Assembly: GCF_002007205.1 (NCBI RefSeq)
Contig: NZ_LAZS01000014.1
Location: 372,001 to 436,000 of the forward strand
Length of the DNA stretch: 64,000 nt
DNA from: Ensifer adhaerens
Lineage (GTDB): Bacteria; Pseudomonadota; Alphaproteobacteria; Rhizobiales; Rhizobiaceae
Direction of reading: 5' to 3'
Every line of letters starts with the position of its first letter. Position 1 is the first letter of the stretch. The notes under the pieces are model-generated. The model was not told the origin of the DNA. It ran no database searches and saw only the letters and a program-made list of their open reading frames with translations. Of this stretch, positions 1 through 64,000 are shown piece by piece. The translations under genes and the position numbers were made by a program.

Positions 1-2603
1 GTGATGCCGAGCCCCGTTGGCAGCAGGAATGGGAAAAGAACGAGGTCTTCCAGACCGAGAACGATGATCCGCGCGAAAAGTACTACGTGCTCGAGATGTT
101 CCCGTATCCGTCGGGCCGCATTCACATGGGCCACGTGCGCAACTACACCATGGGCGACGTGGTGGCGCGCTACAAGCGCGCCCGCGGCTTCAACGTATTG
201 CATCCGATGGGTTGGGACGCCTTTGGCATGCCGGCCGAAAACGCCGCCATGGAGCGTGGCGTGCACCCGGCCAGCTGGACCTACCAGAACATCGCCTCGA
301 TGAAGGCGCAGCTGAAGGTCATGGGCCTGTCGCTCGACTGGAACCGCGAATTCGCCACCTGCGACCCGGCCTATTACCAGCGCCAGCAGCACCTGTTCCT
401 GGATTTCCTGGAGAAGGGCCTCGTCTATCGCAAGCAGTCGAAGGTCAACTGGGATCCGGTCGACAACACCGTGCTCGCCAACGAGCAGGTGATCGACGGC
501 CGCGGCTGGCGCTCGGGCGCGCTGGTCGAACAGCGCGAACTGACACAATGGTTCTTCCGCATCACCGACTTCAGCCAGGAACTGCTCGACGCGCTGGACA
601 CGCTGGATCAGTGGCCCGAGAAGGTTCGCCTGATGCAGAAGAACTGGATCGGCCGCTCGGAAGGTCTGTCGCTGCGTTGGGAACTGGTCGACGGTACCGC
701 CGGTGACGCGACGGAACTCACCGTCTACACCACCCGCCCGGACACGCTCTTCGGCGCCTCGTTCCTCGCGATCGCCGCCGACCACCCGCTGGCAAGACAG
801 GTGGCAGCGACCAATCCGGAGGTCGATGCCTTCTGCGAGGAGTGCCGCCGCGCCGGCACCTCGCTCGCCGCGCTCGAAACGGCTGAAAAGAAGGGCATCG
901 ACACCGGCATCCGGGCCAAGCACCCGCTCGATCCGAGCTGGGAGCTGCCGGTCTATGTCGCAAACTTCGTGCTGATGGACTACGGCACGGGCGCCATCTT
1001 CGGCTGCCCCTCCGGCGACCAGCGCGACCTCGACTTCGCCCGCAAATACGATCTGCCGGTCGTACCTGTCGTCATGCCGAAGGACGGCGATGCCGCGACC
1101 TTTGCGATCGGTGACGAGGCCTATATCGGCGACGGCGTGATGATCAATTCGCGCTTCCTCGACGGCCTGTCGACCGAAGAGGCTTTCGAGACCGTTGCCT
1201 CCAGGCTCGAGAAGGAAACGCTCGCTGGCGCGCCGCGTGCCGAGCGCAAGGTCAACTTCCGCCTGCGCGACTGGGGCATCTCGCGCCAGCGCTATTGGGG
1301 CTGCCCGATCCCGGTCATCCATTGCGAGGACTGCGGCGTCGTGCCGGTTCCGAAGGCAGACCTGCCGGTCGTGCTGCCGCCTGATGTCACCTTCGACAAG
1401 CCTGGCAATCCGCTCGACCGTCATCCGACCTGGCGCCATGTCGCCTGCCCGCATTGCGGCAAGGACGCCCGCCGCGAGACGGACACGATGGACACCTTCG
1501 TCGATTCGTCCTGGTACTTCACGCGCTTCACCGCGCCGTGGGAAGATAATCCGACCGATCCCAAGGTTGCCAACCACTGGCTGCCGGTTGACCAGTATAT
1601 CGGCGGCATCGAGCACGCGATCCTGCACCTGCTCTACTCGCGCTTCTTCACCCGCGCGATGAAGGAAACCGGCCACGTCGCCGTCGACGAACCGTTCAAG
1701 GGACTGTTCACCCAGGGCATGGTCGTGCACGAGACCTATAGCCGCGGCGATGGCGCGCAGCGCGAATGGGTAACTCCGGCCGAGATCCGCATCGAGGAGA
1801 TCGACGGGCGCCGCCGCGCGACGCTGATCGAGACCGGTGAGGACATCACCATCGGCTCGATCGAGAAGATGTCGAAGTCGAAGAAGAACGTTGTCGATCC
1901 GGATGACATCATCGCCTCCTACGGCGCCGATACCGCCCGCTTCTTCGTGCTCTCCGACTCACCTCCGGATCGAGACGTGATCTGGTCGGAAGCGGGTGTT
2001 GAAGGATCGCATCGCTTCGTGCAGCGCGTCTGGCGTCTGATCGGTGAAGCGGCCGAAAAGCTGCGCGGGATCGAAGCCGCACCGGCACTCGAGGGCGAGG
2101 CCCTCTCGGTGTCTCAGGCGGCGCACAAGACGCTGCGCGCGGTCGAGGCGGATTATGACAAGCTCGCCTTCAACAAGGCCGTGGCGCGCATCTATGAGCT
2201 CGTGAACACGCTTGCCGCACCGCTGACCCAGGTTGCCGCCGGCAAGGCCGACGCAGCACTGGCGAGTGCTGTCAAGGACGCCACGGTGATCGTGATCAAC
2301 CTGATTGCACCGATGATGCCCCACCTCGCCGAGGAATGCTGGCGCGAAATCGGCGGCGAGGGGCTGATCGCGGAACGCGGCTGGCCGACGTTCAACCCTG
2401 CCTTGGTCGTCGAGAACGAAATCACCCTGCCGGTGCAGATCAACGGCAAGAAGCGCGCCGATTTGACAATCGCCCGCGATGCGGATCAGAGTGCGATCGA
2501 AAGCGCCGTCCTGGCGCTCGATGCCGTCAAGTCCGCACTCAACGGCAGCAGCCCCAAGAAAATCATCGTCGTGCCCCAGAGGATCGTCAATGTCGTTGTC
2601 TGA
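1..2603 (+). CDS. leuS: Leucyl-tRNA synthetase, 5' end missing
   Basis: Class I aminoacyl-tRNA synthetase that charges tRNA-Leu in the cytosol. The reading frame is already open at the left edge, so the first few codons (about 10, judging by family length near 876 residues) lie outside the window. The HIGH-type ATP-binding motif appears as HMGH at 123-134 after a PYPSGR stretch, and the second signature KMSKS is at 1866-1880. Between them lie the editing (CP1) domain and the tryptophan-rich [12 protein letters not shown] stretch typical of LeuRS. The C-terminus ends in the usual small domain ([12 protein letters not shown]... [13 protein letters not shown]). The stop codon overlaps the start of lptE, so the two are translationally coupled. 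Identification is certain. Confidence 0.97.
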
Positions 2604-3114
2604 TAGAGCTGGTTTCCGTATCCGGTCGATTCCGGTTCTGGCTGGCGTGCTCATGTTGACCGCGCTCGCCGGCTGCCAGGTCAGGCCGCTCTATTCCGAT
2701 CCCGTCGGCACCTCGACCGCACTTGCGGCGATCGAGATTTCCGAAGCCGACGATCGTGTCGAGCAGGAAGTGCGCAACGCCCTGATCTTCCTGGCTGCAG
2801 GCGGCCAGGGCGAGCCCGTGAACCCGCAATACCACCTGGCGCTCAACGTTACGCACCGGTCGATGGGCGTGCTCTACGACCAGGCCAAGGACCGGGCGGG
2901 CGCCGGCCGTATCGTCGTCAAGGCGGACTATAACCTAACGAAGATCGGTACGGGCGAGACCATCAAGTCCGGCAACCGTACCGCGGTCGCGCTCGTCGAC
3001 TTCCCGGTCCAGGAATTTGCCAAGGTGCGGGCCGTTCGCGATGGTGAAAACCGCGCGGCCAAGGAACTGGCCGAACTGATCCGGGCCGACATCGCCGCGG
3101 CTCTCAGCCGCTAA
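2590..3114 (+). CDS. lptE: LPS-assembly lipoprotein LptE
   Basis: Outer-membrane lipoprotein that plugs the LptD barrel and helps deliver lipopolysaccharide to the cell surface. The chosen ATG at 2590 gives 174 residues starting MSLSDRAGF. It puts a basic, hydrophobic signal peptide directly before a lipobox (LAGC, Cys29), as expected for signal peptidase II cleavage. A longer frame back to 2479 exists but would bury the signal peptide. The start overlaps leuS by 14 bases, and holA follows 11 bases after the stop; leuS-lptE-holA is a conserved order in proteobacteria, which supports the LptE call more than primary sequence does, since the family diverges fast. Confidence 0.85.
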
Positions 3115-3125
3115 CCGGTGCCGAC

Positions 3126-4160
3126 ATGAGCGAGGTCAAGTCGCACGAGTTCGACTCCTTTCTCCAGAAGTCCGCCGGGGTCTACCGGCTTTTCATCCTC
3201 TACGGGCCCGATCGCGGGCTCGTCTCCGAGCGCGCCTCTGCGATCGCGGCGCGTTGCGGCGTGCCGCTCGACGATCCCTTTTCCCTCTTGAAACTCGACG
3301 TCAGCGAGCTGACCCAATCGCCCGGGCGCCTGCTCGACGAGGTAAACTCGATCGGCCTCTTCGGCGGAGAAAAGCTCGTCTGGGTCCGTGGCGCGGCCAA
3401 CGAAAAGCCCTTGGTCGATGCGCTGCAGATCCTTTCCTCCGAGCCACCGACTGGAAGCTATGTGATCGTCGAGGCCGGCGACCTGAAAAAGGGCGCGGCG
3501 CTTCGCAAGGTCGGTGAAAGCGCCCGGTCGGTCGCCTGCATCGCCTGCTACAGCGATGATGCTCGCAGCCTGCAGGCGCTGATAGACAAGGAACTTGGCG
3601 ACGAGAAGCTCGGCATCAGCCCGGCGGCGCGGCAGCGGCTGCTCGAGGCGCTCGGCGGCGACCGTCTGGCCTCACGAAACGAGCTGCGCAAACTTGCGCT
3701 TTATTGCCGAGGCAAGTCGACGGTGGACGAAGGCGACGTTCTCGATATCGTCGGCGATGCCAGCGCGATCTCCGTCGACGATGCGGTCGATGCCGTGCTG
3801 AAGGGCGACCTTGATGGGCTGCTGCACGCCATGCAGAAGATCACCACCTCCAAGACGCCGGCCTTTCTGGTGCTGCAGGCGTGCCTGCGACAGTTTCAGC
3901 AGCTTGATGTGATGCGGGCGGAGATGGATTTAAGCCGTCAGCAGGCCAGCCAGGTGATCGCAACGCTCGGACGCGGCCTGCACTTTCGCCGCAAGCCGAT
4001 CGTCGAGGCAGCCCTGAAACATTGGTCGAGCCCGGCTATCCGCCGTGAACTCAACCGACTGCAGACGACCATCTTTCAGAGCCGCAGCCGCGCGAGCCTG
4101 GAAGAGAGCCTGGTGCTGCAGAACCTGATGGCGATCGCAGTGCAATCGGCCCGCCGCTGA
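3126..4160 (+). CDS. holA: DNA polymerase III delta subunit
   Basis: Clamp-loader subunit that opens the beta sliding clamp during replication. The product is 344 residues, the usual length for HolA. It begins with the LFILYGPDRGLVSERA stretch, a degenerate P-loop-like segment typical of delta, and ends with the helical collar domain (NLMAIAVQSARR). It is the last gene of the rightward leuS-lptE-holA group and converges on parB. Delta lacks a working ATPase site, and none is visible here. Confidence 0.9.
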   Translation: MSEVKSHEFDSFLQKSAGVYRLFILYGPDRGLVSERASAIAARCGVPLDDPFSLLKLDVSELTQSPGRLLDEVNSIGLFGGEKLVWVRGAANEKPLVDALQILSSEPPTGSYVIVEAGDLKKGAALRKVGESARSVACIACYSDDARSLQALIDKELGDEKLGISPAARQRLLEALGGDRLASRNELRKLALYCRGKSTVDEGDVLDIVGDASAISVDDAVDAVLKGDLDGLLHAMQKITTSKTPAFLVLQACLRQFQQLDVMRAEMDLSRQQASQVIATLGRGLHFRRKPIVEAALKHWSSPAIRRELNRLQTTIFQSRSRASLEESLVLQNLMAIAVQSARR

Positions 4161-4310
4161 GCTGTCTCTCGCGGCTCGTTCCCGTGTTTGCAGCCTAACG
4201 TTCGGTCCCGCGACGGGTCTTCGGCGTGCTTGCCGGAGGTCGTTTGGCTGCTTCAATCACCGGCCGAAGCTCAACGAACCGCCGGAAAACATCATTATAT
4301 CAAACAATTA

Positions 4311-4339
4311 GGCGCGCCGCTCCACAGGGGCGGCGCGCC
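4311..4339. terminator. GC-rich hairpin between convergent holA and parB
   Basis: Perfect 10-bp inverted repeat (GGCGCGCCGC at 4311-4320 and its complement at 4330-4339) around a 9-base loop. It lies in the 212-base gap between the holA and parB stop codons. On the minus strand it is followed by A/T-rich sequence with short T runs, so it would mainly serve parB; on the plus strand there is no T tract. Nothing else is recognisable in the gap. Confidence 0.45.
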
Positions 4340-4372
4340 ATCAATACGTGAATGTGAAATTTCAGGGGCGTT

Positions 4373-5263
4373 TTATCGCCGTTCGAGCAACCGGCAGATT
4401 TCTTCGAGCTGATCGAGCGTCTTGTAAGCGATGCGCAGATGGCCGCCGGACGCCTTGTGGTTCACGGTCACCTCAAGCCCCAGGCTATCGGACAGCGTGC
4501 GCTCGAGCGCCAGCGTATCGGCATCCTTCTCGTCGCGGCGGGCGGTCTTGCCGTAGTTGGGATCGTTCTGCGCGCGAATATCGTTCTGCGCGATGCGCTC
4601 GGCGTCACGCACCGAGAGACCCTTGGCAATGATCGTCCGGGCGAGGGTGGCCGGATCCGATGTCGGAATGAGCGCGCGCGCATGTCCAGCCGAAAGCGCA
4701 CCTTCCGACAACATGTCGCGAACCGGCTCCGGCAGTTTGAGCAGGCGCAGGCTGTTGGCCACGTGGCTTCGGCTCTTGCCGATGATTTCGCCGAGATCGT
4801 TCTGCGTATAGCCGTGCTCGGCAATCAGTTGCTCGTAGCCGAGCGCTTCATCGAGCGGATTGAGGTCGGAACGCTGGACGTTTTCAACGATGGCGATTTC
4901 AAGCGCCGTGCGATCGTCGACGTCGCGAATGATGACCGGGATTTCGGTGAATCCGGCCAGCTGCGCTGCCCGCCAGCGACGCTCACCGGCGATGATCTCG
5001 TAGCGATCGACCCCGATCGTCCGCGCGACGACGGGTTGGACGATGCCATGCTGCCGGATCGAATTGGCGAGATCCTGCAGTTCTGCCTCGTCGAATTGCC
5101 GACGCGGGTTACGCGGGTTGCGCGATACGAACTCGATCGGCACTCGTCGATCCGGATTGACCGGGGCAGGGGCGGCCGCGCCGGTCTGCAACGGTTGATC
5201 CATCTCGCCGATCAACGCGGCCAGTCCGCGCCCGAGCCGTCTCTTCGAGCTATCGTCGTTCAT
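4373..5263 (-). CDS. parB: Chromosome partitioning protein ParB
   Basis: CTP-dependent DNA clamp that loads at parS sites and spreads, forming the partition complex moved by ParA and recruiting condensin. The 296-residue product has the N-terminal RRLGRGLAALIGE motif that contacts ParA, the CTP-binding domain with GERR at residues 93-96, and a helix-turn-helix around 152-174 (TQNDLGEIIGKSRSHVANSL). The C-terminal dimerisation segment ends LEEICRLLERR. It lies 35 bases downstream of parA and is co-transcribed with it. Five probable parS sites occur in this same window. Confidence 0.96.
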   Translation of the reverse strand: MNDDSSKRRLGRGLAALIGEMDQPLQTGAAAPAPVNPDRRVPIEFVSRNPRNPRRQFDEAELQDLANSIRQHGIVQPVVARTIGVDRYEIIAGERRWRAAQLAGFTEIPVIIRDVDDRTALEIAIVENVQRSDLNPLDEALGYEQLIAEHGYTQNDLGEIIGKSRSHVANSLRLLKLPEPVRDMLSEGALSAGHARALIPTSDPATLARTIIAKGLSVRDAERIAQNDIRAQNDPNYGKTARRDEKDADTLALERTLSDSLGLEVTVNHKASGGHLRIAYKTLDQLEEICRLLERR

Positions 5264-5298
5264 ATCGTCACCCGAGTTAAATTACGCTACCGAAATGA

Positions 5299-6111
5299 TT
5301 ATGCCGCCTTGCGCTGGCGCTCGCGTTGAATGACTTCGGAGGCCAGTTGCAGATAGGCCTGGCTGCCGGCGCACTTCAGATCGTACAGAATGGCCGGCTT
5401 GCCATAGGACGGCGCTTCCGAGACGCGAACATTACGCGGGATCAAGGTGTGGTAAACCTTATCGCCGAGATGCGTCCGTACGTCGCTAACAACCTGCTGT
5501 GCGAGGTTGTTGCGGGAATCGAACATCGTCAGCACGATGCCCTGGATATCCAGACTCGGATTCACGGTCCGGCGAATCTGATCCACGGTCTCCAACAACT
5601 GGCTCAAGCCTTCGAGCGCAAAGAACTCGCACTGCAGCGGCACGAGCACGGAATGCGCCGCAGCCATCGCGTTCATCGTCAGCAAATTGAACGACGGCGG
5701 GCAATCGACGAGCACGTAGGAATACTCCATCGCCGCGGGGCTGACCAAGGCCTTGCGCAAACGGAAGACGCGATCCGGTTCCTGCGAAATTTCCATCTCG
5801 ACACCGAGAAGGTCCATGGTCGATGGAATGATCGAGAGGTTCGGAACGGCTGTCTGCTGAGCGATCTCACCGATCCCGTGCGACCCCATCATCAGCTCGT
5901 AGGATGACAGGTTACGATCGCGGCGCTGGATGCCCAGGCCGGTGCTGGCGTTGCCCTGCGGGTCCAGATCAACGATCAGAACGTGTTCGCCGATGGCCGC
6001 CAATGCGGTTGCCAGATTGATGGCGGTCGTGGTTTTGCCGACGCCGCCTTTCTGATTTGCGATTGTGATGATCCGGTTTTTGCCACCAAACATGTTTCCG
6101 CTCGCGATCAC
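5299..6111 (-). CDS. parA: Chromosome partitioning ATPase ParA
   Basis: Deviant Walker-type ATPase that binds nucleoid DNA when ATP-bound and draws ParB-parS complexes toward the new pole. The signature [10 protein letters not shown] is at residues 21-30, followed by [10 protein letters not shown] and the [13 protein letters not shown] motif. Two starts are possible: a GTG at 6111 that shares GTGA with the rsmG stop (270 residues), or an ATG at 6093 (MFGGKNR, 264 residues). The first is favoured by the 4-base overlap; neither has a strong ribosome site. It forms an operon with rsmG upstream and parB downstream. Confidence 0.95.
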
Positions 6112-6749
6112 TGGGCCCTGCGCGCCAGATTTGCGATCTCGAGCACGACAGAATCCGGCTCGACCACGCTTGGATGTTTTACCAGATCAAACTGATAGCG
6201 GCCAACGGCTTTGTCGATTTCGCGCTGGTAATCCCGCCCTTTATGGAAGTAGGCGACCGCTTTCTGCTCCTTCGCCGTCATCCACGGCGCAGAATAGTCG
6301 AGCAGCAGGGTCAAATCCGCGAGCGCGCGCGCCGAAACAGCGTCCGCGCGGGGAATCAATGCACCTGCTTCTTCGATTCGAACCGGGTGAACCGAGCCGC
6401 GCGCGCCGGTTTCTGCCAATGCGACACGCAAGAATGCAGCCTTCTTATTGTTGCTTTCGACAAGATGGACCCAACCGTCGCCAAACTCGGCGAGATAGAT
6501 CGCCGTGATGACACCTGGAAAGCCGCCACCGCTGCCGAGATCGACCCAGGTCTTCGGGCCTGGCGACAACTTCGCGAGCTGCAAGCTATCGACAATGTGC
6601 CGACGCCAAAGATCTTCGATCGTGGACGGCGCAACAAGATTGATCGACTTCGCCCACTTCTGGAAGAGCTTGGCAAAATGCTCGAGCCGTTCATTCGTTT
6701 CACGTGAAACACGCAGTCCGTTCAACACATCGATTGGACTCGCCTTCAT
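6108..6749 (-). CDS. rsmG: 16S rRNA (guanine-527-N7)-methyltransferase RsmG (GidB)
   Basis: SAM-dependent enzyme that methylates G527 of 16S rRNA; loss in other bacteria gives low-level streptomycin resistance. The product is 213 residues. The SAM-binding motif is [13 protein letters not shown], preceded by the RHIVDSLQL segment that is diagnostic for RsmG. Its ATG overlaps the mnmG stop by four bases (ATGA), and its stop overlaps the parA GTG, so mnmG-rsmG-parA-parB are translationally linked. The N-terminal codons (LRVSRETNE) contain a parS-like ParB site, so the protein sequence there is shaped by two functions. Confidence 0.95.
6696..6711. promoter_or_regulatory. parS: parS-like ParB binding site inside rsmG
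   Basis: CGTTTCACGTGAAACA matches the bacterial parS consensus TGTTTCACGTGAAACA at 15 of 16 positions. It lies within the first codons of rsmG. It is about 1.5 kb from parB and part of a cluster of five sites near the probable origin. Confidence 0.85.
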
Positions 6750-8629
6750 TGTACGCCGGCCTTTTCTTCACGTTCTACGGATCGGTTCTGTCGCTTCAAC
6801 CACGCAAGGATCAGCGACGCGGCTGCCGGTGTCATACCGTCAACCTTCATCGCCTGGGCCAGATTGCGCGGCGCCTGCTGTTTCAGCTTCTGCTTCAACT
6901 CATTGGAAAGACCCGAGAGCGCATCAAAATCGAAGCCGTCGGGGATGACCAGGTTTTCCTCGCGCTGAATGCCGGCAATATCCGCTGCCTGACGATCCAT
7001 ATAGACCGCATAGACCGCGTCGATCTCAAGCGCCTCAACGACGCGCGGACCAATCGACGACAGCTCGGGCCAGAGTGGCTCTAAGCCGGCAATCGACTGA
7101 TCGGGATAGGACAGGATCTCGAAAGCAGTGCGCCGTTGGCCATCCTGGTTGAGCTTGAGGCCATGACGGTTTCCTTCGGCCGGCGTTACCGACAGGCTCT
7201 TCAGCAGAGCGCGGCCTTCGTCGAAACGCGCACGCCAATCGGCAAAACGATCGCGGCGAGCATCCGAGATGCAACCGAGTTCCATCGCAAGCGGAGTCAG
7301 GCGCGCATCGGCATTGTCGGCCCGGAGCGACAATCGATACTCCGCGCGGGAGGTAAACATGCGATAGGGCTCGGTGATGCCCCGCGACGTCAGGTCGTCG
7401 ATCATGACACCGATATAGGACTGCGTTCGGCTGAACACGATTTCGGGACGGTTGGTCGCGACCAAGGCAGCATTCAGGCCGGCAACAAGACCTTGCGCTC
7501 CCGCTTCTTCATAGCCAGTCGTGCCGTTGATTTGCCCAGCCAGAAAAAGCCCCGGCATCTTCCTGACGGCAAGGGTCGCATTCAGTTCGCGCGGATCGAC
7601 GTGATCGTATTCGATAGCGTAGCCTGGCTGCAGGATCGCGACATTCTCCAATCCGGGGATCGTCTTGATGAAGGCTTCCTGGATGTCGGCCGGCAGCGAC
7701 GTCGAAATGCCGTTCGGGTAGATCGTGTCGTCATCAAGCCCTTCCGGTTCCAGGAAGATCTGGTGACCATCACGTTCGCCAAAGCGTACGATCTTGTCTT
7801 CGATCGATGGACAATAGCGCGGCCCAACACCCTCGATCTGCCCGGAGTACATCGCCGACTTGCCGATATTATCGGCAATGATCTTATGTGTCGCTTCCGT
7901 CGTCCGCGTCACGCCGCAGTCGATCTGCCGGTTGAGGATGCGGTCGGTCATGAACGAGAAGGGCGCCGGATCCTCGTCCGGGCCTTGGCGGCCGACACGC
8001 GCCCAGTCGATGGTGCGACCATCCAGTCGGGCGGGCGTTCCGGTCTTCAGGCGGCCGAGCCGTAAGCCAAACCGCAGCAAGGTTCCGGAGAGCCCCACGG
8101 ACGGTTCTTCGCCGACACGTCCGGCCGGAATTTTCTGGTCGCCGATGTGAATGAGGCCCTTCAAGAACGTGCCCGTCGTCAAAACGACGGACTTGGCTTG
8201 AAAGCTCCGGCCGTCCTTCATGACGACACCGTTGATTCGGCCCTGTTCTTCCAACAGGTCGAAGGCATCGCCCTCGATAACCGTCAAATTCTCGATGGCA
8301 GCGATCTCCCGCTGCATGGCTTCGCGATAGAGGCGGCGGTCGGCTTGCGTACGCGGACCGCGCACTGCTGGGCCCTTGCGGCGGTTGAGCAAACGAAACT
8401 GAATGCCGCCGGCATCGGCGACGCGTCCCATCAGGCCGTCCATCGCGTCGATCTCACGGACCAGGTGTCCCTTGCCCAAGCCGCCGATCGCCGGATTGCA
8501 GGACATAACGCCGATCGTCGATGCCTTGTGCGTGATCAACGCGGTGTTGGCGCCCAAACGCGCAGCCGCCGCGGCGGCCTCGCAGCCGGCATGGCCACCG
8601 CCAATGACGATTACGTCAAATTGCATCAT
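6746..8629 (-). CDS. mnmG: tRNA uridine-5-carboxymethylaminomethyl modification enzyme MnmG (GidA)
   Basis: FAD-dependent partner of MnmE; together they modify the wobble uridine (U34) of several tRNAs. The chosen ATG at 8629 gives 627 residues starting [15 protein letters not shown], which places the FAD-binding GGGHAG at residues 10-15 where the family has it. An AGAGG ribosome site precedes it; the next codon is also ATG. An upstream extension to 8695 would read through a parS site and is not used. Family signatures [22 protein letters not shown] and the YPNGISTSL region are present. It overlaps rsmG by four bases and follows mnmE by 92 bases. Confidence 0.96.
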
Positions 8630-8662
8630 TGCCTCTTCTCCGGGGTTGACCCCGGCACGAAT

Positions 8663-8678
8663 CGTTTCACGTGAAACA
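8663..8678. promoter_or_regulatory. parS: parS-like site between mnmE and mnmG
   Basis: CGTTTCACGTGAAACA, 15 of 16 matches to the parS consensus and identical to the copy in rsmG. It lies in the 92-base gap between mnmE and mnmG, just upstream of the mnmG start. Confidence 0.85.
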
Positions 8679-8721
8679 CAACGAAGGACTCGCACACGTT
8701 GTATTCACCGCGGTCTATAAG

Positions 8722-10047
8722 TTATTTCCCGATACAGAATTCAGAAAATATCACATCGAGAAGGTTCTCGACATCCACGCGGCCGGTTATCCGTCCAATT
8801 GCGTCGCCAGCAAGGCGCAGCAGTTCCGCGCGGATATCCAAGCCCAGGTCCTGCCTTGCCATACTGTCCGCGATGGCCCGCTGCGCCTGCCGCAAGCTAT
8901 CCACATGACGCCGCCGCGAAGGCAGCGACAAGGAGGTGCGCCCGCTGAGATCCGGCAAGTGCGCCGCGATCGCGTCCAGCAGTCGCTCCATGCCTTCGCC
9001 GGTTTTCGTCGAAACCAACACATCGGCGGAACCTTTGCGCCAGTCTTTGCCGCGATCGAGCTTCGTTCCCACGCGCAAGACCGGAGTCTTCGCGGATGCG
9101 AAGTCCGAGATGACCTCAAATCCGTCCGGAGTGTCGGCCAGCAGCAGAACGAGATCCGCTCGCTCGATAATTTCTCGTGCGCGACGAATACCTTCCTGTT
9201 CGACCTTCTCGTTGGTTTCCCGCAGGCCGGCCGTATCGTAGAGCTTCACGGAGAATCCGGCTAAGGAAAGATCGACGGAAAGGACATCGCGGGTCGTACC
9301 GGCGATTTCGGTGACGATCGCAATGTCGCGTTGCGCCAGCGCATTGAGCAAGCTCGACTTGCCGGCATTCGGCTCACCGGCGATGACGATCTTCAGCCCA
9401 TCTCGGATGATCTCCGCGATCGGCGCATCGGCGATATGTGCTGCGATCTCCTGGGATAGCAGAGACATGTCCTGCCAGATACGCTCGCTGACCGACCCCG
9501 GGACATCGTCTTCGTCGGCAAAGTCGAGCTCGGCCTCGATCATCGCCCGCGCATGGGTCAAGCGCTTCGCCCAGCCGGCATAGACTTTTGATTGTCCGCC
9601 GCCGGAATGTTCGACCGCAAGACGGCGCTGCATTTCAGTCTCGGCGACGATCAGGTCGGCAAGGCCCTCGACCTCGACCAGATCGAGCTTGCCGTTCTGG
9701 AAGGCACGTCGCGAAAATTCACCCGCTTCCGCATGGCGCAGGCCGTCCAGCCTGGAGAGCTCCCCGAGCAAGGCGTTCACCGCGGCACGGCCGCCATGGA
9801 TCTGGAACTCGGCGCAATCTTCTCCCGTGAAGGAGGCCGGGCCGCGAAAATAAAGAACAAGGCCGCTATCGATCACGTCACCGTTACGAGACCGAATCGA
9901 TCTCAATGCCGCAGTCCGTGGTGCCGGCACGCCACCACACAACGTCTGGAGTACTGCCTCTGTATGCCCGCCGCTGATACGCACGACTGCGACGCCGGCG
10001 GGCAAGGCGCCGCTGGAAAGCGCATAGATCGTGTGCGTCGCTGTCAT
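8722..10047 (-). CDS. mnmE: tRNA modification GTPase MnmE (TrmE)
   Basis: GTPase that works with MnmG on tRNA wobble uridine. The ATG at 10047 (MTATHTIYALSSG, with AGGTGA ahead of it) matches the conserved N-terminus and gives 441 residues; a longer frame to 10236 would add an unrelated tail. The N-terminal tetrahydrofolate-binding domain is followed by a helical domain into which the G domain is inserted: P-loop GEPNAGKSS from residue 224, G2/G3 TTRDVLS and DTAGLRET, G4 as GTKLD. The C-terminus ends FCIGK, the conserved CIGK catalytic tail. The gene precedes mnmG on the same strand. Confidence 0.96.
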   Translation of the reverse strand: MTATHTIYALSSGALPAGVAVVRISGGHTEAVLQTLCGGVPAPRTAALRSIRSRNGDVIDSGLVLYFRGPASFTGEDCAEFQIHGGRAAVNALLGELSRLDGLRHAEAGEFSRRAFQNGKLDLVEVEGLADLIVAETEMQRRLAVEHSGGGQSKVYAGWAKRLTHARAMIEAELDFADEDDVPGSVSERIWQDMSLLSQEIAAHIADAPIAEIIRDGLKIVIAGEPNAGKSSLLNALAQRDIAIVTEIAGTTRDVLSVDLSLAGFSVKLYDTAGLRETNEKVEQEGIRRAREIIERADLVLLLADTPDGFEVISDFASAKTPVLRVGTKLDRGKDWRKGSADVLVSTKTGEGMERLLDAIAAHLPDLSGRTSLSLPSRRRHVDSLRQAQRAIADSMARQDLGLDIRAELLRLAGDAIGRITGRVDVENLLDVIFSEFCIGK

Positions 10048-10253
10048 GGGCTCACCTGAAAGGACCGCGGGCGCGCTGGAGGCCTCGATGGTCGAAACAA
10101 TGGGCATCGTCGAAGTTCCCGACCGGATCGTTCCGTTTCGCGGAGCACGCTCACGCGGAGCGGAACAGTATCTCAAAGGGTCGGCGTGCTTATGCCGAAA
10201 GAATGCCGAAAATTCAAGGCCTCGCTGCATCCCCATAGTTCCCGACGACCGCG

Positions 10254-10269
10254 TGTTTCACGTGAATCA
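10254..10269. promoter_or_regulatory. parS: parS-like site upstream of mnmE
   Basis: TGTTTCACGTGAATCA, 15 of 16 matches to the parS consensus. It lies in the 372-base gap between the mnmE start (10047) and the rho stop (10420). Apart from this site and the rho terminator, the gap holds nothing else that I recognise; the mnmE promoter is presumably here too. Confidence 0.8.
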
Positions 10270-10360
10270 GCAGAAGCGGTGTGGCGCTGATCGCGGACGT
10301 AGTCGGAGATTGTTGCGAAACCGAATCGAAGTCAGGAATGAATCCGGCTAAGGTTTGGAA

Positions 10361-10394
10361 ACGAAAAAACCGGTCGACGCGTCGTCGACCGGTT
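10361..10394 (-). terminator. Intrinsic terminator of rho
   Basis: Perfect 12-bp stem (AACCGGTCGACG at 10368-10379 with its complement at 10383-10394) around a 3-base loop. Read on the minus strand it is followed by six Ts. It starts 26 bases after the rho stop codon. It is a clear factor-independent terminator, fitting for the gene of the termination factor itself. Confidence 0.88.
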
Positions 10395-10419
10395 CTGGAA
10401 CTTTGCAGATGAACGCGAC

Positions 10420-11685
<1,266 letters not shown>

Positions 11686-11806
11686 GAAGGATCCATGTTT
11701 GGTATGGGTAGTGGGGAGATGGCGAGTATTCGTTGGGGAGCTGCGGCTGGAAGGGGCAGGCTCTTGTCTTTGTCACAAGCCATGAAGAGGAGATGGCAGA
11801 AAATAG

Positions 11807-11822
11807 CGATTCACGTGAAACC
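11807..11822. promoter_or_regulatory. parS: Weaker parS-like site in the rho leader
   Basis: CGATTCACGTGAAACC keeps the TTCACGTGAA core and matches parS at 13 of 16 positions. It lies in the 194-base region upstream of rho. It is the most degenerate member of the cluster and may bind ParB only weakly. Confidence 0.5.
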
Positions 11823-11839
11823 CCGCAAGGGGCTGTCGA

Positions 11840-11868
11840 AAATTAGAAACGACTATCGCAAGCCGCAA
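11840..11868 (-). promoter_or_regulatory. Candidate rho promoter
   Basis: On the minus strand, TTGCGG (11868-11863) and TAATTT (11845-11840) are separated by 17 bases, fitting a housekeeping sigma promoter. Transcription would start near 11833, giving a leader of about 150 bases before rho. Pattern call only. Confidence 0.4.
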
Positions 11869-11879
11869 ATCGATTAAAT

Positions 11880-12419
11880 TCAAAATGGCTTCACAACGAC
11901 CATGATGACGATGAGGATCATCAAGAGCGTAGGGGCCTCGTTCATCAACCGCCAGTAACGCGCGTCGTGCTTGTTTTCGTCGCGCTGGAAGGCGCGCACG
12001 GCGCGGCCGAAGCGCATGTGGACGCCCGTCAGCAGCACCACGAAGAAAAGCTTGGCATGCAGCCAGCCGCCCTGGAAGCCATAGACGCTCCACGCGAGGT
12101 AGAGCCCCAGCACCCAGGAGATCATCATTGCCGGGTTCATGATGACCTTCAGGAGCCGCAGCTCCATCATCTTGAAGGTCTCCGACTGTGGGGAGCCGGG
12201 TTCCGCATCCGTGTGGTAGATGAAGAGCCGCGGCATGTAGAGCAGCGCCGCCATCCACGACATCACCGCGATGACGTGCAGCGCCTTGATCCAGAGATAG
12301 AAATCGTCCGGCCGCCAGACGAACAGACCGGCAAGCAGTGCCGCGAAAGCGCCGATCGCGATCGCCGCTCTCAACTCCGCCCTGTTGCCTGGCGCCTGAT
12401 CCGTCTGCTTTTCAGCCAT
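11880..12419 (-). CDS. hemJ: Protoporphyrinogen IX oxidase, HemJ type
   Basis: Integral membrane enzyme that makes protoporphyrin IX in heme synthesis, used by bacteria lacking HemG and HemY. The 179-residue product has four or five hydrophobic helices and the conserved His and Lys of the family (His48 in IKALHVIAVMSWM; Lys123 in WLHAKLFF). It follows hemE with its ATG sharing one base with the hemE stop (TGATG), so the two heme genes are coupled. The N-terminus (first ~15 residues) is polar and less conserved. Confidence 0.9.
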   Translation of the reverse strand: MAEKQTDQAPGNRAELRAAIAIGAFAALLAGLFVWRPDDFYLWIKALHVIAVMSWMAALLYMPRLFIYHTDAEPGSPQSETFKMMELRLLKVIMNPAMMISWVLGLYLAWSVYGFQGGWLHAKLFFVVLLTGVHMRFGRAVRAFQRDENKHDARYWRLMNEAPTLLMILIVIMVVVKPF

Positions 12420-13450
12420 CAGCGCGCTCCGCGAACACGGGCGACGAGCGCGGACACATGTTCCGGATCGGCCTGCGGCGTGATGCCATGCCCGAGATTG
12501 AAGATCAGCGGTCCATGGCCGAGTGCGTCAAGGATACGGTCGATGCCTTGTTCCAGCGCCAGTCCGCCGGCGACGACCCGCATCGGATCGAGATTGCCCT
12601 GCAACGGTCCTTCCTTCTGCAGATCCTTTGCGAAGGACAGGGGAACGGTCCAGTCGAGGCCGATGGCGTCGGCACCCGTCGCCTGCCGGTATCCGTTCAA
12701 GAGCTGCCCTGCGCCCTTGGCAAAGGCGATGATCTTCGCCTGCGGCCGCTGCGCCCGAACGGAGGCAATGATCCGCTGCACCGGCTTGACGGCGTAGCGG
12801 GCGAATTCTTCCTCGCCGAGAACGCCCGCCCAGGAATCGAAGATCTGCACCGCATCGGCGCCGGCATCGATCTGCCGCACGAGATAGTCGGCCGACACAT
12901 CCGCCAGGAACGAGAGCAGATGGTCGAAGACTTCAGGATTGCGATAGGCGAAGAGACGGGCAGGGGCCTGGTCCGGCGTCCCCTGTCCGGCGATCATATA
13001 GGTCGCAACCGTCCAGGGCGCCCCACAGAAGCCGAGCAGCGTTGTTTCGAGGGGCAGTTCGGAACGCAAACGCGACACCGTCTCAAAGACGGGCTGGAGG
13101 TGCTCAGCGATGCCCTCAGGCTTCAGCCTGCGGATACCGTCGACGTCGATCGGATCCATTCGCGGCCCATGACCTTCCTCAAAGCGCACATTGCGTTTCA
13201 GCGCATCGGGAATGACCAGGATGTCGGAGAAGAGAATGGCAGCGTCAAAGGCGTAGCGCCGGATCGGCTGCAGCGTCACCTCGACGGCGAGATCGGGTGT
13301 GTAACAGAGATCGAGGAAGCTCCCGGCCTCGGCGCGCGTTGCCCTGTACTCCGGCAGATAACGGCCTGCCTGGCGCATGAGCCAGACCGGAGGAGGTGAT
13401 ACCGTCTTCCCTGCCAAAACTTCCAGAACCTTTCTGCGCGTTTCGGTCAC
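12419..13450 (-). CDS. hemE: Uroporphyrinogen III decarboxylase
   Basis: Removes four carboxyl groups from uroporphyrinogen III to give coproporphyrinogen III. The GTG at 13450 ([12 protein letters not shown]) is chosen because a GGAG ribosome site lies nine bases upstream; it gives 343 residues. A TTG at 13477 would extend it by nine codons. Family signatures are [16 protein letters not shown] near the N-terminus and [14 protein letters not shown] in the middle. It is the last gene before the putative origin. In Caulobacter and relatives hemE flanks the chromosomal origin, and this layout repeats that. Confidence 0.95.
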
Positions 13451-13857
13451 GGATCGTCTCTCCCAATTTAAAATCAAAGATATTTAGAAGGTTTCTATTT
13501 CTTAGAGTCGGTGGGTATCAAGGATTAAAACAACCCACCGACTTGTCCACGATCGCAGATCACAGGTCCATCTGAGAGGACAATGAGATCGATCTCTGGA
13601 AAAACTCCGTGGTCAATCAAGAAAAGGCTTTCTGAATCAGATCCTTAGTTCGCGTCCGGTTTTTGGTGGGCCTGTGGAGAAGCAGTTGATACGCGTGACA
13701 CTTTGTCGTCTCCGCGAGTCTTTTCCACATTTGCCGCGGATGACTTTCCGCGACAGCGCCAATTGTGAATAACTCGGCGGTTTTCCACTTGCCTGGGTCT
13801 GCGCCCCGTCGTTAGCTGTCATTCATCCCGGCTTATCAACAGCAGCAGGAGAATTGC
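13451..13857. other. oriC: Probable chromosomal replication origin (oriC)
   Basis: A 407-base gene-free region between divergent hemE and ppsR. Next to hemE lies a stretch of mostly A/T (13464-13505), a candidate unwinding element. DnaA-box-like 9-mers follow, most with one mismatch to TTATCCACA: TTCTCCACA on the minus strand (13672-13680), TTTTCCACA (13720-13728), TTATTCACA on the minus strand (13764-13772), TTATCAACA (13833-13841); weaker ones are TTGTCCACG (13543-13551) and TTTTCCACT (13781-13789). GANTC sites for the CcrM methylase occur at 13505, 13634 and 13716. An 11-bp inverted repeat is at 13506-13516/13533-13543. Position next to hemE, the parABS genes and the parS cluster all agree. 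No clear CtrA site was seen. Confidence 0.8.
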
Positions 13858-14679
13858 GTGGAGAACAAGAAAAACTACTTCCACCTTCACCTGATTTCGG
13901 ACTCAACGGGCGAGACTCTGATCGCCGCTGGCCGCGCCGCAGCCGCCCAATTTCAGAGCTCGCATGCGCTCGAGCACGTCTATCCGCTGATCCGCAACCG
14001 CAAGCAGCTGCTGCAGGTGCTCGACGCGATCGACGGCGCACCGGGCATCGTGCTCTATACGATCGTCGATCGAGACCTTGCCGATATCATCGATCGCCGT
14101 TGCCGCGAGATGGGCGTGCCTTGTGTCTCGGTGCTCGATCCGATCATCGACCTTTTCCAGTCCTATCTGGGATCGCCGTCGCGGCGGCGCTCGGGTGCCC
14201 AGCACGTGATGGATGCGGAGTATTTCGCCCGCATCGACGCGCTCAATTTCACCATGGACCATGACGACGGACAGTTGCCCGCCGATTTCGACGAGGCGGA
14301 TGTCGTTCTCGTCGGCATCAGCAGGACGTCGAAGACCCCGACCAGCATCTATCTCGCCAATCGCGGCATCAAGACCGCCAACATCCCGATTGTCCCGGGC
14401 GTGCCGCTCCCCGAACGACTGATGGAGGCGACAAAGCCGCTCGTCGTCGGGCTGATCGCCACGGCTGACCGAATCTCGCAGGTGCGTCAGCACCGGGTGC
14501 TTGGAACGACGCAAGGGTTTCACGGCGATCAGTACACGGACAAGGCTTCGATCACCGAAGAGCTAAAGTATGCCCGCTCGCTTTGCGCGCGTAACAACTG
14601 GCCGGTCATCGACGTCACACGCCGTTCGATCGAGGAAACCGCGGCGGCCATCGTTGCCCTGCGTCCGCGTCTGCGTTAG
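13858..14679 (+). CDS. ppsR: PEP synthase / pyruvate phosphate dikinase regulatory protein
   Basis: DUF299-family bifunctional kinase and phosphorylase that switches PEP synthase or pyruvate phosphate dikinase by ADP-dependent phosphorylation of a Thr. The 273-residue product starts at GTG with a good AGGAG site. It carries the N-terminal SDSTGET motif (residues 14-20) and the P-loop GISRTSKT (153-160), both hallmarks of the family. It is the first gene right of the putative origin. Pyruvate phosphate dikinase is the usual target in rhizobia; the target gene is not in this window. Confidence 0.9.
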
Positions 14680-14709
14680 ACCGATTCGAACAATACGGGA
14701 ACCTGCGTG

Positions 14710-15309
14710 ATGAATGCTTCGCTCGTCCTGGCCTCGGCAAGCCCGTTTCGCCGTGCGCTTCTGGAAAATGCCGGCCTCGCTTTTGAGGCGAAGGCAGCCA
14801 AAATTGATGAACGTGCGCTGGAAAAGCCGCTCGAAGACGCCGGTGCTGCACCTGAAACCGTGGCCCTGGCGCTGGCGGAAGCAAAGGCGCGCGATGTTGG
14901 CAGGCATTTCGCCGGCGCGCTGGTGATCGGCTCGGATCAGACCATGTCTTTGGACACAAGGGTCTATCACAAACCGAAGGATATGGCAGAGGCGGCTCAG
15001 CACCTTCTGTCGCTCTCAGGCCGAACCCACCGTTTAAACAGTGCGATTGTGCTCCTGCGTGGTGACGAGGTCGTCTGGCGGCATGTTTCTTCCGCCCACA
15101 TGACCGTGCGACCGCTAACGACCGAGTTCGTCGCGCGCCACTTGCAGCGTGTAGGCGAAAAGGCTCTATCGAGCGTCGGGGCCTACCAGCTGGAAGGCGA
15201 GGGCATTCAACTCTTCGAAAAGATCGAGGGTGACTATTTCACCATCCTCGGCCTTCCGATGCTGCCGCTGCTGGCCAAACTTCGTGAACTGGGAACGATC
15301 GATGCGTGA
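14710..15309 (+). CDS. maf: Maf-like nucleoside triphosphate pyrophosphatase
   Basis: House-cleaning enzyme that hydrolyses non-canonical or modified nucleoside triphosphates. The 199-residue product starts with [14 protein letters not shown], which contains the SxSxxR nucleotide-binding motif, and has the [10 protein letters not shown] motif with the catalytic Asp. A GTG immediately precedes the chosen ATG. Its stop codon overlaps the aroE start by eight bases and is itself part of a parS-like site. Member of the ppsR-maf-aroE-coaE-dnaQ run. Confidence 0.88.
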
Positions 15310-16159
15310 TTCACGTGAAACATTTGTTAACCACGCCTTTGTCACCGGCTATCCGATCAAGCATTCCCGTTCGCCGCTGATCCATGGCTATTGGCTGAAA
15401 CAGCTCGGTCTGCCCGGCAGCTACCGCGCCCATGAGGTCAAGCCGGAAGACTTCGCCACCTTCATTTCCAGTCTCAAGGATGGCACCTCCGGCTTCCGCG
15501 GCGGCAATGTCACGATCCCTCACAAGGAAGCGGCCTGTCGCTTGGCCGATCGGCCGGACGACCTCAGCCAGGAACTCGGCGCTGCCAATACTCTGTGGGT
15601 TCAGGACGGAAAGGTGCACGCCACCAACACCGACGGCCGCGGCTTTGTTGCCAATCTCGACGAACGGACGGCCGGTTGGGACAGAACCTCGACCGCCGTC
15701 ATTCTCGGCGCCGGCGGTGCCAGCCGCGCGATCATCCAGGCGGTTCGCGACCGCGGCATCAAGACGATCCATGTCGTCAATCGAACTGTCGAGCGCGCGA
15801 AGGAAGTCGCTGACCGGTTCGGCCCGGCGGTCGAAGCTCATCCGATGGGCGCGCTCAAGGAGGTGATGACCGGTGCAGGCCTGTTTATTAACACCACCTC
15901 GCTCGGCATGGACGGTAGCGAAGCACCGGCGATCGACTTCTCAGTCATGGCTTCCAGCGCCGTCGTTACGGACATTGTCTATGTTCCGCTGAAGACGCCG
16001 ATCCTGGCGCAGGCAGAAGCGCAAGGTTTTGCGATCGTCGACGGCTTGGGCATGCTGCTGCATCAGGCGGTACCCGGCTTCGAGCTCTGGTTCGGCTGTC
16101 GGCCGACGGTGGATGCCGATCTTCGACAACGCATCATCGACGACATGGACGGGCACTGA
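15302..16159 (+). CDS. aroE: Shikimate dehydrogenase
   Basis: NADPH-dependent reduction of 3-dehydroshikimate to shikimate in aromatic amino acid synthesis. The 285-residue product contains the shikimate-binding [10 protein letters not shown], the catalytic Lys75 in NVTIPHKEA and Asp111 in TNTDGRGF, and the Rossmann glycine motif [10 protein letters not shown]. The start lies inside maf (eight-base overlap), giving the N-terminus [10 protein letters not shown]; the codons for DSRET are a parS-like site. The coaE ATG shares its first base with the aroE stop. Confidence 0.95.
15307..15322. promoter_or_regulatory. parS: parS-like site across the maf stop and aroE start
   Basis: TGATTCACGTGAAACA, 15 of 16 matches to the parS consensus. 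Its first three bases are the maf stop codon and the rest encodes residues of AroE. It is the only member of the cluster right of the putative origin within the window. Confidence 0.8.
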
Positions 16160-16761
16160 TGATTATCCTCGGACTCACCGGATCGATCGCCATGGGCAAG
16201 TCGACGACCGCCCAGATGTTTCGCGACTTCGGCGTGGCGGTGAACGACGCCGACGAGGTCGTGCATCAGCTCTATGGCGGCGAGGCGGTGGCGCCGGTCG
16301 AGGCGGCCTTTCCCGGAAGCACGAGAGATGGAAAGGTCGATCGCACGGAACTCTCGCGCCAGCTGATGCAGGCGCCGGAGCGATTGCGTGAACTTGAGGC
16401 GATCGTCCATCCGCTGGTGCGCGGCAAGGAGCAGGAGTTCCTCACGGAAAACCGTGCCGCCAACGCGCCGTTTGTGGTCCTCGACATTCCTCTCCTGTTT
16501 GAAACGGGCGCGGAAAAGCGGGTCGACCGCGTCGTCGTCGTGTCCTGTTCGGCCGAACTGCAGCGAGAGCGCGCGTTGAAACGCCCTGGGATGACCGAGG
16601 AAAAACTCGCGATGATCCTTGCGCGGCAGGTGCCGGACAGCGAAAAGCGTAAACGCGCCGACTTCATCATCGATACCAGCGACAGTTTCGACGTCACCCG
16701 GGCCCAAGTGAAGGCCGTCGTCGACGAACTCGCAGCCAGCAACGGAGACGCGGATGCGTGA
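16159..16761 (+). CDS. coaE: Dephospho-CoA kinase
   Basis: Last step of coenzyme A synthesis: ATP-dependent phosphorylation of dephospho-CoA. The 200-residue product has the Walker A GSIAMGKS at residues 8-15, the [10 protein letters not shown] motif and the DIPLLFE motif. One-base overlap with aroE (TGATG) and eight-base overlap with dnaQ. The aroE-coaE-dnaQ order is conserved in Rhizobiales. Confidence 0.95.
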
Positions 16762-17458
16762 GATCATCTTCGATACGGAAACGACGGGCCTCGACAATCG
16801 CGAGGACCGGGTGATCGAAATCGGCGGCGTCGAGCTTGAGAACCAGTTTCCGACCGGTCGCACGCTGCATATCTTCATCAATCCCGGCAGCCGCAAGGTT
16901 CATCCGGATGCGCTCGCCATCCACGGGATTACCGATGACTTCCTGAAGGACAAGCCCCCCTTTGCCGAGGTGGTCGAAGATATCCTCGGGTTCTTCGGCG
17001 ATGCGCGTTGGGTCGCGCACAACGCCACCTTCGACATGGGTTTCATCAACGCCGAGTTCGCGCGTCTGGGCATGCCGCCGATCGCCATTGATCGGGTGAC
17101 GGACACCTTGGCGCTCGCCCGCCGCAAAAACCCGATGGGGCCGAACTCGCTCGATGCGCTTTGCCGTCGCTACGGCATCGACAATTCGCACCGTGCCAAG
17201 CACGGGGCGCTTCTCGACTCCGAACTGCTGGCGGAAGTCTACATCGAGATGATCGGCGGCCGTCAGGCGGCGCTCGGCCTTGTGCACGGCAAATCGACCG
17301 ACCAGGCAATCGAACTCGACGACGCGCCAATCCTTATCGGCCAGCGGCCGCGCCCCTTGCCGAACCGGCTCTCGGAGGCGGATCTGGCTGCCCATGCGGC
17401 GTTGATCGCAAAGATCGGCGCCAAGGCGATCTGGGCAAAATACGAACCCCAGGAATAA
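16754..17458 (+). CDS. dnaQ: DNA polymerase III epsilon subunit (proofreading exonuclease)
   Basis: 3'-5' exonuclease that proofreads replication. The 234-residue product has the DEDDh motifs: Exo I FDTETTG (Asp7, Glu9), Exo [14 protein letters not shown], and Exo III with [11 protein letters not shown] supplying His and Asp. The [11 protein letters not shown] stretch is typical of DnaQ. The C-terminus, which binds the polymerase alpha subunit, follows. Overlaps coaE by eight bases. A bidirectional terminator follows. Confidence 0.95.
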
Positions 17459-17467
17459 GGCAGATAC

Positions 17468-17502
17468 GAAAAAGCCCGGCGCATTGGCCGGGCTTTTCGT
17501 TT
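17468..17502. terminator. Bidirectional intrinsic terminator between dnaQ and secB
   Basis: Ten-base perfect stem (AAAGCCCGGC at 17471-17480, complement at 17487-17496) with a six-base loop, flanked by A's on the left and T's on the right. It serves dnaQ rightward and secB leftward. Confidence 0.88.
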
Positions 17503-17520
17503 CAGCGATCTGAAATTCGA

Positions 17521-18018
17521 TCAGTTTGCGGTTTCGTTCGAAACCTGTGCGCGGACCTTTTCTTCGGCCATGCGCTGGGCGAACATCTGCGCGAAATCGA
17601 TCGGGTCGATCATCAGCGGCGGGAAGCCGCCATTGCGGGTCGCGTCGGCAACGATCTGACGGGCGAACGGGAACAGCAGGCGCGGGCACTCGATGAAGAG
17701 CAGCGGCAGCATGTGCTCCTGCGGGAAGCCGGCAACGCGGAATACGCCGCCATAGGCGAGCTCGACGTTGAAGAGAACGCGGTCGCCATCCTTTGCTTCT
17801 GCGTTCAGCGAGAGGACGACGTCGAAGTCGTTCTCTGCGAGCGGATTGGCATTGACGTTGACGTTGATATTGATCGACGGCGCCTTGTCACGGGCCTGCA
17901 GCGAACGCGGCGCGCCCGGGTTTTCGAAGGAGAGGTCCTTGATATACTGGGCGAGGATGTTCAGCGTCGGGCTCTGCTGCGCGCTGCCGTTGCCGTTGGA
18001 TGCGGTATCAGTCGTCAT
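17521..18018 (-). CDS. secB: Protein-export chaperone SecB
   Basis: Tetrameric cytosolic chaperone that keeps preproteins unfolded and hands them to SecA. The ATG at 18018 (MTTDTASNG, with GAGGAA ahead) gives 165 residues. Conserved features include the [19 protein letters not shown] segment near the N-terminus and the [10 protein letters not shown] and [23 protein letters not shown] blocks, the second being strongly conserved in SecB. An extension to 18057 lacks a ribosome site. It converges on dnaQ. Confidence 0.96.
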
Positions 18019-18200
18019 AAGGGTTCCTCGACAAAAATAGGTGAGGCCATCTAGCATTTCGGCCTAGGGCTTACAACCCTGCGGGCCCGGCGCTTTCCAG
18101 CCGGCGCGCGGGCTTCCGCTCCAGCGCGGACAGCGGCAAGCATGCTCCGGAATGTGGGCGAGAGAGTGCCGTTCGCGCATTCTCCCATCGATGCATCGAG

Positions 18201-18698
18201 TTAAGGCCGGCGGCGGTCGCCGACCTGCGGCGGATCCTCGTCGTCGGTCCGCGAGAATTCGCCCTCTTCGAGATCGATGACCCGCGGCGAGGGACGCGGT
18301 TCGCGCGACTGTGTCCAGCCCGCACCGGATGCCGCGGTCACGATTGTCATTCTCTTGCGCAGGAAACCGGCAACTGCATTGCGCACAAAAGGCAGAAACA
18401 GCAGGAGGCCGATGACATCGCTGACGAAGCCCGGCACCACGAGCAGGATGGCCGCGACAAACAGCAATGCGCCGCCAAGCACCTCCCGGCCCGGGTCGCT
18501 GCCGTTGCGGGTGGCGTCCTGCATCCGGCGAATGACGGTAAATCCCTGGACTCTCAGCAGGATAACGCCGACAACTGCGCTTAGCAGTACCAGCAGCAGC
18601 GTCATCAGGAGGCCGATCTCTCGACCGACGACGACGAAACCGGCGATCTCGGCGAGCGGAAGCCCAAGAATGGCAAGGGGGATAAGAAATGAACGCAT
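18201..18698 (-). CDS. fxsA: FxsA-family membrane protein
   Basis: Small cytoplasmic-membrane protein; in E. coli, overproduction eases exclusion of phage T7 by the F plasmid, and the native role is unknown. The 165-residue product has three to four hydrophobic segments and the family pattern LPLAEIAGFVVVG, then GGALLFVAAILLVVPGFVSDVIGLLLFLP. The C-terminal tail is acidic and polar. It lies between secB and the divergent Tim44-like gene; the 182 bases between secB and fxsA show no gene. Confidence 0.85.
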   Translation of the reverse strand: MRSFLIPLAILGLPLAEIAGFVVVGREIGLLMTLLLVLLSAVVGVILLRVQGFTVIRRMQDATRNGSDPGREVLGGALLFVAAILLVVPGFVSDVIGLLLFLPFVRNAVAGFLRKRMTIVTAASGAGWTQSREPRPSPRVIDLEEGEFSRTDDEDPPQVGDRRRP

Positions 18699-18828
18699 TG
18701 ATGCTGCCCGAAAATGAAGCTTGGTGTCACATCCCCGTCTAAGGGTGCGACATCGCCATTTGAATGATCTATTCTTGCGGACTATATGGAATAACCACGA
18801 GAAATTCTAACAGCGGTTCCGGGTGGAA

Positions 18829-19533
18829 ATGGGCTCTTTCGACTTCATCACGTTTTTTTTCCTGATCGCCGCGGTGGTCATCTTCCTGCAACTGCGCAGC
18901 GTCTTGGGCCGCCGGACCGGGAACGAGCGGCCGCCGTTCGATCCCTATTCGCCGCGCGACATGAGCCAGGGGCCGGATAACGGCGACAAGGGCAAGGTCG
19001 TGCAGTTGCCGCGCCGCGAGACTGCGGACGAAGAGGCGAACCGTTACGAAACGATCGATGCCTTCGCCAAGACTGGAACGACGCTGAACACCCAGCTGCG
19101 GGCGCTGAGCGATGCGGATCAGGGTTTCGATCCCAAGGAATTCGTCAACGGCGCCAAGATGGCCTACGAGATGATCGTCATGGCCTTTGCGGACGGCGAC
19201 CGCAAGACGCTGAAGAATCTGCTGTCCCGCGAGGTCTACGAAGGCTTCGACGCGGCGATCACCGATCGCGAGCGCAAGGGTGAAGTGGTGAAGTCCACCT
19301 TCGTCGGTATCGACAAGGCCGACATCATTCACGCCGAAGTGAAGGACAGCGAAGAAAACATCACCGTCCGCATCGTCAGCCAGCTGATTTCCGCGACCTA
19401 TGACAAGCAGGGCGGTCTGATCGACGGCGACGCTGAGTCGGTTGCGGAGGTCAACGATCTCTGGACTTTCGCGCGCGACATTCGTTCGCGGGATCCGAAC
19501 TGGAAGCTGATCGCCACCGAATCCGAAAACTGA
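18829..19533 (+). CDS. Tim44/TimA-like membrane-anchored protein
   Basis: Bacterial relative of mitochondrial import protein Tim44; its role in bacteria is not settled. One N-terminal membrane helix (about residues 4-24, FDFITFFFLIAAVVIFLQL) is followed by a charged linker and a C-terminal Tim44-like domain (about 90-230) ending WTFARDIRSRDPNWKLIATESE. The ATG at 18829 is preferred over a GTG at 18823, giving 234 residues. It heads a tight group with mltA, smr and an XRE regulator (15-base gap, then overlaps), and is divergent from fxsA. Confidence 0.85.
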   Translation: MGSFDFITFFFLIAAVVIFLQLRSVLGRRTGNERPPFDPYSPRDMSQGPDNGDKGKVVQLPRRETADEEANRYETIDAFAKTGTTLNTQLRALSDADQGFDPKEFVNGAKMAYEMIVMAFADGDRKTLKNLLSREVYEGFDAAITDRERKGEVVKSTFVGIDKADIIHAEVKDSEENITVRIVSQLISATYDKQGGLIDGDAESVAEVNDLWTFARDIRSRDPNWKLIATESEN

Positions 19534-19548
19534 GCGGACGCGGTACCG

Positions 19549-20652
19549 ATGTCCTATCGACTTGAGCCAGCCCGTTTCTCCGAGCTTCCGGGCTGGCAGA
19601 ATGATGATCCGACCGCGGTGATCGAGGCGATGCGCCGCTGTCATCAGCATGTCTCGACGGTCAAACCCTATCGCACGGGTTCTCTCGGGATTTCGGTCGA
19701 CGATCTTTCGCCGGCCTTTTCCGCCTCTGAGCAGCAAGGCGGTAGCGGCGAGAACGCAAGGGCGTTCTTCGAAGAACATTTCGTCCCCTTCCGGATCGTC
19801 ACTGAAACGGGCTCCGGTTTTGTCACCGCCTTCTATGAGCCTGAGATCGATGTTCGCGCCGAAGCGGACGCGATCTACCGTTACCCGCTGTACCGCCGTC
19901 CGGATGAGCTGGTGGATATCACCGATGCAAATCGGCCCGATGGCATGGATCCCTATTTCGCCTTCGGACTTTCCGAGGGTGGTCGGGTCCGTGAGTATCC
20001 GGACAGGCAAGCGATCGAGCAGGGCTATCTTGCCGGCCGTGGCCTGGAGATCGCCTATGCGAAGTCCAAGGTCGAGGTCTTCTTCGTTCATGTGCAAGGT
20101 GCGGCCCGGCTCCGGTTTCCGGACGGCGCCCGTCGGCGCGTCACCTATGCCGCCAAGACCGGGCACTATTTCTCAGCCGTCGGCAAATTGCTGATCGAGC
20201 GTGGCAAGATCGACGCCGCCACCGTCTCGATGATGAGCATTCGCGACTGGCTGGAAGCGCATCCCGATGAGGTCGATGAGGTTCTCTGGCACAACCGGTC
20301 GTTTATCTTCTTCCGCGAGGCAGACGTCGAGGACGAGCGGCTGGGGCCGATTGCCGCCGCCAAGGTCTCGCTAGAACCGGACCGGTCGTTGGCGGTGGAT
20401 CGTCTGATCCACACCTTCGGCGTTCCCTTTTTTATCGCGAGCGAGAGCCTGACGCGCCTCGATGATGGAAAGCCCTTCCAGCGCCTGATGCTGGCGCTCG
20501 ATACGGGCTCGGCAATCGTCGGCCCGGCGCGCGGCGATATCTTCACCGGGTCCGGTTTCGAGGCCGGCGAAAGGGCCGGAGCGGTTCGCAACGCGGCCGA
20601 CTTCTACGTCTTCGTTCCCAAGGCGGCCGCGGCCCGTTACGGCCATGGCTAA
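19549..20652 (+). CDS. mltA: MltA-type lytic transglycosylase
   Basis: Cleaves peptidoglycan glycan strands to 1,6-anhydro-muropeptides. The 367-residue product has the MltA domain (FVTAFYEPEIDVRA and IAYAKSKVEVFFVHVQGAARL) and a C-terminal 3D domain whose Asp residues (ALDTGSAIVGPARGDIF) include the catalytic acid. No signal peptide or lipobox is visible at the N-terminus (MSYRLEPARF), and the previous stop is only 15 bases upstream, leaving no room for one. It overlaps smr by eight bases. Confidence 0.9.
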   Translation: MSYRLEPARFSELPGWQNDDPTAVIEAMRRCHQHVSTVKPYRTGSLGISVDDLSPAFSASEQQGGSGENARAFFEEHFVPFRIVTETGSGFVTAFYEPEIDVRAEADAIYRYPLYRRPDELVDITDANRPDGMDPYFAFGLSEGGRVREYPDRQAIEQGYLAGRGLEIAYAKSKVEVFFVHVQGAARLRFPDGARRRVTYAAKTGHYFSAVGKLLIERGKIDAATVSMMSIRDWLEAHPDEVDEVLWHNRSFIFFREADVEDERLGPIAAAKVSLEPDRSLAVDRLIHTFGVPFFIASESLTRLDDGKPFQRLMLALDTGSAIVGPARGDIFTGSGFEAGERAGAVRNAADFYVFVPKAAAARYGHG

Positions 20653-21214
20653 GGACAAGAAGCTCTCGGCCGAGGATCGCATTCTCTGGGGCAAGGTTGC
20701 CCGTTCGGCGAGACCGATGCCGGGTCGGCTCGCCGACCTGATGGACATTCTGGCTGAGGACGATCAGCCAAAGCCTCCGGAAGAGGCGAAGGGCAAGCAG
20801 CAGCGGCAACAACCGTCAACGGCCCCCGAGCAGCCCGGCATAGCGCTGACGAAGAAGCCCGGCGAAAAAGTGCATCATCCATTGGAACGCCCGGTCAAGC
20901 GCAAGCTGGCCAAGGGGCATCTGGTGCTCGAGGGGAGGATCGACCTTCACGGCATGATCCAGAGCGAAGCGCACGGTCTTCTTCTGCAGTTTCTGTTGAG
21001 GGCGCACGAGCGGGGGCTGCGGCATGTGCTCGTCATTACCGGCAAGGGCACCTCGTTCGGCAGCGACGGCGCGTTGAAGCGAGCCGTGCCGCTCTGGTTC
21101 TCGCTTCCCGAATTCCGGCCGCTGATCTCGTCCTATGAGCCCGCCGCTCGTAATCATGGCGGCGACGGCGCACTCTATGTTCGCCTGGCACGGGTGAGAG
21201 GTAGCGCGCTATGA
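20645..21214 (+). CDS. Smr-domain protein
   Basis: Small MutS-related (Smr) domain protein, a putative nuclease of unknown target. The 189-residue product has a charged, Gln-rich N-terminal half and a C-terminal Smr domain with the signature LDLHG-like IDLHGM (residues 99-104) and the TGKG loop (about 131-134). It starts inside mltA and its stop overlaps the following XRE gene by four bases, so the four-gene group is translationally coupled. Confidence 0.88.
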   Translation: MAKDKKLSAEDRILWGKVARSARPMPGRLADLMDILAEDDQPKPPEEAKGKQQRQQPSTAPEQPGIALTKKPGEKVHHPLERPVKRKLAKGHLVLEGRIDLHGMIQSEAHGLLLQFLLRAHERGLRHVLVITGKGTSFGSDGALKRAVPLWFSLPEFRPLISSYEPAARNHGGDGALYVRLARVRGSAL

Positions 21215-21588
21215 CGCCTTTTGGCCAGGCTCTGCGCGAACTCAGGCGCCGCAAGGGCGTGTCGCAGAAGGAGATGGCAAAGGCGATCGGCGTTTCTGCC
21301 GCCTATCTGTCCGCGCTCGAGCACGGAAAGCGCGGCGCGCCGAGCTTCGATTTCCTCCAGCGCGTCACCGGTTACTTCAACGTCATCTGGGACGAGGCGG
21401 AGGATCTGTTCCGCATTGCCAACGTCTCCTCGCCAAAAACGGTGCTCGACACGTCGGGTCTGACGCCGGAGCACACGGCGTTTGCAAACCGATTGAGCGA
21501 ACAAATTCGCGCTTTGTCTCCGGAGACGATCCGCAAGCTGCAAGATGTTTTGGAAAAAGCCACATTTCCTGATAATGACAGGGGATGA
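21211..21588 (+). CDS. XRE-family transcriptional regulator
   Basis: Short DNA-binding protein of 125 residues with one lambda-Cro-type helix-turn-helix at about residues 5-60 (LRELRRRKGVSQKEMAKAIGVSAAYLSALEHGKRG). The C-terminal half is helical and has no sensor domain that I recognise. It is the last gene of the Tim44-mltA-smr group and sits 135 bases before gyrB. Target genes cannot be told from sequence. Confidence 0.85.
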   Translation: MTPFGQALRELRRRKGVSQKEMAKAIGVSAAYLSALEHGKRGAPSFDFLQRVTGYFNVIWDEAEDLFRIANVSSPKTVLDTSGLTPEHTAFANRLSEQIRALSPETIRKLQDVLEKATFPDNDRG

Positions 21589-21624
21589 ACGCTTGTTTCC
21601 GGCCGCCGCCCGGCGGACCGGGAT

Positions 21625-24159
<2,535 letters not shown>

Positions 24160-24180
24160 TCGAGGCTTTGCAGAGAAAAG

Positions 24181-24228
24181 AAAAATCCCGGCCCTGAGCC
24201 GGGATTTTTGTTGGGAGCCGGGATTTTT
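24181..24228 (+). terminator. gyrB terminator with duplicated right arm
   Basis: Twelve-base perfect stem (AAAAATCCCGGC at 24181-24192, complement at 24198-24209) with a five-base loop and a T run. The right arm plus flank (GAGCCGGGATTTTT) is repeated at 24215-24228, so the left arm can pair with either copy. The A-rich left side would also let it act leftward for the nitroreductase gene, whose stop is at 24238. Confidence 0.85.
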
Positions 24229-24237
24229 ATTGGTGCT

Positions 24238-24834
24238 TCATTCGCCCTTGAACTGGCCCTCGAAGGCGAATTCGCTGACCGGTTTGCGCTGGCTCGGGAT
24301 TTCGCGTGCGCGCAGATCGTCCGGCAGCGTCGCGGGATCGGCGAGCCGGCCGATCGCAATGGCGGCCTCGACCCGATGGTGTTCGGGAACGTTCAGGGCA
24401 TGCATCGCCTTGTCGCGATCGATGCCCGCCATGCCATGGGTGTGCCAACCGGCAAGTGAAGCCTGCAGGGCAAGGCTATACCAGGCAGCGCCCGTGTCGA
24501 AGGCGTGGGTATAGGCGTGCCGCATCTCGCCGTTTTGCGCCTGGTTATGCGTCCTTGAAATCACGATCAGAAGTGCTGCGGCATTCTTCGCCCAGCGCTG
24601 ATTTCCCTCGTCGAGCGTATCGAGCAGCACCGGAAAATGTTCCGTGCCGCGACGGGCATAGACGAACCGCCAGGGCTGGCGATTGCTGGCGGAGGGCGCC
24701 CAGCGGGCGGCTTCGAGGAAGGAAAGCAGCGTCTTTTCCTCGATCTCCTCATCGGTGAAGGCGCGAGGCGACCAGCGCTCGATGAACATGGCATCAATGG
24801 GATGGTCGGCTTTTCTGTTGTCGGTCGCCGTCAT
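24238..24834 (-). CDS. Nitroreductase-family flavoprotein
   Basis: FMN-dependent NAD(P)H oxidoreductase of the nitroreductase family; the physiological substrate is unknown. The ATG at 24834 (MTATDNRKADHPID, AGAGG ahead) gives 198 residues. The FMN-binding N-terminal motif RWSPRAFTDEEI, the AARWAPSASNRQPWRFV block and the AWYSLALQASLAGWHTHGM helix are typical. A longer reading frame upstream is not supported. Divergent from gabD across a 256-base gap. Confidence 0.87.
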   Translation of the reverse strand: MTATDNRKADHPIDAMFIERWSPRAFTDEEIEEKTLLSFLEAARWAPSASNRQPWRFVYARRGTEHFPVLLDTLDEGNQRWAKNAAALLIVISRTHNQAQNGEMRHAYTHAFDTGAAWYSLALQASLAGWHTHGMAGIDRDKAMHALNVPEHHRVEAAIAIGRLADPATLPDDLRAREIPSQRKPVSEFAFEGQFKGE

Positions 24835-25032
24835 GCACAGGCCTCTTCTAATGGTATCGCAAAATCTCCGGAATCCTTTGGGCCGGATCGGCGGCCGCCG
24901 CATGCCCATGGTCCGATTCGTTTCGAACGCTACATGAGGACCGATGTCGATGAAACGGGGTGGGGCCACGGAAACGTGAGCGCCTCTGCCGAGGCCAGAC
25001 AAACGAAAGTTCAGAAACGGCCGCTTGGGTCA

Positions 25033-25062
25033 TTGCTGTTTCCAAGAAAAAAGTTGTATAAG
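25033..25062 (+). promoter_or_regulatory. Candidate gabD promoter
   Basis: TTGCTG (25033-25038) and TATAAG (25057-25062) with an 18-base spacer, 28 bases upstream of the gabD ATG. The rest of the gap back to the nitroreductase gene shows no clear feature. Confidence 0.45.
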
Positions 25063-25090
25063 TTCTGTAGATTTCGAGAGAGGACGGATC

Positions 25091-26545
25091 ATGTCGTTTA
25101 AAGACCCATCACTGTTTCGCCAGGCAGCCCTCGTCGGAGGCGAGTGGATCGAGGCGGACGCGGCAAACGCGATCGAGGTGAACAACCCTGCGACGGGTGA
25201 GATCATCGGCCGGGTGCCGAAGCTTGGCGCCAAGGAAACCAAGGCCGCGATCGAGGCAGCGCGCGTCGCCCAGAAGGGCTGGGCAGCGCGCACGGCCAAG
25301 GACCGCGCCGGTGTGCTTCGCAAGTGGTTCGAGCTGATGATCGAGAACAAGGAGGATCTCGGCCGCATCCTGACGCTGGAGCAAGGCAAGCCGCTGGCCG
25401 AAGCGACCGGCGAAATCGTCTATGGTGCGAGCTTCGTCGAGTGGTTCGCCGAAGAGGCGCGCCGCATCTACGGCGACCTGATCCCCGGCCATCAGCCCGA
25501 CAAGCGCATCCTTGTGATGAAGCAGCCGATCGGCGTCGTCGCGGCGATCACGCCCTGGAACTTCCCGAATGCGATGATCACCCGCAAGGCCGGCCCGGCC
25601 TTCGCGGCCGGCTGCGCCATGGTTCTGAAGCCGGCGGCCCAGACGCCGTTCTCGGCAATCGCCATCGCCATTCTGGCCGAACGCGCCGGCCTGCCGAAGG
25701 GTCTCTTCAGCGTCATCACCGGTTCCGCCCGCGAGATCGGTGCCGAGATGACCTCGAACCCCGTCGTGCGCAAGCTCACCTTCACCGGCTCGACCGAGGT
25801 GGGTGCCGAGCTCTATCGCCAGAGCGCTGCCACCATCAAGAAGCTCGGGCTGGAGCTGGGCGGCAATGCGCCGTTCATCGTCTTCGACGATGCCGACCTC
25901 GATGCCGCGGTCGAAGGCGCGTTGATCGCCAAGTTCCGCAACAATGGCCAGACCTGTGTCTGCGCCAACCGCATCTATGTGCAGGACAAGGTCTATGACG
26001 CCTTCTCCGACAAGCTCGCCAAGGCGGTCGCCAAGCTGAAGATCGGCAATGGCCTCGACGAAGGCGTCATCCTCGGGCCGCTGATCGACAAGGCGGCGCT
26101 GGAGAAGGTGGAAGAGCATATCGCCGATGCGACGTCGAAGGGCGCGCGTGTCATCCAGGGCGGCAAGCGGCATACGCTCGGCGGCACCTTCTACGAGGCG
26201 ACGGTTCTCGCCGATGTTACCCAGGCGATGGCGGTCGCGCGCGAAGAAACCTTCGGGCCGGTGGCGCCGCTCTTCCGCTTCACCGACGAGGCGGACGTGG
26301 TCGAGCAGGCAAACGACACCGAATTCGGCCTTGCCTCCTATTTCTACGCCAAGGACCTCGCCCGGGTGTTCCGTGTCGCCGAAGCGCTGGAATACGGCAT
26401 GGTCGGCGTCAATACCGGCCTGATCTCCACGGCGGAAGCACCGTTCGGCGGCGTCAAGCTTTCCGGTCTCGGCCGCGAGGGCTCTCGCTACGGCATCGAG
26501 GAGTTCACCGAGATCAAATATGTCTGCCTTGGCGGCGTTGCCTGA
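25091..26545 (+). CDS. gabD: NAD(P)-dependent succinate-semialdehyde dehydrogenase
   Basis: Oxidises succinate semialdehyde to succinate in 4-aminobutyrate breakdown; close relatives act on glutarate semialdehyde or 2-oxoglutarate semialdehyde. The product is 484 residues, the GabD length. Catalytic Glu255 (LELGGNAP) and Cys289 (NNGQTCVCANR) are present, with an adjacent second Cys (Cys291) as in redox-regulated GabD. The TPWNFPNAMITRKAGPA stretch is the usual cofactor region. AGAGGA precedes the ATG. It stands alone, with its own promoter; a link to the sugar-acid locus downstream is possible but not shown. Confidence 0.9.
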   Translation: MSFKDPSLFRQAALVGGEWIEADAANAIEVNNPATGEIIGRVPKLGAKETKAAIEAARVAQKGWAARTAKDRAGVLRKWFELMIENKEDLGRILTLEQGKPLAEATGEIVYGASFVEWFAEEARRIYGDLIPGHQPDKRILVMKQPIGVVAAITPWNFPNAMITRKAGPAFAAGCAMVLKPAAQTPFSAIAIAILAERAGLPKGLFSVITGSAREIGAEMTSNPVVRKLTFTGSTEVGAELYRQSAATIKKLGLELGGNAPFIVFDDADLDAAVEGALIAKFRNNGQTCVCANRIYVQDKVYDAFSDKLAKAVAKLKIGNGLDEGVILGPLIDKAALEKVEEHIADATSKGARVIQGGKRHTLGGTFYEATVLADVTQAMAVAREETFGPVAPLFRFTDEADVVEQANDTEFGLASYFYAKDLARVFRVAEALEYGMVGVNTGLISTAEAPFGGVKLSGLGREGSRYGIEEFTEIKYVCLGGVA

Positions 26546-26677
26546 AACAGGCGGAATTCCAGACTAGACCAAACCGGCCATTGCTTTGGCCGGTTTTCTT
26601 TTGCCGGCAAGTCGGTAGTCTTCGCGGTCGAATCTATTGATGGCGTGAGGTTTGCCCCCCGCGATCCATTTCCCCGC

Positions 26678-26766
26678 ATGTGGGAGAGGGAATTTTCGGT
26701 CGGCGCGGCATCGTCCTTCTCCCCATTTTGCGGGGAGAAGGTTCCGGCAGGCGGATGAGGGGCGAG
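26678..26766. repeat. RIME-like intergenic repeat
   Basis: The segment carries the hairpin CCTTCTCCCC (26715-26724) with its complement (26732-26741), followed by CCGGCAGGCGGATGAGGGGC. This pairing of a C/T-rich palindrome with the GGATGAGG tail is characteristic of the Rhizobium-specific intergenic mosaic elements spread through Rhizobiaceae genomes. It occupies most of the gap between gabD and the aldolase gene and could also form a hairpin in RNA. Confidence 0.7.
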
Positions 26767-26788
26767 ACCGTGGTTAAGGAGAATAGGC

Positions 26789-27595
26789 ATGCCGGCACCG
26801 AAGAATCCCTTTAAAGCGGCTATCCGCGAAAACCGCTTCCAGCTTGGGCTCTGGGTGGCGCTTGCCAGTCCCTATGCGGCCGAAGTGGTGTCCGGCAGCG
26901 GCTATGACTGGCTGCTGATCGACGGCGAACACGCGCCGAACGACATTCCTTTGCTGTCGGCGCAGTTTCGCGCCGTCTCGGCATCGGCCAGCCACCCGAT
27001 GGTTCGGCTGCCAGTCGGCGATACCGTGCTGATCAAGCAGATCCTCGATACCGGCGTGCAGACCCTCTTGATCCCGATGGTCGAGAGCCTGGCGCAGGCG
27101 CAGCAGCTGGTGCGCGCCACCCGCTATCCGCCGCATGGTATTCGCGGCGTCGGCGCCGCCCTCGGTAGGGCTTCTCAGTTCGGCCGTATCGGCGATTATC
27201 TGCAGACCGCCGGCGACGAAATCTGCCTGATCCTGCAGATCGAAAGCCGGGCGGGTCTCGCCGCGATCGATGAGATTGCAGCACTCGATGGCGTCGACGG
27301 CCTGTTCATCGGCCCCTCCGATCTCGCGGCCGACATGGGCTATCTCGGAAAGCCGGGCCACCCGGAGGTGCGTGCGGCGATCGCCGACGCATTCGAGCGC
27401 ATCAAGAAAGCCGGCAAGGCGCGCGGCATCATGACGCTCGATCTCGAGCAGGCGCGCGACTATCGCGAGATGGGCTCTGATTTCATGGCGATTGGCACGG
27501 ATGTTACCTCGCTCGTGCGTGCGACGACGGCGCTGAGGCAGGAATTTCTCGGCGAGACTGCTGCGGCTCCGAAAAAACAGGAATCCGGCTACTGA
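26789..27595 (+). CDS. HpcH/HpaI-family class II pyruvate aldolase
   Basis: Metal-dependent aldolase that splits 2-keto-3-deoxy sugar acids or hydroxy-oxoheptanedioate into pyruvate and an aldehyde. The 268-residue product has the catalytic His48 in IDGEHAPND, pyruvate-binding Arg73 (VRLP) and metal ligands Glu152 (QIESRAG) and Asp178 (GPSDLAA). The family includes HpaI, GarL, RhmA and 2-keto-3-deoxygluconate-type aldolases, which sequence alone cannot split. The neighbourhood (UxaB- and UxaA-like enzymes) favours a 2-keto-3-deoxy sugar acid over an aromatic-pathway substrate. Its stop overlaps the end of the convergent uxaB-like gene by seven bases. Confidence 0.85.
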   Translation: MPAPKNPFKAAIRENRFQLGLWVALASPYAAEVVSGSGYDWLLIDGEHAPNDIPLLSAQFRAVSASASHPMVRLPVGDTVLIKQILDTGVQTLLIPMVESLAQAQQLVRATRYPPHGIRGVGAALGRASQFGRIGDYLQTAGDEICLILQIESRAGLAAIDEIAALDGVDGLFIGPSDLAADMGYLGKPGHPEVRAAIADAFERIKKAGKARGIMTLDLEQARDYREMGSDFMAIGTDVTSLVRATTALRQEFLGETAAAPKKQESGY

Positions 27596-28677
27596 TCGCA
27601 GATCGCCGTGAGCTCGGGCATCGCCACGTTCGGGCTCCAGCGCCGGAAATCGCCGATGCGACGCTCGATTTTTTCGCGGTGGTGGTTGGCGATATCGCCT
27701 AGGCGGTGGTCGAGGAATGGGTTTCTGAAGCGCTCCAGCGTCGCGGCCACATAGTCTACCGCTTCAGTTTCCAGGCCTTTCGCAGCGAAGGCCGGGATCA
27801 CCTCCGACCGATAGATGCGGTCGAGGCGCGCTGAGAGGTCGGCATCGGCCAGGATTTCCCGAACGGTCTCGTTCGCATCGCGGCCCGCCTTGAGCCAGAG
27901 TTCGGCCAGCACCGTGTGACCGAGATTGAGGATGTGAAGCTTTAGTTTCTCGTAAGGCGCCAGCTCATCAACCAGTTTCACGCAGGGATGGATGCACGGC
28001 AGCCGCAAGCCGGGCTGATTTTCGATCGCCCAGAGCGCATAGGGTTCGGCAATCGCACCGGCAGGTTCCAGCGGCTCGGAGACGATGCGGTCGACGAGCG
28101 TGTTTGCCCAGACGACACTCTTGTTCAGCCAGTCGGCAAAGGCGCTGTCTTTTACCCGTTCTGCCGCGAGCCCCAGCATCACCGCCTTCAGCACATCGCC
28201 ATTGCGCGACACAAGCTCGCAGGGAAGGATCGTCAGGGGACGCCCGCCGGCGTCGAAGCGTGCCTGCAGCAGCAGGAGCAGCTTGCCCGGAAAAGAACGG
28301 GGAATGTCCGTTATCCGATCGTCGTTGCCGACTTGGTAGCCCGTGTCACCGGTGTTGGAGATCAGGACCTCGGCCTCCTCGGCAACAATCTCACGGACGG
28401 CGCTCCAGCTTTCGGCGGTCAAAAGTGCCCGCGCCACGCTGGTCACCCGCTGGATTGTGTCGATCCGCTCTCCGCCTTGGATGCCCCGGACGATAACGGG
28501 AAAGCCATCGGGGCGGGCAAGCGCCGCCAGGCGTCCGGACCGTTCGCTCGACCCTGTCGTTTGCACGATCGTGATCGGTCCTAAAGCCTCTCCTTTTGTC
28601 AGCGCCTCACTGACGAAGAGATCGGCATGCGCCTGCAGAAAGCGGCTCGTTCCGAATTGCACGATCGGCGTCGGCAT
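27589..28677 (-). CDS. uxaB: Tagaturonate/fructuronate reductase-like (mannitol dehydrogenase family)
   Basis: NAD-dependent reductase of the long-chain mannitol dehydrogenase family; UxaB members convert tagaturonate to altronate. The ATG at 28677 (MPTPIVQFGTSRFLQAHAD, GGAG ahead) gives 362 residues, shorter than E. coli UxaB (about 480). The N-terminal QFGTSRFLQAH replaces the usual cofactor loop, and the catalytic KLKLHILNLGH stretch with Lys, Asn and His is present. It is 20 bases downstream of the GntR gene and in the same operon. Mannitol or altronate-type substrates both fit the family; the adjacent UxaA-like dehydratase favours altronate. Confidence 0.75.
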   Translation of the reverse strand: MPTPIVQFGTSRFLQAHADLFVSEALTKGEALGPITIVQTTGSSERSGRLAALARPDGFPVIVRGIQGGERIDTIQRVTSVARALLTAESWSAVREIVAEEAEVLISNTGDTGYQVGNDDRITDIPRSFPGKLLLLLQARFDAGGRPLTILPCELVSRNGDVLKAVMLGLAAERVKDSAFADWLNKSVVWANTLVDRIVSEPLEPAGAIAEPYALWAIENQPGLRLPCIHPCVKLVDELAPYEKLKLHILNLGHTVLAELWLKAGRDANETVREILADADLSARLDRIYRSEVIPAFAAKGLETEAVDYVAATLERFRNPFLDHRLGDIANHHREKIERRIGDFRRWSPNVAMPELTAICDQ

Positions 28678-28697
28678 GTATTGGCTCCGATAGCTGG

Positions 28698-29576
28698 CTA
28701 TGGAATGGATTGAAGTAAAGTTTCGCGCGCGGACTGGAGATGTCGCCGGCATGCCTGTTCGGCCTTTCCCGGGTCGTGAGAGCGCAGCGCCTCGATATAG
28801 GCGAGATGCTCCTCCAGCGCGCGGGCGTTACGCTCACGGGCATTCGTCTTGTTCCACTGGTAGTGATAGTGGAAGACGATCGCGATGATGTCGTAGAAAT
28901 CGACGATGAAGCGGTTGCTGGACGCCTTGTGCACCAGCAGGTGGAACTTCTCGTCGAGTTCGGAGAATTCCCGGTAGCGGCTGTCGATATCAGCCAGAAT
29001 CTCCCGGTGCAGCGCTTCGATTTGGGTCAACTCGGCCCAGGCCGAGTGGTCGTCGGGCAGCGACACGAAGCGCGCGGCCGAGCGCAGCTCGAACATCTCG
29101 CGCACTTCCGTCAGCTCGAGAGCGAATTCCCGGGTGAAGCCTTTGAGGATCCAGTGGCTGTTCGGCCGCTTCTCGATCAGGCCGAAGCGGCTGAAGCGGA
29201 TGAGAAACTCGCGCACGCTGGTGGTGCCGGTGCCGATCTCGCGGGCAAGTTCCAGTTCGTTGATCTGCATGCCCGGTTCGGCGCCGCCGGCGAGAATCCG
29301 GCGCATGAAGCTGCGCTCGATGATCTCGGCGAGCGAATCCGTCTCTTCCGTCGGAAAATAATCGTCGGGCCGGGGCTGGCGCAGCACGCTCTTCTTGCGT
29401 TTGTCCCAGGCGATCAGCTGCAGCTCCTCGAAGCGGCTGAGGATTGCCCGCACCGTCGTTCGGCTGACGCCGAGCATCTGGCCGAGCTCCGGCTCGGAGG
29501 GCAGCGAAGATGTGTCCGCCAGCAGTTTCAGGCAGCGGTTATAGGCATCCTTGAAGACGGTGTTCTGTTTTGCCAT
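28698..29576 (-). CDS. GntR-family regulator with two winged-helix domains and FCD domain
   Basis: Ligand-responsive regulator, likely repressor, of the surrounding catabolic genes. The 292-residue product has two GntR-type helix-turn-helix segments: residues about 26-55 (LPSEPELGQMLGVSRTTVRA) and about 100-134 (EPGMQINELELAREIGTGTT). The second leads into an FCD ligand domain (about 152-290) with the metal-site pattern of Asp and His residues (ELDEKFHLLVH, HYHYQW, LEEHLAYI). Ordinary GntR/FadR proteins have a single HTH. It is divergent from uxaA, with an inverted repeat between the genes. Confidence 0.85.
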   Translation of the reverse strand: MAKQNTVFKDAYNRCLKLLADTSSLPSEPELGQMLGVSRTTVRAILSRFEELQLIAWDKRKKSVLRQPRPDDYFPTEETDSLAEIIERSFMRRILAGGAEPGMQINELELAREIGTGTTSVREFLIRFSRFGLIEKRPNSHWILKGFTREFALELTEVREMFELRSAARFVSLPDDHSAWAELTQIEALHREILADIDSRYREFSELDEKFHLLVHKASSNRFIVDFYDIIAIVFHYHYQWNKTNARERNARALEEHLAYIEALRSHDPGKAEQACRRHLQSARETLLQSIP

Positions 29577-29725
29577 GGGCGACGTCCGGCCGATCGAGAA
29601 ATCTGTGCGTTTATCAGCGACGCTCCTCTATCGCGGCGATCCGGTTTTGTCTGCGTCTGTCGTCGACATCTGTTCCTCCCGTTTGCCCGGTCGTCAGCTC
29701 GGCGGTCTCACCGACGCTTTCCGCT

Positions 29726-29772
29726 ATAATACCCATTGACGGAAATCTGTCTATTGTAGATAAAAGACAGAT
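29726..29772. promoter_or_regulatory. Divergent gntR-uxaA promoters with candidate operator
   Basis: A perfect 8-bp inverted repeat ATCTGTCT (29745-29752) / AGACAGAT (29765-29772) with a 12-base spacer. Leftward, TAGACA (29753-29748) and TATTAT (29731-29726) with a 16-base spacer would drive the GntR gene, with the left arm over its -35. Rightward, TTGACG (29736-29741) and GATAAA (29759-29764), spacer 17, would drive uxaA, with the right arm touching its -10. The placement suits a repressor acting on both. The string GATAAAAGACAGAT here resembles one ahead of the transporter genes. Confidence 0.5.
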
Positions 29773-29798
29773 GCCCGTAACGAACAAGGAGAAGATCG

Positions 29799-31304
29799 GT
29801 GTCTGCGCCGTCCACCATCCTGCTTTCACCGGAGGACAACGTCGTCGTGGCGACCCTGGCGATCGCCGCCGGTGAGGCTTTGCCAAATGGCGCCCGCGCG
29901 GCGGCGAAGGTGGATGCGGGACACAAGATCGCGATCCGCGCGATCCACGCCGGCGAACCGGTGGTCAAATACGCCCAGGCAATCGGCCGCGCGACCGTGG
30001 ATATCGCGCCGGGCGACCACGTGCATTCCCATAATCTTGCTTTTGATCGGGACCGGCTCGCGATCGGCCCGCAAGGAACGCCGCAGGCGGCAAGCGCCGC
30101 TGACAGGGCGCGCACCTTCATGGGCTATCGCCGTGGCGACGGGCGTGCGGCGACGCGAAACTACATCGGCATCGTCGCCAGCGTGAATTGTTCCACCACC
30201 GTCTGTCGCGCCATTGCCGAGGAGGCGAACCGGCGCATCCTGCCGAAATACGAAGGCATCGATGGCTTCGTGCCGATCGTGCACGACCAGGGTTGTGGCA
30301 TGTCGTCGACCGGCGACGGCATGGCCAGCCTGCACCGCACGCTCGCCGGCTACGCCCGCCACGTCAATTTCGGTGGCGTGCTGATGGTGGGGCTCGGCTG
30401 CGAGGTCAACCAGTTGACGCTTTACGGCCAGAGCGGCGCCGGCGCCGAGAAACGCCATTTCAACATTCAGGAGGCCGGCGGCTCGCGTCGCTCCGTGGAA
30501 AAGGCACTCGGCATTCTCGAGGAAATCGCGGCCGAGGTCGGAAGAGAGCGCCGTATCCCCATTCCGGTCAGCGAGATCATCGTTGGCCTGCAATGCGGAG
30601 GATCGGACGGGCTTTCGGGCATCACCGCCAATCCGGCGCTGGGTGCTGCCGTCGATATCCTTGCCGCGGTCGGCGGCACGGCGATCCTCTCGGAGACCTC
30701 GGAGATCTATGGTGCCGAGCACCTACTGCGCAGTCGGGCGGTCAATGAAGCGGTGGCGGTGAAGCTCGATGGCCTGATTTCCTGGTGGGAGGACTATGTG
30801 GCGCTGCATGGCGCCTCGCTCGACAACAATCCTTCGCCGGGCAACAAACGCGGTGGCCTGACGACCATTCTCGAAAAATCGCTCGGTGCCGTCGCCAAGG
30901 GTGGCCGCTCGCCACTGACTGCCGTCTATCGTTACGCCGAGCGCATCACCGAGCACGGGCTCGTCTTCATGGATACGCCCGGCTACGACCCGGTATCGGC
31001 CACTGGCCAGGTTGCCGGCGGCGCCAACGTGATTGCTTTTACCACCGGCCGCGGCAGCTGTTTCGGCTGTCGGCCCGCGCCGTCGATCAAGCTCACCAGC
31101 AACACGGCGCTGTTCAGGGCGATGGAAGAGGACATGGATATCGATTGCGGCGTGATTGCTTCGGGGGAGGCGACGATTGCCGGGCTCGGTCGCGAGATCT
31201 TCGACCTGATCGTCGAGACCGCCTCTGGCCGCAAGACCAAGAGCGAGATCTTTGGTTACGGCGATAATGAGTTCGTGCCCTGGCATCTGGGCGCAACGCT
31301 CTAA
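29799..31304 (+). CDS. uxaA: UxaA-family altronate dehydratase
   Basis: Iron-dependent dehydratase that converts D-altronate to 2-keto-3-deoxy-D-gluconate; galactarate dehydratase GarD is in the same family. The 501-residue product starts at GTG with AAGGAG ahead. It has the N-terminal SAF domain (about residues 8-80) and the large UxaA domain with conserved Cys residues in SVNCSTTVC, DQGCGM, GLGCEVNQ, LQCGGSDG and GSCFGCRPAPSIK. Full length, no break. First gene of the rightward catabolic and transport group; the aldo/keto reductase gene follows after 39 bases. Confidence 0.87.
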   Translation: MSAPSTILLSPEDNVVVATLAIAAGEALPNGARAAAKVDAGHKIAIRAIHAGEPVVKYAQAIGRATVDIAPGDHVHSHNLAFDRDRLAIGPQGTPQAASAADRARTFMGYRRGDGRAATRNYIGIVASVNCSTTVCRAIAEEANRRILPKYEGIDGFVPIVHDQGCGMSSTGDGMASLHRTLAGYARHVNFGGVLMVGLGCEVNQLTLYGQSGAGAEKRHFNIQEAGGSRRSVEKALGILEEIAAEVGRERRIPIPVSEIIVGLQCGGSDGLSGITANPALGAAVDILAAVGGTAILSETSEIYGAEHLLRSRAVNEAVAVKLDGLISWWEDYVALHGASLDNNPSPGNKRGGLTTILEKSLGAVAKGGRSPLTAVYRYAERITEHGLVFMDTPGYDPVSATGQVAGGANVIAFTTGRGSCFGCRPAPSIKLTSNTALFRAMEEDMDIDCGVIASGEATIAGLGREIFDLIVETASGRKTKSEIFGYGDNEFVPWHLGATL

Positions 31305-31343
31305 ATACGCAACGACTGGCATCCTTGGAGGAGGAGACGGGGA

Positions 31344-32363
31344 ATGCAGACGAGACGGATCGGTCGAACCGAGCTATCGGTAACCGAGTTTAGCTTTGGC
31401 GCCGCCGGCCTTGGCGGGCTCTATCGCGAGTGTACCCATGACGCGGCCATCGCGACGCTGGAGGCGGCCTGGCAGTCGGGCATGCGCTACTTCGACGTGG
31501 CCCCCTATTACGGCCTCGGCCTGGCCGAGCGTCGCGTCGGCGACTTCCTGCGCGAGAAACCGCGTGATCAGTTCGTGCTCTCCACCAAGGTCGGCCGTCT
31601 CCTGCATCCGGTGCCGGAAGACAGGGTGCCGGACTATTCCTATGTGAAGCCGCTCAATTTCGACGTCACCTACGACTATAGCTATGACGGCATCATGCGT
31701 TCCGTCGAGTTCAGCTACGCCCGGCTGGGGCTCAACCGCATCGATATCCTCTATGTGCACGATATCGGCGTCTACACACACGGTGCCGCGCGCAATGCAG
31801 CCTACCTGCGGCAATTGCTGGAGGGCGGTCTCAAGGCGCTGGAGGATCTGAAATCCTCTGGAACGATCGCCGCCTATGGTCTCGGCGTCAACGAAGTGCC
31901 GGTCTGTCTCGACGTCCTGCGTCGAGCCGATCTCGATTGCATCCTGCTGGCCGGTCGCTACACGCTGCTTGATCGATCCGCCGTCGCCGAGTTGTTGCCG
32001 CTTTGCGAGAAAAAGGGGACCTCTCTTGTCGTTGGCGGTGTCTTCAATTCGGGCATCCTGGCGACGGGACCGATCGAAGGCGCGCATTTCGACTACATGC
32101 CGGCAACGGAGGATATCCGGCAAAAGGTCGGCGCCATGGACGCGGTCGCCCGCGGCATGAACGTGCCGCTTGCCGCACCCGCCATGCAGTTTCCACTCGC
32201 CAGTCCGCAGGTCGCCTCGGTGCTGCTCGGCACGGCCAAGCCGCAGAGCCTGGTGCGTAATATGGCGCTCGTCGATCGACGGTTTTCCGCCGCCGACTTT
32301 GCCGCCTTCGAGCCGTTTACGCTTGTCGCGCCGGAGCTCGGCGACGAGCCGGTTCGGGTTTAA
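31344..32363 (+). CDS. Aldo/keto reductase, L-fucose/L-galactose dehydrogenase-like
   Basis: NAD(P)-dependent sugar dehydrogenase of the aldo/keto reductase superfamily. The 339-residue product carries the tetrad Asp51, Tyr56 (FDVAPYYG), Lys82 (LSTKVGR) and His139 (LYVHDIG). The pattern GGLYRE plus PYYGLGLAERRVGDFL and RPVPEDRVPDYSY-like segments is that of aldose 1-dehydrogenases acting on L-fucose, L-galactose or D-arabinose, and of pyridoxal 4-dehydrogenases, which are close relatives. Context (sugar transporter, sugar-acid enzymes) supports an aldose, giving an aldonolactone. Confidence 0.8.
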   Translation: MQTRRIGRTELSVTEFSFGAAGLGGLYRECTHDAAIATLEAAWQSGMRYFDVAPYYGLGLAERRVGDFLREKPRDQFVLSTKVGRLLHPVPEDRVPDYSYVKPLNFDVTYDYSYDGIMRSVEFSYARLGLNRIDILYVHDIGVYTHGAARNAAYLRQLLEGGLKALEDLKSSGTIAAYGLGVNEVPVCLDVLRRADLDCILLAGRYTLLDRSAVAELLPLCEKKGTSLVVGGVFNSGILATGPIEGAHFDYMPATEDIRQKVGAMDAVARGMNVPLAAPAMQFPLASPQVASVLLGTAKPQSLVRNMALVDRRFSAADFAAFEPFTLVAPELGDEPVRV

Positions 32364-32447
32364 CGGACGGCACTAAAGCGCCGTCTGAAATGCTGTTCCG
32401 GCAGCTTGCCAAGCCGGCATTGTCGTATTAGCATTCCAATATGTTTT

Positions 32448-32468
32448 TTATCGATAAAAGGTCGATAA
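32448..32468. promoter_or_regulatory. Candidate operator upstream of the transporter genes
   Basis: Perfect 7-bp inverted repeat TTATCGA (32448-32454) / TCGATAA (32462-32468). It includes GATAAAAGGTCGAT (32453-32466), which shares 11 of 14 positions with the string ahead of uxaA. It lies in the 167-base gap before the binding-protein gene, which suggests a separate regulated transcript for the transporter. A short imperfect GC hairpin follows the aldo/keto reductase stop (about 32365-32384). Confidence 0.45.
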
Positions 32469-32530
32469 GCTGGCACCTGCGATCGATCTCCAAGAAGTGG
32501 AACACGGTGCACTAAGAGGAGAAACCTGGG

Positions 32531-33520
32531 ATGAGCATTCTGAAAAGCAGCCTTACCCGTCGCGCCTTCACAGCCTTGGCGAGTGCCGCGATGATTGCCG
32601 GCATGTCGCCGGTCGCGTCCTTCGCGCAGGACGTGACGATCCCGATCATCGTCAAGGATACGACGTCTTTCTACTGGCAGATCGTGCTGGCCGGCGCCCG
32701 CGCCGCGGGTAAGGATCTCGGCGTCAACGTGCCGGAACTCGGCGCCCAGGCCGAATCCGATATCAATGGCCAGATCAGCATTCTCGAAAACGCGGTCGCC
32801 GGCGCACCGGCTGCCGTCGTCATTTCGCCGACGGAGTTCAAGGCGCTCGGCAAGCCGATCGACGAGGCCGCCAAGGCCGTTCCGATCATCGGTATCGATT
32901 CCGCAGCCGACTCCAAGGCCTTCTCGTCGTTTCTGACGACCGACAACGTCCAGGGCGGGCGCATTGCTGCCGACGGGCTCGCCGCAGCGGTGAAGGAAAT
33001 GACCGGCAAGGAAGAGGGCGAAATCGCCATCATCACCAACCTTCCAGGCGTCGGTTCGCTCGACCAGCGCCGCGAAGGCTTCCTCGATCAGATCAAGACC
33101 AAGTATCCGGGCTTCAAGGTCGTCGCTGATAAATATGCCGATGGTCAGGCGACCACCGGCCTCAACATGATGACCGACCTGATCACCGCCAACCCCAATC
33201 TGGTTGGCGTCTTCGCGTCCAACCTGATCATGGCGCAGGGCGTCGGCCAGGCGATCGCCGAAAACAAGCTCGGCGACAAGATCAAGGTGATCGGTTTCGA
33301 CAGCGACGACAAGACGGTCGGCTTCCTCAAGGAAGGCGTTCTGGCGGCCCTCGTCGTTCAGGATCCCTATCGCATGGGTTATGATGGCATAAAGACGGCG
33401 CTCGCCGTCTCCAAGAAGGAGAAGGTTGAGGCGAATGTCGATACCGGTGCCAACCTGGTGACCAAGGCCAACATGGCGGACCCGAAGATCGACGCTCTCT
33501 TGAACCCGAAGATCAAGTGA
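32531..33520 (+). CDS. Sugar ABC transporter substrate-binding protein (ribose type)
   Basis: Periplasmic receptor that delivers a sugar to the membrane transporter. The 329-residue product has a signal peptide with cleavage predicted after ASFA; the TRRAFTA stretch near the start resembles a twin-arginine motif. The mature part is a periplasmic-binding protein of the LacI/RbsB fold (VTIPIIVKDTTSFYWQ, GVFASNLIMAQGVGQAI, VIGFDSDDKTVGFLKEG). The gene precedes an RbsA-type ATPase and RbsC-type permease. The substrate is not readable from sequence; the locus suggests an aldohexose or its deoxy analogue. Confidence 0.9.
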   Translation: MSILKSSLTRRAFTALASAAMIAGMSPVASFAQDVTIPIIVKDTTSFYWQIVLAGARAAGKDLGVNVPELGAQAESDINGQISILENAVAGAPAAVVISPTEFKALGKPIDEAAKAVPIIGIDSAADSKAFSSFLTTDNVQGGRIAADGLAAAVKEMTGKEEGEIAIITNLPGVGSLDQRREGFLDQIKTKYPGFKVVADKYADGQATTGLNMMTDLITANPNLVGVFASNLIMAQGVGQAIAENKLGDKIKVIGFDSDDKTVGFLKEGVLAALVVQDPYRMGYDGIKTALAVSKKEKVEANVDTGANLVTKANMADPKIDALLNPKIK

Positions 33521-33554
33521 CGACGGCGCGGCGGGCCTTCGGCCTGCCGCACCG

Positions 33555-33588
33555 CGCTTGCGGCCGGAGCGAGGACCGGCCGCAAGCG
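33555..33588 (+). repeat. Strong hairpin between binding-protein and ATPase genes
   Basis: Thirteen-base perfect stem (CGCTTGCGGCCGG at 33555-33567, complement at 33576-33588) with an eight-base loop, 35 bases after the binding-protein stop and without a T tract. An imperfect second hairpin precedes it. Such structures commonly protect the upstream mRNA end, so that binding protein is made in excess over the ATPase and permease. Confidence 0.6.
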
Positions 33589-33614
33589 ATCTCTGCCATG
33601 GGAGGAATGCGCAG

Positions 33615-35168
33615 ATGACCGAGTTGCAAGAGGCACGCGACATCAGGACCGAAGGGCTGCATGTGGCGACACGTCACCCGGTTCCGAAAGGCGAGCCTAT
33701 CCTGGAGCTGCGCGCCCTGCAGAAGAAGTATGGCGCCGTCGAAGCCTTGAAGCCGGCGTCGCTGACCTTTCTTTCCGGTGAGATTCACGCGATCGTCGGC
33801 GAGAACGGTGCCGGCAAGTCGACGCTGATCAAGCTCTTGACCGGCGTCATCAAGCGCACGTCCGGCGAAGTCTTCTGGTGCGGCAAGCCGGTGCAGCTGG
33901 GCACGCCGCAGGAGGCGATCGAGCGCGGCATCAATGCCGTGCATCAGGAAGTGGTGCTCTGCGCCCATCTGACGGTGGCAGCCAACATGTTTCTCGGCGA
34001 CGAGATCAACCGCAACGGCCTGATGCGCAAGCGCGCCATGACCGATGCGGCACAAAGCGTGCTGGATGATCTCGGCTTCAACCTGCCGGCCGGCGCCGTG
34101 CTCGGCAGCCTGACCATCGGCCAGCAGCAGCTTGTTGCCACGGCGCGCGCCGCCATGCGCGGCACACAGTTTCTGATCTTCGACGAGCCGACCGCCTATC
34201 TCACCCGCCAGGAATCGGCGCAGCTCTTCCGGCTGATCAGAAGGCTGCAGGCCGAAGGCGTGACCATCGTCTATATCAGCCATCGCATGGAGGAAGTCTT
34301 CGAGCTTGCCGACCGTGTCTCGGTGCTGCGCGACGGCACCCATGTGGGCACCCGCAGGATCGGGGAGACGAACGAGGCCGAGCTGATCGCCCTGATGATC
34401 AACCGCACCATCGAGCAGATCTACCACAAGGAGCATTTTCCGCCCGGCGAGGTTATCGTCGAGACGCGCAACTTGAGCGGTCCCGGCTTTCAGGATGTGT
34501 CTCTGACCGTGCGCGCCGGCGAGATCGTCGGCTTGTATGGGCTGATCGGAGCGGGGCGCAGCGAGTTCGCGCTCGGTCTCTACGGCCGGCACCGACCAAC
34601 ATCAGGCGAGGTCTATTGGCAGGGGCGCAAGGTGGAGATCGCCAGCGAGCGCATCGCCATGGATCTCGGCATCGCGCTGGCGCCGGAAAGCCGGCGTGAC
34701 CAAGGCCTCTGCCTCAACCTGCCGATCGGCCTCAACATCAATCTGCCGGTTTTCAACCGGCTGTCGCGCGGCCTGACGATCAACGGCCAGCAGGAGCGGG
34801 AGAACGCCGACCGGCAGATCCGCGATCTGAAGATCAAGACGCCGTCGCGGCGCGTCCTGGTGTCCGCCATGTCGGGCGGCAACCAGCAGAAGATCGTCAT
34901 CGGCAAGTGGTTGAGCCATGGCGCTAAGCTCTTCATTTTCGATGAACCGACCGTCGGCGTCGACGTGGGCACCAAGGCGGAAATCTACCGCCTGTTCGCG
35001 CGGCTTCTGGAGAAGGGGGCAGGCATCGTTCTGATCTCCTCCTACCTGCCCGAGGTCTACGAACTCGCCGACCGGCTGCATGTGTTCCGAGGCGGCCGGC
35101 TCGTTGCCAGCCATGACTATCGCGCCGCCAGCCATGAGGAAGTGCTGACGCAGGCGATCGGCGTTTGA
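33615..35168 (+). CDS. Sugar ABC transporter ATP-binding protein, RbsA type (two domains)
   Basis: Energises sugar import. The ATG at 33615 (GGAGG ahead) gives 517 residues with two fused nucleotide-binding domains. The first is complete: Walker A GENGAGKST (62-70), signature LTIGQQQLV, Walker B FLIFDEPTAYLT. The second has a degenerate P-loop (GLIGAGRSE) but keeps SGGNQQKIVIGKWL and IFDEPTVGVDVGTKAEIY, the normal state in RbsA/MglA/XylG proteins. It precedes the permease gene by 88 bases. Confidence 0.93.
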   Translation: MTELQEARDIRTEGLHVATRHPVPKGEPILELRALQKKYGAVEALKPASLTFLSGEIHAIVGENGAGKSTLIKLLTGVIKRTSGEVFWCGKPVQLGTPQEAIERGINAVHQEVVLCAHLTVAANMFLGDEINRNGLMRKRAMTDAAQSVLDDLGFNLPAGAVLGSLTIGQQQLVATARAAMRGTQFLIFDEPTAYLTRQESAQLFRLIRRLQAEGVTIVYISHRMEEVFELADRVSVLRDGTHVGTRRIGETNEAELIALMINRTIEQIYHKEHFPPGEVIVETRNLSGPGFQDVSLTVRAGEIVGLYGLIGAGRSEFALGLYGRHRPTSGEVYWQGRKVEIASERIAMDLGIALAPESRRDQGLCLNLPIGLNINLPVFNRLSRGLTINGQQERENADRQIRDLKIKTPSRRVLVSAMSGGNQQKIVIGKWLSHGAKLFIFDEPTVGVDVGTKAEIYRLFARLLEKGAGIVLISSYLPEVYELADRLHVFRGGRLVASHDYRAASHEEVLTQAIGV

Positions 35169-35256
35169 TCATAGAGAGCGGGATGAGGAAAAAGTGTGAG
35201 CGGTTGTCCGCCCGCATCCCGCTCCAGGAAATCCAAAGGATGCAGGGAGGAAGGCG

Positions 35257-36234
35257 ATGAGTGCGGAAACGGTGGAAAGCGGCGCGAGCGCGGCACCACG
35301 CAAGGGCGTGAGTATTCTGTTCGGCCTCACCCTTCTTGGGCTGCTTCTGTTCCTCTGGTTGCTCCTGGGGCTTGCCACCAACAGCTTCTGGACGCCAAAC
35401 AATATCAGCAACCTTTTGCGTCAGGGCGCGATGACGGCGATCCTCGCAGTCGGCCAGACCTTCGTCATCATTACCGCCGGCATCGATCTGTCGGTCGGCG
35501 CCGTAGTCGGCTTTACCAGCGTCATCGTCGCCTGGCTGTTGGCCGCCGGCGTGCCGCTCTGGATCGCCATCATCCTCACGCTCGCCTTCGGCGTGCTGAT
35601 CGGCGCCTTCCATGCCTTCGGCATCGTGCGCATGGGGCTACCGCCCTTCATCATCACGCTGGCGACCCTCACGTCGTTGCGCGGCATCGGTCTCCTGATC
35701 ACCAATGGCTCGACCATTTCGATCACCAATGAAGCCTTCACCAATTTTTCGCGGGCGGATTTCCTCGGCGTGCCCAGCCTGTTCTGGATGGTGATCGTGG
35801 TGGCGATTCCGGCCTATGTCTTCCTGCATCTGAGCCGTTTCGGCCGCTATCTCTTCGCCGTCGGCTCCAACAGTGAGGCCGCACGCCTTTCCGGCGTCAA
35901 CGTCCACCGCACGATCTATCTCGCCTACATCCTGTCGTCGACCTGCGCCGCCTTCGTCGGCCTGCTGCTTGCCTCGCGCATCGGCATCGGCAATGCCACC
36001 CAGGCCGAAGGCTGGGAACTGCAGGCGATCGCCTCGTCGGTCATCGGCGGCACCAGCCTCTTCGGTGCCGTCGGCTCGGTGCACGGGCCGCTGCTCGGCG
36101 CCTTCATCCTCGCGACGATCAACAACGGCGCCAATCTGCTGAACGTGAACTCGTTCTGGCAGCGCATCATCACCGGCGCGCTGATCATCGTCATCGTCTA
36201 TTTCGACCAATTGCGTCGCCGCAGCGCCCGCTAG
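35257..36234 (+). CDS. Sugar ABC transporter permease, RbsC type
   Basis: Membrane channel subunit of the sugar importer. The 325-residue product has eight to ten hydrophobic helices and the family landmarks VGQTFVIITAGIDLSVGAVVG near the start and the cytoplasmic GSNSEAARLSGVNV loop that couples to the ATPase, then GGTSLFGAVGSVHGPLLGAFIL. GGAGG precedes the ATG. One permease gene is enough, since RbsC works as a homodimer. The alcohol dehydrogenase gene follows 26 bases later in the same operon. Confidence 0.92.
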   Translation: MSAETVESGASAAPRKGVSILFGLTLLGLLLFLWLLLGLATNSFWTPNNISNLLRQGAMTAILAVGQTFVIITAGIDLSVGAVVGFTSVIVAWLLAAGVPLWIAIILTLAFGVLIGAFHAFGIVRMGLPPFIITLATLTSLRGIGLLITNGSTISITNEAFTNFSRADFLGVPSLFWMVIVVAIPAYVFLHLSRFGRYLFAVGSNSEAARLSGVNVHRTIYLAYILSSTCAAFVGLLLASRIGIGNATQAEGWELQAIASSVIGGTSLFGAVGSVHGPLLGAFILATINNGANLLNVNSFWQRIITGALIIVIVYFDQLRRRSAR

Positions 36235-36260
36235 ACGCCGCCGTATTAGAGAGAATTGCC

Positions 36261-37283
36261 ATGAAAGCCGTGCTCTGCCTCGAACCCGGCCGCCTGGAGG
36301 TCGTTGACCGCCCGCGGGCCGAAAACGTGCCTGACGGCTGGGTGCGCCTTGCCGTCAGCCATGTCGGCATCTGCGGCACCGACTACCATATCTTCGCCGG
36401 CAAACATCCGTTCCTCGAATATCCGAGGGTGATGGGTCACGAGATCTCGGCAACGGTGATTGCCGGCGGGCGAGGGACGACGATGGCGCCCGGAACGCCT
36501 GTTGTGGTCAATCCCTATCTCTCCTGCGGCAACTGTGTTGCCTGCCGGAAGGGCAAGCCCAACTGCTGCACTGCCATCGAGGTTCTCGGCGTTCATACCG
36601 ATGGCGCGTTCTGCGAGGAGATCGTCGTGCCGGAGGGTAACCTTTATCCGGCGCAGGGCCTGTCGGCGGAGGCAGCCGCCACCGTCGAGTTCCTGGCAAT
36701 CGGCGCCCACGCGGTACGCCGGGCATCGGCGGATGCCGGTTCGCGGGCGCTGGTCATCGGCGCAGGCCCGATCGGCCTCGGGACGGCGATCTTCTCGCGC
36801 ATCGCCGGCCATGACGTGGTGCTCGCCGACACCAGCGCCGAGCGGCTGGACTTTGCCGCCCGCAAGCTCGGCTTTGCCAAGGGCATCGTCGTGGATGCTG
36901 ATGCGGCGGCGCGCGTTGCCGCGGCGACGGACGGCGACGGCTTCGATGTCGTTTTCGACGCCACGGGGCATGGTGGCTCGATGCAGGCCGCCTTCGCCCA
37001 TGTCGCCCATGGCGGCACGCTGGTCTTCGTCAGCGTCGTCAAGGACGAGATACGTTTCTCCGATCCGGAGTTCCACAAGCGTGAAATGACCCTGATCGGC
37101 AGCCGCAACGCGACCCGCCAGGATTTCGACCATGTCGTGACATCGATCGCGTCCGGCCTCGTGCCGGTCGAGGCGCTGATCACCCACCGCACCACGCTGG
37201 ACGGCACGGTTGCCGATCTGCCGCGATGGGCGGAGGAAAAGACGGGTCTGGTGAAGGCAATCGTGAAGGTGGTCGCAGCTTGA
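36261..37283 (+). CDS. Zinc alcohol dehydrogenase, L-galactonate 5-dehydrogenase-like
   Basis: Medium-chain NAD(P)-dependent dehydrogenase. The 340-residue product has the catalytic zinc ligands Cys38, His60 and Glu61 (GICGTDYH, MGHEIS), the structural zinc Cys group (SCGNCVACRKGKPNC) and the Rossmann motif VIGAGPIGLG. Relatives are L-idonate, sorbitol, galactitol-phosphate and L-galactonate 5-dehydrogenases. Its place with UxaB- and UxaA-like enzymes suggests oxidation of L-galactonate at C5 to tagaturonate, as E. coli LgoD (YjjN) does. It closes the transporter operon. Confidence 0.8.
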   Translation: MKAVLCLEPGRLEVVDRPRAENVPDGWVRLAVSHVGICGTDYHIFAGKHPFLEYPRVMGHEISATVIAGGRGTTMAPGTPVVVNPYLSCGNCVACRKGKPNCCTAIEVLGVHTDGAFCEEIVVPEGNLYPAQGLSAEAAATVEFLAIGAHAVRRASADAGSRALVIGAGPIGLGTAIFSRIAGHDVVLADTSAERLDFAARKLGFAKGIVVDADAAARVAAATDGDGFDVVFDATGHGGSMQAAFAHVAHGGTLVFVSVVKDEIRFSDPEFHKREMTLIGSRNATRQDFDHVVTSIASGLVPVEALITHRTTLDGTVADLPRWAEEKTGLVKAIVKVVAA

Positions 37284-37616
37284 GTGGTGCCGGCCTTGCT
37301 GCAGCGCCATAGACGTCACGCCCCGCATTTGGTCTTCGGAGCCGCGATTTCTTTTCTAAAATGGGCGTTATCGCCTCTCAACGCACGAAAATAGCGGAAA
37401 ACCGCCAGTTTCAGACAAGCTCGTTTGCAAATCGTCAGGAATCCAGATTCATTCTGGCTCAAGGCCTTGTATCGAGGTGAGACGGGTATATTTGTTGCAG
37501 TGCACAAGAAACATGGTAGTCTGGCAACGATTGCGGACACCAAGACAAACAATCGCAAGCTTGCGTCCGACCGGGAGCGGCGTTGTCGTTGATTGAACCC
37601 AAGGGGTACGCTTCCC
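37284..37616. promoter_or_regulatory. phaZ upstream region with PhaR-like TGC-rich motif
   Basis: A 333-base gene-free stretch between the alcohol dehydrogenase and phaZ. It contains TTGTTGCAGTGCACAA (37492-37507), an imperfect palindrome rich in TGCA. It resembles the TGC-rich sites bound by PhaR/AniA, the regulator of polyhydroxybutyrate granule genes. A TATATT (37487-37492) directly abuts it and could be a -10 box. No small gene or terminator is convincing here. Confidence 0.45.
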
Positions 37617-38891
37617 ATGTTCTACCAGCTCTATGAACTGAACCACGCAATGATGGCGCCGTGGCGCACGGCTGCCGATGCCATGCGGCTCGCGTTCAGC
37701 AATCCGATGAACCCCGTCTCGCATACCTATTTCGGTCGCGCTGCTGCCGCCGGGCTTGAAGTGTTCGAGCGCTCCACCCGCCGCTATGGCAAGCCGGAGT
37801 TCGGACTTCCTGCAACCGAGGTCGATGGTACGTCCGTCTCCGTCTACGAGCGTATCGTCTGGCGCGCGCCCTTCTGCAATCTCATCCATTTCGAGCGCGC
37901 CCTGCCCAAGGAGCGTGCCGCCGATCCGAAGGTTCTGATCGTCGCGCCGATGTCCGGCCACTATGCGACGCTGTTGCGCGGCACCGTGGAAGCCCTGCTG
38001 CCGCATTCCGACATCTACATCACCGACTGGATCGACGCCCGCGTGGTGCCGCTCAGCGAAGGCACCTTCGACCTCGATGATTACATCGATTACGTCATCC
38101 AGATGCTGCATCACCTCGGCCCGAACACGCATGTGATCGGTGTCTGTCAGCCGGCAGTGCCGGTACTCGCCGCCGTTGCCCTGATGGAAGCGGCGGACGA
38201 CCCGCTGTCGCCGGCGACGATGACGCTGATGGGCGGACCGATCGATACCCGCATCAATCCGACCGGCGTCAACCAGCTGGCCGAACAGCGGCCGATCGAA
38301 TGGTTCCGCGACAACGTCATCATGCCGGTGCCGTGGCCACAGCCGGGCTTCATGCGCATGGTCTATCCAGGCTTTCTCCAGCTTTCAGGCTTCATGTCGA
38401 TGAACCTCGACCGGCACCTGATCGCCCACAAGGAGTTCTTCGCCCATCTGGTGAAGAACGACGGCGACGCGGCCGAAAAGCACCGCGACTTCTACGACGA
38501 GTATCTGGCGGTCATGGACCTCACCGCCGAATTCTACCTGCAGACCGTGCAGGTGGTGTTCATGCAGCACGCGCTGCCGAAGGGCGAGATGATGCACCGC
38601 GGCAAGCGCGTCGATACGACCGCGATCAGGAAGGTGGCGCTGCTGACCGTCGAAGGCGAGAACGACGACATCTCCGGCGTCGGCCAGACCAAGGCGGCGC
38701 AGACGATCTGCACCAACATCCCGGATCACATGCGCATGCACTACATGCAGCCGGATGTCGGTCACTACGGCGTTTTCAACGGCTCGCGTTTCCGCCGCGA
38801 AATCGCCCCGCGCATCGTTGCTTTCCACCGCGAGCATTCGCGGCACGTGAAGCCGGTAAAGCAGCTGATCAAGGGCGGCAAATCGGCCTGA
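37617..38891 (+). CDS. phaZ: Intracellular polyhydroxybutyrate depolymerase
   Basis: Breaks down stored polyhydroxybutyrate granules to monomers or oligomers. The product is 424 residues, with a Cys nucleophile (Cys177) in the lipase-like box GVCQPAVP, as in intracellular PhaZ enzymes, and the conserved LIVAPMSGHYATLLRG and YITDWIDARVVPL blocks. His in the C-terminal MQPDVGHYGVFNGSRFR completes the catalytic set. The ATG at 37617 (MFYQLYELNH) is the conserved start; a longer frame to 37593 is not needed. It has its own upstream region, possibly controlled by PhaR. Confidence 0.93.
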   Translation: MFYQLYELNHAMMAPWRTAADAMRLAFSNPMNPVSHTYFGRAAAAGLEVFERSTRRYGKPEFGLPATEVDGTSVSVYERIVWRAPFCNLIHFERALPKERAADPKVLIVAPMSGHYATLLRGTVEALLPHSDIYITDWIDARVVPLSEGTFDLDDYIDYVIQMLHHLGPNTHVIGVCQPAVPVLAAVALMEAADDPLSPATMTLMGGPIDTRINPTGVNQLAEQRPIEWFRDNVIMPVPWPQPGFMRMVYPGFLQLSGFMSMNLDRHLIAHKEFFAHLVKNDGDAAEKHRDFYDEYLAVMDLTAEFYLQTVQVVFMQHALPKGEMMHRGKRVDTTAIRKVALLTVEGENDDISGVGQTKAAQTICTNIPDHMRMHYMQPDVGHYGVFNGSRFRREIAPRIVAFHREHSRHVKPVKQLIKGGKSA

Positions 38892-39037
38892 TCTTGCGTT
38901 CGACGCCGTTTTGACCGCGTAGAGTCAAGGGTTTGTCCGATTCCGGAGGAGGGCGTCTTGCAGAGACAATGGCGCCTTCCCACATCGTTTTCATCGGGCC
39001 GCATGGGTGGCCCGGATGATTGCGAGGAATCCTGAAG

Positions 39038-39460
39038 ATGAACCAATCTGCAATGATCCGTCCGGATTGGACGCCCGCGACCATCGCCCTGATGGTGCTT
39101 GGCTTCGTGGTCTTCTGGCCGCTCGGCCTGGCCATGCTCGCCTACATCCTGTTTGGCGAAAAGCTCAAGACGTTCAAGAAAGACGCAAACGATACGGTGG
39201 ATGGCATGTGCTCTCACTTCAAGCGCAATGGTCGCCGTTCCAACTGGACGCATAACCGCACCGGCAACGTCGCCTTCGACGACTGGCGCGAAGCCGAACT
39301 CGTGCGCCTCGACGAGGAACGCCGCAAGCTCGACGAAATGCGCGAAGAGTTCGACACCTATGTGCGCGAGCTTCGCCGTGCCAAGGACCAGGAAGAGTTC
39401 GACCGCTTCATGCGCGACCGCAAGAACGGCGGCTCCGGTCCGATCGTCGAAGCCCAGTAA
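39038..39460 (+). CDS. DUF2852 membrane protein
   Basis: Small protein of unknown function, common in Rhizobiales. The ATG at 39038 (GAGGAA ahead) gives 140 residues. One or two hydrophobic segments (about residues 14-40, IALMVLGFVVFWPLGLAMLAYILF) precede a highly charged, coiled-coil-like half (EERRKLDEMREEFDTYVRELRRAK). DUF2852 proteins have this layout. A strong terminator follows. Confidence 0.8.
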   Translation: MNQSAMIRPDWTPATIALMVLGFVVFWPLGLAMLAYILFGEKLKTFKKDANDTVDGMCSHFKRNGRRSNWTHNRTGNVAFDDWREAELVRLDEERRKLDEMREEFDTYVRELRRAKDQEEFDRFMRDRKNGGSGPIVEAQ

Positions 39461-39476
39461 TCTTACGAAAATGCCT

Positions 39477-39511
39477 CCGGCGTTTCACATGAAACGCCGG
39501 ATTATCTTTTT
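39477..39511 (+). terminator. Intrinsic terminator after the DUF2852 gene
   Basis: Ten-base perfect stem CCGGCGTTTC / GAAACGCCGG (39477-39486, 39491-39500) with an ACAT loop and a T5 run shortly after. The loop and inner stem resemble parS, but the structure and position make it a terminator. Confidence 0.88.
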
Positions 39512-39564
39512 CGCGCCTCGCGACGCTGTAGGCGAAAGCCCAGCGAATCGGTTAGAAAGCCTGC

Positions 39565-40317
39565 ATGTTCCCTTCCTTCAAGCGGCGCATTCAACCAGCA
39601 CCACCCGCCACCACGCGGCAGATCGATGTTGCCGGCAAATCCCTGCCGCTGACGATCAAGCAGAACGCGCGCGCAACGCGCATGACGCTGCGCATCGAGC
39701 CGGGCGGCCGGGCCTTGAAGATGACGATCCCCCAAGGTCTGCCGGAGCGCGAGGTCAGCGCCTTTCTCAGCCGCCATCAGGGCTGGCTGATGACCAAGCT
39801 TGCCCGCTTCTCCGGCGAAAGCCAGATCGAGGAGGGCGGCTCCATCCTTATCCGCGGCGTCGCCCATCGCATCGAGCGCACCGGCAAGATCCGAGGACTG
39901 ACAGAAGCTGTCGTCATCGATGACGAACCAGTCCTGCGGGTCAGTGGCGGGGAAGAGCATTTGAACCGGCGTATCGTCGATTTCCTGAAGAAGGAAGCCC
40001 GTCAGGATCTCGACCGCCTCGTTGCGATCTACACCGGCCGGATCGGCCGGCGCGCAAAGTCGCTGTCGCTGAAGGACACGCGCAGCCGCTGGGGATCCTG
40101 CTCCGCCGACGGGGCGCTGAGCTTCTCATGGCGCATCGTCATGGCGCCGCCGAAGGTTATCGCCTATCTCGCCGCCCACGAGGTGGCGCATTTGCAGGAA
40201 ATGAACCATGGCCCGGGTTTCTGGGCGCTCTGCGCAAGGCTGTGCCCGGATACGGAGGATGCCAAGCGCTGGCTCCGCCGCAACGGCACGATGCTTCACG
40301 CGATCGACTTCGATTGA
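39565..40317 (+). CDS. YgjP-like zinc metallopeptidase (M48/DUF45)
   Basis: Putative zinc-dependent protease of the DUF45 family, related to SprT and M48 peptidases; substrate unknown. The 250-residue product has the zinc motif HEVAH (205-209), a third possible ligand His215 in MNHGPGFW, and the conserved RWGSCS stretch (175-180). No signal peptide or membrane helix, so it should be cytosolic. The ribosome site is weak. It is followed by a convergent small gene. Confidence 0.85.
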   Translation: MFPSFKRRIQPAPPATTRQIDVAGKSLPLTIKQNARATRMTLRIEPGGRALKMTIPQGLPEREVSAFLSRHQGWLMTKLARFSGESQIEEGGSILIRGVAHRIERTGKIRGLTEAVVIDDEPVLRVSGGEEHLNRRIVDFLKKEARQDLDRLVAIYTGRIGRRAKSLSLKDTRSRWGSCSADGALSFSWRIVMAPPKVIAYLAAHEVAHLQEMNHGPGFWALCARLCPDTEDAKRWLRRNGTMLHAIDFD

Positions 40318-40345
40318 ACCAGGCGGAACCGGCGTTCAGGGCGCG

Positions 40346-40540
40346 TCATGCGCGGTAGCGCAGCGCTTCGCGGATCTTCTCGTCGGTCTTGTATTGGCTG
40401 AGCGCATAGACCGACCAGATTGCCGCCGGAACCCAGCCGATCAGCGTCAGTTGCAGGATCAGGCAGATGAGGCCGGCAAAGGGACGGCCAATGGTAAAAA
40501 ACTGCAGCCAGGGCAGGATAAGCGCGAGCAACAGGCGCAT
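40346..40540 (-). CDS. Pmp3/YqaE-family small membrane peptide
   Basis: A 64-residue hydrophobic peptide with two membrane helices (LLLALILPWLQFFTIGRPF and LICLILQLTLIGWVPAAIW). The layout and the YALSQYKTDEKI tail fit the Pmp3/YqaE stress-peptide family. The ATG at 40540 has GGAGAGA ahead. A longer frame to 40684 would run into the trpF region and is unlikely. Divergent from trpF across a 155-base gap. Confidence 0.7.
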   Translation of the reverse strand: MRLLLALILPWLQFFTIGRPFAGLICLILQLTLIGWVPAAIWSVYALSQYKTDEKIREALRYRA

Positions 40541-40695
40541 CAGTCTCTCCGTTGTGGTAAAATGCATATGGTAAAAGCGTGCCTGCCGCGCAAGGGCGCC
40601 GCCCGTCGAATGACGGGTGCAGAGGGCGCTGACCGACCGCTTGAGCGTCGGTTTTTGGCTCGACTCGCGCAACATTTCATGCAAGGTCGCTTCTC

Positions 40696-41370
40696 ATGAA
40701 AACCCAAGTGAAGATATGCGGGCTGAAGACCGCGGAAGCGGCCGAGCGTGCCGTCGCGCTCGGCGCATCCCATGTCGGCTTCATCTTTTTCCCGAAGAGC
40801 CCCAGGAACATCGAGCCCGACGATGCCGGCCGCATCGCCGAGAGGATTCGCGGCCAGGCGAAGGTCGTCGCCGTCACTGTCAATGCCGACAACGACGAAC
40901 TCGACGAGATCGTCTCTGCTCTCAATCCGGATATCCTGCAGCTTCATGGCAGCGAGGATGCGGAGCGGCTGCTGACGGTCAAGGCGATGTACGGCCTGCC
41001 GGTCATGAAGGCGTTTTCGGTGCGCGAAGCATCGGACCTTGAAAGGATCGACGCCTACATCGGCATCGCCGATCGCTTCCTCTTCGACGCCAAGCCGCCG
41101 GCGGGATCGGATTTGCCCGGTGGCAACGGCGTTTCCTTTGACTGGAAGCTGCTCGATGCGCTTGACGGAAGCGTCGATTACATGCTTTCCGGTGGTCTTA
41201 ACGCCGACAACATCGGCGAGGCCATGGCGCAGACCCACGCTCGCGCCATCGATATCTCCTCCGGCGTCGAGAGCGCGCCGGGCGTCAAGGATCTGAAGCT
41301 CATGGAATCGTTTTTCAATGCCGTTCGCCAGGCGGAGGCGGGCATGCCACGGTCAGGGAGCAGGACGTGA
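40696..41370 (+). CDS. trpF: Phosphoribosylanthranilate isomerase
   Basis: Third pathway step after anthranilate in tryptophan synthesis, making CdRP. The 224-residue TIM barrel starts with [12 protein letters not shown] containing the catalytic Cys, has the [12 protein letters not shown] block and ends with the phosphate-binding [14 protein letters not shown] and [15 protein letters not shown] motifs. Its TGA overlaps the GTG start of trpB by four bases, giving a trpF-trpB-trpA operon. As in other rhizobia, the remaining trp genes are elsewhere. Confidence 0.96.
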
Positions 41371-42587
41371 ATCAGGCGCCAAAGTTGAATTCCTTCCGGG
41401 GTGGCCCGGATGAAGACGGTCGCTTCGGCATTTTTGGCGGCCGTTTCGTGGCCGAGACCCTGATGCCGCTGATCCTCGATCTCCAGAACGAGTGGGACAA
41501 CGCGAAGAACGATCCGGCCTTCAAGGCGGAACTGGAACACCTCGGTGCCCATTACATCGGCCGGCCGAGCCCGCTTTATTTCGCCGAACGGCTGACGGCC
41601 GAACTCGGCGGTGCCAAGATCTATTTCAAGCGTGAAGAGCTGAACCATACGGGCTCGCACAAGATCAACAATTGCATCGGCCAGATCCTGCTTGCCAAGC
41701 GCATGGGCAAGACGCGCATCATTGCCGAAACCGGTGCCGGCCAGCACGGCGTCGCCTCGGCGACGGTTGCCGCCCGCTTCGGCCTGCCCTGTGTCGTCTA
41801 CATGGGCGCGACCGATGTCGAGCGCCAGGCGCCGAACGTCTTCCGTATGAAGCTGCTGGGCGCCGAGGTAAAGCCGGTGACCGCCGGCAGCGGCACGCTC
41901 AAGGACGCGATGAACGAGGCCCTGCGCGACTGGGTCACCAATGTCGACAACACCTATTACCTGATCGGTACGGCCGCCGGCCCGCATCCCTATCCGGAAA
42001 TGGTCCGCGATTTCCAGGCGGTCATCGGCCAGGAAGCCAAGGAACAGATGCTGGCTGCCGAAGGCCGGCTGCCGGATCTCGTCGTTGCCGCCGTCGGCGG
42101 CGGTTCCAATGCGATCGGCATCTTCCATCCCTTCCTCGATGACGAGAGCGTCAAGATCGTCGGCGTCGAAGCCGGCGGCAAGGGCATCGAGGGTGACGAG
42201 CATTGCGCCTCGATCACTGCCGGTTCGCCCGGCGTGCTGCATGGCAACCGCACCTATCTGCTGCAGGACGGCGACGGCCAGATCAAGGAAGGCCATTCGA
42301 TTTCGGCTGGCCTCGACTATCCCGGCATCGGCCCGGAGCACGCCTGGCTGAACGATGTGGGCCGCGTCGAATACGTACCGATCATGGACCATGAGGCGCT
42401 CGAAGCGTTCCAGATGCTGACCCGACTTGAGGGCATTATTCCGGCGCTCGAACCGTCGCACGCGCTTGCCGAAGTCATCAAGCGCGCGCCAAAAATGGGC
42501 AAGGACGAGATCATCCTGATGAACCTCTCCGGCCGCGGCGACAAGGACATCTTCACCGTCGGCAAGTTACTGGGAATGGGGCTGTAA
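41367..42587 (+). CDS. trpB: Tryptophan synthase beta chain
   Basis: PLP enzyme joining indole and serine to tryptophan. The 406-residue product starts at GTG overlapping trpF. The PLP Lys is Lys99 in [10 protein letters not shown]; the substrate loop ETGAGQHG and the phosphate-binding GGGSNAIG motif are present. Full length and unbroken. trpA follows after four bases. Confidence 0.97.
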
Positions 42588-42591
42588 GATC

Positions 42592-43431
42592 ATGACCGCA
42601 CGCATGGACAAGCGATTTGCCGATGTGGCGGCCGACGGACGTCCGGTCCTCGTCACCTATTTCATGGGCGGCGATCCGGATTTCGAGACGTCGGTGTCGA
42701 TCATGAAGGCGCTGCCGAAGGCTGGCGCCGATGTTATCGAGCTCGGCATGCCCTTTTCGGATCCGATGGCCGACGGTCCGGCGATCCAGCTTGCCGGCCA
42801 GCGCTCGCTGAAGGGCGGCCAGACGCTCGCAAAGACGCTCGAGATCGCGCGCCGCTTCCGCGAGGGCGACCAGCACACGCCGATCGTGCTGATGGGCTAC
42901 TATAATCCGATCTATATCTACGGCGTCGATCGCTTCCTGACGGATGCGCTGGCGGTCGGCATCGACGGTCTGATCGTCGTCGATCTGCCGCCGGAGATGG
43001 ACGACGAGCTCTGCATCCCGGCGCTGGAAAAGGGCATCAACTTCATTCGCCTGGCGACGCCGACCACGGACGACCGCCGCCTGCCGAAGGTGCTCGAAAA
43101 CACCTCCGGTTTCGTCTATTACGTGTCGATGAACGGCATCACCGGCTCGGCGCTGCCCGACCCGTCGCTGATCGGCGGTGCCGTCGCGCGTATCAAGGCG
43201 CATACCTCTCTGCCGGTTTGCGTCGGTTTCGGCGTCAAGACGGCGGAACATGCAAGGGCCATCGGAGCATCTGCCGATGGTGTGGTCGTCGGTACGGCGA
43301 TCGTCAACCAGATCGCGTCGAGCCTGACCGAAGAGGGCAAGGCGACCGATGCGACGGTTCCGGGTGTCGAAGCGCTGGTGAGAGGGCTCTCGGCAGGCGT
43401 GCGGTCCGCACGTCTCGCAGCAGCCGAATAA
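42592..43431 (+). CDS. trpA: Tryptophan synthase alpha chain
   Basis: Splits indole-3-glycerol phosphate to indole, which channels to TrpB. The 279-residue TIM barrel has the catalytic Glu50 ([10 protein letters not shown]) and Asp61 (ADGPAIQ), one off from E. coli numbering, and the phosphate loop [14 protein letters not shown]. Close downstream lies accD, the usual rhizobial trpFBA-accD-folC order. Confidence 0.96.
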
Positions 43432-43481
43432 TTGCCTATATTAGCGCGCACAACCCGAAGGAAATCTTCAGGAGTTACTAA

Positions 43482-44396
43482 GTGAACTGGATCACAAACT
43501 ACGTTCGGCCGAAGATCAACTCGATGCTGGGCCGCCGGGAAGTTCCGGAAAATCTCTGGATCAAGTGCCCGGAAACCGGCGAGATGGTGTTCCACCGCGA
43601 TCTCGAAGAAAACAAGTGGGTCATCCCGCAGTCCGGCTTCCACATGAAGATGCCGGCCAAGGCGCGGTTGAAGGACCTGTTCGACGGCGGCATCTATGAA
43701 GCGTTTCCGCAGCCGAAGGTGGCGCAGGACCCGCTGAAGTTCCGCGATTCCAAGAAATATGTCGACCGTCTGCGCGACAGCCGCACCAAGACCGAACTCG
43801 AAGACACGATCGTCGCCGGCCTCGGCCGCGTCCAGGGCGTCAAGCTCGTCGGCGTCGTGCACGAGTTCAACTTCATCGGCGGCTCGCTCGGCATGGCTGC
43901 CGGTGAGGCGATCATCAAGGCCTTCGAAAGGGCGATCGCCGAGAAGTGCCCGCTGGTCATCTTCCCGGCATCGGGCGGCGCCCGCATGCAGGAAGGCATC
44001 CTGTCGCTGATGCAACTGCCGCGCACCACGGTTGCGGTCAACATGCTGAAGGAAGCCGGCCTTCCCTACATCGTCGTTCTGACCAACCCGACCACCGGTG
44101 GCGTCACCGCATCCTATGCGATGCTCGGCGACGTCCACATGGCTGAGCCGGGCGCCGAGATCGGCTTTGCCGGCAAGCGCGTGATCGAGCAGACGCTGCG
44201 CGAGAAGCTGCCGGAAGGTTTCCAGACGTCGGAATACCTGCTGGAGCACGGCATGGTCGACATGGTGGTCAAGCGCCATGATCTGCCGTCGACGCTCGCC
44301 CGGGTCCTGAAGATCCTGATGAAGAAGCCGGCGGAAGCCTCGAAGCTCAATGGCGGCACGCAGCCGGCAGCCTTGCCGGTGGCCGCCAGCGCTTGA
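43482..44396 (+). CDS. accD: Acetyl-CoA carboxylase carboxyltransferase beta subunit
   Basis: With AccA transfers CO2 from biotin to acetyl-CoA, giving malonyl-CoA for fatty acids. The 304-residue product starts at GTG. The carboxyltransferase core is clear ([41 protein letters not shown]). Where E. coli AccD has a four-Cys zinc ribbon near the N-terminus, only Cys29 ([10 protein letters not shown]) remains; the other three ligands are replaced. From memory the same is true in S. meliloti, so this is a lineage trait, not damage. Confidence 0.95.
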
Positions 44397-44556
44397 AAAA
44401 GCGCTGGGCTGGTCGGACCGCGTAGAACAAAATGATGCATCTCCGCGATTTCTTGTGAGCGGGGATGCCGAACTCTAGGCGCTGCAGCGATCTTTTGGGC
44501 GGTCGACAAGGTGCGCGGCGCTGTAGCAAACGGGCTTGTCAGGGCGGGGTTAAGAG

Positions 44557-45900
44557 ATGGCAGCGGTGGAAGCCAGCGAAGCGGGCTACGAGATCGAAAA
44601 ACTTCTCGCCCTTCACCCCAAGGGCTTCGACCTGTCGCTGGACAGGATCACCCGGCTTCTGGCAGCCCTCGGCAATCCGCAGGACCGCTTGCCGCCGGTG
44701 ATCCATGTCGCCGGCACCAACGGCAAGGGCTCGGCGACCGCGTTTTCGCGGGCTATCCTCGAAGCAGCCGGCCTCAGCGTTCACGTTCACACCTCGCCGC
44801 ATCTCGTCAATTGGCACGAGCGCTATCGTCTGGGCGTCAAGGGCGGCAAGGGCAAGCTTGTTAGCGATCCGGTCCTTGCCGATGCCGTGCGGCGTGTCGC
44901 CGAAGCCAATGGCGGCGAGAAGATCACCGTCTTCGAGATCCTGACCGCCGTCACATTCCTGCTTTTTGCCGAGCACCCGGCGGATGTGGCGATCATCGAG
45001 GTTGGTCTCGGCGGCCGCTTCGACGCGACCAACGTCATTTCCCGCCCGGCCGTCTCGGTCGTCATGCCGATCTCGCTCGACCATCAGGCCTATCTCGGCG
45101 ATCGGGTGGAACTGATTGCGGCCGAAAAGGCTGGGATCATGAAGCGCGGCTGCCCCGTGGTGATCGGCCAGCAGGAGGAAGAGGCCGCCCGCGACGTGCT
45201 GGTCTCGACCGCCGAGCGCCTCGGCTGCCCGATGTTTGTCTATGGCCAGGATTTCATGGCGCATGAGGAGTTCGGTCGCCTCGTCTATCAGGACGAGGGC
45301 GGGCTCGCCGACCTGCCGCTGCCGAAGCTGCCGGGACGTCACCAATATGCCAATGCCGCAGCGGCCATCCGCGCCGTGCGAGCCGCCGGTTTTGATGTTT
45401 CCGAGGCGGCGATCGAGCGCGGTCTCGCGGGCGTCGAATGGCCCGGACGCCTGCAGCGCCTGACTGGCGGCAAGCTCACGCATTACGGTCCTGATGGTGC
45501 GGAGATCTGGGTCGACGGCGGCCACAATCCCGGCGCAGGCCAAGTGATCGCCGAGGCGATGGCGACCTTCGAAGAGCGCGAATCGCGGCCCTTGTTCCTG
45601 ATCATCGGCATGATCAACACGAAGGAGCCCGTCGGCTACTTCCGCGCCTTCCTCGATCTCGCCGAGCAGGTCTTCACCGTTCCGATCCGCGGTTCCGACG
45701 CCGGACTTGATCCCGTGGCGCTTGCCAGTGATGCCGCTTCGGTCGGTTTCGAGGCCTCCGCGGTCTCGTCCGTTGCCGAGGCGCTGACGGTCATCGCCAA
45801 TCTGGTCGACGAAGACCCGGCACCACCGCGCATCCTGATCGGCGGCTCGCTCTATCTGGTGGGCGACGTTCTCGCCGACAACGGCACGCCACCGAAGTGA
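44557..45900 (+). CDS. folC: Folylpolyglutamate synthase / dihydrofolate synthase
   Basis: Adds glutamate to dihydropteroate and to folates. The 447-residue Mur-ligase-type protein has the P-loop GTNGKGS (53-59), the TSPHLVNWHERYR motif, the ILTAVTFLLFAEHPADVAIIEVGLGGRFDATN block, and HNPGAGQ in the C-terminal domain. It follows accD after 160 bases and ends before a terminator shared with trxA. Confidence 0.94.
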   Translation: MAAVEASEAGYEIEKLLALHPKGFDLSLDRITRLLAALGNPQDRLPPVIHVAGTNGKGSATAFSRAILEAAGLSVHVHTSPHLVNWHERYRLGVKGGKGKLVSDPVLADAVRRVAEANGGEKITVFEILTAVTFLLFAEHPADVAIIEVGLGGRFDATNVISRPAVSVVMPISLDHQAYLGDRVELIAAEKAGIMKRGCPVVIGQQEEEAARDVLVSTAERLGCPMFVYGQDFMAHEEFGRLVYQDEGGLADLPLPKLPGRHQYANAAAAIRAVRAAGFDVSEAAIERGLAGVEWPGRLQRLTGGKLTHYGPDGAEIWVDGGHNPGAGQVIAEAMATFEERESRPLFLIIGMINTKEPVGYFRAFLDLAEQVFTVPIRGSDAGLDPVALASDAASVGFEASAVSSVAEALTVIANLVDEDPAPPRILIGGSLYLVGDVLADNGTPPK

Positions 45901-45940
45901 TCGCGGCTCGTCGAGCCGGAACCTCAAAAAGAAGCCAAGA

Positions 45941-45966
45941 AAAAAGCCCGGCATGCCGGGCTTTCA
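45941..45966. terminator. Terminator between convergent folC and trxA
   Basis: A perfect 22-base palindrome centred on CATG (45943-45964) with arms starting AAAGCCCGGC. On the minus strand it runs into TTTTTTC, a strong terminator for trxA; rightward it has only three Ts, so it is weaker for folC. Confidence 0.85.
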
Positions 45967-45990
45967 ACGTATTTCAGCGGTGAGCCCGCC

Positions 45991-46314
45991 TTAAGCGACG
46001 GCGGTGGAAATCCACGAGGAAAGGGCCGTCTTCGGGGCGGCGCCAACCTTGATGTCGGCCACTTCGCCGGCCTTGAACATGGCGAGCGTCGGGATCGAGC
46101 GAACGCCGTACTGGGCGGCCAGTTCCGGATTTTCGTCGATGTTGAGCTTGACGACCTTGACCTTGCCGGCGAGTTCGTTCGAGATTTCCTCGAGGCTCGG
46201 CGCGATCATCTTGCACGGGCCGCACCATTCAGCCCAGAAATCGACAACCACCGGCTCGGCGGAGTTCAGCACTTCCTGCTGAAAATTGGACGTATCGACC
46301 TTTACAGTAGCCAT
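45991..46314 (-). CDS. trxA: Thioredoxin 1
   Basis: General dithiol reductant of the cytosol. The 107-residue product has the active site WCGPCK (Cys31, Cys34), the buried Asp in VVVDFWAEW and the cis-Pro loop [10 protein letters not shown]. It is 86 bases downstream of addA on the same strand and may be partly read from the addBA operon as well as from its own promoter. Confidence 0.97.
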
Positions 46315-46400
46315 AGGCTGCTCCTTGCGTTCGGAATGGCAGTATCCAGATGTTGTGTCTCATGTGAGAAGGCACCGCTGGATTTTCAATATCGGGTATC

Positions 46401-49400
46401 TCACTTTGTCGCGAGGTCTTCAAGGCTCCTGTCGAGCGCCTGATCGGGAACGACGTGGATTGCCGGTCCTTCCGTGAAGATCAGCACGCATCGAAACGCA
46501 TGCGCCGGATAAAGCGGCCGCAAAAGCGCGCGGTAGATCGCAAGCTGCGCCGTGTAGGCGAAGGGAATGTCGCCGGGCGATGCCGGCACCTGCCGGTTGG
46601 TCTTGAAGTCCGCAATCGTCACGACACCGTCGCCGACGGCCAGCCGATCGATCCGGCCCGAAACCGCGTGCTCGCGCCTGCCGAGCGTCAGGGTGCCCAT
46701 GACCGAAACCTCGGCCCGGCTGCTCGGCGAGAAAAGCGCACCAAGATCCGGGTGGTCGAGCACGTTTTCGACGCCGGCGATCAGTGCCGCGCGCTGCTCG
46801 GGGGGCCAACTGGGGACGGACCGCTCCAGGTAACGTTCGGCCGCGGCTCGGCGATCGTCGCTGGCCATCGCAGGCAGAACCTGAAGCAGGCGATGCAGGA
46901 TGGCGCCGCGCAGCAGCGACAGGTTCGCCGGTGCTTCTTCGGAGAAGAGCGCCGAGCCGACGAGCGCATCGCCGTCGTCCTCGTCAACCGCAATGCCGAC
47001 GCCGGAAGGGCTGAGCGGACGCGGCAACCGCTTTTGCGGCGGCAGCGGCGTGGAAAGCGCCTTGGGCAGCGTGGTCGCCGGGCGACCCATATCCGCCAAG
47101 GGCGCATCGCCGGAGGGAAGGTCGCGCTCAAGCTGTTTTTCGCGCCAGGCATGGCCGGACCATTCGTCGCCGCCGGCGTGAAAACTGGTGGGATGACCGC
47201 GGCCGTTTTCGTCTCCGGCTAGGCTCGCCTGAACCATCGCATGCCATGTATCTGCGACGGCCCGCTGGCCGCGGTAGCCGCAGACGATCAGGCGGTCGGC
47301 GGCGCGGGTCATGCCGACATAGAGCAGGCGGCGGTACTCTTCCTCGGCCAGCGTCTTCAGCCGCTCGCCATCGGCGGTGACGAGCGAGTTCGACTCCGCG
47401 CCCGGCGCGCGCCATACCGGCAGCGGCAGAACGCTGCCGTCCCTCTGGGCGAGTTCGAGGAAGCGGAGCGAAGGCACATGCTGGTTGCTGAACGCTGCCC
47501 CACCGCCATCGACGAGGAAGACGACCGGCGCCTCGAGGCCCTTGGCTGCGTGCACCGTCATGATCCGGACTTCGTCGCGTTCCTTGTCCTGCTCGCGCTT
47601 GACGGTCGGCGCTTCCATTTCCAGCGTCGAGACGAAGGCCTGCAGGCCGGGCAGGCCGCTTCTTTCCTGGTCGAGCGCGAAGGTCAGGAACTCGTCGAGA
47701 ATGTCGCTGACCTCGCTGCCGAGCCGCGCGAGGAAAGCGGCCCGGCCGCCATGGACGCCAAGAACGCGGGCATAGAAATCATGCGGCGCAAGCTGGCTCG
47801 CGAGCGCCATGTAGGATTTCAGCATTCGCGCCGCCTGGTGAAACAGGATGCCGTCATCGGCTTCATGCAGCAGCCGCTGCCAGAGGCTTTCGCCTTCGCT
47901 GCGCCGGGCGGCAAGTTCGAACAGGGCGTCCTCGCCGAGGTTGAACAGCGGGCTTTTCATAAGCGCCGCCAGCGACAGGTCGTCCTGCGGCAGCAGGACG
48001 AACCGCCCGAGCGCCAGCAGGTCCTGGACGGCAATGTGCTTGGTGAGCACCAATCGGTCGGCGCCGGCAACAGGGATGTTGTTGCGGCGCTTGAGCGCCC
48101 TCGTCAGCGCGTTGACGAAGGCATCGCGCTTGCGGACCAGCACGATGATATCGCCCGGGCGCATCGGCCGGCGAGCGCCCTTCTCGACGATCGTCTCCTT
48201 GCCGATCCAGCTCTCCAGTGTGGCTGCGATGCGGCGGGCGAGGATGTTGACCGGCGCGCTCTCCGGCGTCGCGTCGAAGGCGGCGGTCCACTCGTCGTCC
48301 GTATCCACCGGTTCGGCGGCAATCACGTCCCAGATGTCGACGGCGCCGGGATGGCCGATGCGGTTCGAAGCGTGCACGACCGCCTCGTTGCGCGCGCTCA
48401 AGCCCCGCGCATGCGCCGGATCGGCAAAGACGGCGTCAACGGCGGAAAGCACGTCGACGGTCGAGCGGAAGGAGAGTTGCAGGCGGATGGGTTCGAAAGC
48501 CTTGCCGCCGTCGCGCACGCGTCGTTCGGTTTGCTGGCTCTCGTGCGAGAACCGTTCCGGCCGTGCGCCCTGGAAGGAATAGATCGACTGCTTCTCGTCG
48601 CCGACGGCAAACATCGTGCGGTTGGCGCCGCGGGCGCTTTCGCCGGAGAAGAAGTCGGCGGCCAGCGCCTGGATGATCGTCCACTGCGCCGGGCTGGTGT
48701 CCTGGGCCTCGTCGACGAGGATATGGTCGATGCCCTTGTCCAGCTTGTAGTGGACCCAGGCGCTGACGTCGCCGCGGGCAAAGAGCGCCGCCGTGCGGTT
48801 GATCAGGTCCTCGAAATCGAGCTGGCTGCGGCGCCGCTTGAGTTCCTCGTAATCGGCATTCAGCCGCTCGGCCAGCGTCAGCGCCGCCAGCGTCGCCTCG
48901 AACATCCGGAGAATGCTGATGTGGTCGATGCAGGCGACGACATGGCGGTAGGCCTCGTCCACGGGGTCAATGAGATCGGGTGCGGCCTGCTGCATCGCCT
49001 TGTTGAGGAAGGCGGATTGCGCCCGCGGCTTGCCGGTGCCGGTGAAGAACAGATGACGCAGGCCGTCATAGCGCGCACTGAGGTCCGTCATCTTCGAAAC
49101 GGTTCTCAGCCCTTCCGCAAAGTCGAGCACCTTCGTACCGCCGACGCTGGTGGCGAGCGAGAAATAGCGTTCGAGTGCCGCACCGTTCAGTCCCGCCAAG
49201 GGCCAGATCGCCGCCATGGCACGGTCGACGCTTTCCTCCGGCGAAACCTTCAGCGCTCGGCGCAACTCGGCCTCGGTGCCGCCGAGCCCATCGGCATGTT
49301 CGAGAAAGGCCTGGATCGCGGTTCGGTTTTGGACGATCGCGGCCAGCAGTTTTTCGAGGCCCGTGTCGTCGGCGATGTCGAGCACAGTGGCAAAGGCATG

Positions 49401-49967
49401 GGCAAGGGCCGGATCGTCCTTGGCGGCGGTCGCGGTCAGCAGCAGCCGTCGCGCATCGGCAAGCAGAACCGCAGCCGCGCGATCGTCGAGAACGGAGAAA
49501 TGTCCGGCGACATTGGCCTCCAGTGGAAACTGGTGCAGCAGCGCCTCGCAAAAGGCATGGATGGTCTGGATCTTGAGGCCGCCGGGCGTCTCCAGCGCGC
49601 GGGCGAACAGGCGCCGCGCCTCCTGCAGCTTCAAGAGCCCGGGCCGCTCACCCTCGATCGCCTCGATCCGCTTTTCGAGCGTCGCGTCGTCGAGCGTGAC
49701 CCATTCGGCCAACCGCTCGAAGACACGGTTCGACATTTCGGAGGCCGCCGCCTTGGTATAGGTGAGGCAGAGGATCGCCGAGGGGCGGCAGCCGGCAAGC
49801 AGCAAGCGGATGACCCGCTGGGTCAGCACATGCGTCTTGCCGGAGCCGGCATTGGCCGACACCCAGGCGGAACGGGCAGGGTCCGAGGCCAGCGACTGCC
49901 GGCGCGAGGTCCAGTCGAGCCAGCCTTGTGGCGTCGCCTGTTCGGGGCCGAGGCTGTCATCCCTCAT
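46401..49967 (-). CDS. addA: AddA helicase-nuclease subunit of the AddAB recombination enzyme
   Basis: Processes double-strand DNA ends for RecA-mediated repair, the alphaproteobacterial counterpart of RecBCD. The 1188-residue product has UvrD-type helicase motifs: Walker A ANAGSGKT (38-45), motif II VDEAQDTSPAQW, motif V VHAAKGLEAPVVF and motif VI LLYVGMTRAADRL. The C-terminal RecB-type nuclease shows GRIDRLAV, ADFKTNRQ and TAQLAIYRALL. The ATG at 49967 has GGAGG at good spacing; one at 49973 is possible. Overlaps addB. Confidence 0.95.
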   Translation of the reverse strand: MRDDSLGPEQATPQGWLDWTSRRQSLASDPARSAWVSANAGSGKTHVLTQRVIRLLLAGCRPSAILCLTYTKAAASEMSNRVFERLAEWVTLDDATLEKRIEAIEGERPGLLKLQEARRLFARALETPGGLKIQTIHAFCEALLHQFPLEANVAGHFSVLDDRAAAVLLADARRLLLTATAAKDDPALAHAFATVLDIADDTGLEKLLAAIVQNRTAIQAFLEHADGLGGTEAELRRALKVSPEESVDRAMAAIWPLAGLNGAALERYFSLATSVGGTKVLDFAEGLRTVSKMTDLSARYDGLRHLFFTGTGKPRAQSAFLNKAMQQAAPDLIDPVDEAYRHVVACIDHISILRMFEATLAALTLAERLNADYEELKRRRSQLDFEDLINRTAALFARGDVSAWVHYKLDKGIDHILVDEAQDTSPAQWTIIQALAADFFSGESARGANRTMFAVGDEKQSIYSFQGARPERFSHESQQTERRVRDGGKAFEPIRLQLSFRSTVDVLSAVDAVFADPAHARGLSARNEAVVHASNRIGHPGAVDIWDVIAAEPVDTDDEWTAAFDATPESAPVNILARRIAATLESWIGKETIVEKGARRPMRPGDIIVLVRKRDAFVNALTRALKRRNNIPVAGADRLVLTKHIAVQDLLALGRFVLLPQDDLSLAALMKSPLFNLGEDALFELAARRSEGESLWQRLLHEADDGILFHQAARMLKSYMALASQLAPHDFYARVLGVHGGRAAFLARLGSEVSDILDEFLTFALDQERSGLPGLQAFVSTLEMEAPTVKREQDKERDEVRIMTVHAAKGLEAPVVFLVDGGGAAFSNQHVPSLRFLELAQRDGSVLPLPVWRAPGAESNSLVTADGERLKTLAEEEYRRLLYVGMTRAADRLIVCGYRGQRAVADTWHAMVQASLAGDENGRGHPTSFHAGGDEWSGHAWREKQLERDLPSGDAPLADMGRPATTLPKALSTPLPPQKRLPRPLSPSGVGIAVDEDDGDALVGSALFSEEAPANLSLLRGAILHRLLQVLPAMASDDRRAAAERYLERSVPSWPPEQRAALIAGVENVLDHPDLGALFSPSSRAEVSVMGTLTLGRREHAVSGRIDRLAVGDGVVTIADFKTNRQVPASPGDIPFAYTAQLAIYRALLRPLYPAHAFRCVLIFTEGPAIHVVPDQALDRSLEDLATK

Positions 49968-52900
49968 CGCCATCCTCCTCCTCGCTATCGGCCGTCGACC
50001 ATTCGGCTACACGCGCCAGATGGTCGTATTCGCCGCCATAATCGCGCTCTTTCTGAACAATCACACGCGAGGCAAAGCCATGCTTGCCGGAAAGAAGCGC
50101 ACTCAGCAGCTTCCTGAGTTCGGCAAGCGACTCGTCCGCAAGCTGGTCCGCGGATTTCGTCTCCTTCGACTTGCTGCCTTCGTTGTTGACGGCTTCCGAC
50201 TTGAACCGCGCGCCCGGCTTCAGCCTGACATAGAGCAGCGACTGTGGGTGGCTGGGCGGCACGTCCTTGAAAGCGCCGGCCTTGAGTGCCGCGGCTTCCA
50301 GCGCGAGCTGCGGGTCGAGCAGCACGCGGGCTTCCTTGACCGATGGGCTGGAGCCGGTCTTGTAATCGATGATCTCGACACTGCCGTCGGTCAGCGTATC
50401 GAGCCGGTCGGCAATGCCGGTCAGCCGCATGTCGGCGACGCCGAGCTCCATCGATGCCGGAGCTTCCGTGCGCGATCGGCGGAGGAAGCGGGCGCGGTCC
50501 CGCTCCCACTTGATGAAGGCCATTCCGACGGCGGCAAACCGCGGCCGCCAGATCGTGTCGATATGGGTGGGCAGTCGCGCCTCGTCGAAAGCGTCGTTCA
50601 AAAGCCGGTTCATGACCTCTTCGGCCGCGGGCGACATCAGATCGACGCCGGCGCGCACGAAACGTTCGACGATCTGGTGGTAGAGCGTGCCCCGCTCGGC
50701 CGGACCGGGATCGCTGTTGAACGGCAGCAGCGGGTGCAGCCGAAGGATGCGTCGCGCATAGATCGCGTAGGGGTCGCGACGCAGCCGCGAGACTTCGCTG
50801 AAAGAGTATTTGCGCGGCTGCAGGTCTGCCGAAGGCTTGGGCGCGGGGCGCTCCGCAAGCGGCTGGCGGCCACCGTCGTCCAGCATCCGGGCCCAGGTGA
50901 GATAGTCGGCGCCATTGGCGTGGAGCGTCTGCGTCAGCCGTTCGCCGCCGAGTGCCAGCAGACGCTGTAGCCAGCGCGAGGCGACGGTGGGTGCTGCGCC
51001 CTGGCGCATCGAGCGGGTGAAGATCAGCCGCCGCGTACCGCAGGCCATCTGGAAGTCGTGGGCAAGCTGGCCGATGCGCCGCTCCGGCGGTTCGAGGCCG
51101 ATCCCTGTCTTCATGGTGCGCGACAGGAACGGATCATTGGCAGTCTGGCCCGGCCAGTTGCCCTCATTCAGGCCCCCGAGGACCACCAGATCCATGCTCT
51201 GCAGGCGCGATTCCAGTGCACCGAAGATGAACACCCGCGGATGGCGCATGGAGCGCGGCTTGACCGCAGCACTTGCCGACAGCGCCTCGACGACGTCGCA
51301 CCATTGCGGCCCGTCCGCGGTCATCTGGCCATCGGTTTCGATAATACCGCGCAGGAGAGTCGCGAGCGTATCGGCGGCCTCGCCGGACCAGAGCCCGCCG
51401 AGATCGCCACGCTCGTCGGCTGAGGCCGCTTCCAGGGCTTCCCCGGTGCGCGTCGCCCAGTCGGCGAAGGTGAATTCCTCCGAGAACACGCGGCTGCCGT
51501 CCCTGCTGCGCGTGAGCGCGGAGGCGAGCGGCGCGACCGCGAGGCTGATCTTCGTCGCCACGTCGCGGGCGGCCAGAAGCTCGTTTTCGCCGATGCCGAT
51601 GCGCCATTCCGGTGGGTGGCGGTCGGCCTTGTGCCGGGTGATCGCCGCGTCGAGCAAGGGGGCGAGGGCGAGCAGATCGACGGTCGCGGTGCTGCCGCGC
51701 AGCGCCATGCGTTCCAGCGCGTCGGCACCGTCGCGCATCCTGTCCCGGGAAAGGCCGAAGCGCGCCAGTGGATGCTTGAGCAGCGCGACGAAAGGCACGG
51801 GATCGCCGGGGCGCAGGCATGCTTCCAACAGCAGGCGCAGCAGGCTGCCCTGTGGCGTCGCGGTGAGGGGCGTGCCGGCGGAATCGTCGGCCTCTATGCC
51901 GAAGCGAGCAAGCTCGGCGCCGACCCGCCGTGCGAGATTTCGGTCCGGCGTGATCAGTGCCGCCTGGCTCTCGTCGCTGCCTTCGAGCGCCAGCCGCAAT
52001 GCAACGGCGATCGCGGCCGCTTCCTCGCGCTCGTTGGCGGTTTCGATCAGCGCTGCATCCTGGAAGGCTTGCTGCAGCAAGGCCGGCTCGAGCTCGCTGC
52101 GCATCTCGGTCCAGGCATTCGTCGCCTTGGCCGGGAGCAGCGCATGAGACAGGATCTCGGCACGGACGTCGAGATCGGCCTCGGCGCCGGCCAGGGCAGT
52201 CACGTCCGGCCGCAGAACGGCCATGCGCTTCAGCAGCCTGTAGAAGCCGTATTGCGGGTGGCTGCGGCTTGCCGGGTCCGGCCTGCCGTCAAGAGCGGCA
52301 TCGGCGACGATCATGTCCCATTCGGCATCGCTCATCGTCTGGTCGAGGCCGGGCAGCACGATCGTGCCGTTGGCAAGCTTCTGCACCGCGGCAATCAGCG
52401 CGGCGGTCGCGGGAATGGAGCCGGTCGAACCGGCAATGATGATCGGGCCTTCGATCTTGCCGCCGGCAATGCGCTGCGTCTCGGCTTGCAGGATGGCGTT
52501 GCGGTGGCGCGCGGGCGAGGATTGTTTCAATTCCTCTAGCCGTTCCGGCCAGTAGCTGCGGGCGATCTTCAGGAATTCGAGCGTTAGCTGCCACCAGAGT
52601 GCGTGCTCGCCGGCATCGAGCTTGTCGAGCTTGTCCCAGTTGAGCTCTTCCGTCTCCATCGCATCGATGAGGTCGGCAAGGTTGCGCGCGAGCCAGATCG
52701 CATCGGCGGGGCTCGCCGGCGCGATCAACGGGCTCTCCGCATGAATGTCGAGCACCACCTTCGGCAACCGGTTGCGCCAGGCGAGGATCAGCCGGCCAAG
52801 CTCGATCAGGCGGGCGGTGCCGGGAAGAGGCGGGGCCAGATCGAGGATCGCCGGCACCTCGGCATCGAAGAAGCCGCTGTCGTCGTCGGTCTCGCCGAGC

Positions 52901-53145
52901 GCCTTGATGGTGGGCAGGATGGTGGAGCGGCCGCCGAGCAGATCGACGAATTCGGACCTGAGCACACGGGCCGAGCGCCGCGTCGGTACGAAGATCGTCA
53001 CGCCCGCAAGCGGCAGGGGATCGGCCGGATCGTAGCGGAAGTCCGGCGTCAGGCTACCGTCGCAAAGCCTTTCGGCGAGCGTCTTCAGGAACGGGAGGCC
53101 AGGCGGAATCGTGAAGACGTTGGACCGGCGGCCGCGCACGCTCAT
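49957..53145 (-). CDS. addB: AddB nuclease subunit, alphaproteobacterial type
   Basis: Partner of AddA; its nuclease cuts the other strand. The 1062-residue product starts at ATG overlapping murU (ATGA). The C-terminal nuclease has ERGTLYHQIVERF, GIADRLDTLTDG, IIDYKTGSSPS and DPQLALEAAAL. The N-terminal IFVPTRRSARVLRSEF lacks a Walker A motif, and the nuclease region lacks the Cys set of an iron-sulfur cluster seen in B. subtilis AddB. This fits the alphaproteobacterial AddB type. Stop overlaps the addA start region. Confidence 0.93.
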   Translation of the reverse strand: MSVRGRRSNVFTIPPGLPFLKTLAERLCDGSLTPDFRYDPADPLPLAGVTIFVPTRRSARVLRSEFVDLLGGRSTILPTIKALGETDDDSGFFDAEVPAILDLAPPLPGTARLIELGRLILAWRNRLPKVVLDIHAESPLIAPASPADAIWLARNLADLIDAMETEELNWDKLDKLDAGEHALWWQLTLEFLKIARSYWPERLEELKQSSPARHRNAILQAETQRIAGGKIEGPIIIAGSTGSIPATAALIAAVQKLANGTIVLPGLDQTMSDAEWDMIVADAALDGRPDPASRSHPQYGFYRLLKRMAVLRPDVTALAGAEADLDVRAEILSHALLPAKATNAWTEMRSELEPALLQQAFQDAALIETANEREEAAAIAVALRLALEGSDESQAALITPDRNLARRVGAELARFGIEADDSAGTPLTATPQGSLLRLLLEACLRPGDPVPFVALLKHPLARFGLSRDRMRDGADALERMALRGSTATVDLLALAPLLDAAITRHKADRHPPEWRIGIGENELLAARDVATKISLAVAPLASALTRSRDGSRVFSEEFTFADWATRTGEALEAASADERGDLGGLWSGEAADTLATLLRGIIETDGQMTADGPQWCDVVEALSASAAVKPRSMRHPRVFIFGALESRLQSMDLVVLGGLNEGNWPGQTANDPFLSRTMKTGIGLEPPERRIGQLAHDFQMACGTRRLIFTRSMRQGAAPTVASRWLQRLLALGGERLTQTLHANGADYLTWARMLDDGGRQPLAERPAPKPSADLQPRKYSFSEVSRLRRDPYAIYARRILRLHPLLPFNSDPGPAERGTLYHQIVERFVRAGVDLMSPAAEEVMNRLLNDAFDEARLPTHIDTIWRPRFAAVGMAFIKWERDRARFLRRSRTEAPASMELGVADMRLTGIADRLDTLTDGSVEIIDYKTGSSPSVKEARVLLDPQLALEAAALKAGAFKDVPPSHPQSLLYVRLKPGARFKSEAVNNEGSKSKETKSADQLADESLAELRKLLSALLSGKHGFASRVIVQKERDYGGEYDHLARVAEWSTADSEEEDGDEG

Positions 53146-53873
53146 CCCTCCGGCCGGTGGCGACGGATCGCCGCCTCCGCTTCGCCGATCGCTTCGGGCG
53201 TGCCGACCGTCATCCAATGGCCGTCGAGCAGCAGGCCGTAGAGACGGCCCTTTTCGGCGGCGCGATCGAAATAGATATTGAGATTGAAGGCCTCGTGGGG
53301 CGCGTCGGCGAAGAGGCGCGAGTGAAGCGCAATCGCACCGGCATAGACCACCGGGTTCGGCAGACCTTCGGTGTAGCGGGTAAGGCTGCCGTCATCACCC
53401 AGCGAGAAATCCCGCTTGCCGTTGTGGCCGGTCGTATCCTCGTCGCGCACGCACAAGAGCAGCATGTCCATGCGCTCCGCATCGAAGGCTGCTGCCAGGC
53501 GCGTCAGGTTGCTGGGCTCGCCCTTGGGCTCGCCGACCCAGAACAGGTCGGCATTCATCACCAGGGCCGGGCCTTCCGGCAGAAGTTTCAATCCCTTGGC
53601 CAGGCCGCCGCCGGAATTCATCAGCGCGTCGCGCTCGTCCGAAATCAGGATTTCCGGAGCGCTGCGTCGGCTGAGATGGCCTTCCATCTGGTCGGCGAAG
53701 TGGTGCACGTTGACCACGGCCTTGCTGACGCCCGCCTCCACCAGGAGATCCAGAACATAGTCGATCATCGGCTTGCCGGCGATTTCGACGAGCGGCTTCG
53801 GCATGGTGTTGGTGATCGGACGAAGACGGGTCCCGAGGCCCGCGGCGAGCACCATCGCATTGCTGATCGACAT
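53142..53873 (-). CDS. murU: N-acetylmuramate-1-phosphate uridylyltransferase-like (MurU)
   Basis: Nucleotidyltransferase; MurU turns MurNAc-1-phosphate into UDP-MurNAc in cell-wall recycling, bypassing MurA. The 243-residue product starts MSISNAMVLAAGLGTRLRP, containing the NTP-binding signature; KPLVEIAGKPMIDYVL, NADLFW and the DGHWMTVGTPEAIGEAE end are as in MurU. A sugar-1-phosphate guanylyltransferase is the alternative label for this fold. The kinase AmgK sits 10 bases upstream as part of a fusion, which strongly supports MurU. The ATG at 53873 is preferred over 53906. Confidence 0.85.
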   Translation of the reverse strand: MSISNAMVLAAGLGTRLRPITNTMPKPLVEIAGKPMIDYVLDLLVEAGVSKAVVNVHHFADQMEGHLSRRSAPEILISDERDALMNSGGGLAKGLKLLPEGPALVMNADLFWVGEPKGEPSNLTRLAAAFDAERMDMLLLCVRDEDTTGHNGKRDFSLGDDGSLTRYTEGLPNPVVYAGAIALHSRLFADAPHEAFNLNIYFDRAAEKGRLYGLLLDGHWMTVGTPEAIGEAEAAIRRHRPEG

Positions 53874-53883
53874 TGATTCTCTG

Positions 53884-55395
53884 TCAGTTCGCTGATTCGG
53901 AAACAAGGATTCCGGTCTTCTTACACCAGTCGTGCAAGGGTTTCAGCGATTCATGTGAAAGCGCCGCCTGAAGATAGGCGAAAGTGCGCGGCATGTGCTT
54001 CATGTAGCCCGGCTTGCCGTCGCGCTGCATCAGTCGCACCCAGATGCCGACGAGCTTGCAGTTGCGCTGCGCCGACATCACGTGCCAGTCGCGCAGGAAC
54101 GTTGCCTCGTCGAAGTCGGCGCTTTGGCGCCGCTCGGCGAGGTAGGTCTCCATCATCCTGCTTGCGAGCGAAGGGGCGATGGTGACACGCGCATCCTGCA
54201 CCAATGACGCGACGTCATAGGCGGTCGGGCCGATCATAGCATCCTGGAAATCGATGAGGCCGATACGGTCCAACCCTTCGCGTTCCCCACGCCAGATGAT
54301 GTTCGGCGAATGGAAATCGCGCAGCAACAGGTTTGTTTCCGAGCTCTCGAGGAGATCGATCAGGCCATCCCAGATTTCGCTGTATTCGCGCTTCTCGTCG
54401 TCGCTTGCCGGCGCGCCGCGTTTCCACGGCAGGTACCAGTCGGTCAGGAGCCGAGTTTCGATCTTCATCGCCGTCCGGTCGAAATCCGCAATGCGGTGAA
54501 TGACCGCCTTGTCGACACTGATATCGCGCTGTGCCTGCTCCGCGTGGAGGCGGGCGAGCAGCCGTGCGCTCTCGATGTAGCGCTCGTCGATCGGCTGTCC
54601 GTCCGCATCGAGAACGCCGTCCGAGCCCAGGTCCTCGATCAGCAGGATGCCCTGGTCGAGGTCGCGGGCGTAAATCGCCGGTGCCGCAAAGCCACGAGCG
54701 ACGAGCAGCTGGTCGATGGCGACGAACGGAACGACGTCCTCGGCGATATGCGCCAGCTGCTGATAGTACTTCCCGTCCTCAAGGATCGGCCCCGGCTTGT
54801 GCCGCGGCGAATCCATCAGAATCCGGCTAACGGAGCCATCCGCCGGGTAAATGCGCTCATAGGCGCGGATCGAGGCGTCGCCGCTCAGGTGCCGGCGCCG
54901 CGCTTTCGAATGCCCGTTCCGGTCGAGAAAGTTGCGGATCGAAAGCGTGCGGGCAATGCGTTGCAGCGTGTCGTGAGGGGCGGAAATTTCGACGCGCCGC
55001 CCGTCGTTGTCATGGCTGATCGCGAGCGTGATGCGACTTGAGGGGAGCGCGTCGTCCGCGCGCTCGGGCCATTCAACCAGACAGATGCCCTGCGACAGCG
55101 CTTCATCGAAGCCGAGTTCGTCGAGCTCGCTGGAATCGGCCAGTCGGTAGAGGTCGAAATGCGCGACGGGTATGCGCAGGTCATAGCTCTGGACCAACGT
55201 GAATGTCGGGCTCGGCACCTCCAGTCCGTCGTCGTCGGCGACAGCCCTGAGAAAGGCGCGTGCGAGCGTCGATTTGCCGGCGCCGAGATCGCCCGAGAGG
55301 GCGACGCAGTCGCCGGGCTTCAGGGCCAGTGCCAGGTCTTCGCCAAGCTCGATCGTTGCCGCTTCGTCCGCGAGGAGGCGCTCGATCGCCGGCAT
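53884..55395 (-). CDS. Fusion of TsaE (tRNA t6A) and AmgK-like kinase
   Basis: Two-domain protein of 503 residues. Residues 1 to about 150 are TsaE, the ATPase that works with TsaBD on tRNA t6A modification: Walker A GDLGAGKS (35-42), the PSPTFTLVQSY block and FDLYRL. Residues about 155-503 are an aminoglycoside-phosphotransferase-like kinase: LLLRDFHSPNIIW with catalytic Asp360, Asn365, and metal Asp382 in IDFQDAMIG. The second half matches AmgK, the anomeric MurNAc/GlcNAc kinase. The two functions are unrelated; the fusion is widespread in alphaproteobacteria. Start couples to the divL stop (TAATG). Confidence 0.9.
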   Translation of the reverse strand: MPAIERLLADEAATIELGEDLALALKPGDCVALSGDLGAGKSTLARAFLRAVADDDGLEVPSPTFTLVQSYDLRIPVAHFDLYRLADSSELDELGFDEALSQGICLVEWPERADDALPSSRITLAISHDNDGRRVEISAPHDTLQRIARTLSIRNFLDRNGHSKARRRHLSGDASIRAYERIYPADGSVSRILMDSPRHKPGPILEDGKYYQQLAHIAEDVVPFVAIDQLLVARGFAAPAIYARDLDQGILLIEDLGSDGVLDADGQPIDERYIESARLLARLHAEQAQRDISVDKAVIHRIADFDRTAMKIETRLLTDWYLPWKRGAPASDDEKREYSEIWDGLIDLLESSETNLLLRDFHSPNIIWRGEREGLDRIGLIDFQDAMIGPTAYDVASLVQDARVTIAPSLASRMMETYLAERRQSADFDEATFLRDWHVMSAQRNCKLVGIWVRLMQRDGKPGYMKHMPRTFAYLQAALSHESLKPLHDWCKKTGILVSESAN

Positions 55396-57875
55396 TATTC
55401 GGCCGCTACGATCGTCGGGACCTCGGCCGAAGGGATGCGGCAGGTCACTTCCGTGCCTTCGCCTTCCTTGCTGCGGATCGAGACCGTGCCGTTATGCAGG
55501 CTGACGAAGCTCTCGACGATCGAAAGCCCGAGGCCCGCGCCGCCGCGCTGGCCGTGGCTTTCGAAGCGGTTGAACACGGTGTCGAGCACGTCCTGTGGAA
55601 TGCCGGGGCCGCTGTCCAAAACCGAGAAGATGAAGTCGCTGCCCTCGCGGCGGCACGTCAGTTCGATGACGCTGCCATCGGGTGCGAAGTTCGCGGCATT
55701 GGTCAAGAGTTTGACGAAAATCTGCTTCAGTCGCTGCTGATCGGCGATCATCCGACCGAGATTGTCGGGGGCGGCGATCCGGAGCGTCACGCCGCTTTCG
55801 ATCAGCCGGTCGGCCATCTGATGGGCGATGTCGTCAAGGAAGTCGGTGAGGCTGATGTCGGCCATGTCGAGCTGGACGATGCCGGCATCGACGGTTGCGA
55901 GATCAAGAATGTCGTTGACGATCGTGAGCAGCAGCGACGAGGACGTGGCGATGTGATCGACATATTCGGCCTGCCGCTCGTTGAGATCGCCGAAGGCGGG
56001 CGTCTTCAGGAGATCGGCAAAACCGATGATGTTGGTGAGCGGCGAACGCAGCTCGTAGGAAACGTGGTGGACGAAGTCGTTCTTCAGCGCATCGGCCTTG
56101 CGCAGCGCCTCGTTCTTTTCGGTGAGCGCGCGCTCGACCCGGACGCTGTCGGTGATGTTGACGAAGGTCAGCATCGTCTGGGCGTTCGGCAGCGGAATGA
56201 CCGCGTAGTCGAGGATCAGCCCGGTCCTGAGTTCGAGGATGCCGCGGCTGGAGGGGCGTTCGTCGTCGAAGCTGGTGATGATGTGGGTGAACCGCTTCCA
56301 GCCGTCGGCCTGGTCGTAGGACATCAGGCAGGCCTGCTCGATCGCCTTGATATGCGTGCCGGGCTTGGCTTCCGCCTCGCTGATGCCCCAAATCGCGCGA
56401 AACGCCGGGTTCGACAGGCGAATGCGGCCGTCCGGGCCGAACACGGCGACGCCCTCGGCGAGATGATCGATGGTTTCGCCCTGGACCTGGACGAGGGTGT
56501 TGTAGCGCGTTTCGAGGTCGACCTTCTCGGTCAGGTTCTCGAACACCCAGGTAACGCCGCCCTGCGGGCGGGCGGTGGCAAAGACGCGCAGCGTCTGACC
56601 GTTCGGCAGGTGCCAGAGATCGCTCTGCGTATCGAGCGCCTGGTAGACCGACAGCGCGTTCGCCTTCCACTGTTTCCAGTTGAGCTGTTCCGGCAGCTGG
56701 CCGCCGGCGCGCAGCCGGTCGAGCACTTCGCCGTTGTCCGGCTTGCGCTCGAGGAAGCCGATGTCGAGGTTCCACAGGCGCTGGAAAGCCTGGTTATAGA
56801 ACTGCAGGCGCTGGTTGCCATCGAAGATCGCGACGGGCGTCGCCAGATGGTCGAGCGTTTCCGCATGGCTCTTGAGCGTGCGGTTGAGCTCTTCGCGTAC
56901 GGCCTCGATCCCCGACACATCGACCGCGATACCGGCCGAACCCGCGGCGCTGCGGGCGTCGACGACGTCGAAGAAGGTACGGTTGCCGCGCACGACGGTC
57001 GAGACCTTGTCGCGGAAAGGCGTATCGAAGGTCGAGACCGACCGGATCTTTTCACGCGCGACGGTCGCGAGCAGCTCGCGCCGTTCTGAGATGGCGGTCG
57101 CGACATTGGGCGCCTCGACGGCGTCGGCATAGGCTTCGTTGACCCAGACGAGCGCCCCGTCGGTGCCGCGCTGCCAGACGGGCAGGTCGATCGCGTCGAG
57201 AAGCGTATGGAAGGAGCGAAGCGCGGTATTGAGCCGATCGTGCTCGAGCTTCAGCTCGGCGAGTTCGGCGCGCATGTTGTTGAGCGCGATGAAGCGCACG
57301 AAGGCGCGTCCGCCGGAAACGCGTCCCTGGGCTTCCAGCACTTCGTTGCGCTGCGTCTCGATGACCAGATCGAAGCTGCGGGCCTGGGTGCGCAGCGCCT
57401 CGATCGATTTTTCCAGCTCGCCTGCGGACTGCGCCTTGACCCAGCGGCCGAAGGCCAGGAAGTCGCGGTCGTCGGAAGGTGCGCCGGTTTCGGCCGGCAG
57501 CTGGCCGAGCAGTTCGGCGCGTTCAAGCAGCCCATCCCAGATGACGATCCGGCGATTCTTGTCGGCGACCAGCGCCTGGTAGCGCGAGAGACGCTGGTTG
57601 GCGTCGGAAAGGTCGGACCTGAGCTCGCGGTTTTCCGCCTCGATGTTGCCGCGCTGACGGATCAGCCAGATCGCCGAAATCATCGCCGCGGAAATGACGC
57701 CGATCAGCACGGAGAAGGTGACGACCTCCGACGAGCCGAAGATGCCGGCCTTTTGCGGGGCAACCTGGGCAAGCGCGTCCGTGGCGGTGAAAAGGGCGGT
57801 GCCGGCCAAGAGGCGGCGCAGGAATTTCGGACCCTTGCGGCGGATGGCCGGAAAATCTGTCTGGTCTCTGTTCAT
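55395..57875 (-). CDS. divL: DivL-like cell-cycle histidine kinase homologue with Tyr in the H-box
   Basis: Membrane-bound sensor of the kinase family. The 826-residue product has a hydrophobic segment near residues 50-72, a coiled coil, three PAS domains (about 220-330, 335-450, 460-580), a dimerisation helix (about 590-660) and a GHKL ATPase domain (N box KLLTNAANFAP, G1 LDSGPGIPQ, G2 GAGLGLSIVESF). In the H-box HHVSYELRSPLTN the phospho-accepting His is Tyr607. This is the hallmark of Caulobacter DivL, which steers CckA and CtrA during the cell cycle. It heads the operon with the TsaE-AmgK gene. Assignment rests on the Tyr and domain layout. Confidence 0.82.
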   Translation of the reverse strand: MNRDQTDFPAIRRKGPKFLRRLLAGTALFTATDALAQVAPQKAGIFGSSEVVTFSVLIGVISAAMISAIWLIRQRGNIEAENRELRSDLSDANQRLSRYQALVADKNRRIVIWDGLLERAELLGQLPAETGAPSDDRDFLAFGRWVKAQSAGELEKSIEALRTQARSFDLVIETQRNEVLEAQGRVSGGRAFVRFIALNNMRAELAELKLEHDRLNTALRSFHTLLDAIDLPVWQRGTDGALVWVNEAYADAVEAPNVATAISERRELLATVAREKIRSVSTFDTPFRDKVSTVVRGNRTFFDVVDARSAAGSAGIAVDVSGIEAVREELNRTLKSHAETLDHLATPVAIFDGNQRLQFYNQAFQRLWNLDIGFLERKPDNGEVLDRLRAGGQLPEQLNWKQWKANALSVYQALDTQSDLWHLPNGQTLRVFATARPQGGVTWVFENLTEKVDLETRYNTLVQVQGETIDHLAEGVAVFGPDGRIRLSNPAFRAIWGISEAEAKPGTHIKAIEQACLMSYDQADGWKRFTHIITSFDDERPSSRGILELRTGLILDYAVIPLPNAQTMLTFVNITDSVRVERALTEKNEALRKADALKNDFVHHVSYELRSPLTNIIGFADLLKTPAFGDLNERQAEYVDHIATSSSLLLTIVNDILDLATVDAGIVQLDMADISLTDFLDDIAHQMADRLIESGVTLRIAAPDNLGRMIADQQRLKQIFVKLLTNAANFAPDGSVIELTCRREGSDFIFSVLDSGPGIPQDVLDTVFNRFESHGQRGGAGLGLSIVESFVSLHNGTVSIRSKEGEGTEVTCRIPSAEVPTIVAAE

Positions 57876-58114
57876 GGCGCTGCCATCCCCGTCTGTCCGA
57901 AGGGTGCTGCCGGCCTTGCTGCGCCTTGCACAGTTCCACCGGGGCCCTGTTCAAGGGTCCGCGTCAGTTCCGTTTGCATCCCCGGTCTGTCTCCGTCTGT
58001 TTGCCGCTTATTCGACAAGACATCCCATCCGCGATGCCCAAGGTCCGCACCGGCATCACGAATCAATGGGTTAGAGCATACTTCCTAGTCGAATCGTCGG
58101 GAAGGGAGAGGCCC
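57876..58114. promoter_or_regulatory. divL upstream region
   Basis: Gene-free sequence between divL and the ahcY terminator. It holds two GANTC methylation sites (58060-58064 and 58091-58095), a feature of cell-cycle promoters in alphaproteobacteria. I see no clear promoter boxes or CtrA site, only a partial CTAACCCAT on the minus strand. Confidence 0.35.
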
Positions 58115-58151
58115 AAAAAAGCGGCCGCGCTCTCTTGTCAAGAACGCGGCC
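58115..58151 (-). terminator. Intrinsic terminator of ahcY
   Basis: Seven-base GGCCGCG/CGCGGCC stem (58123-58129, 58145-58151) with a smaller inner pairing, followed on the minus strand by GC and six Ts. It starts about 30 bases after the ahcY stop. Confidence 0.85.
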
Positions 58152-58181
58152 ACAAGATGTTGTGGATTGCCCGGGTAAGGA

Positions 58182-59582
58182 TTAGTACCGGTAGTGCTCG
58201 GCCTTGAACGGACCCTGCGTCTTCACGCCGATGTAGTCGGCCTGCTCTTCGGAAAGTTCCGAGAGCTTGGCGCCGAGCTTCTTCAGGTGCAGGCGAGCGA
58301 CCTTCTCGTCGAGTGCCTTCGGCAGAACGTAGACTTCGTTCTTGTAGTTCTCACCCTTGGTGAAGAGCTCGATCTGGGCCAGCACTTGGTTGGAGAACGA
58401 GGCCGACATGACGAAGGACGGGTGGCCGGTGGCGTTGCCGAGGTTGAGCAGGCGACCTTCCGAGAGCAGGATCATGCGGTTGCCCTTCGGGAACTCGATC
58501 ATGTCGACCTGCGGCTTGATGTTCGTCCACTTCAGGTTACGCAGCGCCGAGACCTGGATCTCGTTGTCGAAATGGCCGATGTTGCCGACGATCGCCATGT
58601 CCTTCATCTCGCGCATGTGGTCCATGCGGATGACATCCTTGTTGCCGGTCGTCGTGATGAAGATGTCGGCCGACGAGACGACGTCTTCGAGCTGAACGAC
58701 TTCGAAGCCGTCCATGGCGGCCTGGAGTGCGCAGATCGGGTCGACTTCGGTGACCTTGACGCGGGCGCCGGCGCCCGAGAGCGAGGCAGCCGAACCCTTG
58801 CCGACGTCGCCGTAACCGCAGACGACGGCGACCTTGCCGGCCATCATCACGTCGGTGCCGCGGCGGATACCGTCGACCAGCGATTCCTTGCAGCCGTACT
58901 TGTTGTCGAACTTCGACTTGGTGACCGAGTCGTTGACGTTGATCGCCGGGAACGGCAGCAGGCCCTTGGCCTGGAGCTGGTACAGGCGGTTGACGCCGGT
59001 CGTGGTTTCTTCGGTCACGCCCTTGATGGCGTCACGCTGCTTGGTGAAGAATCCCGGCGAAGCGGCAAGGCGCTTCTTGATCTGCGCGAAGAGGATCTCT
59101 TCTTCTTCCGAACCCGGGTTGGTGAGCACGTTCTCGCCGGCTTCGGCGCGGGCGCCGAGCAGGATGTACATGGTGGCGTCGCCACCGTCGTCGAGGATCA
59201 TGTTCGAGACGCCGCCATCGGCCCACTGGAAGATCTTGTCCGTGTAGGTCCAGTATTCTTCGAGCGTTTCACCCTTGACGGCGAAGACCGGAACGCCGCT
59301 GGCGGCGATCGCGGAGGCCGCGTGGTCCTGGGTCGAGAAGATGTTGCAGGATGCCCAGCGCACGTCGGCGCCGAGCGCAACCAGCGTCTCGATGAGGACG
59401 GCGGTCTGGATGGTCATGTGCAGCGAGCCGGTGATGCGCGCGCCCTTCAGCGGCTTCGAAGCGCCGAACTCTTCGCGGCAGGCCATCAGGCCCGGCATTT
59501 CCGTTTCGGCGATCGCAATTTCCTTGCGCCCGAAATCGGCAAGTCCGATGTCGGCGACGATGTAGTCCTGAGTGGTGGTCAT
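58182..59582 (-). CDS. ahcY: Adenosylhomocysteinase
   Basis: Hydrolyses S-adenosylhomocysteine to adenosine and homocysteine, keeping methyl transfer running. The 466-residue product begins [20 protein letters not shown] (GGAGAA ahead of the ATG at 59582). The substrate-site [12 protein letters not shown], the NAD-binding [11 protein letters not shown] and the C-terminal FKAEHYRY, whose Lys and Tyr reach the neighbouring subunit's NAD, are present. An extension to 59627 is unlikely. A palindromic operator lies about 130 bases upstream. Confidence 0.97.
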
Positions 59583-59714
59583 GGAGTTCTCCGGGCTGAT
59601 CTCTTCAAGCCGCGCGGCTTTGGCCAACTTCGCGGCGCGATTATGCCTCCCACGTCTATACGACGCGGTGAGAGTGCGACCGATCTATCAGGATTCCAGG
59701 TGGAGAGCAACCTC

Positions 59715-59743
59715 GATATAAAGAAGTCTTTATATCTTTATAT
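59715..59743. promoter_or_regulatory. Palindromic operator upstream of ahcY
   Basis: Ten-base perfect inverted repeat GATATAAAGA (59715-59724) / TCTTTATATC (59727-59736) separated by two bases. A third half-site TCTTTATAT directly abuts at 59735-59743. It lies right after the ptsH stop and ahead of ahcY. ATAAAG-type palindromes upstream of ahcY are, as I recall, sites for ArsR-family regulators that sense S-adenosylhomocysteine or SAM (SahR/SamR). No such regulator gene is in this window. Confidence 0.6.
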
Positions 59744-59748
59744 TGCCG

Positions 59749-60039
59749 TCAGATTTCTTCGCCGAACTTGTCGGCGACCAGTGCGTCGAGCGCGTTCAGC
59801 GCCTCTTCGGCCTGCGCGCCGCTGGCGGTCACGCAAACGCTGCAGCCGGTGCTGGCGGCCAGCATCATCAGCCCCATGATCGAGGTTCCGCCGACGGTCA
59901 TGCCGTCCTTCGAGACGGTGATCTCGGCGTCGTAGGCTTCGACCGTCTGCACGAACTTCGCCGACGCCCGCGCATGCAGGCCCCGCTTGTTGATGATCAG
60001 CAGTTCGCGCGTCAGCGACATGTCGGGGCGATGGTCCAT
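59749..60039 (-). CDS. ptsH: HPr phosphocarrier protein
   Basis: Small phosphocarrier of the regulatory PTS, which takes phosphate from enzyme I. The 96-residue product has His22 in KRGLHARASAKFV (His15 in E. coli numbering) and Ser53 in GTSIMGLMML (the Ser46 that HPr kinase modifies). An in-frame ATG six codons in (MSLTREL) is an alternative start; the first one overlaps the EIIA stop (TAATG). No sugar permease is nearby, as in the rhizobial PTS, which regulates but does not transport. Confidence 0.95.
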   Translation of the reverse strand: MDHRPDMSLTRELLIINKRGLHARASAKFVQTVEAYDAEITVSKDGMTVGGTSIMGLMMLAASTGCSVCVTASGAQAEEALNALDALVADKFGEEI

Positions 60040-60440
60040 TATTTTCCACTCAGGACGCGGCTGGCGACGTTGATGTACTTCCGCCCGGCTTCCGAGGCCT
60101 CGACCAGTGCCTTGTCCATGTCGCTTTCGCCGCGCACGCCGGCAAGCTTGATCAGCATCGGCAGGTTGACGCCGGCGATCACTTCGACCGAGCCGCTGCG
60201 CATCACCGAGATGGCGAGGTTGGAGGGCGTCCCGCCGAACATGTCGGTCAGGATGATGACGCCGTTGCCTTCGTCGACATTGGTGACCGCGTCGAGGATA
60301 TCCTGCCGACGCTGGTCCATGTCGTCCTCGGGGCCGATGCAGACGGTCTCTATAGCTTTTTGCGGACCGACAACATGCTCAAGCGCATGTCGAAATTCCT
60401 CAGCCAGCTTGCCATGGGTGACAAGCACAAGTCCGATCAT
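60039..60440 (-). CDS. PTS IIA component, mannose/fructose family
   Basis: Phosphoacceptor protein of the regulatory PTS; phosphorylated by HPr at His9 (MIGLVLVTHGKLAEEF). The 133-residue product ends RKYINVASRVLSGK and has the conserved GVIILTDMFGGTPSNLA block. It lacks the IIB, IIC and IID domains of a mannose transporter. It sits between hprK (156-base gap, no gene seen) and ptsH, a conserved order in alphaproteobacteria. Often called ManX, EIIA-Man or PtsM. Confidence 0.93.
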   Translation of the reverse strand: MIGLVLVTHGKLAEEFRHALEHVVGPQKAIETVCIGPEDDMDQRRQDILDAVTNVDEGNGVIILTDMFGGTPSNLAISVMRSGSVEVIAGVNLPMLIKLAGVRGESDMDKALVEASEAGRKYINVASRVLSGK

Positions 60441-60596
60441 GGGTATCTTCGCTCCAACTGCACACGCAATTCACTGATGGCCAGATATCGCAATGCAGCA
60501 ATTTCGTCCACCTGTTGGGGAGGGCATCTTGGCAAGGAAAAGGCGAAGTGCAAGCCAAAAATGCCGAAAATCCGGTCGCGCTGACGGTAAAGCGGG

Positions 60597-61055
60597 CTAG
60601 AAACCTATTTTTTCGGCGATGAGCGCCTGCAAAATATTGAGAACCTGCACGCTCTCTTCAACGGGAACGCGAACAATCGGCAATGCTCGCCCGAGTGGCA
60701 GGGGCAATGTCTCGTCTTCCGGCGGTAGCCGCGGGTCGAAAGGGGCGGCGACCGGCAGCATGGCCCAGTCCATCACTGCGGCAGGCACGGTTTCGATCGT
60801 GCCGATGCCGGCCCCGCGGATTTCGATGAGACCGTGAATGGACGGCGGGCAGCGGGCCACGATCCTGTCGCGCTCGAGCGAAAGATCCACCCGGTCGTCG
60901 GCGACGAGTGCTGCGAAGTGCCCGGCCTGCCGGGCAGCCGTGATGCATGCAAGCGCCAGCCTGGATTTACCGGTGCCGGACGGGCCGGTGATCAGGAAGC
61001 CGCGCGTCCCGAGCACGATCGCAGTGCCGTGGACATTGGCTCGGGCCGCCGTCAC
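60597..61055 (-). CDS. hprK: HPr kinase/phosphorylase, short alphaproteobacterial form
   Basis: Phosphorylates HPr on Ser, tying carbon status to the PTS. The 152-residue product has the Walker A GPSGTGKS (24-31), the VADDRVDLSLE motif and IEIRGAGIGTIE, the HprK signature. It contains only the catalytic domain: Firmicute HprK has about 310 residues with an extra N-terminal domain. It starts at GTG, overlapping the chvG stop by four bases, which couples it to the two-component system. Confidence 0.93.
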   Translation of the reverse strand: MTAARANVHGTAIVLGTRGFLITGPSGTGKSRLALACITAARQAGHFAALVADDRVDLSLERDRIVARCPPSIHGLIEIRGAGIGTIETVPAAVMDWAMLPVAAPFDPRLPPEDETLPLPLGRALPIVRVPVEESVQVLNILQALIAEKIGF

Positions 61056-62839
61056 GCGTGCGGCTCGGCGGGAAGGGACAGGATGAAGCGGGCGCCGGTG
61101 ATGCGGCCATCCGGTGCGGCGATGTTCTCGGCCTTGAGCGTGCCGCCGTGCGCTTCGGCGATCTGCCTGGAGATCGACAGGCCGAGGCCGGAGTTCTGGC
61201 CGAAATCCTCGCCTTCCGGGCGGTCGGTATAGAAGCGCTCGAAAATGCGGTCGATGTCTTCGGCCTGAATGCCGGGACCGTTGTCCTCGATATAGACGAG
61301 GCAGCGCGAGCGCGAGCGTGTAAGGCGCACGACGATCCGCCCGCCGTCCTCGGGAACGAAGGATCGGGCGTTTTCGATCAGGTTGGTAATGATCTGGCCG
61401 ATGCGCAGGTCATAGCCGCTGACGGCGAAGCGCGCCTTGGGACTGTCCTTGCGGTCGATGACAAAATCGAGCAGCACCGACTTCTTCTTGCTGCGCACCT
61501 GGCGCGAGATGTCGACGAGGTCGCCGAGCAGCTTTTCGAGGTCGATGATCTTGGCGTCGCTGCGGGCAAGCTCCGCATCGAGCCGCGAGGCGTCCGAGAT
61601 GTCGCTGATCAGGCGGTCGAGGCGGCGCACGTCATGCTGGATCACGTCCATCAGACGCTTCTTCGATTCGTCGGTCCGCGCCAGCGGCAGCGTCTCGACG
61701 GCACTGCGCAGCGAGGTGAGGGGGTTCTTCAGTTCGTGGCTGACGTCGGCGGCAAAGTTTTCGATCGCGGCGATACGGTCGTAGAGCGCGGTCGTCATCT
61801 CGCGCAGCGCGACCGAGAGGTTGCCGATCTCGTCCTGACGCGAGGAGAAATCGGGAATTTCCTCGCGCTCCTTGGCGCCGCCGCGGCGCACGCGCACGGC
61901 GGCCGCCGCCAGCCGCCGCAGCGGATTGGCGATCGTCGACGACAGAAGCAGCGACAGGATGATGTTGACGAGGGCGGCGACGCCGAAGACCCGGATGATG
62001 GCGAGGCGCTCGGCCTGGACGATCTTGTCGATGTCGCCGGCCTGTGTCGAAAGCAGGAGCACGCCGAGCACGGCGCGGAAGCGCTGGACGGGCACCGCCA
62101 CCGAAACGATGAGTTCGCCCTTCTCGGTGACGCGCTCGACATAGCCGCGCACGCCCGTCAGCGCGTTGGTGACTTCAGGATAGATTGCGCCGTTGCCACC
62201 CGGCGGCTCCTTGTAGAGCGGCAGGTTGCCCGGCTGCAGCAGCTTGTTCAGCCAGCTGTTGAGCTTCTCGCCGATGCCCGACGATTCCGGCTCGATCGGC
62301 GGCAGGTCGAAGCGCAGCACCTGGCCGCCGCTATAAAGATGGCGCGAATCGAGCAGCAGGTCGGCATCCGCGTCGAACAGGCGGGCACGGGTGCGCGTCG
62401 GCGAGATCAGGCGCCTCAGAACCGGGGCGACGCGCTCCTGGATGATCGGAAAATCGAGATCCTCGTCGCTCGGCAGCGGCGTGATGCTCTGGCCGGCCTG
62501 CAGTTCCAGCAGCTTTTCGGGATCGATGGTGATCGAGTTGGTGTCGACAGAGGCCGACGCCGAAATCGCGCCGGCAATGATTTCGCCCTGGGTCAAAAGG
62601 CTTTCGACGCGGGCGTCGATCAGTCCCTCGCGGAACTGGTTGAGGTACATGATGCCGCCGACCAGAACGACGAGCGCCACCAGGTTGAAGAAGACGATGC
62701 GGCGGGTGAGGCTCGAAAAGACGGCATTGCCGAAGAGACGACGAATGAGCGTGAAGGGATGCGCCCAGCGGCGCTGGCCCTTCTGTGCCTGGGCACGCCC
62801 GTCAGTATCTTCGATGTCGCCCTGCAAGACTTCTACCAA
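61052..62839 (-). CDS. chvG: Sensor histidine kinase ChvG (ExoS)
   Basis: Membrane sensor of the acid and envelope-stress two-component system that controls exopolysaccharide, motility and host interaction in rhizobia and Agrobacterium. The 595-residue product has two membrane helices (about 48-66 and 281-303) around a periplasmic domain, a HAMP domain, the H-box ADVSHELKNPLTSL with His368 and a GHKL domain (NLIENARSF, EDNGPGI, SGLGLSISRQI). The start is TTG at 62839 with GGGAG eight bases ahead; a second TTG at 62827 is possible. chvI is upstream. Confidence 0.95.
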   Translation of the reverse strand: MVEVLQGDIEDTDGRAQAQKGQRRWAHPFTLIRRLFGNAVFSSLTRRIVFFNLVALVVLVGGIMYLNQFREGLIDARVESLLTQGEIIAGAISASASVDTNSITIDPEKLLELQAGQSITPLPSDEDLDFPIIQERVAPVLRRLISPTRTRARLFDADADLLLDSRHLYSGGQVLRFDLPPIEPESSGIGEKLNSWLNKLLQPGNLPLYKEPPGGNGAIYPEVTNALTGVRGYVERVTEKGELIVSVAVPVQRFRAVLGVLLLSTQAGDIDKIVQAERLAIIRVFGVAALVNIILSLLLSSTIANPLRRLAAAAVRVRRGGAKEREEIPDFSSRQDEIGNLSVALREMTTALYDRIAAIENFAADVSHELKNPLTSLRSAVETLPLARTDESKKRLMDVIQHDVRRLDRLISDISDASRLDAELARSDAKIIDLEKLLGDLVDISRQVRSKKKSVLLDFVIDRKDSPKARFAVSGYDLRIGQIITNLIENARSFVPEDGGRIVVRLTRSRSRCLVYIEDNGPGIQAEDIDRIFERFYTDRPEGEDFGQNSGLGLSISRQIAEAHGGTLKAENIAAPDGRITGARFILSLPAEPHA

Positions 62840-63024
62840 ATGTCCCGCTCCCGCGCGGACTGTCCTTCATAATCGTTCGATAACGGCGGCGCTGCCGGCC
62901 GGTTGCGCCGCCTTCCATGGTTTTGATCCAAAAACGGCGGAGATCGTGTCGGGCCTCAGACGAAGCCATCACCATCGCGCCGCTTCAAATGCGCCACTCT
63001 GGGCGCGATGGCAAGCCCCGTGGC

Positions 63025-63750
63025 TCAGGCGGATTCCCGGAAACGATAACCGACACCGTAAAGCGTCTCGATCATGTCGAAGTCGTTGTCGACCATCTTG
63101 AACTTCTTGCGCAGCCGCTTGATGTGGCTGTCGATGGTGCGGTCGTCGACATAGACCTGCTCGTCATAGGCCGCGTCCATCAGCGCGTCGCGGCTTTTAA
63201 CCACGCCCGGGCGCTGCGCCAGCGAATGAAGGATCAGGAATTCCGTCACCGTCAGCGTCACCGGCTCGTTCTTCCAGGTGCAGGTGTGGCGCTCCTGGTC
63301 CATGACCAACTGGCCGCGCTCGAGCGAGCGCGACGGTGCGTCGGAAGCCTTCGTGGTGTTTGTCGTGCTGGCGGCCGCGGCCTCGCGGTTTGCGGCGCGG
63401 CGCAGGATCGCCTTGACGCGCTCTACCAGCAGGCGCTGCGAAAACGGCTTGGTGATGAAGTCGTCGGCCCCCATCTTCAGGCCGAAGAGTTCGTCGATCT
63501 CTTCATCCTTGGAGGTGAGGAAGATGACCGGCAGATCGGACTTCTGCCTCAGGCGACGCAGCAATTCCATGCCGTCCATGCGCGGCATCTTGATGTCGAA
63601 GATCGCAAGCTGCGGCGGCCGGGCAAGCAGGCCTTCGAGCGCGGAAGCGCCATCGGTATAGGTCTCGACCTTGTAGCCCTCCGCCTCCAGGGCGATGGAT
63701 ACGGACGTCAGAATATTCCGGTCATCATCGACAAGCGCGATGGTCTGCAT
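63025..63750 (-). CDS. chvI: Response regulator ChvI
   Basis: OmpR-family regulator phosphorylated by ChvG; controls exopolysaccharide and stress genes. The ATG at 63750 ([14 protein letters not shown]) with GGAG ahead gives 241 residues; a TTG at 63759 is less likely. Receiver domain with phosphoacceptor Asp52 ([12 protein letters not shown]) and Lys in FITKPFS; C-terminal winged helix with [14 protein letters not shown] and the [10 protein letters not shown] end. The 185-base gap before chvG shows no gene. Confidence 0.97.
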
Positions 63751-64000
63751 CGTGTTCAACTCCGTCTTTTGAGGTGCCGGTCCGTCCCCGAAAACTCCGG
63801 CATTCGCGAGTCACGGGTGCGTTAGTGAGTATAAAGGTGGAACAAATTGTGGCGAAGACCAAAAACCGTCTTTCTTAACGGTAGGATAAGTCCTCTCAGA
63901 CCGGTGTTCGACAGACCGATTTCAACCGATTAAAAAAACGATAATTTTCTTTAAATCGATTAATATACTGAAATCATTATTCTTTTTTTGACGCCGCCTT
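63751..64000. promoter_or_regulatory. chvI upstream region, A/T-rich with palindromic motif
   Basis: Gene-free stretch to the right edge. A leftward TATACT (63833-63828) could be the chvI -10 box. Beyond 63890 the sequence becomes strongly A/T-rich and repeats CGATT-like motifs. TTAAATCGATTAA (63951-63963) has a palindromic AATCGATT core with central CG, like LacI-family operators. TTGACG (63988-63993) may be a rightward -35 box for a gene beyond the edge; pckA is expected there from S. meliloti gene order. Confidence 0.4.

Follow-up and report, generated by a model that had tools for sequence, protein, structure and literature searches.

A conserved gyrB-phaZ locus of Ensifer adhaerens that may serve both L-fucose and L-galactose

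A catabolic route through tagaturonate has been published for Luteolibacter LG18, whose lguABCDEF genes serve both L-glucose and L-galactose (PMC12632266). The available text of that report describes a cluster with an aldo/keto reductase (AKR) and UxaA-, UxaB- and LgoD-type enzymes, groups LguA with known L-galactose dehydrogenases, and gives the strain a 2-keto-3-deoxygluconate (KDG) kinase and a KDPG aldolase; we found neither a CUT2 importer nor an HpaI aldolase in its description. For Halomonas, loci have been proposed that serve both L-fuconate and L-galactonate and include lgoD, uxaA and uxaB (PMC5507952). In this genus, along with L-fucose/L-fuconate genes, and in Chromohalobacter, lgoD and uxaA are co-located with uxaB (or uxaF), and TRAP transporters for the acids lie beside the lgo genes; dual specificity of the transporter has been proposed or, for Chromohalobacter, reported as characterized (PMC5507952). 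The accessible parts of two papers on Herbaspirillum huttiense describe non-phosphorylating D-arabinose and L-fucose pathways, in which an AKR sugar dehydrogenase and a UxaA-family dehydratase are followed by an SDR, L-KDFDH (PMC6336799, PMC11199699). Among rhizobia, a close precedent is the Sinorhizobium meliloti protein SMc02774, which binds L-fucose with a Kd of 3.6 nM; L-fucose induces its gene, as do D-fucose and pyruvate, neither of which is bound; the portion of the study at hand contains no mention of L-galactose binding (PMC3454389). SMc02775 is annotated as a putative L-fucose dehydrogenase (EC 1.1.1.122), and SMc02770 is phaZ (PMC12542648).

Here, we describe a locus from Ensifer adhaerens that resembles each of these systems in part. 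The window analyzed is a stretch of 64,000 nucleotides (contig NZ_LAZS01000014.1, positions 372,001 to 436,000). Open reading frame and profile searches confirm nine genes at 26789-37283 (Table 1), each in the superfamily assigned by an initial annotation of this DNA: an HpaI aldolase, a UxaB-like reductase, a GntR regulator, a UxaA/GarD-family dehydratase, an AKR, a CUT2 ABC importer and an LgoD-like dehydrogenase (MDR). That annotation saw no lactonase, and rightly so, as none of the nine genes encodes one and lactonase queries had no matches there. A mutarotase is likewise absent from the locus, which thus lacks the pair of mutarotase and fuconolactonase genes that marks clusters of the oxidative L-fucose pathway. 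In the window and in all five congeners with an examined neighborhood, the nine genes are flanked by gyrB and phaZ, and all 16 genomes of the genus that were examined, its own among them, encode the dehydratase at 89-100% identity; given this conservation and synteny, the locus is not a chance assembly. An Rfam search of positions 20000-44000 gave no matches, and a tRNA search of the window found none. The neighboring gabD was considered as a member of the route and rejected: its product scores as a succinate-semialdehyde dehydrogenase (849 bits, curated cut-off 828), and the hairpin between gabD and hpaI may separate it from the locus, terminator-like sites in the region being statistically weak (10 against a shuffle mean of 7.5).

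Table 1. Features of the locus and its upstream border, in window coordinates
Feature	Position	Strand	Basis or remark
Intrinsic-terminator-like hairpin, gabD/hpaI intergenic	26571..26596	+	10 pairs
HpcH/HpaI-family aldolase (hpaI)	26789..27595	+	profile and similarity
UxaB-like short mannitol-dehydrogenase-family reductase	27589..28677	-	ORF as listed reaches 28752
GntR/FCD regulator	28698..29576	-	DNA-binding models matched in two regions
Operator 1, palindromic, TGTCTATTGTAGATAAAAGACA	29748..29769		between divergent gntR and uxaA
UxaA/GarD-family sugar-acid dehydratase	29799..31304	+	profile and similarity
Aldo/keto reductase (AKR), probable sugar 1-dehydrogenase	31344..32363	+	profile, similarity, tree
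Operator 2, TGTTTTTTATCGATAAAAGGTC	32442..32463		4 mismatches to consensus; upstream of sbp
CUT2 periplasmic sugar-binding protein (sbp)	32531..33520	+	similarity, residue numbering
CUT2 ABC transporter ATPase	33558..35168	+	profile search
CUT2 ABC transporter permease	35257..36234	+	profile search
LgoD-like zinc-dependent MDR dehydrogenase	36261..37283	+	profile, similarity, motifs

Compared with Escherichia coli proteins, the hpaI product is 49% identical to RhmA and 46% to GarL, the dehydratase 37% to both UxaA and GarD, the zinc dehydrogenase 41% to LgoD and the reductase 30% to UxaB, which extends about 100 residues further at its C-terminal end. Curated cut-offs were missed by the aldolase (368.0 bits; 368.8 for 4-hydroxy-2-oxoheptanedioate aldolase, TIGR02311), the reductase (211 bits; 359 for tagaturonate reductase, NCBIfam PRK03643) and the dehydratase. 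By similarity, at scores short of such cut-offs, LgoD-, UxaB- and UxaA-type enzymes occur together, as they do in the Lgu pathway. The AKR carries DVAPYYG, STK and VHD, the reductase the UxaB-type KxxxxNxxH and the MDR its zinc motifs, all of which we take to be catalytic. The UxaB motif was counted in 20 of 22 sequences; L033, L034, L133 and L134 were lost in ORF parsing, and two further reading frames came out truncated by it, at 55 and 6 aa. The 387-residue reductase frame begins at an upstream ATG within gntR; its likely start at 28677 (MPTPIVQ) lies about 20 bases past the gntR stop codon, and both genes probably form one operon.

Judged by residue numbering and gene order, the locus appears orthologous to SMc02772-SMc02775 of S. 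meliloti, where a CUT2 importer likewise adjoins an AKR with phaZ nearby, and where the ligand-binding residues named in the available text of PMC3454389 stand at equal numbers. Both the limits given there for the SMc02774 construct (Q33-N329) and the four ligand residues it names agree with the binding proteins of two related loci, L110 and L111, which are about 90% identical to the one in the window; eight further loci match the limits. The window protein retains Q33 as well as Lys10, Arg148, Asn199 and Gln245 of the core starting at residue 33, and ends in K329 where SMc02774 has N329. Since ribose-binding proteins possess the same four residues, according to the same source, the numbering is the stronger sign of orthology. 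It points to the binding protein as a probable ortholog of SMc02774; the AKR, whose gene adjoins the CUT2 genes not far from phaZ, is a probable ortholog of SMc02775. L110 and L111 themselves differ from the window in lacking UxaB and in having an L-fucono-lactonase-like gene behind the MDR; they also have two genes between phaZ and the importer, where S. meliloti has a single tag (SMc02771). The predicted fold of the window protein reached a pLDDT of 90 with an alignment, versus 42 from the single sequence. It is also a close homolog of Arad_9553 (PDB 4rxt), whose ligand may be D-arabinose.

With moderate confidence, and from sequence, we propose a dual locus for the uptake and oxidation of L-fucose and L-galactose, in which the LgoD-like and UxaB-like enzymes would invert C5 of L-galactonate before its dehydration to KDG. 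The importer, in place of the TRAP systems of Halomonas and Chromohalobacter, would take up an L-fucose-type sugar (L-fucose, L-galactose and possibly D-arabinose), which the AKR would oxidize at C1 to the lactone and thence the aldonate. The LgoD-like enzyme would then oxidize L-galactonate at C5 to D-tagaturonate, the UxaB-like enzyme would reduce this to D-altronate, and the UxaA-family enzyme would dehydrate D-altronate to KDG; L-fuconate or D-arabinonate may be dehydrated directly. KDG or its analog would meet one of two fates, cleavage by the adjacent HpaI aldolase or phosphorylation by a kinase whose gene lies outside the locus. Inversion at C5 is sensible for a sugar with a C6 hydroxyl group, because an L-series acid thereby becomes D-series KDG. 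The L-fucose affinity of SMc02774 and the mixed loci proposed in Halomonas speak for this reading; against it count the position of the AKR outside the clade of solved L-galactose dehydrogenases, the absence of a lactonase and a mutarotase from the locus and the lack of an operator before hpaI. Hexuronate entry via UxaC was rejected, as a genome search found no UxaC; tagaturonate is therefore probably not derived from galacturonate. The dehydratase is the one UxaA/GarD-family member in the genome.

The initial annotation treated the LgoD-, UxaB- and UxaA-like genes as one set, and they do tend to travel together. By tblastn, 26 of 60 neighborhoods contain a UxaB-like gene, in a sample chosen by AKR, UxaA or UxaB hits and thus not neutral; 21 of these 26 also have the MDR and 15 the UxaA-like gene, always with the MDR (15/15). 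When up to 3 mismatches are allowed, operator 1 has no second match in the 6.87-Mb genome (control 0), and operator 2, a weaker copy before the importer, lies just past a promoter-like site at 32406-32434, one of 3 such sites where 2.2 were expected. The operator is present in 24 of 24 related loci, from which most of the 19 intergenic regions used for its discovery were drawn, and in all five further loci selected for MDR, UxaB and gntR of at least 46% identity. Of 16 UxaB loci outside the AKR clade, five have it (L041, L130, L131, L132, L140), L138 matches with 4 mismatches and ten have no match at up to 4; among 38 comparison loci, only L138 matches. Four of the five (L041, L131, L132, L140) combine MDR, UxaB, UxaA and a gntR of 46-49% identity with the operator, which is absent from L128, L129 and L037, with related genes and a gntR of 38-46%. 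We infer that the GntR protein acts at both sites, operator 1 in the gntR-uxaA interval and operator 2 ahead of the importer, as well as the direction of this regulation; no operator was seen before hpaI.

A possible but rather unlikely alternative is a direct route for L-fucose and/or D-arabinose, in which the AKR would yield L-fuconate or D-arabinonate, the UxaA-family enzyme would dehydrate it and HpaI would release pyruvate and L-lactaldehyde or glycolaldehyde, leaving MDR and UxaB as accessories. It agrees with the L-fucose bound by SMc02774 and with Herbaspirillum, whose UxaA-family enzyme acts on D-arabinonate and weakly on L-fuconate in the available text of PMC6336799. The distribution of genes bears on it in both directions. 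AKR matches at E<=1e-70 came from 85 genomes, a minority of which supplied neighborhoods; 24 family genomes have an AKR of at least 63% identity, the neighborhoods of G124 and G165 being excluded. Among 25 loci with AKR and importer (G103 was left out, no binding-protein ortholog having matched near its AKR), the MDR occurs in 22, uxaA in 16 and UxaB in 11, and three (L115, L124, L144) have nearby only gntR, AKR and importer, so that the complete route need not occur as one unit. The dehydratase is retained in seven genomes that have no close homolog of UxaB. Together with the 14 loci that miss UxaB, they show that the altronate branch, drawn by the initial annotation as part of a closed route, is no fixed part of it. 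L-fucose-mutarotase-like genes in 10 of the 25 loci and L-fucono-lactonase-like genes in 3, called with two mutarotases and one lactonase that all score below curated cut-offs, favor direct use as well as the dual locus. Yet this would leave no role for UxaB and for an MDR found in 22 loci, MDR, UxaB, UxaA and operator stand together in the four loci outside the AKR clade, and distant mannitol-dehydrogenase-family proteins (27-33% identity), which all seven genomes have, might replace UxaB.

The SDR of the H. huttiense pathways has no counterpart in the window locus; L-KDFDH-type SDRs occur in the relatives' loci L117, L121 and L123, and the E. adhaerens genome encodes one elsewhere. It lies in a second cluster at G000:C4:144500-164499 with an amidohydrolase and a sugar importer, which may be the main L-fucose route. 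Three SGL proteins score above the cut-off in a lactonase search of the genome. The best match to a relative's SGL protein, 53% identical to the one in L129, adjoins the gene of a gluconate-type LacI-family repressor and is therefore only a candidate lactonase; a cog3618-like amidohydrolase in a sugar cluster outside the locus is 28-33% identical to the relatives' lactonases.

The initial annotation favored a dedicated route, in which L-galactose, as the sugar chiefly used in the cell, would pass through L-galactonate, tagaturonate, altronate and KDG to pyruvate and D-glyceraldehyde by HpaI. We consider this unlikely. Every enzyme class needed is in the locus, the genome is without UxaC, and the steps to KDG have been shown in Luteolibacter, as far as the available text of PMC12632266 goes. 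Against it stand the nanomolar L-fucose binding of the probable ortholog SMc02774 in the accessible part of PMC3454389 and the position of the AKR. In a midpoint-rooted tree without outgroup or LguA, branches of 100/100 support split 40 rhizobial rows from a group of eight, made up of three PDB chains that bear the name L-galactose dehydrogenase together with five homologs; the window AKR falls outside the clade of solved L-galactose dehydrogenases, unlike LguA in its published grouping. This tree was built from rows of at least 280 aa with more than 35% identity, and that of the dehydratase from rows of at least 400 aa. A pattern search for the LguA N-terminus gave no match, and an AKR homolog search gave homologs with no title pointing to LG18. 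The absence of UxaB from 14 of 25 loci also counts against a dedicated route. Closure by HpaI is weakly supported: its gene lacks an operator and converges on uxaB, and in G132 it is the one gene of the locus that was matched in the gyrB-phaZ interval. A route without a kinase is likewise not shown, because a KDG-kinase homolog is encoded elsewhere in the genome; none of the nine genes encodes a KDPG aldolase, whereas the Lgu-type cluster includes this aldolase and relies on a KDG kinase encoded outside it.

Most improbable is that the locus serves hexuronates or, like that of Paracoccus 43P, a pathway of the L-glucose/L-gluconate type with 5-keto-L-gluconate and D-idonate as intermediates, since L-fucose is the ligand of the probable ortholog and no UxaC was found, even though the available texts have LguD accept L-gluconate as well as L-galactonate (PMC12632266) and place D-idonate dehydratase in the UxaA family (PMC6336799).

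An extension of the dual locus, which we regard as very unlikely, is that the LgoD-like and UxaB-like enzymes also invert C5 of L-fuconate, giving 6-deoxy-D-altronate, from which dehydratase and HpaI would form pyruvate and D-lactaldehyde. If true, one enzyme set would serve both L-fucose and L-galactose by the same inversion; the literature available to us held no description of such a route.

The suggestion that the route is new for rhizobia needs narrowing, since the tagaturonate route is on record for Luteolibacter, and L-fucose is already the annotated substrate of both transporter and AKR of S. meliloti in the sources at hand. Nearly all of the chemistry is known elsewhere, and the arrangement looks only partly described. 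In the literature available, we found no pathway described downstream of the rhizobial L-fucose importer; a dual L-fucose/L-galactose locus would join two loose ends in rhizobia, this importer and the C5-inverting branch known from L-galactonate users. The shared operator makes its regulon directly testable. L-fucose and L-galactose are components of plant cell-wall glycans, and L-galactose is a precursor of ascorbate. Given this occurrence of both sugars in plants, it is plausible that the locus serves life near roots.

The locus is real and conserved, and we regard it as a variant form of the oxidative catabolism already known for L-fucose and L-galactose. All nine genes listed in the initial annotation were recovered, each in the family named there. 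As judged from the sequences, likeness to E. coli references is moderate: the LgoD-like zinc dehydrogenase (MDR) has 41% similarity to LgoD, the dehydratase 37% to UxaA and likewise to GarD, the UxaB-like reductase 30% to UxaB, the E. coli protein being longer, and the hpaI product 49% to RhmA. Motifs that we take to be catalytic are present in the locus enzymes. The dehydratase occurs in 16 of 16 genomes of the genus (own genome counted) at 89–100% identity, and the gyrB–phaZ interval holds the gene set in all five congeners read. In the congener locus L032 (G003:C1:396000-415999), gabD (4747-6308) was matched as three pieces, which may reflect frameshifts or sequencing errors.

Searches of 151 family genomes with the aldo/keto reductase (AKR) and of 151 with the UxaB-like protein were followed by reading 20-kb neighbourhoods. 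Among the 25 loci with orthologs of both the AKR and the binding protein, the window's included, every one has gntR, the AKR and the full three-gene importer. Of the variable genes, MDR is the most frequent (22 loci), followed by the dehydratase (16), hpaI (15), UxaB (11), an L-fucose-mutarotase-like gene (10) and, with three loci each, an L-fucono-lactonase-like gene and an SDR. These counts point to a constant part, import and C1 oxidation, and a varying downstream part. The mutarotase and lactonase families were assigned by scanning a few representatives: two mutarotases scored 131 and 118 bits with the L-fucose mutarotase model (cut-off 141) and only 39 and 37 with ribose pyranase, and one lactonase scored 203 bits with the L-fucono-1,5-lactonase model (cut-off 400). 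The window locus indeed has no lactonase, as first remarked, and no mutarotase; genes of both kinds do appear in relatives' loci. Three loci (L117, L121 and L123) carry the SDR with neither uxaA nor uxaB, so the downstream route seems to have been swapped between genera. The SDR of L117 is 75% identical to the L-2-keto-3-deoxyfuconate dehydrogenase-like enzyme of the own genome.

For the importer, L-fucose is the best-supported ligand. The window's binding protein is probably orthologous to Sinorhizobium meliloti SMc02774, which binds L-fucose with a Kd of 3.6 nM (PMC3454389); phaZ of that species is SMc02770 (PMC12542648). The SMc02774 construct limits (Q33-N329), together with Lys10, Arg148, Asn199 and Gln245, fit the binding proteins of ten loci, including L110 and L111, which are ~90% identical to the window's, itself identical at the compared residues save for K at 329. 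A solved structure, 4rxt (Arad_9553, Agrobacterium radiobacter), shares 87% identity with it. The best solved relatives of the AKR are L-galactose dehydrogenases; in the tree it falls outside their clade, and the wider group to which it belongs also contains AKRs with SDR, mutarotase or lactonase genes nearby (L043, L044). The enzyme may best be described as a sugar dehydrogenase of the L-fucose/L-galactose/D-arabinose type, any preference among these sugars being presumptive.

Regulator and operator sites in the window
Feature	Position	Location or sequence
FCD-type GntR regulator	28698-29576	
Operator 1, palindrome TGTCTWTTRTMKAYAAWAGACA	29748	between gntR and uxaA
Operator 2, weaker copy	32442	before importer

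At up to 4 mismatches, the operator was found in 24 of 24 AKR/importer loci (a second site in 17), a figure that is not independent, the consensus having been built mainly from these loci. In the two groups unused for it, the operator occurs in all five loci selected because they hold MDR, UxaB and a gntR with 46% identity or more, and in 1 of 38 other loci; it is absent from L037, L128 and L129 (gntR 38–46%). At up to 3 mismatches, the own genome yielded the first site only (control 0). We infer that the locus GntR protein binds the palindrome, and the locus is probably under local regulation. DNA-binding models match the regulator in two regions (~residues 16–61 and 86–140), a pattern suggestive of a tandem arrangement; the GntR proteins of relatives are similar in length (292–308 aa).

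A UxaB-like gene occurs in 26 of 60 neighbourhoods, with MDR in 21 and with a UxaA-like gene in 15, all 15 of which also carry MDR; MDR is found in 11 of the 34 neighbourhoods lacking UxaB. These neighbourhoods were picked through AKR, UxaA or UxaB hits, which makes the co-occurrence a non-neutral test. Beyond the AKR clade, L041, L131, L132 and L140 combine MDR, UxaB, UxaA, gntR (46–49% identity) and the operator. Because a search of the genome found no UxaC, any tagaturonate is unlikely to come from galacturonate. C5 inversion would be useful for L-galactonate, since the product, 2-keto-3-deoxygluconate (KDG), then belongs to the D series although the starting acid is of the L series. For L-fucose it has no clear use, unless L-fuconate itself is inverted to 6-deoxy-D-altronate, which we consider highly improbable. 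Against an obligatory role for UxaB, 7 of 16 dehydratase-clade genomes have no close homolog; each holds distant family members (27–33% identity), which might stand in.

The proposed route is least secure at its last step, the aldolase cleavage. HpaI is only a plausible closing enzyme, because its gene has no operator before it, is convergent to uxaB and stands alone in genome G132, where it lies between gyrB and phaZ (L248, G132:C22) with no match there to other sugar-locus genes or gabD, the importer and AKR being on a different contig. A homolog (38%) of the E. coli KDG kinase is encoded elsewhere in the own genome. The chemistry first proposed, from imported L-galactose to aldolase cleavage, is plausible for part of the locus, but the importer's best-supported ligand is L-fucose.

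Luteolibacter LG18 demonstrably converts L-galactose via tagaturonate to KDG, followed by a kinase and KDPG aldolase (PMC12632266). Bacteroides vulgatus reportedly has dehydrogenases for both L-galactose and L-galactonate (Hobbs 2014, as cited in PMC12632266). For Halomonas, loci that mix L-fuconate and L-galactonate genes and include lgoD, uxaA and uxaB have been proposed, and a similar locus for L-galactonate is noted in Chromohalobacter (PMC5507952). Substrate promiscuity of the UxaA family is described in Herbaspirillum (PMC6336799). Our literature search returned no recognised description of this rhizobial combination, which is weak evidence of absence, subscription papers lying mostly outside the search.

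A second cluster in the own genome (L157, G000:C4:144500-164499) encodes an SDR matching, at E 1.9e-93, the H. huttiense enzyme proven to be an L-2-keto-3-deoxyfuconate dehydrogenase, whose structures are named in PMC11199699, as well as an enolase-superfamily protein, an amidohydrolase and, from reading ORFs, an apparent sugar ABC importer. The genes that follow this cluster, read likewise, resemble a rhamnose cluster. This second cluster may be the main L-fucose route; if so, the window locus would be left free for L-galactose or D-arabinose.
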